Assembly (NCBI GenBank): GCA_019649675.1
Contig: BOWN01000002.1
Span: 1 to 64,000 of the forward strand
Length of the DNA stretch: 64,000 bases
From: Cryomorphaceae bacterium
GTDB lineage: Bacteria > Bacteroidota > Bacteroidia > Flavobacteriales > UBA7430
Direction of reading: 5' to 3'
This document shows positions 1 through 64,000 of this stretch, piece by piece. How positions within the stretch are numbered: position 1 is the stretch's first letter; every line of letters starts with the position of its first letter. The position numbers and the translations under genes were made by a program. The notes beneath the pieces were generated by a model. That model did no database searches. It was not told where the DNA came from and saw only the letters and a list, made by a program, of their open reading frames with translations.

Positions 1-365
1 ACAGCCGACACCGTTGTTATACTAAATGAACAAATCCTTGGGAAACCAAAAACAAAACCGAGGCTGCAAAAATGCTACAAAGTTTATCAAATCGGAATCA
101 CAAAGTAATGACAGGTGTTTGCATAAAATCTAAAGACAAAACCATTTCTTTTTCGAATACCACCAAAGTATTTTTTAAAGAGCTTACATCTTCAGAAATC
201 AATTACTATATAGAAAATTACAAACCTTTCGACAAGGCTGGATCCTATGGCATCCAAGAATGGATCGGCGCGATAGGTATCAGTAATATTGAAGGGTCGT
301 ATTTTAATGTAGTGGGCTTGCCTATTAATCAATTATATAAAAACTTAAAAGAATATTTCTTCTAG
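1..365 (+). CDS. maf: Maf-family nucleotide pyrophosphatase, C-terminal part (5' truncated by window edge, one frameshift)
   Basis: 'TADTVVILNEQILGKPK' then 'AAKMLQSLSNRNHKVMTGVCIKSKDKTISFSNTTKVFFKELTSSEINYYIENYKPFDKAGSYGIQEWIG' matches Maf family motifs. Confidence 0.9.
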
Positions 366-420
366 AATTTAACAGCATAATTAAGCAATTTCATTAAATT
401 TAATTTATAAAAAATTAAAT

Positions 421-1700
421 ATGAAAATTTCAATATTTTGGTTTAGAAGAGACTTAAGATTAGAGGATAATACCGCTTTAAATCAAGCTTTAAGTAAAAA
501 ACTCCAAGTACTTCCTGTTTTTATTTTTGATGAAGAAATTTTACATGAATTGCCAAACAATGACCCTAGAGTCAACTTCATTTACAACAGTTTAAACAAA
601 ATCGATCAAACATTAAAAAAACACAATTCTTCATTACTTTGTTTAAGAGGTAAACCTATTAAAATTGGAAAAACTTACTTGAAAAATTTCAAATAGAAAG
701 TGTATTTGTAAATAAAGACTATGAACCCTATGCTCGTCATCGAGATCAAAAAATAAAACAAATACTAGAAAAACATGGCATCTCGTTTATTTCTTTAAAA
801 GACCAAGTGATTCATGAAGAAAATGAAATACTTAAAAATGATAACAAACCATATACTGTATTTACGCCATACAAAAGAAAGTGGTTGAAGCTATATGAAG
901 CAAAACCTTATACTAACAAGGTAGATTTCAATAATTTCTATAGCAAGATTAGAGTATTTCCTAGTATGGAAGAATTAGGAATCAAAAAATCAGATATTTC
1001 AGTCAAAGATTTCGATCTATCAAAAGTTGACGATTATGAGCAAATAAGAGATTATCCTCACATAGACCAAACCAGCTACTTAAGTCCTCACCTTCGCTTT
1101 GGAACCGTAAGCATACGAGAAATATTATCTAAACTTAAACCAAGCAATTCCGTCTTTCAAAGTGAACTTATTTGGCGAGAGTTTTTCATGCAAATTCTTT
1201 ATCATTTTCCACACGTGGTTACTGAAAACTTTAAACCTAAATACAACGCTATAAAATGGTTAAATAATTCTACTGACTTTGAAAAATGGTGCACTGGAAA
1301 GACTGGATATCCAATTGTTGACGCAGGAATGCGTCAATTAAATAAAACAGGATACATGCATAATCGTGTAAGAATGATTACTGCAGGATTTTTATGTAAA
1401 CATCTACTTATCGATTGGCGACTTGGAGAAGCATATTTTGCAAAAAAATTATTGGACTACGAACTATCTTCAAACAATGGTAATTGGCAATGGGCAGCAG
1501 GGACAGGTTGTGACGCTGCACCTTATTTTAGAATATTTAACCCCTACGAACAACAAAAGAAATTTGATAAATATCAAGATTACATAAAAAAATGGGTATC
1601 CGAAATAAATACTGACCAGTATCCAAAACCAATGGTTGAACATAAATTTGCTAGAAACAGGGCCTTAGAAGCATACAAAATTGGAATCAACAAATACTAA
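421..1700 (+). CDS. phrB: Deoxyribodipyrimidine photolyase / cryptochrome family (frameshift around 690-800)
   Basis: 'ISIFWFRRDLRLEDNTAL' N-term; 'WREFFMQILYHFP', 'GYPIVDAGMRQLNKTGYMHNRVRMI', 'NNGNWQWAAGTGCDAAPYFRIFNP' FAD-domain motifs. Confidence 0.92.
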
Positions 1701-2545
1701 CCAAAAACTTCTATTGACTTATTAAAAGCCGATTCAAAAGCCAGAGCATTTAAGCCGGTATCTTCTTTTTGTTCGTTTAAAAAGGATAATAACTTTTCGG
1801 TAGGCATATTCCCTGTGAGATCATCTTTTGCCATTGGACAACCTCCAAAACCTTGAATCGCAGTATCAAAACGGGTACACCCAGCACGATAAGCCGCCAA
1901 AACTTTCTCTTTCCAGGTTTGAGACGTAGTGTGCAGGTGAGCGCCAAAAGTTACTTCCTGAAACTCCGGAATTAGCTGAGAAAATAAAGGTGTGATGATT
2001 TCTTTAGAAGAAACACCGATGGTGTCTGAAAGTGCTAAAATCTTTACTCCCATATTGGCTAAGACCTCAGACCATTTTGCTACAATATCAACATCCCAAG
2101 CTTCACCATAAGGATTCCCGAAAGCCATAGAAAGATAAACCACCAGGTTTTTATTCCTAGATACACATAAATTCTGCATCTCCTCTACAAATACCAAAGA
2201 ATCTTCAATAGAGCGATTTGTATTGCGTTGTTGAAAGGTTTCTGAAACCGAGAATGGATACCCTAAATATTGAATCTCATCGAAAGATGAAGCTTCCTCT
2301 GCACCTCTGCTATTTGCAACAATAGCTAATAACTTAGAACTCGTATCATCTAAATTAAGTTTAGATAAAACCGCAGCAGTATCGCGCATTTGCGGGATGG
2401 CTTTAGGTGAAACAAAAGAACCAAAATCAATGGTGTGAAACCCCACTTTTAAAAGCATATTGATGTATTCGGCCTTTTTCTCCGTTGGAATAAACGACTT
2501 GATACCCTGCATGGCATCTCTAGGGCACTCTACAACTTGTATCAT
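1697..2545 (-). CDS. Hydroxymethylglutaryl-CoA lyase
   Basis: Intact ORF; 'VECPRDAMQGIKSFIPTEKKAEYINMLLKVGFHTIDFGSFVSPKAIPQM' and 'FDTAIQGFGGCPMAKDDLTGNMPTEKL' HMG-CoA lyase signatures. Confidence 0.9.
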   Translation of the reverse strand: MIQVVECPRDAMQGIKSFIPTEKKAEYINMLLKVGFHTIDFGSFVSPKAIPQMRDTAAVLSKLNLDDTSSKLLAIVANSRGAEEASSFDEIQYLGYPFSVSETFQQRNTNRSIEDSLVFVEEMQNLCVSRNKNLVVYLSMAFGNPYGEAWDVDIVAKWSEVLANMGVKILALSDTIGVSSKEIITPLFSQLIPEFQEVTFGAHLHTTSQTWKEKVLAAYRAGCTRFDTAIQGFGGCPMAKDDLTGNMPTEKLLSFLNEQKEDTGLNALAFESAFNKSIEVFG

Positions 2546-4440
2546 TCTACTGCAATAATTTTTAATTCCGTTCTTCTATTTAGAGCTCTTTCCTGCTCAG
2601 AACTATTCGTGTTTAAAGGCACAGACATTCCGTAACCTTTGGTTTGTATACGATCTGAAGGAATACCTCTTTGAACTAAAGCATCTTTGACAGACCTAGC
2701 ACGATCGTCCGACAAATTTAAATTATATGCCTTAGAACCACTGTTATCAGTATGCCCACCTATTTCAATGACTAAAAAAGGATTAGACGCCATAAACTTA
2801 ATAATCTTATTTAACTCCACTAGGGATTCATCTTTAAGATTAGAAGAATTTAATTCAAAAAAGATATTATCCAATCTTACTTGTTCGCCTACTTCTAAAG
2901 GTTGTAATTTAAAATTCTTAACGAGAATACTACCCTCATGTTCAAGCTTAATATTTTCGGAATAAAAAAGATATTTCTTTTTGTTAACTGTTAGCGCATA
3001 TTCAGCATCAGAAGGAAGGCAAAGCATATAATTCCCATCCAGATCACTTTCTGAACTTTTGTAGGATTTACCCGATTTCAAATTAACCAACTCAATGTCC
3101 GCCTTAATTGGGTTATTTGTTTTTGAATCTGTAATTAGTCCCTGTATATATGCAACTTCCAGTGATCTACTCTCTTGTGGTAAATCAAATGTATAAAGAT
3201 CTAAATCGTTTCTATCTTCATTAAAAAATGAAGATGCAAAATAGGCTGTTCGTCCATCCTTAGCAACAATCAGTGAATTATCATCTGAAGGAGAATTAAT
3301 TGGATACCCAATATTCGTAGCTTCCCCCCAGTCACCACTGCCGTTTAATCGAGAAACAAAAACATCAAATCCACCCATACCAATAAAACCTTTAGATGCA
3401 AAATAAAGTGTTTGATTGTCCCAATGTAAAAAGGGTGATATATCATCTTTACTCGTATTTATTTTATCTCCTATGTTCTTAGCTTCCATCCATACTCCAT
3501 TAGCATTCTTATAGGAAACCCATATGTCTTTTCCGCCGCGTCCACCTGGACGATTAGAGACAAAAAACAATTGTCTGCCATCAGATGAAATAGCTGGTTG
3601 TGATTCCCAACTCTCAGTATTTATATTTGGACCTAAATTAACAGGATTTGTCCACTTCTCATTTACAAAATCAGACTGATATATATCACAACGACCATAA
3701 GAATCATCTCGTGAACAAGCTGTAAAATAAAGGGTTTTACCATCGGCAAGTAATACACTGAGCACCTTCATTTTTTAGAGTATTAATAGGTTCACCAAGA
3801 TTATTAGCAAATTGCCATTCATCAGTATCATTATACACGATATATAAAAATCTTCATTTCGCACACCCTTAACATTTTCACTTCGTGTAAATATTAAGGT
3901 ACTTCCATCTGCAGAAAGTGCTGGTAAATACTCATCGGCATTAGAATTAACATTGATTCCCAAATTAACCGGATTAAAGTCACAGGACTCTTCATTGCAT
4001 TAATAGAAAACTCACATGATTTTTTAAGTGAAAGTGCCTTATTTCTATAGTTCGAAGAAATACGTTTATACAGTTAAATATTTTTGAATATGCTTCAAGG
4101 ATTCTAAGTAAATACCTATAGAATGTTCTGTGATTGCCAAACGGTAATACACTAGGAAACGAAAACTCAGGATCTATAAGGATTGACTTTTATAAGATTC
4201 AATGGCACGTAACTTATCACCCATTTCAACAAATACATCACCTAATAAAATCCAGCCTCAACAAATTGATCATCAAATATTAAAGCTTTTTCTAATAAAT
4301 CTTTTGATTCATTGAAGTTCTGAGATGTTAAAGCAGATTTAGCCTCTCGATATACTTTAATCGCTTTACGGGACTTAGTGGTTTCCTGAGCTTGACAAAA
4401 AAACTATTTGATAAAAGACAACTATGATTAAAATTCTCAT
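2542..4440 (-). CDS. TPR + WD40-like (PD40) repeats + OmpA C-terminal domain envelope protein (frameshifted)
   Basis: 'ISSDGRQLFFVSNRPGGRGGKDIW' PD40 repeats; C-term 'VIEIGGHTDNSGSKAYNLNLSDDRARSVKDALVQRGIPSDRIQTKGYG' OmpA; upstream signal peptide 'MRILIIVVFYQIVFL' and TPR-like 'EKALIFDDQFVEAGFYLGDVF' in other frames. Confidence 0.85.
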
Positions 4441-5071
4441 ACTAAGAATATCCATGTATTTATGAGTTTGTAAAGAAATATGCCACGATGGATTTATCTT
4501 AACATATGCAATTATATCTTTTAAAATCTCTGCTTCTTTGGACCATTCGGGCTGCAAATACAATTTGCAATCATCATTTACTTTTGAAGCCTCTTCCTCG
4601 GCAAAACGAAAATCGTTAGCCCTAGAAATGACAACTTTAAGTTCTTGAGCTTTCGAATAATTCTCTTTTAATGGAAGTTTACGCTTTTTTGGAGATAAGG
4701 TAAACCAATCCCATGTTCCACTGTAAGGATGAGCTCCTGATGTTTCGATATGACATTTAATTCCTTTATTGCAAAAGATCACACAAAATATCAAGCTTAT
4801 GAATCAGAGGTTCACCACCTGTAACAACAACTTTAACAGCACCACTTAAAGAAACCCATTCCACCATCTCTTCTACCTTGTATAAAGGATGGCTATATTG
4901 CTCAACTTTCCTTACATCACACCACTGACAGCCTACATCACAACCGGACAAACGAATAAAATAACAAGCAACACCTGAATGAAACCCTTCCCTTGAATGG
5001 TATAAAAATGTTCCATAACTGGAAGCATACGCCCTTGCTGAACTTTTCAATTGTCTCAATAGAATAATTCA
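4440..5071 (-). CDS. queE: 7-carboxy-7-deazaguanine synthase (radical SAM), frameshifted
   Basis: 'FIRLSGCDVGCQWCDV', 'VVTGGEPLIH', 'HIETSGAHPYSGTWDWFTLSPKKRKLP', 'SLQTHKYMDI'. Confidence 0.9.
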
Positions 5072-5116
5072 TTGGGCTAAGATATTGAAAAAACACCAGT
5101 CAATAATTCAAAACAG

Positions 5117-7221
5117 CTAGTGTTGAATAATAAACTTTAAGGTTTTGAAATATGAATCTTTTTGAATACTAACGAAATAAACCCCTTGATCATAATGAGA
5201 AAGTGAAAGACGTAAATCATCACTAGATTTATCATTCAATTCAATAAATTCTAATACTTGACCATGCAGATTGAAAACTTTTACCTGAATATTACCATAA
5301 CTGGCATCGTTAAATTTAAGGTAAATTTCATCTGAAGTAGGATTGGGATAAAGAATAACATCTAACTCGTTTGAGATGTCTTCATATCCAAGGTCAGAAT
5401 TTTCAGACAAAACCATTTTAAAATCATCAATAAAGTAATGCACTTGAGTCATTGAATCAACCCTATCATTAAATACTATTGCATCCAAAACAGAGGTTCC
5501 ATTTACAGAATTATTGTCGAAGAAAAATTCCATGTATGAATTACTTGATCTGCAATAGAAAACTCAACAATATCTCTATCCATATCTATAAGATGATTTA
5601 CTTTAAACCACGTATTTTGAGGAAATCAAATGGTGTATTTTCACCAGCTGCATTTATATATCCTTGTCCATCAACATTAAACTGAATTTTGTAAGCTGCA
5701 GAAGAGCTAAAACAAGTTGCATCATGATAAATAGTGTATGAAGCACTTCTATTAAAAGGAACATACATTTTAAAGGATAAATCATAAGCATTTAAATCAA
5801 CATTGAAATCTCTTAAAAATGAATTTAATCCATCAGCAGCATTAATTTCAAGATATTGAAGACCTTCTACAGGTAAACTACTAGAAATATTCGCCGCAAA
5901 ACTATCTTTACAGAAAGAAACCCATTCGTTAGATTGAGTAAACAATAAAGAATCTTCCGAGTAACTCTCAAAATTATCAGAATCGAAAACAGATCCATAA
6001 TAAGAAATACTGAAATCTAAAGATGTCGTTTCACCCAAAGAATCAATAATTTCAACCAAGTAATCAGCTTCAGAAAGATTAACAATACTATAATTACCGT
6101 AAGAAGAAAAAAACGACACTATCAACGATTGTTTGTGAAACAGTATCTTGACAAATAATTGTAAATGGAGCTTGACCATAAGCTATATCCAAATGTATGG
6201 CACCGTCAGAAGCAGACTCTGAACTGGCATGAGTAAATCTGGCTGAGTTACTAAATATGGAACACCACATCCATTAGATTCTTGAAGAGTTGGTCTAAAA
6301 ATATCTAAGGCATAATGCATTCTATCAACCTGCCCTTGACTAAACATTACCATAGACGAATCATCCACATAATCCATATAATTCATAAACATATCAACTG
6401 TTTCACAAGAATTCTGAGGGTGAACGGGATTTCCATAATAAGCATCTTCTGAAATAGGTGTATCGTTTACCCAATCATTAGCTGCATCGCAATTACCACT
6501 CCCCCAAGGATGTTTTAAATTTAAATAATGTCCTATTTCATGAACTGCCGTTTTACCCATCCCATAATTTTCATGATCTGATTCTCCAAAATATTGGAAA
6601 CCAACAACAAAACCATGCTCATCATCAGGGATATTTGCAGTAGGATTATCAGAATAGCCCAATACACCAGTGGTAATTCTACCAACCCAAATATTCAAGT
6701 ACGAATCTGTATCCCATGCATCAGCTCCACCATCCTCTGATCTTTTTATGTTATCTAGTGCAGTAAAAAAAGATGTCACATCAGTTGAATATCGATTAAT
6801 TCCGTTGTGGCATACCCATTAGGATCAACAGAAGCTAAGCAAAATTCAATTTGTGCATTACCAATAAATTCTTCAAATTCTTCAGGAGTTTGACTGACAT
6901 CTTGATTAAGTAAATTATACGACTCATTTAAAATTTCAATTTGACGATAAACATCAGCATGTTATATCCATATCAACCCAATTCTCATGAGATTCATTTT
7001 TAATAATATGAACTACAACTGGAATCGTGTAAGATGAATTCTTAGAGCCTGTTTTTCTTGCATATAAATTTGGAAAGCTTTCTCCTCTTCCATCAATAAG
7101 TCTCTGTAATCTATTGATTGCATCGATCATTAAAGCGAATCAAAATTACAACGTGGCATAAATCCTTGGGCTAAACTAAAAGGGGAATAAAAGAAATTAT
7201 AATCAAATAAAACGTTCTCAT
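5117..7221 (-). CDS. Pappalysin-like M43 metalloprotease with T9SS C-terminal sorting domain (frameshifted)
   Basis: 'AVHEIGHYLNLKHPWGSGNCDAANDWVNDTP' zinc motif HEIGHYLNLKH; C-term 'ILYPNPTSDEIYLKF...VKVFNLHGQVLEF...GVYFVSI...KTLKFII'; signal peptide 'MRTFYLIIISFIPLL'. Confidence 0.85.
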
Positions 7222-7412
7222 ATCTCAATTATTTGAATTAGAACCAAAGATAAAATTAAAATATTGAACAATTATTGTTCAAAAAATAAAATACACAATC
7301 ATAAATTATGGGAAATTTAGATAAGTAATGTGAATATCCTCGTGAATAAAAGCTCTATGCAAAATAAATAGAAACAGCATTTTAAGTATTTTTGATTTTT
7401 TTAACTACTCTT

Positions 7413-9772
7413 ATGGTAAAAAGAAAAAAAATAAATACCCTCAACTTAGCATTAATTTTGAAAATAAAACAGCACAAGTTGTATTCGGCCTCTTGTTCTT
7501 ATGTCTATCAATCTTAATATTTCTATCATTTACATCCTTTTTTTAAAGTTGGAAAAAAGATTTTGATTTATCACATTTAAATTTTATTGATTTAATAACA
7601 AATTCTGAAATTATAGCTAATAATTTATTGGGTAAAGTTGGTGCTTATTTAGGTGATTTTTTCATCTACCAACAATTTGGAATTGCTTCATTTTTAATGC
7701 CTTTTTCCTATTTATTCTGGCTTACAAATTTTCACAAATCAACATATTATTAAACTTAAGCGACTATTTCTAAATTCTCTTTTCATTAGTTTATGGCTAA
7801 CCACTTTTTTTGGAATTTATTTTACTCAAAACCCAATTCTTGGTGGATTCAATGGAATACAAATATCTAATTGGCTTTACAGCCTTATAGGTCTAACAGG
7901 GGCAAGTGTAATATTAGCATTTTCTATGCTCATTTTTATTGGTATATATTTTCACTGGACACCGGAAAAATTCAAGAGTTTTTAAACGAAAAGTGAATAA
8001 TATCAACTTAAATGAACGTCAAAAAGTTGATATTCTAGAAGAAGATATTATTGAAGAAAAATTCAAGAAACTATAGATTTAAATACCAATAATAAAATTG
8101 ATATTCCTGAAGAACCTCTAGATGACCCATTAAAAAAGAATTAAGTATTGAGCAACCAAAAAAAGAAGAACATTCAGAATCTACATCTGAAAAGGTTCAA
8201 ATGGATATAGAAATTAAAGACGAAGAAACACTAACTGATAAAAAGTAAATAAAGCATTAGAAGAGTTTGGAGAATATGATCCCAAACTTGATTTAGGACA
8301 CTACAAACATCCAACAATAGATTTAATGATTGAGTATCCTAATTCTGAAGTTACAGTCAATAAGAAGAATTAGAAGCAAATAAAAATCAAATTGTTGAAA
8401 CACTTAACAATTATAAAATTGAAATTTCTAAGATAAAAGCTACAGTTGGACCTACCGTAACACTCTATGAAATTGTTCCAGCCCCTGGAGTTCGCATCTC
8501 TAAAATAAAAGGTTTAGAAAATGATATTGCACTAAGTTTAGCAGCACTGGGAATTCGAATTATAGCCCCACTTCCAGGTAAAGGAACAATAGGAATTGAA
8601 GTACCAAATAGCAAACCAAGTATTGTATCTATGAAATCTATTTTGGCTTCCGAAAAATTCCAGCATTCAAATTACGAACTGCCTATTGGATTAGGTAAAA
8701 CCATTTCTAATGAAACCTTTGTTGCAGATCTTGCTAAAATGCCCACCTTCTAATGGCAGGAGCTACTGGACAAGGGAAGTCTGTAGGACTAAATGCCATA
8801 TTGGCATCTTTACTGTACAAAAACATCCAGCACAACTTAAATTTGTATTAGTAGACCCTAAAAAAGTCGAATTAACACTATTTAATAAGATTGAACGCCA
8901 TTTTTTAGCAAAACTCCCTGATGCTGAAGAAGCATCATTACAGATACTACAAAAATCGTTAACACAGTTAATTCTTTGTGTATTGAGATGGATGCTCAGT
9001 TATGATCTATTAAAGAAAGCACCAAGTTCGAAACATAAAGGAATACAACCACAAATTCATAAATGAAGCTTAACCCTGAAAATGGACACCGTTATCTGCC
9101 ATACATTGTATTAGTTATTGATGAGTTTGCTGACCTAATTATGACTGCGGGTAAAGAAATTGAAACACCAATAGCCCGTTTAGCCCAATTAGCACGTGCA
9201 TAGGAATTCATCTTATTGTGGCAACGCAAAGACCTACAACAAATATTATTACAGGAACTATTAAAGCGAATTTCCCAGCACGCATAGCCTTTAGAGTAAC
9301 CTCTGTAATCGACTCAAGAACCATTATGGATGCAGCTGGAGCTAATCAATTGATAGGTCGTGGTGACATGTTAATTTCTGATGGAAATGAAATAACAGAT
9401 TACAATGTGCATTTATTGATACACCTGAAGTAGAAAAACTAACTAAATTTATTGGAAATCAACAAGGATATCCGATGGCCTTCGAATTACCAGAATATGT
9501 TGGAGAAGAAGCTAAATCAATTGGATCAATAGACATTAATGACAGAGATTCACTATTTAAAGATGCTGCATCTGTTATCGTTATGCATCAACAGGGTTCT
9601 GCTTCTTACTTCAACGAAAACTAAAATTAGGTATAATAGAGCTGGTCGAATTATTGATCAACTTGAAGCTGCTGGTATTATTGGACCTTTTGAAGGCAGT
9701 AAAGCCGACAAGTTCTTATTCCAGATGAATACGCACTTGAAAAAGTTATTAAATAATGAAAGTCAAGAATAG
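7413..9772 (+). CDS. ftsK: DNA translocase FtsK/SpoIIIE (many frameshifts)
   Basis: Fragments '[57 protein letters not shown]', '[54 protein letters not shown]', C-term gamma domain; N-term membrane segments. Confidence 0.9.
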
Positions 9773-9847
9773 ATTTTAATTAACAACAAGAATGATTTTT
9801 TTACGTTGTTATTTTACTAATTTTGCAACTATACAAAAAGCCAAGTT

Positions 9848-10480
9848 GATGAGCGCTTACTTTTACTTATTAGCCTATTTACTACCAAATAATATGCTAT
9901 GCTCAAATAAGCAACGACCCTGCTGCTAAAATCCTGCTTGATGAAGTTAGTGCTGCTACAGATGCACATGAAGCGATCTATTTTTTCGTTTGAGTACAAC
10001 TTAAATAATAAAGCTGAAAACATTCAAGAAAACACAACGGAGAATTAACTCTAAAAAGAATCAATATACCCTTTCGTTTATGGGTATAAATCAAATAAGT
10101 GATGGTGAAAACGTCTGGACAATAATAGAGGAACGATGAAGAAATTAAAAATTTCTGAAATAGACCTTGATGATGAAAATACACTTACCCCATCAAACCC
10201 TTTTAAAAATGTATGAAAAGGATTCATTATCAAATGAAAGAAAGGAATGGAAAACTACAAACAATTGAACTCACCTGAAAATGTGATGATGTGATTACAC
10301 TAAAATATTCTTATTTGATACTCAATTAAAACAAATCAAAAATTAAAGAAATTTTGGGGAAAAACAGACGAATCTGAATATAATTAAAGATTCTCACCAA
10401 TTAGTATCGATAAAATAATACATTTATCTTAAATACATCTAATTTCCTGATTTTGAAATCATTGATTTAAGAAAAATAAC
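9848..10480 (+). CDS. LolA-like outer-membrane lipoprotein carrier (frameshifted)
   Basis: Downstream of ftsK; 'DPAAKILLDEVSAATDAHEAIYF', 'MGINQISDGENVWTI', 'EIKISEIDLDDENTLTPSN' resemble Bacteroidota LolA-like proteins. Confidence 0.6.
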
Positions 10481-10684
10481 CCCGAATTTTTAAAATTTAA
10501 TTTAATTTGATTTCTTATCATATAAAATTTTAAATTATCCAAATTCTTTGGAAAGAAAAATAATGCCCCCATTAGAATTGAAAACCCTCAACCCAAAAGT
10601 GAAATATCTTTCTTTGAATACAAAGGGCATCTTTTGTTTAAAATAAAGAAAACTCATAAGTTAAATATATAACAATGACACCTA

Positions 10685-11383
10685 TCAAGTTGAAATCATT
10701 ATTGAAAAAAAGCGATAAAAAAGAATTAATTCACATGAAAGTATTGCAAATAAAGCTAACCACTTAGCAGTATTTATACCAAAATATTGAGGTATTGTAG
10801 ACAAATAAGTCGCATCATAATTAAAATCTCGAATATCAAATGGAATAGTAATCGCAAATATGAATAAAAAACGTTCGAATAGAGCTAAGTAATAAAGTGG
10901 TTCACCATTTATCAAGGCTGGTAAACCCTCAGTGACATATGACCAAACAAACGCGATTAAAAATATTTTTAAGCCTGGCACATCTCTCAAGCGAAATAAA
11001 TGAAATTTATTTTTAAATATAGGCAAACCATAAATTATAGACACAAATCCTAATACTATAATTGGTAAAAAAATAAATTGAGAAATTGGTAAAAAAAAAT
11101 AAAAACCTATCACTGCTGAGATAATACAGACAAACCAAAAAAATCTTTTATACCTATAAATTATCCGATGCCTTATGGTCGCTGATTTAGAAATAGTAAA
11201 TTGAATATTAACAAGTCTAATGAAGTTGTATATAAAAAGAGTCGCAAAAAAAACAAACCATAATAAATTAGGATGCTCTATTTGTCGAATATCCAAACTT
11301 AATAGAGTAAGTGACACAACTCCCAATGACACATAAACATTCGAAGCAACAAGAAAATCTAAGATTTTAACAATGAATTTCAT
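10685..11383 (-). CDS. Multi-pass membrane protein, UbiA-prenyltransferase-like
   Basis: Hydrophobic 232-235 aa ORF; 'ATLFIYNFIRL', 'ITIPFDIRDFNYD' typical of this family. Confidence 0.5.
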   Translation of the reverse strand: MKFIVKILDFLVASNVYVSLGVVSLTLLSLDIRQIEHPNLLWFVFFATLFIYNFIRLVNIQFTISKSATIRHRIIYRYKRFFWFVCIISAVIGFYFFLPISQFIFLPIIVLGFVSIIYGLPIFKNKFHLFRLRDVPGLKIFLIAFVWSYVTEGLPALINGEPLYYLALFERFLFIFAITIPFDIRDFNYDATYLSTIPQYFGINTAKWLALFAILSCELILFYRFFSIMIST

Positions 11384-11483
11384 GTTGTTCAAAAATACTT
11401 ATAATTTTGATTAGATGAGAATATTTAAAGATTGATAATTTAGTAATTTTGTAAAAATATTAAACATTGAAATTCAGTTAAAA

Positions 11484-14366
11484 ATGGATACAAACTCATT
11501 CTTACTTCGCCACATTGGTCCAAAAAAAAAAGATATACAAGAAATGTTGGACACAATTGGTTTAAATTCCATAAATGAATTAATTGAACAAACAATACCA
11601 TCTAAAATTAGACTTAAGGAAGAATTGCATTTGGAAGATGCTTTAAGTGAACAAGAATTTCTTTCTCACATAAAAGAGCTCGCACAAAAAAACAAGCAAT
11701 TCAAAACTTATATAGGACTTGGTTACAATAATACTGTACTTCCAAGTGTCATTCAAAGAAATATTTTAGAAAATCCAGGCTGGTATACAGCTTACACTCC
11801 ATATCAAGCAGAAATCGCCCAAGGAAGACTTGAAGCACTATTAAATTTCCAAACTATGATCATAGACCTTACAGGAATGGAAATTGCAAATGCCTCTCTT
11901 TTAGACGAATCTACTGCTGCAGCTGAGGCAATGATCATGTTGTTTAATAACAGGTCACGAAATAAGAAAAAAGTGAATGCTAATAATTTTTTTGTTTCTG
12001 AGGATTGTTTACCACAAACAATTGCTCTATTAAAGACAAGATCTGAGCCACTCGGAATAAAGCTTTTCATTGGAAACCATAAGAAATTTGAGTTCAATGA
12101 AAAAATATTTGGTGCATTACTCCAGTACCCAGCGGCCACAGGAGAAATACATAACTATAAAAGTTTTACCGAAAAAGCACATGCGGCAGATATAGGAATT
12201 GCTGTTGCCGCTGATTTATTATCCCTAGCGTTACTAGAATCTCCTGGTTCTTGGGGAGCAGATGTGGTTGTTGGGACTTCACAAAGATTTGGAATTCCTA
12301 TGGGATATGGTGGTCCTCATGCAGCCTATTTTGCTACTAAAGCAGCCTTTAAAAGAAATATTCCGGGGCGAATTATAGGACTATCTAAAGATCAAAATGG
12401 ATCGCCTGCACTCAGAATGGCACTTCAAACTCGCGAACAACATATCAAAAGAGATAAGGCGACATCTAACATCTGTACTGCACAAGTTTTATTAGCTGTT
12501 ATGGCAGGAATGTACGGAGTATATCACGGTCCTAAGGGAATTAAACATATTGCAAAACGAATTCATAATAAAACAAATGCATTATGCTCTTCAATCAAAG
12601 ACTTAGGTTATGGTCAAAATAATTTACAATATTTTGATACCATATTGATAGATTTAAAAGAAATTAGTTCCACATTAATAAATAAAATTGCGTTAGAAGC
12701 TCAAATTAACTTCTTGTACATAGATGATCACACCATAAGTATTAGTTTAAACGAAACCACCACCATTAATGATTTAAATGACATCCTATCTGTACTTGCA
12801 GCTGCAAAACAAATTGATTTTAAAAGAATAACAGAAATATATGACTCTAGTACAATCTCAGAAACATTAAATCGACAAACAAACTTTATGACTAATAAAG
12901 TTTTCAATTCATATCATTCTGAAACAGAGATGATGCGTTATATTAAAAAACTTGAAAGAAAAGATTTGTCGCTAAATCACTCAATGATTGCTCTTGGTTC
13001 TTGTACAATGAAGCTCAATGCTGCATCTGAAATGCTACCCTTAAATGAAAGTAATTTTAGTGCACTTCACCCCTTTATTCCTGAAGATCAAGCAAAAGGA
13101 TATGCTGAAATTTTTAGACAATTAGAAAAAGACCTCTGTGAAATTACTGGTTTTGCAGGTATTTCTTTACAACCTAATTCTGGTGCTCAAGGCGAATATG
13201 CAGGTCTCATGGTTATAAGAGAATATCACAAATCAAGAGGAGACAATCATAGAAATATTACACTTATACCCTCTTCCGCACACGGAACTAACCCTGCTTC
13301 CGCTGTTATGGCTGGAATGAAGGTTGTTGTTGTGAAATGTGATGAAATGGGAAATATTGATGTAGATGATTTAAAAGAAAAAGCAGAAAAATATTCTGAT
13401 GAATTATCTGCATTAATGATTACTTATCCATCTACTCACGGTGTTTTCGAAACTAAAATCAAAGAAATCACTTCTATAATTCACCAAAATGGTGGACAAG
13501 TTTATATGGATGGTGCAAATATGAATGCTCAAGTTGGACTGACATCACCAGGAGAAATTGGTGCTGATGTATGCCATCTTAATCTTCACAAAACCTTTGC
13601 TATACCTCATGGAGGAGGAGGTCCTGGTATGGGACCAATTGGTGTTGCAAAACAATTGGTAGAATTTCTTCCAGGGCATCCAATTATAAAATGTGGAGGA
13701 AAAAAAAGCATCACACCAATTTCTGCAGCTCCTTGGGGTTCTTCTTTAGTTTTATTGATCTCTTATGCATACATCAAAATGCTTGGAGCAAAAGGACTCA
13801 CAGAATCAACTAAATTTGCGATTCTTAATGCAAACTACATGAAAGCAAAATTGGAAAAACACTACAAGATTCTCTACACTGGATCGAATACTCGTGTTGC
13901 ACACGAAATGATTTTAGAATGTAGAGATTTAAAAGCTGAAAGTGATATTGATGTAACTGATATAGCAAAACGCTTAATGGATTATGGTTATCATGCTCCT
14001 ACTGTTTCTTTTCCAGTGGCTGGTACTTTAATGATTGAACCAACTGAAAGTGAAAGTAAACAAGAAATTGATCAATTTTGTGAAGCTATGATTAGCATTC
14101 GACAAGAAATACATGATATTATCAATGGAAATGTAGATCCAGATTGTAATGTACTTAAAAATGCACCACATACATTACATCAATGTTCTGATGATGAATG
14201 GAATTTTAACTATTCTCGCAAAGATGCTGCATTCCCATTAGAATGGGTAAGAGAAAATAAATTTTGGCCATCAGTAAGAAGGATAGATCAAGCTTATGGA
14301 GATAGAAATTTAATTTGTTCTTGTCCGAGTATGGAAAACTATACTAAAAGCACTTGTGACATCTAA
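11484..14366 (+). CDS. gcvP: Glycine dehydrogenase (decarboxylating), P protein
   Basis: Intact 960 aa ORF; 'RHIGP', '[48 protein letters not shown]', '[22 protein letters not shown]'. Confidence 0.98.
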
Positions 14367-14414
14367 AAAATATTGTAATTTTGGATTCACTATTTAAAAC
14401 AACCCCTTAACAAA

Positions 14415-15442
14415 ATGAAAATGAGAAAAAATCTACTTTTTGCTTTTCTGATGATATTTTCAGTAAGCACTTTTGCTCAAAGAGTTGCTAACACTTTAAC
14501 TCCTTTAGTTCAAAAAAAATTTAGTGACAACCTTCAATTCCAACAAGCTGAAGGTGATACATTATTTTACTACGATTGTAGTAATCTACTTTACATGGAT
14601 GACACAGATTATGAATCTTTTGAGATAATGATGGAAGATTTTGATGAAGGAGTCCCTTCTCCTTATGATGGAGAAACTGATGCTGATCTTTTAGAATACG
14701 TTTCAAGCTTTTTCTGGCAGTATACTACAGACCAACCGAATGGCGTTGCTACATTTGATTATGATGAAAATACAGATCCTTCTGTACCAGATTCAGCTTG
14801 GTATTTTACTGCTTATTCATGGTTTACTGATGTGACTTTAGCTGCTGATAATTGGCTTGGAATGGGACCTGTTACAATTCCTGATGAAGGAGCTGCGTTA
14901 AAATTTCACTACAGAGGAGCTGTGAGTAACTGGAAAGATGGTTTTGATTTATACATCACTGAAGGTGGCATGGAACCATATAATGATGTTGATCCGGGAG
15001 AAACTGATGTAGCATACTCTATAGAAAGTAAGACCCCAGCTGCAGCTTCTGATACCATATGGGCTGAACATACTGTATCATTAAACGACTTTGCTGGTAA
15101 AAGTATTTATTTCACATTTCACCACACTGCAACAGATATGGAAAGAATTATGCTCGATGAATTCCTTATCGTTGAAACAAATGACATGGATATTAATGAT
15201 AGTGATTTTGATGCTTTAAATATTTCTCCAAATCCATCTAATGGTATATTTTCAATAACTTCAAACACTTCTGATATAAAAACAATTGAAATTGTTAATA
15301 TATTAGGGAGGTTATTGATACTAGAACTATTAATGGTTCTATTAAAGAAACATTTGACATGTCATCTTTCAGTACTGGAATGTATTTTGTTAAATCGTCT
15401 AACGGATCTACTAAAAGTACTCAAAGAATTATCATTAAATAA
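14415..15442 (+). CDS. Secreted protein with T9SS C-terminal sorting domain (frameshift near the C-terminus)
   Basis: Signal peptide 'MKMRKNLLFAFLMIFSVSTFAQ'; 'LNISPNPSNGIFSITSNTSDIKTIEIVNILGR' then, in another frame, 'MSSFSTGMYFVKSSNGSTKSTQRIIIK'. Confidence 0.8.
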
Positions 15443-15461
15443 ATTTTATACTTTTACAATA

Positions 15462-15487
15462 AAAGGCTCCCTCCGGAGCCTTTTTTA
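15462..15487. terminator. Bidirectional rho-independent terminator between convergent genes
   Basis: AAAAGGCTCC-CTCC-GGAGCCTTTTTT, between the plus-strand T9SS gene and minus-strand ABC ATPase. Confidence 0.85.
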
Positions 15488-15503
15488 TTTTAAAGAGTTT
15501 TAT

Positions 15504-16260
15504 TTACTTGAAAGATCTTTTAATTGTTTTGTATAATTTAGATGAAAACACAAAATCTTGTAAATCCTTATTATCAGATTTAAAGACTTCAGAATTTACT
15601 CCAGTCCATGCCATTTTTCCATCTTTAATGAATAGAATACGCTCACCAATCTGAACTAGAGAATTCATATCATGAGTATTAATCACTGTAGTCATTCCAT
15701 ATTCATGAGTCAATTCCTGTAATAAATTATCGATCAGAATTGCCGTATGAGGGTCCAAACCCGAATTGGGTTCATCACAAAATAAATACTTAGGATTTAA
15801 AACAATTGCTCTAGCAATTGCAACACGCTTTTTCATTCCACCACTTATCTCAGATGGATACAAATGATTTACATTTTCTAAATTAACACGTTTTAAACAA
15901 AAATTAACGCGATCGAGCATTTCTTCAGATGATAAATTTGAAAACATCTGTAAAGGAAATAAAACATTTTGTTCAATATTCAAAGAATCAAATAATGCGC
16001 CTCCTTGAAAAACCATACCAACCTCCTTTCTAAGTTTTTTCAAATTCCTATTTGACATGGTTATAATATCTTCGCCATTGAATAAAATTGCACCTTGTTC
16101 AGGTTTATATAAACCTAATAAACACTTTAATAAAACAGTTTTCCCAGAGCCACTTTGACCAATCACCAAATTCGTTTTACCCTTTTCATAAATAAAAGAA
16201 AGGTCTTTTAAAAATTTCCTGACCGGAAAAAGACTTGTATATATTTTTTATCTCAATCAT
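15504..16260 (-). CDS. mlaF: ABC transporter ATPase, MlaF-like (frameshift near 16200)
   Basis: Walker A 'GQSGSGKTVLLKC', signature 'EISGGMKKRVAIARAI', Walker B 'YLFCDEPNSGLDP'; adjacent MlaE. Confidence 0.85.
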
Positions 16261-16994
16261 GACCCTAAAAGCAATTGAGTTAATAAGTAATTTGATACAA
16301 TAATAACAACAGAGCTATAGACTACAGCTTTTGTACTTGATTTACCAACTTCTAAAGCACCGCCATCAGTAAAAACCCATAAAAAGATGAGACACTTGCA
16401 ATAATAAAAGCAAATAAAATAGTTTTAATTAGGGCGTATAATGCCTTAAATGGAATAAAATCATATTGAAGACCATTAATATACTCAGTTGCAGTACAAT
16501 CGTGAGATAAAATCCCTGCAATTAAACCACCAATAACACCAACAAACATACTAACAGAAATTAATATTGGATTAAAAACCAATGCAATAATTTTTGGTCG
16601 CACAAGATAAGTGACAGGATTAACACCCATCACTTCGAGTGCGTCAATTTGCTGAGTAACTCTCATTGTCCCTATACTTGAGGCAATATTAGAACCTATT
16701 TTACCTGCTAATAACAAACTAATAATGGTAGGTGAGAATTCTAATATAATAGCATCTCTAGTAGCGTAACCAATCAAATAAGTTGGCATCCAACTTCCTT
16801 CTAAATTTGCAGCAGTCTGAAGTGCAACTACAGCACCTACAAAAGAGAGACAAACATTACAAATAATAAAGACTTTAATCCTAACTCATAAATCTCCTGA
16901 ATGACTAAACGATAAATTACAGATCTTCGTTCTGGCTTTCTGAACACATCTGCCACAAAAGTAAATACTTACCGAAAGAAGCAATAAGTTTCAT
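16257..16994 (-). CDS. mlaE: ABC transporter permease, MlaE-like (frameshifted)
   Basis: 'RDAIILEFSPTIISLLLAGKIGSNIASSIGTMRVTQQIDALEVMGVNPVTYLVRPKIIA' MlaE core. Confidence 0.88.
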
Positions 16995-17069
16995 AGTATT
17001 AAATTTCTATAAAATAAGTGTAAATTTACCGAATTCAACACTATTATTGCCTTTAATTTAATTTGATAT

Positions 17070-17770
17070 GAGATTTAATTTAAACAAAAAGAACTCTCTT
17101 TACATATTAATAATATTTATCTGTATTATTTTAAATTCCTGTTCAGCATTAAAACATGTGATTGTCCAGGTATTGAGATTTTAATGATATCACAAAAAAT
17201 ACACATAATTCATAAGTATTACTGGAAATTATATATGATTTAGATGATTGTATAATGTGGGCCCAAAAACTATTTTTTACTCATTTAAAAAAAAGAAAAT
17301 GAAAAAATGATTAACGGAAACGTCGTTTAAAAAAAATAATTAGACTAAATATAAATAAATTTAAATTGGGGTATTTGAATTAAATGAAAAATGGAGAAAA
17401 TTAATAAAACTTGAAGGATCTAAAGACAAAAAAAATCTTAAAACAATTTTGCAAATGATTACTTTTCAAAAAAGATACCATTCCTACGCTCATATGTATG
17501 GAAAAAGAGAAGATAAATCCATTCATTTAAAAAAATTGCTTAAAGTTAGACTTGGAGAAAATAATATTAGAATTGTAACTCATAATTTAAAAATTTTTAA
17601 TGTAAAACTTCATTTAGAAGCTTATTTCATATTTGTTTAAATTTAAAATATCATTTTTGAAGGTTTTAAGACTTATGCTTTTTATATTTATATCCATTCA
17701 AGTTTAACAAATTTGGAGCCTAGAAGACTGATAGATTATGCTTTAAAAACAACATCTCTTAAAGCAAAGT
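17070..17770 (+). CDS. Hypothetical lipoprotein, heavily frameshifted
   Basis: 'MRFNLNKKNSLYILIIFICIILNSCSALKH' lipoprotein-like signal with LNSC lipobox; later fragments in other frames. Confidence 0.35.
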
Positions 17771-18952
17771 AATTAAATATTGAACTTAATAAATATATTT
17801 TCAATCAAAAATGGAATTACTTCCTTTGGTAAACATTAGGGAATTCATTTAATAACAATAGAGGCGCTATATTAATCCATTTACCAATGAATTTGATGAA
17901 GAAGTTAGTTCATCATTAAATTTATCATACAACAGTAACTTTTCACTCTTTAATGGTTTTAAGAACATTAATCAAATAAAAAAGCTGCAAATGAAAGTTT
18001 AAAGAGTATTTACGACTTAAAAGTCTGCCAAAATGATTTAATTAGTTCAATAGCTTTAAGTTACCTACAAATACTTTTCAACGAAGAGTTATACCAAACA
18101 TCTCAATCGCAACTTGATTTAACTAAAAATCAAGAAAATAGAATCAAAACATTGGTTGAAGCAGGATCGATGGCGCAAGGAGAATTACTAAACATCCAGT
18201 CGCAATTAGCTCTAGAAGAACAACAACTAATTCAAGCTGAAAATCAATTAAACCTATCAAAACTTCAACTGGCACAATTACTTGAATTAGATCAGTACGA
18301 AAATTTAAACGTTTTAAAGTTAGACATCAAAGTCCCTATTTTCAAAATACAAAACAACATAAATACGGACTATGCTATTGCACTAAATACACAAAGTTCA
18401 ATAAAGTCCTCTGAGCTTCAAATTAATAGTGCTATATATGATCTTAAAATTGCAAAAGCGAACTATCTACCTAACCTAAGTATTGGCTATAGAATCAGTA
18501 CATTATATTTAGACAATGTCGATGATATGTTTACATTTAATGAACAACTAGAAAACAATCAACAATCAGCCATTTATCTGAGTCTCAATATACCTATATT
18601 TAATAAATGGAGTGTTCGCAATTCTGTTGCTCAAAGTAAAATACAAATTGAAAATAGTCAATTAAATGCACAACAAGCAAAAATCAATTGCGCAAAAATA
18701 TGGAACAGGCATATGCAGATCAACTTGCAGCTTATAAAAATATCAAGCACTCAAAAAGCCGTTATTGCATTTAAAGAAGCCTTTAATTATATCAACGAAC
18801 GCTATGAGCTTGGTATGGTAAACAGTTATGAGTTTAACGAATCAAAAAAAAAACTCATAACAGCTGAATCTGATGAACTTCGCGCTAAATATGATTTGAT
18901 ATTTAAAGTGAAATTATATGAATTCTATACAAGCCTAAAATTTGAACTATGA
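17770..18952 (+). CDS. TolC-family outer membrane efflux protein (frameshifted 5' part)
   Basis: 'AGSMAQGELLNIQSQLALEEQQLIQAENQLNLSKLQLAQLLEL' and 'LSLNIPIFNKWSVRNSV' TolC motifs; precedes HlyD gene. Confidence 0.85.
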
Positions 18953-20194
18953 CAAAGAAAACAGGTACCATAATCCTTTTAGTAATATTATTAATTTTAC
19001 TGACAATAGCTAAATTCAAAGGTTATATAGGTGGAGAAGATGCATTGATTGTAAAAACAGAAAATGTTTTTAGGGCGTATTACAGAAACAGTTCCTGCAA
19101 ACGGTAAAATTCAACCTGAAATGGAAGTCAAAATTTCTCCGGATGTATCGGGAGAAATAACAGAATTAACCATTAAAGAAGGTGATTGGGTCGAAAAAGG
19201 AGACTTATTACTTCGCATCAACCCAGAAATATATGCAGCAAACTTAGACCGGATGAAAGCCAGTCTTAATAATATGAAATCAAATTTATCGCAACAAAAA
19301 GCACAGCTTAAAGACACTGAATTAAAACACAATAGAAATACAAATTTATTCAACAAAAAAGCTATTTCTTCTGCTGAATATGAAACAAGCCAAAATAATT
19401 ATGAAATAGCCCAACTGGCTGTTGAAGCATCACAATACAGTGTAAAAGTTCTGAAGCCTCTCTTAAAGAAGCTCAAAACAATTTAAATAGAACATCTATA
19501 TATGCACCAATATCTGGAACCATTTCAAGACTTAATGTAGAAAAAGGAGAGCGCGTAGTAGGAACGGCTCAAATGACTGGAACAGAACTCCTTAGAATAG
19601 CTGACTTAAGTTACATGGAAGTGGTTGTTGATGTTAATGAAAATGACATTCTTAGAGTAAATCTAGGAGATTATGCTGAGGTTAATGTAGATGCATATAT
19701 GAAAGATAAATTCCAAGGTGTGGTAACTGAAATAGCTAACTCAGCCAATCTTATAGGAACTTCAGCTGACCAGGTAACAAATTTTGAAGTAAAAATAAGA
19801 ATTGAAAAATCATCTTATGAGCACCTTAATAAAAGCTACACCCATCCATTTAGACCAGGAATGACAGCTTCTGTAGATATTCATACAGAAATAAAGGAAA
19901 ACATTAAACTGGTTTCAATACAATCCGTTACAACACGGAAAAGATAGCAGTTCAGTAGATAGAAGTGCAAAATACAATTACACTAATGAATTTAATGAAA
20001 AAGAAGCTTTTGAGTGTGTTTTTATTCATAAAAATGGAAAGGCACTAATTAAAAGTGTTGAAACTGGAATTCAAGATGATCAAAATATTGAAATAATATC
20101 AGGTCTAAATGAAGGTGACGAAGTAATTAAGGCCCCTTATAGTGCAGTATCAAAAAAACTTAGAAATGAAATGACTATTTCAGTAGAGAATTAA
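18949..20194 (+). CDS. Efflux transporter periplasmic adaptor (HlyD/MacA-like), frameshifted
   Basis: 'VPANGKIQPEMEVKISPDVSGEITELTIKEGDWVEKGDLLLRI', 'ISGTISRLNVEKGERVVGTAQMTGTELLRIADLSYMEVVVDVNENDI'; ATGA overlap with the TolC gene. Confidence 0.9.
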
Positions 20195-20233
20195 ATTTCC
20201 ATGAATACAAGTAAATTTCAATTAATTTAGAAA

Positions 20234-20950
20234 ATGGCATTAATTCTCGTAATAGAAACAGCTACTAAAAATTGTTCTTTAGCTCTATGCGAAAATGGCA
20301 TTACTATAGAATCAATCGATTATAATGATGGTAATTTCTCTCATGCTGAAAAACTGCATGTATTCATTGAAGAAATATTATCTAAATCTGATAGAGAATT
20401 TAAAGAATTAAATGCTATTGCAGTAAGTAAAGGACCAGGATCCTACACTGGATTAAGAATAGGAGTCTCAGCATGCAAAGGGCTTTGTTATGGATTAAAT
20501 ATTCCACTTATAGCCATAGAAACACTTGAAATACTTGCAAGAACTTATTTAGAAGAAAATGAAATTGCCGAACAAGACCTCCTGATTCCTATGATAGATG
20601 CACGAAGAATGGAGGTATATACAGCTGTATTTGACAGCCAATTAAATAAAATAAAAGAGACTGAAGCACTTATTCTACAAAACAATTCTTTCGATGAATT
20701 CATAAGCAAATCATCATGTCATTTTATAGGTGATGGAGCTGAAAAATCAGAACTTTTATTCAAAAAAGAGAATACAAAATTCACTCCTATTATTTATCCA
20801 TCAGCTAAAGTTATGGCACAATTTGTAGAACAAGCATTCATAGCACAAAAATTTGAGGATACCGCATACTTTGAGCCATATTATCTAAAAGACTTTGTTG
20901 ACGGTAAAAAAAAACAAGAACTAAATTTGCTTACAAATCTAATCGAATGA
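20234..20950 (+). CDS. tsaB: tRNA threonylcarbamoyladenosine biosynthesis protein TsaB
   Basis: 'ILVIETATKNCSLAL', 'GPGSYTGLRIGVSACKGLCYGLNIPLIAIETLE'. Confidence 0.93.
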   Translation: MALILVIETATKNCSLALCENGITIESIDYNDGNFSHAEKLHVFIEEILSKSDREFKELNAIAVSKGPGSYTGLRIGVSACKGLCYGLNIPLIAIETLEILARTYLEENEIAEQDLLIPMIDARRMEVYTAVFDSQLNKIKETEALILQNNSFDEFISKSSCHFIGDGAEKSELLFKKENTKFTPIIYPSAKVMAQFVEQAFIAQKFEDTAYFEPYYLKDFVDGKKKQELNLLTNLIE

Positions 20951-22458
20951 AAAAAGTTGCATTGTTAATCCTAGATGGCTGGGGACATGGAGATAAAACC
21001 AAATCTAATGCCATAAGAAATGCTAGAACACCTTTTATTGATTCTTTATATAAAAACTACCCTAATTCTGAATTACTCACAGACGGAGAACACGTAGGAT
21101 TGCCTGCTGGACAAATGGGTAATTCTGAAGTAGGACATCTAAATATTGGAGCTGGAAGAGTTGTATACCAAGATTTAGTAAAAATTAATAATGCAATAAA
21201 AAATGATACATTTAAAAATAACAAAGAACTAAATAAAGCATTTAGTTATGCTAAAAAAAATAACAAGCCAGTACATTTAATTGGTTTATTATCTGATGGA
21301 GGAGTTCATTCGCATGACTCTCATTTAGTCCATTTATGTGAATTAGCAGATAAAGCAGGTGTGAATAATTTATACATACATGCTTTTACTGATGGTAGAG
21401 ATTGTGACCCAAAAAGTGGTATAAAATTTATTAAAAAACTTGAAAAGCAAACAACAAAACTGTCAGCTGAACTCATAAGCGTTATTGGCCGCTATTATGC
21501 TATGGATAGAGACCAACGATGGGAACGCATTAAACTAGCATACGATTTATTGGTACATTCAAAGGGTGAAAAAATCAAAATATAGCTGATGCAGTTCAAA
21601 ATTCATACGAGAAGGGTATAACAGATGAGTTCATAAAACCTATTTGTAAAGTAGATGCTGACGGACATCCAATTGCAAAAATTGAAGAAAATGATGTGTT
21701 ATTTGCTTTAACTTCCGAACAGACCGATGTAGAGAAATTAGCAAAGTACTATCTCAAACAGACATGCCAGAATTTATGATGCATAAACTAAGTCTGAATT
21801 ACATCACCATGACCATGTATGATGAATCTTTTAAAAATGTACCTGTCTTATTTTACAAAGATAATTTACAGAACACTTTAGGAGAAGTATTATCTAACAA
21901 TGGAAAAACGCAAATCAGAATTGCTGAAACTGAAAAATACCCTCATGTATCATTTTTCTTTTCGGGGGTAGAGAAGATAAATTTAATGGCGAAAAGCGCA
22001 TCATGATTCCTTCTCCTAAGGTAGCAACATATGATTTAAAACCAGAAATGAGTGCACAAAAGGTTGTAGACGCCATAATCAATGAAATTGACAATGAACC
22101 TACCGATTTTATCTGCTTAAATTTCGCAAATCCTGACATGGTAGGTCATACAGGTGTATATAAAGCAGTTACAGACGCACTAGAAACAGTTGATAAATGT
22201 ACACAGCAAGTTGTTAAAGCAGGATTAAAAAAAGATTACGGATTTATGATTATTGCCGACCATGGTAATGCCGATTTCATGATTAATAATGATGGGACCC
22301 CAAACACAGCACATACTACAAATCTAGTCCCATGTTTCTTGATAAACACTGATTATAAAAAACTTAAAAAAGGGAAACTTGCAGATATAGCACCAACAAT
22401 TTTAAAAATTATGGGGCTAGAAATACCAAATGAGATGGATGGAAATGTACTCATCTAG
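20947..22458 (+). CDS. gpmI: 2,3-bisphosphoglycerate-independent phosphoglycerate mutase (frameshifted)
   Basis: '[70 protein letters not shown]', '[13 protein letters not shown]', '[13 protein letters not shown]'. Confidence 0.95.
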
Positions 22459-22537
22459 TCTAATATTATTATATTTAATGGCCTTGAATTAAGAAGTAAA
22501 AAGACAAACACACTAAATAGAATTTCACTATTTTTGA

Positions 22538-22843
22538 TTGATGCAAAACGTAATAAAAATCATTAAATTACTTCTAATGAAGCTTAAAAGTCCATTCATT
22601 CTAATCGGACTTTTATTTGTATTATGGATGCTGTTTTTTGACAGCAACTCCTACCTCAACCACAACCGTTTATCAAATGATATAAATCAATTACAAAAAG
22701 ATAAACAACATTATATAGAAGAGATTAAAAAAGATTCTATTGCGCTCAAAGAACTATCTAGTCCAGAAGGATTAGAGAAATATGCACGAGAAAAATACCA
22801 TATGAAAAAAGAGAATGAAGAAATCTTTCTCATTATCGAATAA
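22538..22843 (+). CDS. Septum formation initiator (FtsB/DivIC-like)
   Basis: Single TM helix plus coiled coil, C-term 'LEKYAREKYHMKKENEEIFLI'. Confidence 0.85.
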   Translation: MMQNVIKIIKLLLMKLKSPFILIGLLFVLWMLFFDSNSYLNHNRLSNDINQLQKDKQHYIEEIKKDSIALKELSSPEGLEKYAREKYHMKKENEEIFLIIE

Positions 22844-22853
22844 GTGCTAAATC

Positions 22854-24223
22854 ATGGAAAAACTATTCGAAGAATTTAGCCACAAAACACTCAAACAATG
22901 GAATGATAAAATCATTTCAGACCTTAAAGGTAATAGCTACGAAAATTTAATTTGGGAAAGTCCTGAAAATATTAAAGTTGATCCTATATATAATACGGAA
23001 TCTACACATAAACTCAAAGGGGATTGTACATACAATCATTTGGACTGGGAAATCGAACAAAGCTTAAACAATCCAACAAACAAACAAATTCTAACTTGTT
23101 TAAACAAAGGAGCCTCTGCCCTCTTATTAAAAGACATCCCTACTTATGATTTAGAAAATGTTTTAGAAAATGTTTTGTTTCAATACATTCAAACTAACAT
23201 TCAATCAAAGTCAATTAAAATAGTCTAGATACATTTATTTCACTAATCGAAAAAAGAGGTCTAGAAAAACAATCAATTAAAGGGAGTTTACACTTTGACC
23301 CCTTAATGGATTGTCTTAAAAAAGGTACCTTAAATACTGATTTGTGGGAAAATTTTAGATTAATTCAAGAAAAAATAATTGATTTAAAGGCCTTTAAGAG
23401 CGTTAATATTCAAGGCGTAGAATACCATAACGCTGGAGCTTCAATCAGCCAAGAATTGGCATTTACATTAGCACAGCTTAGTGAATATTTTTCTAACGTA
23501 CCATCTTTAGAACCTAATAAGATTCAAATAAGCTTAGGGGTTTCTACCAACTATTTTTTTGAAATAGCTAAATTCAGAGCCATTCGAATTTTGTGGACCC
23601 AAATACTAAATGCATTTAAAAAAGATGATACACCCTTATACTTAAGAGCAGAAACAGGTTTAAGAACAAGTACTATTTTCGACCCCCATGTGAACATGCT
23701 TCGCACCACAAGTCAGAGTATGTCTGCAGCCCTTGGTGGCGCAAATATTATAAATACAAGCAGTTTTAATGCAGCCTTTAAAAATGATAACGATTTTGCT
23801 CAACGTATGGCTAGAAATATCTCTTTGATCTTAAAAGAAGAATCGTACTTCAACAAAGTTAGTGACCCATCATCAGGTTCATATTACATAGAAAATTTAA
23901 CCAATAAATTAAGTTTAAATGCATGGACACTATTCCAAGAAATAGAGGCAAATGGCGGATGGCTTAAAGCGGTGCAATCGAATTTTATTCAAGATAGAAT
24001 AGAGAAAAATGCTGCAAAACAAAGACAATCTTTAGAGTCAAAAAAAATACATCTACTTGGAACTAACCTCTTCCCGAACTTAGAAGAAAAAATGACATCT
24101 GAAGTAGAATTATCTATTCAAAAAAATATAATAATTGGCGAAGACTTTAAAGCCTTAAACACAAATCGGTTGTCTTCACAAATAGACCTTGAACGATTAA
24201 AAAAGGAGGAAAATCATGCCTAG
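22854..24223 (+). CDS. mutA: Methylmalonyl-CoA mutase small subunit (one frameshift near 23228)
   Basis: '[22 protein letters not shown]', '[22 protein letters not shown]', '[18 protein letters not shown]'; directly upstream of the large subunit. Confidence 0.9.
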
Positions 24224-26345
24224 ACCTGATTTTTCAAATATAGAACTCAATCTAGAGAGGAAAATAGCTCAAAGATCAGAAAGAAAATGGATGAGTCCTG
24301 AGCAAATAGAAATTAAAGAAAACTACTGTTCTGAAGATATAAAAGATACTGAGCATATCGGTTTTATTTCAGGTATTGCTCCTAACCTTAGAGGTCCTTA
24401 CGCTTCGATGTACGTCACACGTCCATGGACCATTAGACAATATGCAGGTTTCTCAACTGCAGAAGAATCGAATGCTTTTTACCGAAGAAATCTAAAAGCC
24501 GGACAAAAAGGCTTATCTGTTGCCTTTGACCTAGCTACACATAGAGGTTATGATTCAGATCATGAACGCGTATTAGGAGATGTTGGAAAAGCAGGCGTTG
24601 CCATAGATTCTGTAGAGGATATGAAAATACTTTTCGATAAAATACCTCTGGATAAAATGTCGGTTTCAATGACAATGAATGGAGCTGTTCTTCCAATTAT
24701 GGCTTTTTATATTGTTGCTGCGCAAGAACAAGGTGTGAGTCAAAAACTTTTAAATGGAACCATTCAAAATGATATATTGAAAGAATTCATGGTTCGAAAC
24801 ACATATATCTATCCACCCAAGCACTCTATTAAAATTATTGCCGATATTTTTGAGTATACCTCTAAGAATATGCCGAAATTCAACTCTATAAGTATTTCTG
24901 GATATCACATGCAAGAAGCAGGTGCTACAGCAGATATAGAATTGGCATATACGTTAGCAGATGGATTAGAGTATATTCGAACAGGGTTGAATGCTGGAAT
25001 GGATATAGATACCTTTGCACCACGGTTATCATTCTTTTGGGGTATTGGAATGAATCATTTTATGGAAATTGCTAAAATGCGATCTGCTCGAATGATTTGG
25101 GCAAAACTGGTCAAGCAATTTAACCCTACAAACCCAAAATCTTTAGCTTTAAGAACTCACTGTCAAACATCGGGATGGAGTTTAACAGAGCAAGATCCAT
25201 TTAACAATGTAACTCGAACTTGTATTGAAGCAATGGCGGCAGTTTTTGGTGGGACGCAGTCATTACATACAAATGCACTAGATGAAGCAATTGCTTTACC
25301 AACAGAATTTTCGGCTCGTATTGCACGAAATACTCAAATATATCTTCAAAAAGAAACAGAAATTACAAGAGTTGTAGATCCTTGGGGCGGCTCATATTAC
25401 CTTGAAAAACTTACTGAGCAAATCACGCATAAAGCATGGATACTTCTTAAAGAAATTGATGAACTCGGTGGAATGGCCAAGGCGATTGAAACTGGTATTC
25501 CTAAAATGAGAATAGAAGAAGCTGCAGCAAGGAAACAAGCAAGAATAGACAGTGGTAAAGATCAAATTATTGGTGTAAATTCTTATAGGCTAGAAAAAGA
25601 AGCAATTATAGAAACATTAGAAGTTGACAATACATCAGTTAGAGAAGCTCAAATTAAACGTTTAAATAAAATTCGTTCAACGAGAGATACTAAATCAGTT
25701 AAAAAAACTTTAAATGATCTTACTCAAGCGTGTCAATCAGGTAAAGGAAATTTATTAGCTTTAGCAATAGAAGCAGCAAGATGCAGAGCTACACTTGGTG
25801 AAATATCTGATGCATGTGAGAAAGTATTCGGTAGATACCAAGCTAAAATACGTTCAATTACTGGAGTTTATTCTATGGAAATAGACAATGATGAATCATT
25901 TAAAAAAGCACAAGAATTAGCTGATAAATTTGCTGAATTAGAAGGACGAAGACCACGAATTATGGTTGCAAAAATGGGGCAAGATGGACATGATCGTGGT
26001 GCCAAAGTTGTTTCTACATCATTTGCTGACCTGGGTTTTGATGTAGACATAGGTCCTTTATTCCAAACACCAAAAGAAGCTGCCAAACAAGCTGTAGAAA
26101 ATGATGTACATATTTTAGGTATATCCTCTTTAGCTGCTGGACATAAAACACTCGTACCTCAAGTTATTGAAGAATTAAAACAACTTGGCAGAAAAGATAT
26201 TTTAGTTGTTGCTGGTGGTGTAATTCCATCTCAAGATTACGACTATCTATTTAAATCTGGTGTATCAGGTATTTTTGGACCTGGAACAGTTATAGCTGAA
26301 GCTGCTTCACAAATATTAGAAATAATGATAAAAGATAGAAAATGA
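24216..26345 (+). CDS. mutB: Methylmalonyl-CoA mutase large subunit
   Basis: Intact 709 aa; '[35 protein letters not shown]', B12 domain '[35 protein letters not shown]'. Confidence 0.98.
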
Positions 26346-26953
26346 AAAAATTATTAATATTAATAGCTTTTTGTTATGTTACAATAGCACAAGCTCAAAA
26401 TACTCGTAATGACAGTTACTCAGCATTTGGTATACTTACGAGTTTTGAGGAAATACCTTTCGGTATTGGCTTTTATAATGTTCCTATAACTGAGAATTTT
26501 GGGTTTTTTACAGAGCTTAAATTTAATCGTTTAAGCTTTAACAATGAGTTTTCTTATCAAGGTTATCCTGTAGCTTCTGATACGCTTAGAAATGCAGTAT
26601 CTCTTGGAAACAAAAATATTTTGAAAATGATTAATATTGGAACCGTTTTTAATCCTCAAGAGTTAGGGGTTTTAGAATGGGATTTCATAGATATTGATTT
26701 TTGTGTAGGAATAGGATTCGTTCAAAATTTTCAATATAAATTCTATAATGACACTCAAGGTATTGAATCAGGCGATAATCAAAGTGCATCAGATCCTTTA
26801 GGTAAATACTACGTAATTGATTACAACGATCATGGCATTAACTTGAACCTAGGTACAAATTTATCATTTCAAAGAGTACCCTTTATGATTCATATTGGAT
26901 ACGACTTAAAACCTAAAGTTCTTGCACTAGGATTAAATTGGAAAATTAAATAA
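26342..26953 (+). CDS. Hypothetical secreted / outer-membrane-like protein
   Basis: 203 aa ORF with signal peptide '[19 protein letters not shown]', beta-rich. Confidence 0.6.
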
Positions 26954-26960
26954 AAATTTA

Positions 26961-27147
26961 AGATTCAGATTTACAAATTTCGTCAGGCTCAGCACCACAA
27001 AATCCACATGGCTCTCCTTCTTTGGTAATTAAAGGATTGTTACTTGCACAAGTCCTTCAAATTTACCATCTTTTTTTGCCCAAATTTTAATTGCAATACC
27101 GGCAAATCCAATTCCGAAAGAACAATTGAGATTATTGCTGTTTTCAT
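26961..27147 (-). CDS. Small conserved single-TM protein with Cys-rich C-term (frameshifted)
   Basis: Combining frames: 'MKTAIISIVLS...' then '...CASNNPLITKEGEPCGFCGAEPDEICKSES*', a pattern familiar from small Flavobacteriia membrane proteins. Confidence 0.5.
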
Positions 27148-27187
27148 GTCAATAATTTTATACAAAAATAGACTAAAGAAATTAAAA

Positions 27188-28200
27188 TAAAACTTCTAAG
27201 ACTAATTTACTTAATACATTGACTTCCATTTGAAGAGGAATACCAAACTTATCTTTTACAGAGGATTGAATGTCTTGTGCAAGTTTGTAAATATTCTTTC
27301 CTTTTGCACCACCATAGTTAACCAAAACTAAGGCTTGCTTATCATGAACACCGTAATTTCCAATACGTTTACCTTTCCAACCGAATTTTTCAATCAACCA
27401 GGCAGCTGGTACTTTAACTTCATTATCATTAAAGAAAGAAGGAACATCAGCATATTCTTTTTAATATCTTGAAAATGAGATATTGGGAATTACAGGGTTC
27501 TTAAAAAAGAGCCCGAATTTCCAATCTCTTTTGGATCAGGTAATTTTGAAGATCTAATCGATATTATTGCCTCACTGACATCTTTGGGCTAGGTTTATAT
27601 ATAGACATTTGATCCAATAATCAGCTAAGGGCCATAAGATGTATTAACTATCCCATCTTCTTTCAATTGAATCGTAACTGATAATATTATATATTTTCCC
27701 TTATGTATATTTTTAAAAACTGATTCTCTGTAGGCAAAATGACAAGATTCTCGATCAAATGAATGGATTTCTTCACTATCAATATGAAAAGCCTCAAGTT
27801 CAATAAAAACATCTTTCAATTCAACACCATAAGCACCTATGTTTTGAATTGGAGCAGCTCCTATTTTGCCAGGTATGAGAGACAAATTTTCAATACCATT
27901 ATAACCATTATTAATAGACCATAATACAAATTCATGCCAATTTTCTCCTGCCTGAACTTTTATCTTTCCATCTCCGAGATCAGAAATGCCCTTGAGGTCA
28001 ATTAAGATGACTAATCCTTCATAATCTCTGCATAATAGAATATTACTACCACCCCCAAAAATAATTTAGGAAGGTATAGAAAATCAGGTTCATTAAGAAC
28101 TTTTCTTAATTCTGAAAAGATGTTACCACAGCAAAAAAGCAGCATTACAATCAATTCCAAAAGTATTATAAGCTTTCAATGAATGGTTTTAAATATTCTC
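27188..28200 (-). CDS. murB: UDP-N-acetylenolpyruvoylglucosamine reductase (frameshifted)
   Basis: '[26 protein letters not shown]', '[39 protein letters not shown]'. Confidence 0.9.
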
Positions 28201-28450
28201 ATATTCAATGATACTGGTTTCGATAATAGATATAAAATTCGTTTAAAAGGATAATATCAGGACTCAATTTATTAATACTTAACTAAAGTATTATAAAATT
28301 GAAAATCAAATTAGAAATCTGATTAAACTTAGTTGATAACTCTATTTTAATGAATCAGAATATGAAATAATAGTATTCTGAAGCAAAATTGAATAATCTC
28401 ATTAAATTTTGGAAGAAATACTTAAATGATTAAATCATTAAAATAAAAAT

Positions 28451-29413
28451 TTACAATAAAGAATATATTAATTTCTCTAAACTCATACCTTCTGCTTCTG
28501 CCTTATAATTACGAACAATACGATGACGTAATATAGGATATGAAATAGCTTTTACATCCTCAATATCTGGTGAGTACTTACCGTTAATTGCTGCATGACA
28601 CTTAGCAGCTAGAACTAAAAACTGAGAAGCTCTTGGACCAGCACCCCAAGAAATGTACTTTTTAACATCATCAGGAGCGAAATTACTATCAGGCCTTGTT
28701 TTTGCGACCAATTTAACAGCATATTCTACAACATTATCAGCTATAGGAATTTTCGAATTAAATTTTGTATTTTAATAATTTCACTAGAAGAAAGTACTTC
28801 ACTAACTGAGTTATTTGTATTTGAAGTAGTATTCTTTACAATTTCAACTTCTTCATTAAAGAAGGATAATCAACTTTAAGATTAAACATAAATCTATCTA
28901 GCTGTGCTTCAGGTAAAGGGTAAGTCCCCTCTTGTTCTATTGGATTTTGAGTAGCCAAAACAAAAATGGTTTATCTAACTCATAATGTTTTCCACCAGCG
29001 GTAACAGAACGTTCTTGCATAGCCTCTAAAAGTGCAGCTTGTGTTTTAGGTGGAGTACGATTAATCTCATCAGCAAGAATAACATTAGAAAAAATAGGAC
29101 CATTTATAAATTTAAAATTTCTATTTTCGTCTAAGATATCTGCACTATAATATCTGATGGCATTAAATCAGGCGTGAATTGAATCCTTGAAAAATTAAGT
29201 CCTAAAGCTTCACTAATTGTTTTTACCAATAGAGTTTTTGCCAAACCAGGGACTCCAACCAAAAGAACGTGTCCATTACAAAATATAGATATTATAAGTT
29301 CTTCGACAACTTGATCTTGGACCTACTATAACTTTTGCTATTTCATTTTTTAAAGTAGTAAACTGCTTCTTTAATTGATCCAATTGTAATACTTCATCCT
29401 TTTTTACAACCAT
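28451..29413 (-). CDS. MoxR-family AAA ATPase (frameshifted)
   Basis: '[66 protein letters not shown]'; C-term '[69 protein letters not shown]'. Confidence 0.92.
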
Positions 29414-29418
29414 GATTA

Positions 29419-30740
29419 ATTTTTTAACCAATTATATTGAAAATCTAACACTTTATATTCTTCGTTAATGCGAACGTAAGTCTTTGATAAAGAGGTATTT
29501 ATCCAATCTGAAATAGCTTCATCTTTCTTCTGCTCTAAAGCCATATCTCGAATCATTTTATAATCATCTTTAAAATTCACTTTATGAGCTTCCGCTTTAC
29601 TTAAAAGCTTAAAAAGTCTATAAGCTTCTTTTCCATCATCTAGTTTCACATAACTTGGTTCAGATATTTCATTAACTTCTAATTGTTCAACAGCTAGTTT
29701 AATAGCACTTTCCAATTCATGTAACTCAAATTTACTGGTTCCAGTATTCAAATTAATCAACTTACCACCATTGAATTTAGTCATTTCATCATCAGAATAA
29801 CGAATTGAAGCATCTTCAAAAGTTAACTTTTCATCTAAAATAGAATCTCGAACTGAAATTAAAATATCTTTTGCGATATTTAAATCAATAGCTGAAATTT
29901 TAGGAGACATTAATATATGACGAATATCAACTTCATCTCCTCTATGTTCTTCCATCATAACAATATGATATCCATATTCTGTTTCAAAAAACATCAGATA
30001 TTTCACCATCTTGAAGACTAAACATTACAGCTTCAAATTCTTTCACAAACATTCCTCTTTTAATAGCATTATATAAACCACCATTTCTAGATGAACCAGG
30101 ATCTTCAGAATACAAAATTGCTAATGTTGCAAAGCTTTCACCTTTCAAAACACGCTCCTTAAGTTTTCTAATTTATTTTCAGTCTCTTTAATTGCGGATG
30201 CACTTGCTGGAGGGTGTTTTAATATATGTGCTACTTCAATTGTTTCATTAACAATAGGAAGACTATCTGGATCAAAATTTAGAAAGTAATTTTGAACTTC
30301 TTTAGGAGTCACATCTACCGACGAAGTGATTTCAAATCGAACCCTCTGAATAATTAAAGAATTTTCAATGGGTTCATACATTTCCTCTTTAATTTCATAA
30401 ATCTTTTTATCAAAATATTCTTCTAACTGATCTTCACTACCCAGTTGCGATATAAAAGTATTTAATCGAGAATCAATTTCATTAAAAACATCATTTTCAG
30501 TTACTTCATACTATCTATTTCTGGCTTTATGAAGCATTAATTTTTGAAATAATAAATCTTCTAAAACCTGAATTCGCATTGAAAGAATCTACTTCTAAGC
30601 CCTGAGCTTGATATTGAAGAATTTGTTGTTCGAAATCAGACTTAAGTAAAATTTTTTCCAACAATGGCAACAATATTTTCTACAACCTGTAATTAAAAAA
30701 TGATTTATAAATAAAAATACAATGCAAAATATTTTTTCAT
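29419..30740 (-). CDS. SurA-like peptidyl-prolyl isomerase (frameshifted)
   Basis: 'VVENIVAIVGK', 'FFETEYGYHIVMMEEHRGDEVDIRHILMSPKISAIDLNIAKD', 'DVTPKEVQNYF' parvulin/SurA signatures. Confidence 0.85.
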
Positions 30741-31480
30741 ATTAATATATTTCAAATTGATTAGATTGCTTGCATCTTCAAATAATTTAGTTTTAATTAC
30801 ATCTACTGTTTTAATTTTCTTTGATTTAGCAATATACTTTTATTTCCTCTTTTACATATTCTAATGGTGCAATTTCTCCTTTTTCTTTAAGATTTATCAG
30901 ACGAACAAAGTAAATATCTAACAATCTTTTAAAATCATCGATTTTTTGTAATCGATAATTTTGAAATATCTAATCCTCAGAAAAAACTTGCTTAAAATCA
31001 TTCCACATCAACCATTCTTTTGAATTATAATAAAAACGCTTTAAATATGGTGACAATAAGTTTCTATTGCATCTTCAAAAGTGTTCTTTTTAAACAACCA
31101 TTTTCAAGAGAATCTAATTTGGGAGCCATAATCTTGTTTTAACAAATATGACTTTCTAATTTATCAGACAATATATAATCATCAGTATGCTGTTTAATAA
31201 GATTGAAGTGACTTCAATATAAGTTCAAGACTTTGCTCAATTAGTTTTTGTTCTTTGCATGTATCAAAGGAACGCGGTAAGATTTTAAATTTTTTATCAA
31301 TTTCTAATTGTCCTTTTATTTTTAGAACTGTTTTTTGTAATAATATTTTTTTGAGCCCAATTATTAATATACTGCTGAATGAATGTTAAACTATCAAAAG
31401 ATGATAACTTACGATTTTTGATGTAACCGTTTTATACAAAAAAAATCACCTAATCTGTATTAAAACTCATCATTATTTCA
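30740..31480 (-). CDS. Hypothetical periplasmic protein between two PPIase genes (frameshifted)
   Basis: C-term '..YFVRLINLKEKGEIAPLEYVKEEIKVY'; position suggests a SurA/PpiC-associated protein. Confidence 0.4.
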
Positions 31481-31589
31481 AATAGAGCAAGAGGAAAAAA
31501 AAAAATAAAAATAATATAATAGATTTAATCAATATTTTTGTTTTACTTAAGTTCTGTTGTTAGGTATTTCCTACCACCAAAAAATATCT

Positions 31590-33690
31590 TTGAAAACCTA
31601 ATAATTTAATGCCTTTTTAACGCTTCTTAAACGTACCTTAAAGAAGGAACTTTATCATCATTTAATGTTTAATTCCTAATGGTTTGACTTAAAAAGTTTA
31701 AAAACAAACGAATTAACACTAAAAGAATATTTTGTTTTAACTAGATACCACTTTTTCAAGAAAAACTTTTAAAACGAAGTAATTTGCCCCGGCTTAATTA
31801 ACCCTTTTTTTTTTGGGGTAAACTTCATTTATGTAACCATTTTTACATTTGATTGTCATAAATTAAAAGACAGACCTTGTTCCCCCTTACTTTATCCAAA
31901 ATTATTTTCACCTCTAAGGAATAACCTTTTTTTTAATCCATGTTTAAAGTTGAAGAATTTTTTATTGATTTATTCGTATCTCATCAATACTTTCCTATAT
32001 TTCCTCTAGATATTTTTTTACGAAGTGAAAGCTATTGATTCATTCAAACAGTTAATAACTGTTGCATCTTTACACGGATATCCTCAATATGTAATTTTTC
32101 TTGGCTTCAAATAATAAGCGTTTAAACCAATAGAATGCTACTGCTTTGGACCAGGGGCCTCTTTTTTATTTGTCAATTCATACAATAAAAATACCATCAC
32201 GGTATTCCTGCATTAACAAAATAAACGAAAACAAGCTGTATTTTTGACTCTAGATTAGCGTTTTCATATGCAATAATTAAATCTTCAGACCATTTAGCAA
32301 AAGCTCATCTACAAAATTTGATGGTTCAAATTTATTTTTAATCTTCGAGTTTCAAAAAGTTAACATGTATTCTGCAAAATCATACTGAGAATATTTAACA
32401 GAACCGAGTGAAAAATACCCTTTATTCAGAGAACTAGCATGATCTTTTAAAGACCATTTGCTAGCTCTTAAAGCAATAAAGTCATTACGATTAACTTCTT
32501 TCATATTATTTAATGCCGAAGTATTAATCCTCAGAAGTTGTACTCCATTTTCTTCCTTTTTTAACTTTTTAACCAAAGAAGTTCGTTTTACCTGAGATCT
32601 AGAATCTTTTCAAACTCTAGATTGAATGTCCGATTTTTCATTTCAAAAGCAGCCCAATCCTTTACGGTCAATAAGTTTGGTCAATATGCCAGCCATATTG
32701 TGTTTTCAATAGGTGTAGATATAGTCACCTATATTATCTGTAAAAAGAAAAAGCAGCATCTTCAAAAAGCTTTCAATCCATCTTATTATTTGATCCAAAA
32801 ACCAAGGTAAACACCCTTTCGAAGAATTATTTTTATCATCTGAATATTGCTTAGCCATTTCCCTGCAAAATCAGCAGATCTTATTGATGATTTTCATTGC
32901 AAATATCATCTATTTTTTGCTTCGCAATAGCCTTCTTCTTTTAATAGACGATTTACCTACAGACTCGGTACTAACCATAATATGAGTTGCTTTTGGCCTT
33001 CAATTCTAGATGGTCGTTTACTTTTCCAGTAACATTTAAAAAAATGATATCCATAACGGGTACGAATAATTTTTGACACTTCACCTATAGGAGTTCTATA
33101 TGCAGCAGTTTCAAATGGATAAACCATGTATAAAAGCGTCCCGAAGTAACCGAGACTTCCGGAATTTGCGGATGGATCGTCTGAATTTACCCTAGCAATA
33201 TCAGCAAAATTGGCACCATCTAAAATCTCTTCTTTGTCTAATACTTTGAGCTCTTTTTATGCCTTCAATGTATCGGTAGAAGGCGAAGCATCTTTCAGCA
33301 ACCGAAATTAATATATTGACGCTCTTTCAGTTTTTAAACGCTCATAAGCTTCTTCTACCAACTTTTCACCAGCCTCATTATCAACTAAATATGATTAGCC
33401 AATTGTTTTTCTATATCCACAATTTTACAAAAGAAGGTACAGTATCCATACCCAAGGATTCAGCTTCTTGACCTTAAGTTTAAAGTTGATAAATAACTGA
33501 AGATATCTTCATCTAAGGTTTTAGGGTCAAGTTCTTCACCTACGTTCATTATTGTAAATACTTAAAAAAATCGTCAACAATTTCAACTTTTTCACGGCAA
33601 CAGTAAGTAATGTTCTCAGTTCTTGGCACTTGTGAAAATGAATTGAATGTACGGCAGTCAATACCAATAAAAAATAATTTTCTCATTTTA
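31590..33690 (-). CDS. PpiC-type peptidyl-prolyl cis-trans isomerase (very heavily frameshifted)
   Basis: Fragments 'VYPFETAAYRTPIGEVSKIIRTRYGYHFLNVTGKVN' and 'QLFINFKLKVKEAESLGMDTVPSF'. Confidence 0.7.
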
Positions 33691-35184
33691 AAAATATGCT
33701 TTTACTTTCTTACTATACTCAGGTGCTTCTCGTGTAATTGTTACATCGAGGGTGCGTATCCAATGACGCCAGCACTTGTTATTCACAGAATTGAGCTTTT
33801 TCTTTCAATGTTAAAATGTCTTTGAGCCACAATAACCCATTCTTGCCCTTTTTAAATCCTCCAACAACCTGGTAATAACTTCCGCGGCTAAAGTACTTAT
33901 ATAATCAACACGTCCCCACAATCCCTTCTGAACCAACTAACTTAAAGATCATCTTAATATTCTTGAAAATAACGCACCTTTGGAACCAGCTTTCGCTGTA
34001 CAATAGAGACCGCATTCCACGATAGGTCTATACTCCGACCCTCGAATGAAAATGATTTCCTTCTTTCTCTCCCTTGTGACTCTCTGTACCAGCTAACAAA
34101 GAACCTAACAGGACTGAATCAGCACCAGCAGAAATGTGCTCAACTGGAGGTCACAGTATATCTAATACCACCATCTGCTACTACTGGGACAACAGTTCCT
34201 TTAGCATCAGCAACCATCAGCCATAGCTGGATAATTTCTGGGTACCCAACGCCTGCAATAACTCTAGTCGTACAATAGAACCTGGACCGATTCCAACTCA
34301 CCATACTGCCCAGCATCTACCAAATATTTAGCTGCCTCAGCTGTTGCAATATTTCCAACAACAACATCTAAATTTGGGTATTTTTCTTAATTACTTTTAA
34401 AGTATTTACAACACCTTCTGTATGACCATGAGCTGTATCTACGACTATAGCATCTACACCTGCTTTACAAGAGCATCTACTCTGATCTAAAGCATCTAAT
34501 GTGACACCTACAGCAGCAGCAACTCTTAAACGACCATATGAATCTTTATTAGAATTTGGTTGAACTCGAACTTTAATTATATCTCTATAAGTTATTAATC
34601 CAACCAAATGATTAAGTCATCTACTACAGGTAACTTTTCAATTTTATGTTTTTGAAGTATGTCTTCAGCTTGAGCTAAAGTTGTATTCTCTCTTCGTAAC
34701 AACTAAACCATCTCCAGTCATAACCTCTTCAACAGATAGACTGTCATTTTTCACAAAACGTAAATCTCTATTGGTTACAATCCTAAGTAACTCTCCTGAA
34801 GAATCAACCACAGGTATCCGCCAATGCGAAATTCTTTCATCATACGCTTTGCATCAGAAACTGTTGCAGTATGCTTAAGAGTTACAGGGTCTAATATCAT
34901 TCCTGATTCAGCCGTTTTACAGAGCGAACTTCTTTAGCTTGGCTTGAATACTCATGTTTTTATGCAAAACTGAAATCCTCCTTCACGAGCATAGCAATAG
35001 CCATAGCTGATTCAGAAACCGTATCCATAGCTGCTGAAACAATAGGGTATTTAGGGGTATATTTCTTGAAAATTTAGATGTAATGTTAACATCACGAGGT
35101 AAAACTTTAGAATAGCTGGCACTAATAAAACATCGTCGTAAGTAAGGCCTTCACCGATAAATTTATCTGCAGAATGTAAATCCA
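33688..35184 (-). CDS. guaB: IMP dehydrogenase (frameshifted)
   Basis: 'MDLHSADKFIGEGLTYDDVLLVPA', 'VGVTLDALDQ...AGVDAIVVDTAHGHTEGVVNTLKVIKK', CBS region, C-term 'VTITREAPEYSKKVKAYF'. Confidence 0.9.
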
Positions 35185-35308
35185 TTAGAATGCAATTTTA
35201 GATGATAATTGCGTGCAAATATACTAAAAACATAGTGCTTCATCATCAAATTCAAAAGATGCAAATCAATAGATATTAATATCATATTTCAGCTAAAAAT
35301 ATTCGTCA

Positions 35309-36196
35309 ACTTTAAATAAATAGTTTTTTATAAAAAAACTTAAAACCTAACTGAATAGAATTATATGGATAATCATGTAAAGATAATTGCTGTTGTAAAT
35401 AGAATTCATAAGTATTCCAATTTCTAGAAATTTTGGCTGATAAATAATGGGAAATCTCCATTTCCCAATAACCTTTAAAACCTCTTAAAGAATTACTAAG
35501 TGTGTAATCTTTATAAGATAGATTAAATGTTAAAGCAGCTAAAATTGCATCATTTTGACGGTTATTTTCCATATAAGTCTGCCAACACATACAAACCCAA
35601 TAATGTACCTAAATCATAACTAAGATCTTTAGTTATACTATTTTCTAAATGGTAAGACAAATCAAAATAATATGCAGGAGCATCAGTATATCTTGCATTT
35701 CTAAATTGTGAACCAGAAGCAGTTTTTAAACCCATATTAAAAATAAACTGTGTGTTTTTATTTTTAAAAATAAGTGCATTCAACTCTACCAAAAGATCTC
35801 CGCTAGCAAAGCCTTTTGGGAATTCATCTCGAACCACCCTATCATTCCTTAAAAACAGAATCCATTTCAAAATACTCAATGGGATTCATTGAAAACTTTA
35901 AACTTGCTTTTTCACCTAATGGAAATGCAAAACGCAAATATACATCCCTTGACGTCTCACCGAATTCAGATGATTACTCAATCGGACATCAAACTCAGGT
36001 TTAAAAATCATTTTTCTGCAAAAGGGATTGGAAAGGCATTTGGACCCATAAAAGCAGGAGAGACTTTCATATAAGAAGACCAATGGTTTTGACCATTCCA
36101 CTGGTGTATTTCATTCCACCAACTGTAATCTTGAGCAATTAGATTAAAGGCTGGTAGAAGAATTAAAATGATGTATTTCCAACAACAATTTCGCAT
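35309..36196 (-). CDS. Hypothetical outer-membrane beta-barrel-like protein (frameshifted)
   Basis: 'MRNCCWKYIILILLPAFNLIAQDYSWWNEIHQWNGQNHWSSYMKVSPAFMGPNAFPIPF' secretion signal; alternating beta strands, C-term 'SIQLGFKFFYKKLFI'. Confidence 0.5.
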
Positions 36197-37435
36197 AAAT
36201 GTTCTTCTTTTAAATATTTATTTGCCAAATCTTTTAATGCTTCAGCGTCTATATTATCGAGTAATCGTCTTATAACTTCATAAAACTCAAACCTACGCCC
36301 TGAATATGCATATTTTTCAACAAACTGGCCTGTGCAAAAGGACCATCAGCAGAATATAAAATTTGCCCTATGATATAATTTTTAACCAAGCTGAGTTCTT
36401 CATCAGAAATTAATTCTTCACGTAAACGTTTAGCTCGAAATAAATTTCTTGTAAAGCTGATTTGTGTTCCTTCTCCTTTTACTTCTAGTGGAAATACTAA
36501 AATAACCACTTTCTTCCTGATTCACGCACATAGCACCTATCCATAGGTTAAACCTTTATCTTCTCTAATATTACTCATTAAACGTGAACCAAAATAGCCA
36601 CCTAAAACTACAGATAAAAACTTTAATTGTTGGTAATCTGTATGGTGTGAATTAAAACAAACCCGACCTATTCTAATGGCCGATTGTAATGCACCTTCTT
36701 TATAATATGAATTTTATCATTTTTAACTTTGAAGAATATTCCTGAACTGAAGACGCCTTTTTTAATTTCCAAGTCCCTAAATATTTATTCAATATTGATT
36801 CGCATTCTTAGGCATCAACCTGCAAACATATACTTTCATTGTGCATTCTTATAATACGTATCGTGAAAGTTAAAAGATCTTCTGTGAAATATTTTCAAAA
36901 TCTTCTATACTTGTAGAAATTCCATAAGGATGATCATCGAATAAGGTATTGAAAAAAAGTATTTCTGGCTTTAAATTCTACTTTTTCAGAGTTTATAATG
37001 AAACTTTGTTTTTTTCTGTGCCAAAATAACTTTGAATTCATCTTCGGAAAAAAGCGGCATTTCTTATGGCATCAATAAAGATGGGTAATACCTTATCAAA
37101 GTATTTATTAAGGGAGTAAAGGCTCACAACAGCTCTATCAGAATTAATATCTAACTGGGTGTATGCACCGTAAAAGTCAAGACTTTCGTGAATTTCTTCT
37201 CCCTTTTTTATTGGCAGTACCTTCAAATAGCATGGCATTACACCATACTTGCTTGCAAGGCCTTATCTTGAACTTTTGATCCAGCTTCAAAAACCAAATC
37301 CAAACGACATAACTCTTGTCCAGCTCCTTCTAATACATAAACTTCTATAGAATTAGCCAAACGTAAAGTATTAGGCACTAAGAACTTAGGCATTTGAATC
37401 TCTTGAAAATCAATTTCCTGGCTTCTGTCTAACAT
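36180..37435 (-). CDS. M16 family peptidase, non-catalytic-type partner (frameshifted)
   Basis: 'PKFLVPNTLRLANSIEVYVLEGAGQELCRLDLVFEAGSKVQDKALQASMV' M16 N-term without HxxEH. Confidence 0.82.
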
Positions 37436-37439
37436 CTTA

Positions 37440-38684
37440 ATCTATTTGGCGTGGTAATATAAAGTATTTGAATTTTCTTTTCTAAAAATATCTTGAGCTA
37501 TGGTCATAATTTTATCAGAAGTAACCGCCTCATAAAGATCGATTTGCTTATTGACTAAATTTGCAGCACCTATCAATTCTGAAGTAGCTAAATTCATGGC
37601 TTTATTTAAACACATTAAGCTCTGAAAATCATGTGTGCAGATATCACTTTATTTTTAACTTTTCTTAGCTCATTATCTGACACCTAAATTGGCTTGCAAC
37701 TTGTTTTATTTCTGCATCAATCCCCCCTCTCTGCCTCTTGCATTGTGATATTTGGCGCCAGCTTACCAGCAAAATAAAACAACCCATTGTCTATCGAACT
37801 ACCAACAAATGCATCAATATTTGTAAACAATTTTTGTTCTTTTACGAGCGAATGATTTAATCTAGACGAATGACCACGAGATAAAATATCAGAAATCAAA
37901 TCCGTAGCAAAAAAATCTTCGTGTGTTCGAGCACACATATGAAAAGCTTTATAAATCACATCAACAGGCACATCTCGCTCAACTTTTAAAATACGAGCTT
38001 TTGTTTGCATAGGTTCAGTAGGAATATTTCTAACATGATATTTTTCTTCGCTCAATTGAACCAAACCACTTTTCAGATAAGTACTTAACTTGATCAAGTT
38101 TCAACATCTCCTGCAACAACTAATATAGCATTATTGGGAGCATAATGCTTATAAAAAAAAGATTTGACTTCATCCATAGTAGCATTTTCAATATGCGATA
38201 CTTCTTTTCCAATAGTAGGCCATTGGTAAGGGTGTTTTTTATAAGCAAGTGGTCTTAATAATAAGTGAATATCACCATAGGGTTGATTCAAATAATTCTG
38301 TTTAAACTCTTCAACAACAACCTGGCGTTGAACCTCTAAACTTTTAGGGGTAAAGGCTAAACTAAGCATTCGATCAGATTCCAAACGAAAGGCATGTTCT
38401 AAATTTTCTTTTGGAAGTGTAATATAGTAATTGGTAATATCATTAGAGGTAAAGGCATTATTCTGACCACCAGCTTTCTCAACAATCTCATCATAATTAG
38501 AAATATTAACAGAACCACCAAACATCAAATGTTCAAATAAATGAGCAAATCCAGTTCTAGTGGGGTCTTCATCTCGGGCACCTACATCATACAATAAATT
38601 AAAAGCAACTATAGGTGTACTTTTATCTCGATGAACAATAACTTTTAAACCATTATCCAATTCGAATTTTTCAAAATTTATCAT
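37440..38684 (-). CDS. M16 family zinc peptidase (catalytic; frameshifted)
   Basis: 'VAFNLLYDVGARDEDPTRTGFAHLFEHLMFGGSVNISNYDEIVEKAGGQNNAFTSNDITNYYITLP' with HLFEH. Confidence 0.93.
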
Positions 38685-38685
38685 A

Positions 38686-39939
38686 TTATAATTGTATAAA
38701 ATCGAATTTGATTGCTAAAAATAAAATGCTAAACACCAACAAATATATAATTCCCAAGACTGATAATATACGCATCAATAAATTAGGTTTTTCTTTAGGA
38801 GTTAAATCATCTGAAAGGACAAGCTTGTAGTTAACCACAGCAATTAAAGGAGCAATTATAAAAGAAATAATTGTCGCTAGATCTACCAATTCTTTAAAGC
38901 TACCTATAAAATGATGAATCACAATAAAAGCACCCAAAAGAACGATACTTAACCAAATTTTATAAGTTTTTATTTTTTTACTAGTGACCTCTAAAAGCAG
39001 TGCTGTAGTCTCAGACATAGCCCTAGAATAACCATCATACACAGTGATACATGTACTAAACATGACTGAAAATGCGGAAACAGAAATAAAATAATAAGCA
39101 CTATTTCCTAAAGTTGATGTAAACATGCCAACAACTTGATTGGCAAATACAGCAGAACTATTAGAAAGATTAGTATCTGATCCATAAAGTAAAAAAGCAC
39201 CTAAAGTTATAAAACAGATTGAAAGCGCAGCAGAAATCCAGTATCCAATATTAAATTCCTTTAAAGTTTCATTCAAGGAAGGAAGGTAATCAGTTTGTTT
39301 TATTCGTTCTAGAGTCCAAATGGAATTCCATGTAGAGAGATCAACAGCAGTGGGCATCCAACCCATCAAAGCAATGATAAAAAATAGATTACTTTTATCA
39401 AATTCAAGAGGCAATACTAATTGCTCCCAACTTACAATTGGCCCATGCCAAAGAGTCATTAAAAAGGCTATAAAAGTCGATACCAATAAAACTGCTCCTA
39501 TTAATTTAATAAGACTATCTAATAAACTAAACTTACCACTGAATAAAATCACCATACATATAGCCATTAACAGAATAGATGCTTCTGAAGGATTTAAAGA
39601 AAGTTGAAAGAGATTGATCATAAGACCTACGCAAACATATGTAACTGCTGCTGCAACGGTAAACATTGATATTAGAGTAATTAAAAGATACAATAGAAGC
39701 ATTCTTTTACCCATTTTATTGTATCCATAAATAAGACTTTTCCCTGTTGCATTCGCATAACGAGAACCATATTCAAAAAAAGGATATTTTAAAATGTTAG
39801 CCATCAATACAAATCCAATAAGTGCAAATCCGTATTTAGCTCCTGCTCTGGTAGACTGAACTAAATGAGACACTCCAATCGCAGTAGTTGCAGAACAATA
39901 TACCTGGACCTAAGGTTTTAAAAATTTAGTAGTAAGCAT
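38686..39939 (-). CDS. Nramp-family divalent metal transporter
   Basis: 'GVSHLVQSTRAGAKYGFALIGFVLMANILKYPFFEYGSRYANATGKSLIYGYNKMGKR', 11-12 TM segments. Confidence 0.85.
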
Positions 39940-39969
39940 GAATTCTTAATTGAATAAAAGTATCAAAAG

Positions 39970-40910
39970 CTAATATTTTTGAAGTTGAGAAATCGTTAAA
40001 TGAAATTCTTGCATGATTTCCTCAACAATTATATGTGCTGGTTTAATATTATTTATAGCTGATGAAATTTGACCAATTTCAAGTTCACCTTCATTAAGGT
40101 TTCCTTCAAACATACCTATTTTAGCTCTTGCTCTGCCTAAGATTTCTTTTAATTCAATTTAGAAGCATTATTGCTATAAGCATCCTGAATTTGATGATAA
40201 AATTTGTTTTTCATAAGTCTAACAGGAGTCAGTTCTTTTAAAGTTAACTCTGTTGCACCTTCATTTGCATCCACAATTGCATTTTTAAAATTAATGTGAG
40301 CAGAAGACTCTGGAGTCACTACAAATCTGGATCCTATTTGAACACCTTCAGCACCCAAAGCAAATGCAGCTGCCATAGCTTTACCAGAACCTATTCCACC
40401 TGCAGCAATAACAGGAATAGATACAGACTCTGTCACCACAGGAATCAAACACATCGTGGTGGTTTCTTCCCTTCCATTATGACCACCAGCCTCAAATCCT
40501 TCAGCAACAATAGCATCAACACCTGCAGCTTCAGATTTCTGAGCAAAAATTTTATTAGATACAACATGAACAACTTTAATTCCATGCTGTTTAAATAGAG
40601 ATGTCCATTTTTGGACTTCCTGCAGAAGTAAAAACAATAGGAATCTTTTCCTCAATAATGGTTTGAACATGCTCTTCGATACTCGGATAAAGCAAAGGTA
40701 AGTTTACAGCAAATGGCTTATTAGTTGCTGCCTTACATTTTTAATTTGCGATTTTAACACTTCTGGATACATTGATCCAGCACCAATAATACCAAGTCCT
40801 CCAGCATTACTTACAGCAGAAGCTAATTCCCAACCACTACACCAAATCATTCCAGCTTGTATTAAAGGAAATTCAATGCCAAATAATTTAGTAACTCTAT
40901 TGTTTATCAT
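39970..40910 (-). CDS. Nitronate monooxygenase / 2-nitropropane dioxygenase-like (frameshifted)
   Basis: 'LFGIEFPLIQAGMIWCSGWELASAVSNAGGLGIIGAGSM', 'GVDAIVAEGFEAGGHNGREETTTMCLIPVVTESVSIPVIAAGGIGSGKAMAAAFALGAEGVQIGSRF'. Confidence 0.92.
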
Positions 40911-41681
40911 CTCCCTTCTCTATAATACTTCTTAATAAAATCAATTTATGAGGATAATCAAGAATACTATCAATGTTGTATAGTCTTAACTTTACCATTT
41001 TCTTCAGTGAGTGTTTCAATAAGATCACCATAGTCATATACTTGTATTTTTCTAGAGATCCATTTGTTGAATAATAAGCCCAATTTCCATCTTTTAAGCC
41101 TTTTTTATAAGCACCCTCAATACTTTTATTTCCATCTATAAAATACTCAATATATGCACCGTGAAGTTGATCCTTGTAATAAAATGCTTTTAAAGAAGGC
41201 TTACCTGAAATAGAATATTTTGACCATTCTCCATTTTTTTCATCTGATTTCCATTCAATCAATTCAGCGATAGAACTATCAGGGTAGAAAACATATTCAG
41301 GACCATCTTTTAAACCATTATTATATTGATCTTGTGAAATAACATACCCACTCTTACTGTAATATTTCCATATGCCATTTTTATTACTCCCATCAAATTT
41401 CCCTTGTGCTTCTATAGCGCCATTAGGTCTATAAATAATGGCATTTGAAATACCCCCAGGTGTTTCATATGTTCGCTCAGAGATAAGCTTACCGTTCTGG
41501 TCATAAAAACGAAAAACACCTACCTCTTTGTCATCCTGAAATGCACCTTCATAACGGGTCGTTCCCCAATCATATTTTTACTCCAAACACCCTGTTTTAA
41601 ACCATTTTTATCTACAACATTCTGAGCACATAAAAACAAGGTGTTCAAAAAAACGAATCCAATTAAAAGTCTTTTGTTCAT
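40897..41681 (-). CDS. YwqK/MORN-like repeat secreted protein (frameshifted)
   Basis: Signal peptide 'MNKRLLIGFVFLNTLFLCAQN', 'DKNGLKQGVWSK', 'IEYFIDGNKSIEGAYKKGLKDGNWAYYSTNG'. Confidence 0.75.
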
Positions 41682-41702
41682 ATTATAATTTTTAAAGTAC
41701 TA

Positions 41703-44700
41703 TTAATGCTGAACGGTTATTTTTTTAACCATTTGATGTATTCCATCATTAATTTCAACAAAATACAATCCTTCTGCATAGCCATTTGTAGCTATATTAA
41801 TATTGGATGCATATCCTTAGGCTTTTCAAAAATAAGTTTTCCTTGTACATCATAAACTTTAACCTCAAACTGTTTACACCACTCACCAGTCAAACGTATA
41901 GAAAAATAATTGTTTGAAGGATTAGGGAAAATTTGAGCGAAAACATTTTCTTGAACTTCATCAATAGAAATACCATAATGATCATAAACCATAGTATGTG
42001 TCTCATCGCAAGAATAATTTGAAGGGCTAAAAACTTGAGAATCTCCATAAACACAAGCCCTATTATTAATCTCATAACGATCAATAATTCTTACATCGTC
42101 AACAGTCCATCCTTCTACGACCTCTGTTTCTTGATTTCCTCATCAGCAACAAAAGTAAATCTAATTATAACAGACTCACCGATATATGGAGAAAGATCTA
42201 CAAGAGTGTTGACGAACCCATTACTATTTCCCCAATAAGAATCCTTACCACCAAGCGGAGGAGAACCTTGAGAAACCCTCTGTAATGACCTCTAATAATG
42301 TGAGGCCCTAAATCTTCAAAATTTGACTCATCGGTAGAAATAGAAATATAACCACCATCAAAAGCTGGTTCAGTAATATATTTATGCCAAAAGCTTAATG
42401 TTGGCGAGTCTCCAGAAACCACAAATGGTTCAAGTTCTAATAAGGCTTCATAACGATCTTCAAGGTTTTCAGCAACCAAGCTTTGTCACCACTTCGGCTA
42501 CTGGTGCATCTAATTCCCAAACAAATCCTTCTTCGGAAAGACTAATCCAATAATCATCACCATCTTCCATATCATCCTCAAATAAAATTTCACTATAAAA
42601 ATTTTCATCAATTAATACCGAATAAGTACAATCTTATTTTCACCACTTGATAAATTTCCTAAAGAAAAGTTAAACATCTCCATCAACATCCAAATCACAT
42701 GACTGATGATGAAGCTACATACGAAATATTCTGATTGAGAGTATCTTTAACAAACACATCAGTTATTTGATTGTCAGTATGATTTTGAACTGTTAAAGTA
42801 AATGTTAGTTCATCTCCTGCTTTGGCATCAGCATTTGCTGTTTTTTGAACTTTTAATTCTTTAACACATTCAGGTAAAATATCAAAAGCTTCTTGTCCAT
42901 CACCTCTACTAATAGCAGTACCACCATCTGCACTAAAACCAATTCCTCTTCGTGCAAAAGTTTCCCAGATTAAACAATTATTTTGACCTTCATAAAGTAA
43001 CTCATCAGCACCAAAATACTCTCTCGAATATCTATAAAAGTAGCACCACAAGCTTGTAATTTAAGCCCATCAATAACCAATTGCATTACCATATTATTTC
43101 CACCTGTACCATTATATCGATCTGTATCATAACCATATAAATCAACAAAATTCCAATACAAATCCCATAAAACTGTAGCTAGACAGAGCCAACTCCGTGT
43201 GGAACAGATTCTGTAATAATATAATCATAGGTCATAGGATTAATATCCATATCTCTACTGTAAGGATAAGAACGAATACCTCTTCCATCATTTTGTTCTG
43301 CAGAAACATAGGTACCAATACCATGAGGTTCTTCACCGTTATCATCAATGGTATTAGTCATCATTAAAGCAAAAAAGTCACTCCAGCCTTCTCCAGCTTG
43401 TTCATCACCATATAAACAATTTGAACCGGTAAGTCTTGTAGATATGCCATGACCATACTCATGCGCAATTATTCCATTGTCAAAATCGCCATCTAAATAA
43501 TCTGGACCAGGAGGTGAATTATTGACAAAAGTAGCATTAACAACCCATCGAAGCAAATTATCTCTCAATAATTCACCATCTAATTTACCCATAAACACAG
43601 AAGGAATAGTTACATCTGCACCAACTGCTCCAGCAGCCATATTTACAATACCTCCAACATTGTTATAAATAATAACCGCTACAGCTCCAGCATTTTGAGC
43701 ATTTAAAGATTTCATACCAAATTCACATGTACCTCCTACTTACAAGAGCAATTTTACCTGTTAAGTCATTAATGAGTTCACCACAACCTTCTTGTCCCCA
43801 AGTTGAACCATCATCAACATGTTCTATATCAGCTGTAATAGGGTCAGAGGTAATTTGACCACCCCAATCTCCAGCAGGACTTACTTCATAATTACCAGCA
43901 AGTTCTTCAGGACTATTTACAGTAAATAAATCAAATGGATTTTCAGGTTTATTCCAAATATACATTTGCATAACTGGGTTATTTCCATCACTTGGCGTGT
44001 AAAAATTTGCATTATTTAGCGCAATATTAGTTCCTACACCACTAGAATCTTGGGCTTGTGCATAAACATAATCTCCCTGCAAGCCCACCTTGAGTGTTTT
44101 GATTCATCATAATGAAAAGGATTGAAAATTTCCAGCGCAGGATCAAAACCATAATGATACCATACATCATGCATCATATTAGACATATAAAAAAGATTCA
44201 CTGTTGCTGCATCAAGGTTCTGATCAGGTTCAGCATAGGATCAAAGGAAATCAAAATAGAGTTCAGAGCCACCGTCAGGTTCGGAAAACCAGGCGTTGGA
44301 GACCAGTATCATTCAGATCGGCATAGCATGTACATTTTTCCTCTAGTAATCGTGTATTCAATATTAGGATCACCGTTAATATCATGCCATCCAAAAGGAG
44401 AAGCATCTGTATTATGAGGATCTACTTCTAAAGATCGGTCTCCATGAGATGGACTTTCAATTGGTACAGCAAATACATTGTATGTTCCAGCTCCCATACT
44501 TGATGAAAAGAAAATTCGTCTTCTCAAGAAGTTGTGTTACATGATTATGTTCACAATCACTTTTTGCAGAAAAAGAACAATGTTGTACCCAATTATATTT
44601 ACGTAAAAGCTCACCTGATTGTGCATCAATAAGTACATTCCAACAATCTGTAGCATCTTTTTCATAAATTGTTAAATCCCAAACCCTTTTAATTGATCAC

Positions 44701-45189
44701 CTACATGAAAATAAGATGCCTTTACAGGAATTGCATCAAGAGAAAAATCAGCTGAAAAAGAGATGTAGAAGCAATCTTTTTAGAAAGTCTATTAGGTTTT
44801 GAATAATCTATATCCAATGCATTACAAGCATATTGAATAGCTTGTATATCAGTAAGTTGGACTCAGACTGAATATTTAAGACTAGTTCAAATCTTTAACA
44901 AAGGTGTTTTGTGTAATTATCCATGATTTATCTTTATGAAAATGCAGTCTAATTTCCGCTTTATGAATGGATATACCTTGATACTGTTGCTGCAAAAAAC
45001 ATGAGTAAGAGCTGTTTTTCACTATAATACTCTCTATAAATATGATAATCTAAAATATCATCTTTGACTTAAGTTGAGTTCACTTAAATGATGTTGTAAA
45101 TATATTTCTACTTGCTCATTAGCATTAAAATCTTGGGCAAAAATAAAAAATGGGTCAAAAAAAATGACAATTAATTTGATAACTTTCAT
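41703..45189 (-). CDS. M36 (fungalysin-like) metalloprotease with PA insert and T9SS sorting domain (frameshifted)
   Basis: 'YLDGDFDNGIIAHEYGHGISTRLTGSNCL...GEGWSDFFALMMT', PA-like 'LNAQNAGAVAVIIYNNVGGIVNMAAG', DUF11-like 'KTANADAKAGDELTFTLTVQNHTDNQITDVFVKDTL', C-term 'QIFPNPSNNYFSIRL...VKVYDVQGKLIFEK'. Confidence 0.9.
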
Positions 45190-45233
45190 TAATGTAGTTT
45201 TAATTTAACAAAAGCTAATTTACAAAATATACC

Positions 45234-46345
45234 TTAGTCAGATTTAATGATTTTAGAAGCCATATTTGACCAAGAATATTTTTTCCTTCTCGATTTTTAC
45301 ATTTTCAATAAAATTTAATTCTCTATTGTGAGAATAAAAATCATTTACAGCCTCTGCTATAGCATTAGAATCAACATCAACAACATACCCAACTTTTTGT
45401 GAGGCACAATTTCAGGAAGTCCGCCAACATTTGTAACCAATATAGGTTTATTAAAATGGTATGCAATTTGAGCCACACCACTTTGTGTAGCAGATTTATA
45501 TGGTTGAACCACCAGATCGCAGGCTGAGAAAATAAATTAACTTTATTTTCTGGAATAAAATCTGAGAAAAATGCACTTTATTCTCAATTCCTAATTTAGA
45601 TACTTGAACTTTATATTCAGCATATAATCATAAAATTCACCTGCTACAATAAGCTCAACGTTTTCAGGAAATTTGGCAATGCATTAAGTAACAAATCTAA
45701 TCCTTTATATTTTCTAATGAAACCGAAAAAAAGAGGTATTTTTAGAAATATCAAGACTTAAAATATTGATAGCTTGACTCTTATAATTAAGTAACCAAAA
45801 TGATCGTATACTGGATGGGTGATAATCTACCTTAGGATTCTTTATGAAATTAGAAATATCATTTCCTACTGATCTGGACATGACTAAGAATCGATGGTTG
45901 GATTTTAAAAAATAACGCGTAAGTAAACGGTCACCAAATCTTTTTCATGAGGGATTACATTATCGCATAAAGCAAGAAAGATCTGTATTATTTTTAAACC
46001 GAAATAATCTAAGAATAGTTCCCAAAGCAATTCCAATAAAGGGAACCCAAAATCTTGTAATTATAAGATCAGGTTGTTGTTTTTTAAGCCAAAAAGCCAC
46101 TTTAATCCAGGATAATGGATTAATAGAATTGATTTTAGAATAAATAAATAATTTAGGCTTATTTCCATTGGTATCGAACTGGGTTTTACCTGGAAATAAT
46201 AATGATGGATATTGTAAAGAAAATGAAAGCATTTTGACCTCACAACCTAATTCTTGTAATGCCAGTCCTAAAGAATGATTACTATCTGCAATTCCGCCAC
46301 GAAGAGGAAATGAGGGCCAATAATTATTACTTTCTTAGTAATCAA
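45234..46345 (-). CDS. Glycosyltransferase, group 1 family (frameshifted)
   Basis: 'KKVIIIGPHFPLRGGIADSNHSLGLALQELGCEVKMLSFSLQYPSLLFPGKTQ', C-term 'WSNMASKIIKSD'. Confidence 0.8.
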
Positions 46346-47299
46346 GAATCAATATTTAATCGGTCTTCAATAACGTAATGATTACGCTCTGAACTTGAGC
46401 GTGAAATCAACTCTGCTATAAAACCAGTCATAAATAATTGAACACCAATAATCATGCATAAAATACCTAAATAGAACAAGGTCTATCAGTCATATTGTAT
46501 TCAAGCCAGATAAATTTAGCAAAAACTAGGAAGCAGCTATTCCAAAACCGGCAGTAAAAAAACCTACACCAATTAAACCAAACAAATGCATTGGTTTTTC
46601 CAAACTTGGACATAAACATCACAGTTAATAAAATCTAAAAATCCATTAATAAAACGTTCCATGCCAAATTTGGTTGCACCATATTTTCTTTCTTGGTGTT
46701 GAACTACTTTTTCGCAAATTTTAGGATAACCAGCAGATTTGGATAAAACAGGGATGTATCTGTGCATTTCTCCATATACTTCAATACTTTTTACAACTTC
46801 ATGTGATATGCCTTTAAACCACAGTTAAAATCCTTTAAATTTATACCTGACAACATTCTGGTGACAAAATTGAATAATTTTGTAGGAATGGTTTTAGATA
46901 AAGGGATCATATCTTTTTCCCTTTATCCAGAAACAAGATGATAACCATCCTTTTTATCATGTTATAAAGTTCTGGTATTTCTTCTGGACTATCTTGTAAA
47001 TCAGCATCCATAGTAATTACAACATCACCTTGAGCTTCCTTAAAAGCAACAAATCAAAGCAGCAGACTTACCATAATTTCTACGAAATTTAATTCCTTTA
47101 ACTTCATTATTATCTTTAGCCAATTGTTCTATAATTTCCCATGAATTATCAGTACTTCCATCGTCAACAAAAAAAACTTCATGGAAAAAAAAGATACTTA
47201 GCATCACTTTGAAATCCAAGAATACAACTCTGGCAACGATTCTGATTCGTTATAAAGGGGTATACATATTGATAATTGTAAATTATCCACTTTATTCAT
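46342..47299 (-). CDS. Glycosyltransferase family 2 (DPM-like, frameshifted)
   Basis: '[17 protein letters not shown]', '[19 protein letters not shown]', '[23 protein letters not shown]', '[23 protein letters not shown]' read across frames. Confidence 0.88.
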
Positions 47300-47816
47300 T
47301 AATAAATTCATTATTTTTCTTGGTAACGGCAGCCACAATCAACCCAAATAAGGTATATCCAACAATTTGTAACCAAATCCTTTTAACATATTCATTGGTG
47401 AGAAATTAGCTTCAGATTCCATCATTTCAATAGCACTAGATATTTGCTCATCAGACATGCCAAACGCTTCAATTGAATCACGCAGTGTTATTGTATATCG
47501 AGTAATTCTGATGAAAATTCAGGATCAATGATATTGAACAATAAAATATTAAAGACCAATAGAATAAAACCTGAAGCAATTAAAATTCCGTACATATACT
47601 AAAAGCGGATCTAAAATCAATATAACCATCTTGACTTTTTTTATAATGCAATAAGTAGTAAATAGGAAAAATTGCAGCCAATAATAATGCGGCATAACTT
47701 ACATAATATTTACAAAAGTTCTGCTCCAAAAGGTACTTAATAATATCTATACCCACATATATTCCACCGAGTACCAATCCATTTTTAAGGATGTATTGTT
47801 TTATTTCTTCTGACAT
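47293..47816 (-). CDS. DUF4199-like small membrane protein (frameshifted)
   Basis: 'QYILKNGLVLGGIYVGIDIIKYLL...YYLLHYKKSQDGYIDFRSAF' DUF4199 pattern; adjacent to GT2 as is typical. Confidence 0.75.
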
Positions 47817-47883
47817 CTTTTAATAAAATTATTTAAAACAAAGATAATAATCTATATATGAGTGGCAAATTTAAATATTAGGT

Positions 47884-47912
47884 AAAAAAGCCTCCGCAAG
47901 CGGAGGCTTTTA
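47884..47912 (-). terminator. Rho-independent terminator of giant surface gene 1
   Basis: AAAAAGCCTCCG-CAAG-CGGAGGCTTTTA perfect stem just after the stop at 47925. Confidence 0.88.
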
Positions 47913-47924
47913 TTATAGAGTTAG

Positions 47925-50900
47925 TTATCTAACAATTTTCTTCTCTACAGTTCCATCATTGTATAAATACAATACAACTTCTCCTTTGAATTGTTCGTCA
48001 ACATTCACTTCCTGACCTAACATATTAACAACTTTCACAAGTGTTCTAATGTCATTAGGGTGAATATCAACTTCCATTTCAATTGCCCATGCAGGAACTG
48101 TTGGAGTCATTTCAATACGCTGACCGTCAACATTTGGCCAAGTATACTGATCAATTGGAGCAGTGGTTTTCATTTGGTAACCTTGTCCAGGAACAAAATC
48201 TCCAATACCATTAAATCGAACTCTGGCCAATATACTTGTGCAGCATTATTTTTAATGATTTCAATATCACCAACTATATCAGCTACAGTAGCAGCAACAT
48301 CTTGTCCAAATGGAAGTGTATAACCTACAATGTTCCATCCTTCAAGAATATCAATATATATTGGATCACAAGAACCACTACCTGCATTTGCTAAGGCTTC
48401 ATCTAATAAAGCCTGTAATTCTGCTAACTCAGCAGCATGATCAGCAGCAACAGTTGCAGCTAATTCTTCTGCAGCAGCTACTGCAGCATTAACTGCAGCA
48501 TCTACATCAGCTTGAGACACACCATCTTCTGGAGTTACAGAAGCAGCACCATCTGCAAAGGCAGCAGCAGCTCATCATCAGTTATCAGAAGTAATATCTA
48601 CTGAAGCAGCACCATCTGCATAACCTCAGTACAGCTATTATCAGTAATGCACTGAAGCAGCACCTGCACCTACACAGTAAAAAGCCTCATCAGCACAGCT
48701 TGGTTATCTGATGTAATGTCTACTGAAGCAGCACCAGTCCTGCGTAACGCAGCGAGCTCACATCAGCATTATCGAAGTAATATCTCACTGAAGCAGCACC
48801 ATCTGCAAGCAGCAGCAGCACATCTGCATTATCTGAGTAATATCTACTGAAGCAGCACCATGCTGCTGCAGCAGCAGCTACATCTCATTATCTGAGTAAT
48901 ATCTACTGAAGCGGCACCTGCACCGTAACCATCACCGTAACCCCATCCGTAAGCCTCATCAGCTACAGCTTGGTTATCTGATGTAATGTCTACTGAAGCA
49001 GCACCATCTGCAAAGGCAGAATCAGCTACAGCTGGTTATCTGATGTAATATCTACTGATGCGCACCATCGCGCTACCTGCACGTAACCATCACCATAACC
49101 CCATCCGTAAGCCTCATCAGCTACAGCTTGGTTATCTAAAGTAATGTCTACTGAAGCAGCACCATTTGCAAAGGCAGAATCAGCTACAGTTTGGGTTATC
49201 TAAAGTAATATCTACTGAAGCGGCACCATCTGCCTACCTGCACCGTAACCTCACCTAACCCCATCCGTAAGCCTCATCAGCTACAGCTTGGTTATCTAAA
49301 GTAATTCTACTGAGCAGCACCCCCAAAGACCTTGTTCATATGCTTCAAGTCTTCAGTAGCACAATCAACAGGGAATTCACATAAACCATCTTCAACGTTA
49401 GCATCTGGATTAAAGTTAGTGCATTCTCATCTGTACAACCGGTAAATCTAAGTACAAGAACCATCATCAACATTTGCATCTGCATTAAAGTTGTTTGCAG
49501 ATCATCGTAATTCCAGGAACATCAACTGGTCAGGGACATAATGGATATGAAAAAAGTGCTTTTTCATTAGTTCCTGCTCCATCAGTAAAATTTTACACCA
49601 CCAAAAGACCAAGTTCCTCCCATTACTGAAAGCCCATGAATCCATGTACTCCCAGTTTTGGGCCGTACCTCAGTATCGATTCACCAAATGTTTCGATTAC
49701 AGTTTCACCTTCGAATAACTCAAAAACATCATCACCGTTTTGAAAACTGAACTACCAGCTTGAGTACATGCTCAAATTCAGACATACAGTCACCAAAGTA
49801 AGAGGACATTGCACAATACTTCTAGCGAGTAAGATGTCATCACCAGCAGATACTGACATAGAAGGAAGAGCTTCTTCCATACCTCAGTTCCACCACCTTA
49901 TTGGCAACACCTATTCCAAATACACTTAAATCAGCAATATCAGAATTAGCAACTAAATGATTGCTTTACCAGCTGATCCTGATATAGAAAGATCTAATAC
50001 ACCTTGTAAACTAAGGGCAAAAGTTAATACAGGTGGGTATGAACAAGAACCATCATCTACATTTGCATCAACATTTAGTTATCTGCATTTACATCTGTAC
50101 AACCTAGTACATCGTAAGTACAAGAACCATCATCTACATTTGATCCATTGAAGTTATTTGCAGCTGAATCTGTACAACCGGTACATCAAATAACATTCCA
50201 AATTCACCATCTGCGTTGCCCTTCGCAAGTACGCACCTGAAGCATCTGTAATTGACCAACTGTTCTCATGGCCATGAAACTGTTGCTTCATAATCTACTG
50301 TATTACATGCTGATAAATCAACACAACAAAAGTTGCTGAAGAAGAAACCAGAGTTAGTAGCTGTTACACCACCTACTGTTACTGATCCACCACCTCTCCG
50401 TATGAATCGAACATGTTGATTGTAACGCATCTCCTGATAAACAGTTTCCATCACAGTCAAACCTTCAGCAGCAAATGTACAAGACCATATCTTTTTGCAC
50501 TGCTATAGTTACAGCTTAGCACAGTACATCCTGCAACAAACCCCAAAAATCTCCAAATAATTTTTTAGTACCTGAACCCGCCAAGATCCCGGAAAGATCC
50601 AACCAAAAAAGAAACCAAGATGTTTCCCCTTCCCATCACCCCCGGTTTTCCCTGAAATTAAATAAAATCCTGAAATCAAAACATCCCGAAATGGGGCACC
50701 AAATGTAATACACCTGATTCTAAACTGAAATGTTTCCCCCATTTACCATATGAAACCACGCCCCTGGGAATAACACCTGATAAACAGTTTCCTTCACAGT
50801 CCAAACCTTCTTCAGCATAAGTACAGAACCATTATCTTTTTGCGGCATCGTAGTTACATGCTGAAACATCCATACATCCTTTTACTAAGCGTACTCACAT

Positions 50901-53900
50901 AATGAATTTCTGCAATATCTGCATCTGCATTATAGTTTTGCTTTCATCAACATCAGTTTAAAAATCCCAAAATTTCCAGCACCCGTTGCTACTCCCCCTT
51001 TAATATCTTAATTTTCCAAAATTTCTTAACCAAGAACCCGTTGCTTCATAAATTTCTAATTTCATCTGATAAATCAACGCACAACTAGTTGCTAAAAGTA
51101 AACAGAGTTGTTGCACATACCGAAACCTTCCAACCATCCCGTATGAATGCATTATTGTTTAAAAATTTTCCGATAAACAGTTTCCTCACAGTCAAACCTT
51201 CGCAGCATAAGTACATGAACCATTATCTTTTCTGCACAGCATTGTGTTAAAGCTTTAGCATCCACATCCTTGGGGGTTTTTGCTATTCACATAAACCATC
51301 ATCTCTATTTGCATCTCATTTAATTTCAGCGTTTCATCACCCATAGTTTCAATAGAAACTCCAACCCTTTCCAACCATTTTTCCCGAAAATAAGACCATT
51401 AAATTTCCAACCAACTTAAGTTGAAAAGAAACAACCCTATAATATCAACACCCTTTCTGTACTGCACAACCATTTTGTTTTTGAAAAGTAAATCCACCTT
51501 TAGCAAAATTGCACCCTTCCATCCCTCACCAAAAATTTTCATAGCCCCCTATAAAATTTCCAAGTAAGACCCTTCAGCTGGTACTCAATGACCACAACTA
51601 AATCTGCATCTGAAATTAAAGTTATTTTCGAACATCAGTACACCTTCCCCTAAAAGTACAAGAATCATCATCAAAGTTGCATTTTCATTAAAAATTTGCG
51701 CAGCTGTCTGTACATCCGTAAACAAAATAGTTAAACATAAATCATAATCGTTAACAGTAGCATTTGGATTGTATTTAGTAGTGACCATCCATACAACCAA
51801 CTACATCCTAGTACCAACATAAATATTCAAAAGAAAGATTTTCAACAAATTTCAATTCCATTTAATGAAAACAAATGATGTTTCAGTTACATAAACCCAT
51901 CAGAATTTTGAAGTAAAAGTGTAACAAATCACCTGCCATAGCACCATCAACTTCAGGACTATCGTGTCATCACCCATAACGGCAATTTGAATTGGTCCAC
52001 CATCAGACTCAGAAGACCCAACACACATATCACCAACGAAAGCACCAATAGTTCCAGAAAGACCAGCACCATTAGGAGCAAATAATGTCATATTTACACC
52101 TGTATTGACAAAGTCAAAATCAACTGCAGGACATGGAACTTCAACAAAAGGTTCACAAGGTGTTCCTCCGTAAGAAGCACATGCAACACCATCAAATCCT
52201 TCATTGAAGGCTCCGAAGCCGTCTGCATAAATACATCCGTACTCTGGTATATCATCACATGATGCATATACACATTGTAAATTACCATATTGGTCATATC
52301 CTTGAACTGTAGCATCTGCATTGTAGTTAGATGCATTTGCATCCATACAACCTACAACATCAGCACATCCAGCACTTAATGAAGTTGATGTTACGCTTCC
52401 TGCATCTCCTGCCGTTACAGCAACGTTTGCATTTGCACATCCATCACCCCATTGCATACCCCAACCTGACCAACCATCAGCTGATCCTGTTACGGCTACT
52501 ACATACTCAAATGTTGTTCCTGGGTCAACTTCTAACGATCCAGTGAATACTCCATCACCATCTTCATCAGATAATTGAACGCCCCATCCTTGCCAACCAT
52601 TCCATGAACCGTTAACAACAACATTGTCGTAATCTGCACTTGGCTGATCTACTAAATTCATATCAACAGCAAATTCTACTGTTGCTGTTGTTGGAGGGTA
52701 AGTACAAGAACCATCATCTACATTTGCATCTGCATTGAAGTTATTTGCAGCTGAATCTGTACAACCTGGTACATCAACTACACAGTTTCCAAATTCACCA
52801 TCTGCATCTGCACTGACGCTAATTCTATACCAGACGCATCTGTAATTGACCAGCTGTTCTCATATGACCATGCATCTGTTGCTTCATAATCTACTGCATT
52901 ACATGCTGATAAATCAACACATACTACAGTTGCTGAAGAAGAACCAGAGTTAGTAGCTGTTACACCACCTACTGTTACTGATCCACCACCGTCTCCGTAT
53001 GAATCGAACATGTTGATTGTAACTGCATCTCCAGATAAACAGTTTCCATCACAGTCAAATCCTTCAGGAGCAAATGTACATGAACCATTATCTTGTTCTG
53101 CCTGCGCATCGTAGTTACATGCTGAAGCATCCATACAACCTTGTACTAGAGCGTACTCACATAAACCATCATCCGTATTTGCATCTACATTATAGTTCTC
53201 AGCTGATTCGTCAGTACAGCCATAGACTACAATGTAAGAATCTCCACCACCACATACACAACACATTTCCTCGGAAATAAAGTCATCATCATTATAATTT
53301 CCACACCAACCTGGGAAGTTATTATATGCAGCACAACCATCTCCATAAGGATCTGTAGCACCATTATCTGTATCTGCACATGCTATTTCGTTACCTGCAC
53401 AGTCAAACCCTGCTTCTGCATATGTACATTCGGCATCTGTATTTGCTTCCGCATTATAATTACAAGCTGAAGCATCCATACAGCCTTCTACAATCAGTAA
53501 GTACTCACACAATGAATCATCTACAATATCTGCATCTGCATTATAATTCTCTGCTGATTCATCTGAACATCCAGATACACATCCTCCGAATAATCCATCT
53601 GCGTTAGCACCTTCAGCAAGTACTGCACCTGATGCATCTGTGATTGACCAACTGTTCTCATCTGGCCAAAAATCTGTTGATTCATAATCTACTGCATTAC
53701 ATGCTGATAAATCAACACACACTGAAGTTGCTGAAGAAGAACCAGAGTTAGTAGCTGTTACACCACCTACTGTTACTGATCCACCACCATCTCCGTAAGA
53801 ATCAAACATATTAATTGTAACTGCATCACCGATAAACAGTTTCCTTCACAGTCTAAACCTTCTGCTGGGTATTCACATGAACCGTTATCTTGTTCTGCAA

Positions 53901-56900
53901 CTATATCATAGTTACATGCTGAAGCATCTGTACATCCTTGTACTAATAAGTATTCACACGTTCCGTCATCTACATTTGCGTCTGCACTATAGTTAGCTGC
54001 ATTTGCGTCTGTACAACCTAATACAGCACAAGATGCTAAGTCAGAACCTTCTGAAACTCCTAATCCTTCTATACCGTATACTGCATCACCGATTGTTAGA
54101 GTGTTTCCATTCCAACCATCACCATATGAATCTGTCATAGATACTGAGTAACCTGCTGAAACATCTGCACATCCTGCAAATGGAGCACCACCTGACAATA
54201 TCACTGATCCATCACAAGCTGAAATTGTCCAGCCTACTTCAGATTGATATGATCCACCACCAGCTGTTACTGCAACACCTACTAAACAGTTTCCGTCACA
54301 GTCTAAACCTTCTGCAGCATATTCACATGAACCATCATCAACATTTGCATCTGCACTGAAGTTAGCTCAAGCTGAAGCATCTGTACAGCCTGGTACATCA
54401 TAAGTACAAGAACCATCATCAGAAGTTGCGTCTGCATTAAAGTTATTTTGCTGAAGCATCTGTACAACCTAGTACATCTGGCTCAGCAGTTCCTAAACAA
54501 CCTGCATCTTCTCCATTCACGGTTAAAACATCAAATTCTACATCTCCACTTGAGAATTGGAATTTAACTGTTCTATCAAAACTTACACCAGCTACTGTCT
54601 TAGTGTTTTCACCTAATGTTAGTGCTGTTGCAGGTCCATTATTAAAGTTTCCGTTTGCAACAGTCTTCACTACTCTATATGTTGCTCCACCTTCTGGTAA
54701 AGATGTAATATTCATAGTAAATGATTGAGCTCCTTGACTAGATGCTCCATCAGAAGTCAATGCTGCAGTAAGAACATGAGTCCATGTTGCATTTGGTCCA
54801 GCAGAGAAGTCATCACAATCAGCTATTGATGATCCAGCTGCTGGTTCTTCTGATAAAGAACAACCTGATTCAACTCCATTCACACTTAAAGCGTCAAATA
54901 CAACATCTCCACTTGAGAATTGGAACTTAACTGCTCTATCAAAACCAACACCACCTACAGTGAAAGTATTTTCACCAAGAGTTAATGCTGTAGCATTTCC
55001 AAAGAAACTACCTCCATTAGCTGTAGTTTTGAAAACTCTATAATTTGCTCCACCCTCAGGTAAAGACGTAATATTCATTGTAAAGGTTTGTGGACCTTGA
55101 CTAGCTGCTCCGTCAGCAACAGTTGCTGCTGTAAGAACGTGAGTCCAAGTTGCATTTGGTCCAGCAGCAAAATCACCACAATCTGCTATTGCTGTTCCTG
55201 CTGCAGGCTCAGGATATTCACATGATCCATCATCTACATTTGCATCTACGTTGAAGTTTGATGCAGTTAAATCTGTACAACCAAGTACATCATAAGTACA
55301 AGAACCATCATTTACATTTGCATCTGCGTTGAAGTTATTTGCTGATGCATCAGTACACCTGGAACAGGACATGTAGATAGTTCACCAGCAGTACCTTGTA
55401 ATAAAATGGCTCCATACCTAACATCAGATAAATCAGCTGATATATCCATGAAATTTTCGGAATCATAAGATCCACCACCTGCAACAACTGTAGCACCAGC
55501 TAAAAGCGCACCAGCTTGATCTAAATCTAAACATAAAGGTACAGATAAAATAAAGCCCTTGTAATGTTAAAGGTCCTAAAATTGTATTTCCTGAACAGTC
55601 AAGAGCAGAAATAGTTGCGCCATTCCATCCATCTCCAAAGAATCCATTAAATTTAATTCTGCTGCAATAAGGCCTGATAAACAGTTTCCTTCACAGTCTA
55701 AACCTTCAGCAGCAAATGTACAAGATCCATCGTCTGTGTTGCATCTGCGTTATAGTTAAAAATCTTCAGCAGTACATCCTGCAACACCACAATCTCCAAA
55801 TAATCCATCTTCGTTAGCACCTTCAGCAAGTACATGCACCAGATGCATCTGTAATTGACCAACTGTTCTCATCTGCATGCATCTGTTGCTTCATAATCTA
55901 CTGCATTACATGCTGATAAATCAACACATACTACAGTTGCTGAAGAAGAACCAGAGTTAGTAGCTGTTACACCACCTACTGTTACTGATCCACCACCGTC
56001 TCCGTATGAATCGAACATGTTGATTGTAACTGCATCTCCTGATAAACAGTTTCCATCACAGTCTAAACCTTCAGCAGCAAATGTACAAGATCCATCATCT
56101 GTTGTTGCATCTGCGTAAGTTACAAGCATCAGCAGCAGTACATCCTGCAACACCACAATCTCCAACACTCCAGCCTGACCGTAGCTCCTGAAAGATCACC
56201 AACAGACCAAGATGTTTCACTATCCCATGCACCTGGTGTCCATGTAACTGTATTACAGTCTAATAAATCAATACAAGCTTCAGCTGATGCACCATCAACA
56301 GTGTAATCTACGCCATTGATTGTCAATACTGCACCATTCCAACCATCACCATATGAATCAGTCATTGTTAAAATTGAACCTGAACATGGCTCTTCGGTAG
56401 CTTCTATTGTACCAGATACTGTTTGACCACCAGCACAAGTAGAAACTGTTACAGACCATTCATATGTCACAGTAGGATCTGCTGTAAATCCAGCATACCA
56501 GTGAGCATTTGCACCCCAGTCACTATAACCCATTTCATAATCTTCACCATTAATCGTTAATGAAGCATTACCTATATTAGGGTATGATTCTACTGTAATG
56601 AAAGTTTGTCCAGAATTTGAATCAAATCCTAAGAATCCGTCGCCATTTTGATCTCCTGCCCACTGAACTGCTTCATCATTACATGAAACACACGGTGTTC
56701 CTCCATAAGATGAACAGTTATCAGCATTAAAGTTTTCATTGAAAGCTCCAAATCCATCAGAATATATACATCCGTCTTCTGGGATATCATCACACGATGC
56801 ATAAACACATTGCAGGTTACCGTACTGATCATAACCTTGAATATTTGCATCAGCATTGAAATTAGATGCATTTGCATCCATACAACCTACTACATCTACA

Positions 56901-59169
56901 GGACCAGTATATTCTGAACCATTAACAGTTACACTATTTAGAGTAACAACAACATCTTGTGATAACACATAAAATAAGACTGAGTTAAAAGTATTGCCCT
57001 CTTGAGATGGAATATCAATTGTATATTCAGCTGACTCAGCACCTAAAGTTACAGATGTTGAATTGTAACTTGGCTCTGTATTAGGGTATGGATTCGCTTC
57101 GAATCTGAAATAAACATCAGCTGAGCCACCATCGGTAGAACCTGTAAATGTAACAGAACCTCCATCACCAAAAGTAAATGGATAAACAGATACATCTTCA
57201 TTTGCAAAACCAGCCCAAGGCTCTGAACCTGCAGGCATTAAGTATGAATTATCAGATGCAACAGTTCCACCAAAAGTTCCAGAAAAAACAATTCCGTAAA
57301 TACAAGAACCATCATCTGCAGTTGCGTCTGCATTAAAGTTATTTGCTGAAGCATCTGTACAACCTAGTACATCTGGCTCAGCAGTTCCTAAACAACCTGC
57401 ATCTTCTCCATTCACTGGTTAAAACATCAAATTCTACATCTCCACTTGAGAATTGGAATTTAACTGTTCTATCAAAACTTACACCAGCTACTGTCTTAGT
57501 GTTTTCACCTAATGTTAGTGCTGTTGCAGGTCCATTATTAAAGTTTCCGTTTGCAACAGTCTTCACTACTCTATATGTTGCTCCACCTTCTGGTAAAGAT
57601 GTAATATTCATAGTAAATGATTGAGCTCCTTGACTAGATGCTCCATCAGAAGTCAATGCTGCAGTAAGAACATGAGTCCATGTTGCATTTGGTCCAGCAG
57701 AGAAGTCATCACAATCAGCTATTGATGATCCGCTGCTGGTTCTTCTGATAAAGAACAACCTGATTCAACTCCATTCACACTTAAAGCGTCAAATACAACA
57801 TCTCCACTTGAGAATTGGAACTTAACTGCTCTGTCAAAACCAACACCACCTACAGTGAAAGTATTTTCACCAAGAGTTAATGCTGTTGCATTTCCAAAGA
57901 AACTACCTCCATTAGCTGTAGTTTTGAAAACTCTATAATTTGCTCCACCCTCAGGTAAAGACGTAATATTCATTGTAAAGGTTTGTGGACCTTGACTAGC
58001 TGCTCCGTCAGCAACAGTTGCTGCTGTAAGAACATGAGTCCAGTTGCATTTGGTCCAGCAGCAAAATCTCCACAGTCTGCTATTGCTGTTCCTGCTGCAG
58101 GCTCAGGATATTCACATGATCCATCATCTACATTTGCATCTACGTTGAAGTTTGATGCAGTTAAATCTGTACAACCAAGAATAGACTCTTCACAAGGAGT
58201 TCCGCCATAAGATGAACATAATCCAGCATTAAATCCTTCATTGAACGCTCCGAAGCCGTCTGCATAAATACATCCGTACTCTGGTATATCATCACATGAT
58301 GCATATACACATTGTAAGTTACCATATTGGTCATATCCTTGAACTGTAGCATCTGCATTGTAGTTAGATGCATTTGCATCCATACAACCTACAACATCAG
58401 CACATCCAGCACTTAATGAAGTTGATGTTACGCTTCCTGCATCTCCTGCCGTTACAGCAACGTTTGCATTTGCACATCCATCACCCCATTGCATACCCCA
58501 ACCTGACCAACCATCAGCTGATCCTGTTACGGCTACTACATACTCAAATGTTGTTCCTGGGTCAACTTCTAATGATCCAGTGAATACTCCATCACCATCT
58601 TCATCAGATAATTGAACGCCCCATCCTTGCCAACCATTCCATGAACCGTTAACAACAACATTGTCGTAATCTGCACTTGGCTGATCTACTAAATTCATAT
58701 CAACAGCAAATTCTACTGTTGCTGTTGTTGGAGCTGGAGGCTCACTTGAAGAAATTTCTAATGAAGCAACAAAAGCTGTTTCGTTAAGAGCATATGCTCC
58801 TTGATTTCCATTTGACAAGTAAGTTGCTGTAACATCTAGTGCATTACCGTCAGCATCACTAGCCAACCATGTAAATGCTTCTCCAGCAGCCATACCGTTA
58901 TCCAAACCAGCTTCAGAACCCCAAAGAGTAATCTGAAATGGTTCACCTACAGAAGGCATACTTAATGGAGAACCTGCACATTGAAGCACACCATCATCAT
59001 TGGTAAAGAATATACCAATGTTGGCAACGTTAGCTTCTGAAGCAAATCCTTGCGTCATAAAAACGGTCATATTAGACCCGGTGTTCGTCACAGAAAAGTC
59101 CTGCGCGCTCAATTGACCGGAGGTCAAGAGCAACACCACACTAAAGAAAAAATTATAGATTTTTCTCAT
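47925..59169 (-). CDS. Giant modular secreted/surface protein 1 (Cys/Asp-rich GCTD repeats, CBM-like domains, repetitive stalk, shared C-terminal module); about 11.2 kb, broken by many apparent indels
   Basis: Signal peptide 'MRKIYNFFFSVVLLLTSGQLSAQ' at 59169 and C-term '..VKVVNMLGQEVNVDEQFKGEVVLYLYNDGTVEKKIVR' at 47925; no internal signal peptide or terminator seen; dense 'GCTDxxAxNYNxxAxxDDGSCxY' repeats in minus-strand frames between. Confidence 0.75.
48390..48535 (-). other. Ala-rich predicted coiled-coil segment of surface protein 1
   Basis: 'MSQADVDAAVNAAVAAAEELAATVAADHAAELAELQALLDEALANAGSGSC'. Confidence 0.7.
48540..49312 (-). repeat. Tandem protein-stalk repeat, about 11 copies of 'ASVDIT(S/L)DNQAVAD..A...' with long ('EAYGWGYGDGYGAGAAS') and short ('SAFADGAAS') forms
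   Basis: Plus-strand motif 'gatgtaatatctactgaagcagcacc' and variants recur about 11 times; reverse complement encodes SVDITSDNQAVAD... Confidence 0.85.
50400..51900 (-). other. Low-quality/degenerate consensus stretch inside surface gene 1
   Basis: No convincing ORF; sequence is a corrupted copy of modules intact at about 52.8-56.3 kb, with many indels and spurious C-runs. Confidence 0.7.
52198..52697 (-). repeat. Block Y copy 2 (about 500 bp near-identical duplication of 58235-58734)
   Basis: Constant offset of 6037 nt at both ends checked ('cgaagccgtctg' 52214/58251; 'gttgctgttgttggag' 52681/58718); encodes the same CBM-like + GCMD module. Confidence 0.9.
54404..55285 (-). repeat. Block X copy 2 (about 880 bp near-identical duplication of 57297-58179)
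   Basis: Offset about 2894-2895 nt; both encode the tandem 'ADC(G/D)DFxAGPNATWTHVLTAA...MNITSLPEGGAxYRV' pair with flanking GCTD repeats. Confidence 0.9.
57297..58179 (-). repeat. Block X copy 1
   Basis: See 54404-55285. Confidence 0.9.
58235..58734 (-). repeat. Block Y copy 1
   Basis: See 52198-52697. Confidence 0.9.
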
Positions 59170-59171
59170 CT

Positions 59172-59180
59172 GGGGGGGGG
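59172..59180 (-). repeat. Homopolymeric C(9) tract 2 nt upstream of the ATG of surface gene 1
   Basis: Plus strand 'tctCATctGGGGGGGGGtttaag'; on minus strand TTAAACCCCCCCCCAGATG. Confidence 0.8.
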
Positions 59181-59213
59181 TTTAAGTTAAAATTAAAATT
59201 CACAGTTAATCTT

Positions 59214-59244
59214 CAAATATAATGTTTTTCTATAAAAATTCAAA
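59214..59244 (-). promoter_or_regulatory. Predicted Bacteroidota sigma-A promoter of surface gene 1: TTTG-N19-TATATTTG
   Basis: Minus strand -33 TTTG (59244-59241) and -7 TAnnTTTG (59221-59214), 19 bp spacing, about 45 nt upstream of the ATG. Confidence 0.65.
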
Positions 59245-59254
59245 TTCTTTAAAA

Positions 59255-59284
59255 TAAAAAAGCGGTGCAAAAACACCGCTTTTC
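59255..59284 (-). terminator. Rho-independent terminator of surface gene 2
   Basis: AAAAAAGCGGTG-CAAAAA-CACCGCTTTT just after the stop at 59306. Confidence 0.87.
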
Positions 59285-59305
59285 TGTAATAATGTAAATT
59301 AGACA

Positions 59306-62300
59306 CTAATTAACAATACGCTTTTCAGTGGTTCCATCATTATATAAATATAATAGGATTTCACCTTTAAATTGTGTAGTTGGATCAACTTGTTGACCGA
59401 GCATATTTACAACTCGAACAAGAGATCTAACATCATTAGGATGATTTAATACAGGTAATTCATGGACCCATTCAGGTACTGAAGGAGTAAGCTCTATTCT
59501 TTGACCGTCCACATCAGGGAAAGTGTAATTACTTAATGCATTAACCATACGAATTTGATAACCTTGCCCTGGAATAAAATCACCAATGCCATTAAAAGAA
59601 TATTCAGGCCAATATACAGCAGCTGCATTATTTTTGACAATCTGAACATTAGAAACAATAGGTGCCAGAGTAGCAGCTACATCTTGAGGATCAGGCAAAG
59701 TATAACCCATAATATTCCAACCTTCTAATAAGTCTATATAAATAGGTTCACACGAACCACCACCAGAATTGGCGAGTGCTTCATCAAGTAAAACTTGAAG
59801 AGCATCAATATCGTTCTGAGCTGATGCTGACCATCATTAAAACCATACAGGTAATACTCATCAGCTATTGTTGAATTATCAGAAGTGATATCAACAGAAG
59901 CAACACCATCAGCGTAAGCAGCATCTACATCAGCTTGACCTATTCCGTCTTCTGGTATTACAGAAGCAACACCGTCTGCATAAGCAGCATCTACATCAGC
60001 TTGACCTATTCCGTCTTCTGGAGTTACAGAAGCAACACCATCTGCATAAGCAGCATCTAAATCAGCTTGACCTATTCCGTCTTCTGGTGTTACAGAAGAA
60101 GCACCATCAGAATAACCAATTAAATATGCCTGATCTACATCAACTTGCGTGATACCATCATGCCACAATTTTCGAGAATATTATCAATTTGTGCTTCAAG
60201 TGCTGCTATTTGAGATGCTGCATTAGCCTGGGCTACTGCAACAGCGGCATCTAAATCAGCTTGAGAAATACCATCTTCAGGAATTACTGAAGCTACACCT
60301 GCACTATATCCATCTCCATAACCCCATCCATAGGCTTCATCAGCTATAGCTTGATTATCTGAGGTAATGTCGACAGAAGCAGCACCATTTTCAAAGGCAG
60401 CATCAACATCTTCTTGACCAATACCATCATCACCACCAGATTCTAAACATGATTCATAAGCATCTTGCCAAGAAATACAATCACCTGAATCAGTTGCTGA
60501 TGCGTCGTAATTTGCAGCAGTTTCATCTTGACAACCAACTACCTCAAACTCATCACATACTAAATCACCATCAGAGTCATTCACACACCCACCCTCACAA
60601 TCATAAATATTATCTGGATAAACACATGAACCATCGTTTGTATTTGCGGTAGAATCATAATTACATGCAGTTGGGTCTATACATCCTAAATACTCAACAG
60701 TACATGCTAATTCAAAATCAAAGCCTGTAACAAACGATAAACCATTAACTGCATAGTTAGCCATTACTGGGGACTGGAATGAAGCATTAACAACATAAAT
60801 ATCATCGCCAGATTGAGCTATGAATAAAAATGGAGAACCTACCTCTAATCCATCAAGCTCAGGTGTAGTTGTATCATCTCCAAAGGCTACAATTTGTAGA
60901 TTGCTACCTGTCCATAACGAAGCACCCGCACAAACTGCTGAACCATCATCGCTTATAAAGAAAACACCTATTTGGTCTCCTGGTAATAGTGGTGTTGTAA
61001 TTGAACCAGGAATCATTACAGTATGATTTGTCCCACTATTGTATGTTTCGAAAGAAACTTGACACCCCGCTCCTATTAAATCATATTCACATGACCCATC
61101 TGAAGTATTTGCATTAGGATTATAGTTTTCTGCATTAGTATCTGTACATCCATTAACAATTAATGTAGATACATGAACCATCATCTAATGTTGCTGAAGA
61201 ATCATATTCTAGATATGCTGAATCTGTACAACCTAAATAATCACAATCACCTGAATCAGTTGCTGATGCGTCGTAATTTGCAGCAGTTTCATCTTGACAA
61301 CCAACTACCTCAAACTCATCACATACCTAAATCACCATCAGAGTCATTCACACCCACCCTCACAATCATAAATATTATCTGGATAAACACATGAACCATC
61401 GTTTGTATTTGCGGTAGAATCATAATTACATGCAGTTGGGTCTATACATCCTAAATACTCAACAGTACATGCTAATTAAAAATCAAAGCCTGTAACAAAC
61501 GATAAACCATTAACTGCATAGTTAGCCATTACTGGGGACTGGAATGAAGCATTAACAACATAAATATCATCGCCAGATTGAGCTATGAATAAAAATGGAG
61601 AACCTACCTCTAATCCATCAAGCTCAGGTGTAGTTGTATCATCTCCAAAGGCTACAATTTGTAGATTGCTACCTGTCCATAACGAAGCACCCGCACAAAC
61701 TGCTGAACCATCATCGCTTATAAAGAAAACACCTATTTGGTCTCCTGGTAATAGTGGTGTTGTAATTGAACCAGGAATCATTACAGTATGATTTGTCCCA
61801 CTATTGTATGTTTCGAAAGAAACTTGACACCCCGCTCCTATTAAATCATATTCACATGACCCATCTGCAGTATTTGCGTTGGGGTTATAGTTTTCTATTT
61901 ATATCTGTACATCCATTAACAATTAATGTAATACATGAACCATCATCTAATGTTGCTGAAGAATCATATTCTGTATATGCTGAATCGGTACAACCTAAAT
62001 ATTCACAATCACCTGAATCAGTTGCTGATGCGTCGTAATTTGCAGCAGTTTCATCTTGACAACCAACTACCTCAAACTCATCACATACTAAATCACCATC
62101 AGAGTCATTCAAACAGTTACCATCACAATCATATCCACTATTAGCAGCAGGATTATCACATCCACAACCTAAATCATTATTGTAACATGAACCATTATCT
62201 GTGGTTGCGTTGGAGTTATAATTACATGCATTTGAATCTGTACATCCTTCAAGATCAATAGTTAAGCAAGAACCATCATCAACGTTAGCATTAGCATTAA

Positions 62301-63253
62301 ATTCAAGATAATCTGGATCTGTACAACCATAAACGGCTATAGTTAAACATGAACCATCATCTATTGTAGCATTTGAATTATATTCAAAATAGTCATGCAT
62401 CTGTACAACCTTCAACATCAACAGCACAAGAAATTGCATCATACGATATTCCAGAAATAAATGAAATTCCATTTAATGCAAATCCATCTTGAGGACTAGG
62501 TGTTAAATTATACTGATTTCCATTATTATCTTCAAATTTCCATACAATAGTCTCTCCTGCAGAAAAACCATCTTTCTCAGGTGAAGTTGAATCATCTGCC
62601 ATTGCTGTAATTTGAACCTGTGAACCAGTAAAAGCTGAAGCTCCACCACACAACTGTTGTCCACCATTATCGATATAATATACACCAATAGTTCCATTAC
62701 CAAGAGATGATAAAGCAGAAGCTCCTGGTGGTGTAATAAATAAAGTCATATTACTACCAGTATTTACGAAATCAAAATCTAAAGGGGGACATTGATCTCC
62801 ATTTACTGAATCATCACCACCACCACAATCAATCTCAGTTATTGAGGCTGATTGAATGAATGAAATGCCATTTATTGTAAAATTATCATTTGGAGAGGGA
62901 GCTATAGCAAATATACTACCATCAGTAGTCTCATAAAACCAATTAATTGATTCTCCAGATGAGAAACCATCTTTCTCAGGTGAAGTCGAATCATCAGCCA
63001 TAACTGCCAACTGAATTTGAGCACCATTAAAAGCTACAGATGCGGCACAAATGAACGAACCATCAGCATCAGTGTAAAAAGAACCAATGGTACCATCACC
63101 AAGTTCGTCATAGATTGAAGATGCTGCAAGTGGTGTGAAAAAGGCAGTCATATTTGTACCTGTATTCACGTACTCAAAGCTTAGATCACACTGAGCTTTA
63201 ACTAAATTGATGCTCGTTAACGTAAAAACGAGAAAAAGAAATGATTTCTTCAT
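59306..63253 (-). CDS. Modular secreted/surface protein 2 (NTGxNMT domains, GCTD repeats, 22-aa stalk repeats, shared C-terminal module); about 3.95 kb with apparent indels
   Basis: Signal peptide 'MKKSFLFLVFTLTSINLVKAQ'; C-term 'GWNIMGYTLPDPQDVAATL...KNNAAAVYWPEYSFNGIGDFIPGQGYQI...VRVVNMLGQQVDPTTQFKGEILLYLYNDGTTEKRIVN'. Confidence 0.82.
59885..60160 (-). repeat. Tandem 66-nt (22 aa) stalk repeat '(V/I)(T/I)PEDGIGQAD(V/L)DAAYADGVAS', about 4 copies
   Basis: 'SVTPEDGIGQADLDAAYADGVASVTPEDGIGQADVDAAYADGVASVIPEDGIGQADVDAAYADGVASVDITSDN'. Confidence 0.9.
60478..61243 (-). repeat. About 766-bp direct tandem repeat, copy 1 (surface gene 2)
   Basis: 'cagttgctgatgcgtcgtaatttgcagcag' at 60491 and 61257; antisense ORFs 60820-61026 and 61585-61791 are identical. 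Confidence 0.9.
61244..62009 (-). repeat. About 766-bp direct tandem repeat, copy 2; a partial third copy continues to about 62110
   Basis: Same; the third unit restarts at about 62006 ('acaatcacctgaatcagttgctgatgcg'). Confidence 0.9.
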
Positions 63254-63286
63254 AATTAGGGAGGATTAAAATTTATTTAAATATAC

Positions 63287-63310
63287 AAAAAAGAGGCTTC
63301 GCCTCTTTTT
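63287..63310 (-). terminator. Rho-independent terminator of surface gene 3
   Basis: AAAAAAGAGGC-TTC-GCCTCTTTTT just after the stop at 63332. Confidence 0.82.
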
Positions 63311-63331
63311 AAGTAACAATATTCTATGCCA

Positions 63332-64000
63332 TTATTTAATTATCTTCTCAACTGATCCATCTGAGTATAAGTATAATAAAACTTCGCCTTTAAAGACATC
63401 ATCAGGATCAACCTCTTGACCTAACATGTTTACGACACTTACTAATGAACGAAGATCGTTAGGATGAGTAGGAACTACCATTTCATGAACCCAATCAGGA
63501 ACTTGAGGATTAACTTCTAATCTTTGACCTTCACCTAATTCAGGGAATACAAAATCATCAAAAGAATAATACATTCTCACTTGATAACCTTGTCCTGGTT
63601 CAACAGTTCCTAAACTATTAAATCCAAACTCTGGCCAATATACTTGAGCAGAATTATTCTTAATCAAGTGCAAACTATTACCCAATGCTTCTAATGATAG
63701 AGCTACGTCTTGTGAATTTTGCCATTGGGAAAACCCAAACATGTTCCAACCTTGTTGTAGATCAATTGAAATAGGATTAGAGTAATAATCTAAACTTCCT
63801 GTGTTTCACCTTGAACAACAGTAAGTGCAACAAGATCAGAATTTAATCCATCAATTGTAGAGTTTAATCCATCAATATCAGAATTTAATCAACAATATCA
63901 GAATTTAATCCGACAATATCAGAATTTAATCCATCAATAGTAGCTTGATAAGCAGCGTCCTCCTGACTATCTAGATAAGCAATTTCTTCTAATTGAGCAT
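63332..64000 (-). CDS. Modular surface protein 3, C-terminal part (5' end beyond window)
   Basis: 'PISIDLQQGWNMFGFSQWQNSQDVALSLEAL...KNNSAQVYWPEFGFNSLGTVEPGQGYQV...VSVVNMLGQEVDPDDVFKGEVLLYLYSDGSVEKIIK' homologous to the ends of surface proteins 1 and 2. Confidence 0.85.
63838..63942 (-). repeat. 21-bp tandem repeat (heptad 'LNSDI(D/V)G'), about 5 units
   Basis: 'gaatttaatccatcaatatca' repeated with small variation; minus strand encodes TIDGLNSDIVGLNSDI...DGLNSTIDGLNSD. Confidence 0.9.

Follow-up and report, generated by a model that had tools for sequence, protein, structure and literature searches.

Within the window, the 64,000-nucleotide stretch of a Cryomorphaceae bacterium contig that is analysed here, a run of nine C residues lies just before the start codon of a surface-protein gene, and the question raised by this locus is what such a run does in that place. 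An earlier sequence-only reading proposed it as a candidate phase-variation switch; the view of it as a solitary switch has to be corrected, as the tract is not a lone oddity. It is probably the docking target, at the ribosome site, of predicted trans-acting sRNAs with an oligo-G loop that would control surface proteins.

The C9 tract and the C-rich leaders of the family

The tract is real and is improbable by chance. It is the only run of G or C longer than six in the window, for which a first-order model predicts about 0.003 G9 runs and about 0.025 C9 runs, and it is thus an unusually long homopolymer adjoining a surface gene, as is looked for in contingency loci. The 1.74 Mb assembly has one further C9/G9 (G000 C2:272226-272234, G000 being the window's own genome and the other G numbers relatives; 12 family genomes were compared), which is in frame (W-G-G-A) within a DPP-IV-like peptidase gene; that gene is itself split by frame changes. 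On the minus strand the tract reads AAA-C9-AG-ATG (plus strand 59167-59186, CAT CT GGGGGGGGG TTTAAG), in a layout of TTTG-N19-TATATTTG, about 33 nt, then TTTTAACTTAAA-CCCCCCCCC-AG-ATG. The features of the locus are:

59172..59180, minus strand: C9 tract in the 5' leader of the surface-protein gene, read from the sequence and kept in G002 (C9) and G010 (C5); proposed pairing site of oligo-G sRNAs
59167..59169, minus strand: ATG start codon, with AG (2 nt) between tract and ATG; the protein starts MRKIYNFFF, its orthologues MRKIFHFFC and MRKIYTFFC
59181..59192, minus strand: TTTTAACTTAAA element immediately 5' of the C tract, with an A-rich patch at about -12 to -14 (aligned leaders; the genome-wide A peak of G002 is at -13 to -10)
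59214..59221, minus strand: -7 promoter element TATATTTG (TAnnTTTG), read from the sequence; the two orthologues have it too, 27-33 nt ahead of their tracts
59241..59244, minus strand: -33 promoter element TTTG, N19 from the -7 element, read from the sequence
59254..59283, minus strand: intrinsic terminator of the upstream gene (GCGGTG..CACCGC and T-run), read from the sequence; a similar hairpin stands ahead of the leader in G002 and G010
57970..59169, minus strand: first open part of the surface-protein gene, 399 aa, with signal peptide, NTGSNMT domain and GCTD-type repeat, read from the sequence; further downstream the gene is broken by frame changes of the kind common in this assembly
63259..63264, minus strand: CCTCCC, an interrupted form of the C-rich element, followed after 5 nt by the ATG (63253) of another surface gene, of NTGTNMT type, read from the sequence; predicted duplex with a G002 oligo-G RNA

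The promoter and the short leader that had been described for this gene are therefore present as claimed, with the tract lying between a Bacteroidota-type promoter and the ATG. As the upstream gene is closed by its own intrinsic terminator, the C tract belongs to the short leader of a separate transcript. The gene starts with MRKIYNFFFSVVLLLTSGQLSAQ, a signal peptide, which is followed by the NTGSNMT domain and then GCTD-type repeats; neither in Pfam nor in NCBIfam did these surface-protein domains receive a significant name.

A comparison of leaders between relatives had been proposed as a check on the tract, and it comes out in its favour. The orthologous leaders can be aligned and have a tract in the same place, with C9 then TAG ATG in G002 and C5 then ATC ATG in G010. 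It is apparent that this is one case of a wider pattern, as a C-rich element ending 1-7 nt before the ATG is recurrent upstream of secreted NTGxNMT/GCTD genes in one Flavobacteriales family. In a family-wide search TTTAACT-N2-8-C5-N0-12-ATG had 16 sites and the reversed pattern 1. The stricter pattern TTTAACTAA-N0-4-CCCCC has 11 sites in the 12 family genomes, the identical 11 with or without the requirement for an ATG, all of them immediately preceding the ATG of a predicted secreted protein whose start resembles a signal peptide, and has 0 sites in 286 other genomes of the order. In further NMT genes the C-rich element stands on its own, with no TTTAACTAA, and some NMT genes are without any C-rich leader.

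When the genes of G002 were counted, 7 of the 18 NMT/GCTD secreted genes had a C run of at least five within 18 nt of the ATG, as did 7 of the 1242 others (Fisher 1e-10), these class counts being approximate as start codons were assigned by simple rules; the census covered 1.53 Mb of G002 and 0.46 Mb of G000. Four of the seven "other" genes also have signal-peptide-like starts, and two of the three C9/G9 runs of G002 are leaders of the NMT/GCTD type. The element is not limited to surface proteins, with a small ArsR-type regulator (HTH_5) keeping a C-rich leader in 8 family genomes. The C run is uninterrupted in the MRKIY and MKKL orthologue sets and interrupted in the ArsR-type (e.g. CCCCTCCCC, CCCCCTCC) and QCDL-type leaders. 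The ArsR-type regulator may belong to the same regulon as the surface-protein genes, or may control that regulon. As part of the docking-site explanation, it is likely that the C-rich element of the translation-initiation region marks a regulon of secreted NTGxNMT/GCTD proteins together with this regulator.

In the sister family f7 the NMT-type genes have a different conserved leader with no C run. TAGTAGCTATGAAA occurs once per genome in 9 of 12 genomes of that family (reversed pattern 0), and at the sites read it stands at the start of an NMT-type surface gene, thus f7 has a conserved start-region motif of its own. The 19 matches to the leader pattern in IMG/VR are unrelated sequence, none being ahead of a recognisable surface gene of this kind. 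In a search of openly licensed papers neither leaders with a C tract nor oligo-G sRNAs were found described for this group.

A predicted family of oligo-G RNAs

When the longest C and G runs of G002 were listed, two near-identical intergenic G8 sites came to light, with a third found nearby on inspection. These three tandem-type copies, at G002 C39:14138-14204, 14442-14507 and 14648-14714, have a TAnnTTTG promoter, CATTTTAATCCTGGGGGGGGTTAGAG (or the variant TCCTGTGGGGGGG), a strong hairpin and a T-run. A single-copy form, TTTCATAATCCTGGGGGG-ATTA..GCCACTC..GAGTGGC-T-run with small variations, is found in G000, G002, G006, G009 and G011; the two loci in G000 are C3:53249-53306 and C1:217231-217287. 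The first of these (L339 750-807) is located just 3' of a GCTD-repeat gene (L339 1-622). There are no more than four copies per genome, including the tandem triplets.

The anatomy of the RNA is a promoter of the TAnnTTTG or sigma54-like kind, a hairpin UAAUCCUGGGGGG..UUA whose loop is oligo-G, and an intrinsic terminator that shows covariation. TAnnTTTG is immediately 5' of most tandem-type copies, most single copies having a GG-N10-GC sigma54-like promoter (TTGGCAAGATTTTAGC), and both a protein with the RpoN box and the GSFTGA motif of sigma54 activators (NtrC-type) were found in the sampled sequence. The loop of the first hairpin holds U-G(4-5), with more G's in the stem, and in two RNAs of the single-copy type the G run is only 4-5 G.

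Six copies, the three tandem genes of G002 and single copies from G002, G000 and G011, served as seeds; each has TWATCCTG(T)GGGGGG, a terminator and a T-run, with folding z-scores of -2.8 to -6.4. Rfam covariance models run against six loci holding RNA copies or leaders matched only tmRNA and a tRNA. The covariance model built from the seeds gave 21 matches of at least 41 bits across 298 genomes, all in this family, with the best match outside it (40.3 bits) falling within a continuous background of terminator-like matches; a copy in G010 scores 36.4 bits, yet has the full anatomy. In a structure alignment of 21 copies (20 of the matches of at least 41 bits, one of an identical pair being omitted, and the weaker G010 copy) 95.9% of cells are paired, and there are 61 both-side changes against 20 when shuffled, a number reached in 0 of 500 shuffles. 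These changes occur in 12 of 20 pairs, mostly in the terminator, with 2 pairs in the first hairpin. At the level of sequence the loci thus have what is asked of trans-encoded sRNAs, namely their own promoter and intrinsic terminator and a conserved structure with covariation, and they form a family that was previously unlisted and is absent from Rfam.

The search detected no oligo-G RNA in G001, G004 and G005, all three of which are incomplete, nor in G007 (92% complete), though G007 has C-tract leaders. A site in G008 (C33, L341 102) with CCTG then G11 was set aside, as its anatomy is not that of the sRNA and its flanks look like coding DNA.

The G run of the RNAs is complementary to the C run of the leaders, and leader and RNA are confined to the same family. 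In some single copies there is in addition a UUUCAU, the complement of the AUGAAA that is a frequent start of C-leader genes. For the MRKIY leader of G000 and an RNA of that genome the predicted duplex is -21.8 kcal/mol; co-folded, the two come to -39.5, while as separate strands they come to -21.2; for the CCTCCC element of the window's second surface gene (63259-63264) and a G002 RNA the value is -28.4 against -15.5 for shuffled flanks, all duplex energies being calculated without regard to accessibility, with part of the G run inside a hairpin stem. When 1284 start regions of G002 were ranked by duplex energy, the top 7 all had signal-peptide-like starts. It is the homopolymer that gives most of the strength: the G-run/C-run pairing is strong and the extra flank pairing weak, the flanks of the sRNA giving a mean energy only modestly better than shuffled flanks (p 0.02-0.17), with significance leader by leader for a few leaders only.

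If these RNAs are made in the cell, the oligo-G loop of the UAAUCCUGGGGGG..UUA hairpin would pair with the leader C run, in the case of some RNAs extending over the AUG, and the duplex would cover about -10 to +3, where it would keep ribosomes from loading. As the paired region overlaps the ribosome site, repression would be the simplest outcome.

Other explanations of the tract

Beside the docking of an sRNA, which is the reading favoured here, there is the idea of slipped-strand tuning. Under this explanation changes in the number of C's would alter how far the A-rich patch stands from the ATG, or alter pairing with a regulator, and so tune translation cell by cell. The MKKL-type orthologues of six species have C6, C7, C7, C8, C6 and C9 with nearly identical flanks, and tract lengths run from C5 to C9 between species with similar flanks, which fits slippage over evolutionary time, the differences being between species as each is represented by one genome. 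A change of length would displace an A patch that coincides with the peak of A across the genome (-13 to -10), and in F. johnsoniae adenines at -3, -6, -12 and -13 are known to promote initiation (PMC6847099).

Against this, interrupted tracts are kept (CCCCTCCCC, CCCCCTCC, CCTCCC), and the length of the C run is offset by the filler behind it. Across 40 leaders, a list partly collected by patterns that restrict filler length and including related genes, C length and filler are negatively related (Spearman -0.51, p 0.0009), and the two add up to 10.25 +/- 1.6, a spread narrower than that of permuted sums (permutation p 0.003). This compensation would keep the upstream edge of the tract about 10 nt from the ATG, which is supportive of selection to hold spacing rather than conclusive; the sum puts the A-rich patch at the A peak of G002. 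An effect on coding is impossible, since the C run is not part of the ORF and a stop codon in frame stands just 5' of it, which disposes of phase variation of the frame type, and the G000 assembly is too noisy for lengths to be read from it. Slippage at the start of transcription within the C run is also unlikely, as the distance from TAnnTTTG to the C run spans 6-48 nt. The change of length between species agrees with the switch first proposed; an on/off form of it is opposed by the out-of-frame position, the interruptions and the compensated spacing. Given the interruptions and the compensation, slippage is kept as a rival that is rather unlikely to be the main explanation.

The compensated spacing also suits a passive role, in which the C's do no more than keep the A-rich patch properly spaced within an unstructured leader, with no trans regulator. 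The C run is predicted to be mostly unpaired (mean pairing probability 0.12-0.31), folding gave no support to a hairpin inside the leader, and the upstream edge is kept near -10. Such a spacer, however, explains neither the choice of C nor its restriction to surface-protein genes and one regulator, and leaves the complementary oligo-G RNAs of the same family without a reason; it is improbable.

Slightly more doubtful again is a binding site for a protein, be it an RNA-binding one (cold-shock protein, bS1 or other) or a regulator that binds DNA, for example the ArsR-type protein, whose gene has the leader as well. Cold-shock-domain proteins are present and the ArsR-type gene itself carries the C-rich element, but no RRM_1 protein was found in the four genomes tested, and a C run at a fixed distance from the ATG and a variable one (6-48 nt) from the promoter suits translation instead of DNA binding. 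ArsR proteins are expected to bind a palindromic site, which a homopolymer is not.

That the tract is an error of assembly or basecalling has almost no chance of being right, for although the G000 assembly is error-rich, independent genomes, among them G002, in which no frame change was detected, show a tract in the corresponding position of a leader that can be aligned, and only its exact length is open to doubt. The alignment of G002 proteins to G000 gave 98 frame changes in 128 genes, about 0.6 per kb of coding sequence, with 0 in 98 genes in the reverse comparison; the number nine is uncertain to the base, the existence of the tract being certain from the independent genomes. The surface-protein frames at window positions 47000-59169 and elsewhere in G000 are broken by many single-base indels, and in such an assembly these breaks are not to be taken as pseudogenes.

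Likeness to known systems

Returning to the docking of oligo-G sRNAs on the C tract, a broader and more tentative proposal is that a Bacteroidota lineage without initiation of the Shine-Dalgarno type may have evolved a C-tract tag at the Shine-Dalgarno position, read by multi-copy sRNAs with an oligo-G loop, some under sigma54, that jointly control the repertoire of surface proteins, with slippage in a C or a G run retuning single genes or the whole regulon. If true, this homopolymer code of mRNA C tract and RNA G loop, common to surface-protein genes, would be a simple answer to how sRNAs target ribosome sites where there is no Shine-Dalgarno sequence, and would join riboregulation with mutable homopolymers, ideas that are usually kept apart. 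Among the openly licensed papers searched, sRNA circuits in Flavobacteriales are little described.

Gram-positive sRNAs with C-rich loops, such as the UCCC-motif RNAs of S. aureus, pair with Shine-Dalgarno sequences. The RNAs described here are similar in having a short, homopolymer-like loop that would be directed at the ribosome sites of numerous mRNAs, with the polarity reversed, the loop being G-rich and the mRNA C-rich.

In Beggiatoaceae, Cyanobacteria and some Bacteroidetes, TAACTGA repeats stand just 5' of start codons (PMC4679880), likewise a short repeated motif that overlaps ribosome sites in many genes and has been put forward as a post-transcriptional site. Their sequence is different, they are tied to no functional class of genes, and they are not known to have a complementary RNA.

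Phase-variable homopolymeric tracts are established in Neisseria, Campylobacter and Helicobacter, and homopolymer tracts in general are treated in PMC2831843. The C9 tract resembles them as a long mononucleotide run adjoining a surface-protein gene, with a length that differs between species, but it lies outside the coding frame and does not separate promoter elements, and interruptions are tolerated and spacing compensated.

The Qrr RNAs of Vibrio are sibling trans-acting sRNAs that are sigma54-dependent and present in multiple copies (reviewed in PMC4211561). The oligo-G family differs from them in having no Rfam match, in using an oligo-G loop as the pairing core, in its Bacteroidota host and in the TAnnTTTG promoter of its tandem copies. 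This predicted family is like Qrr in having several near-identical copies per genome, each with its own promoter and terminator, a conserved core for which pairing with several mRNAs is proposed, and sigma54-like GG-N10-GC promoters in most of its single copies.
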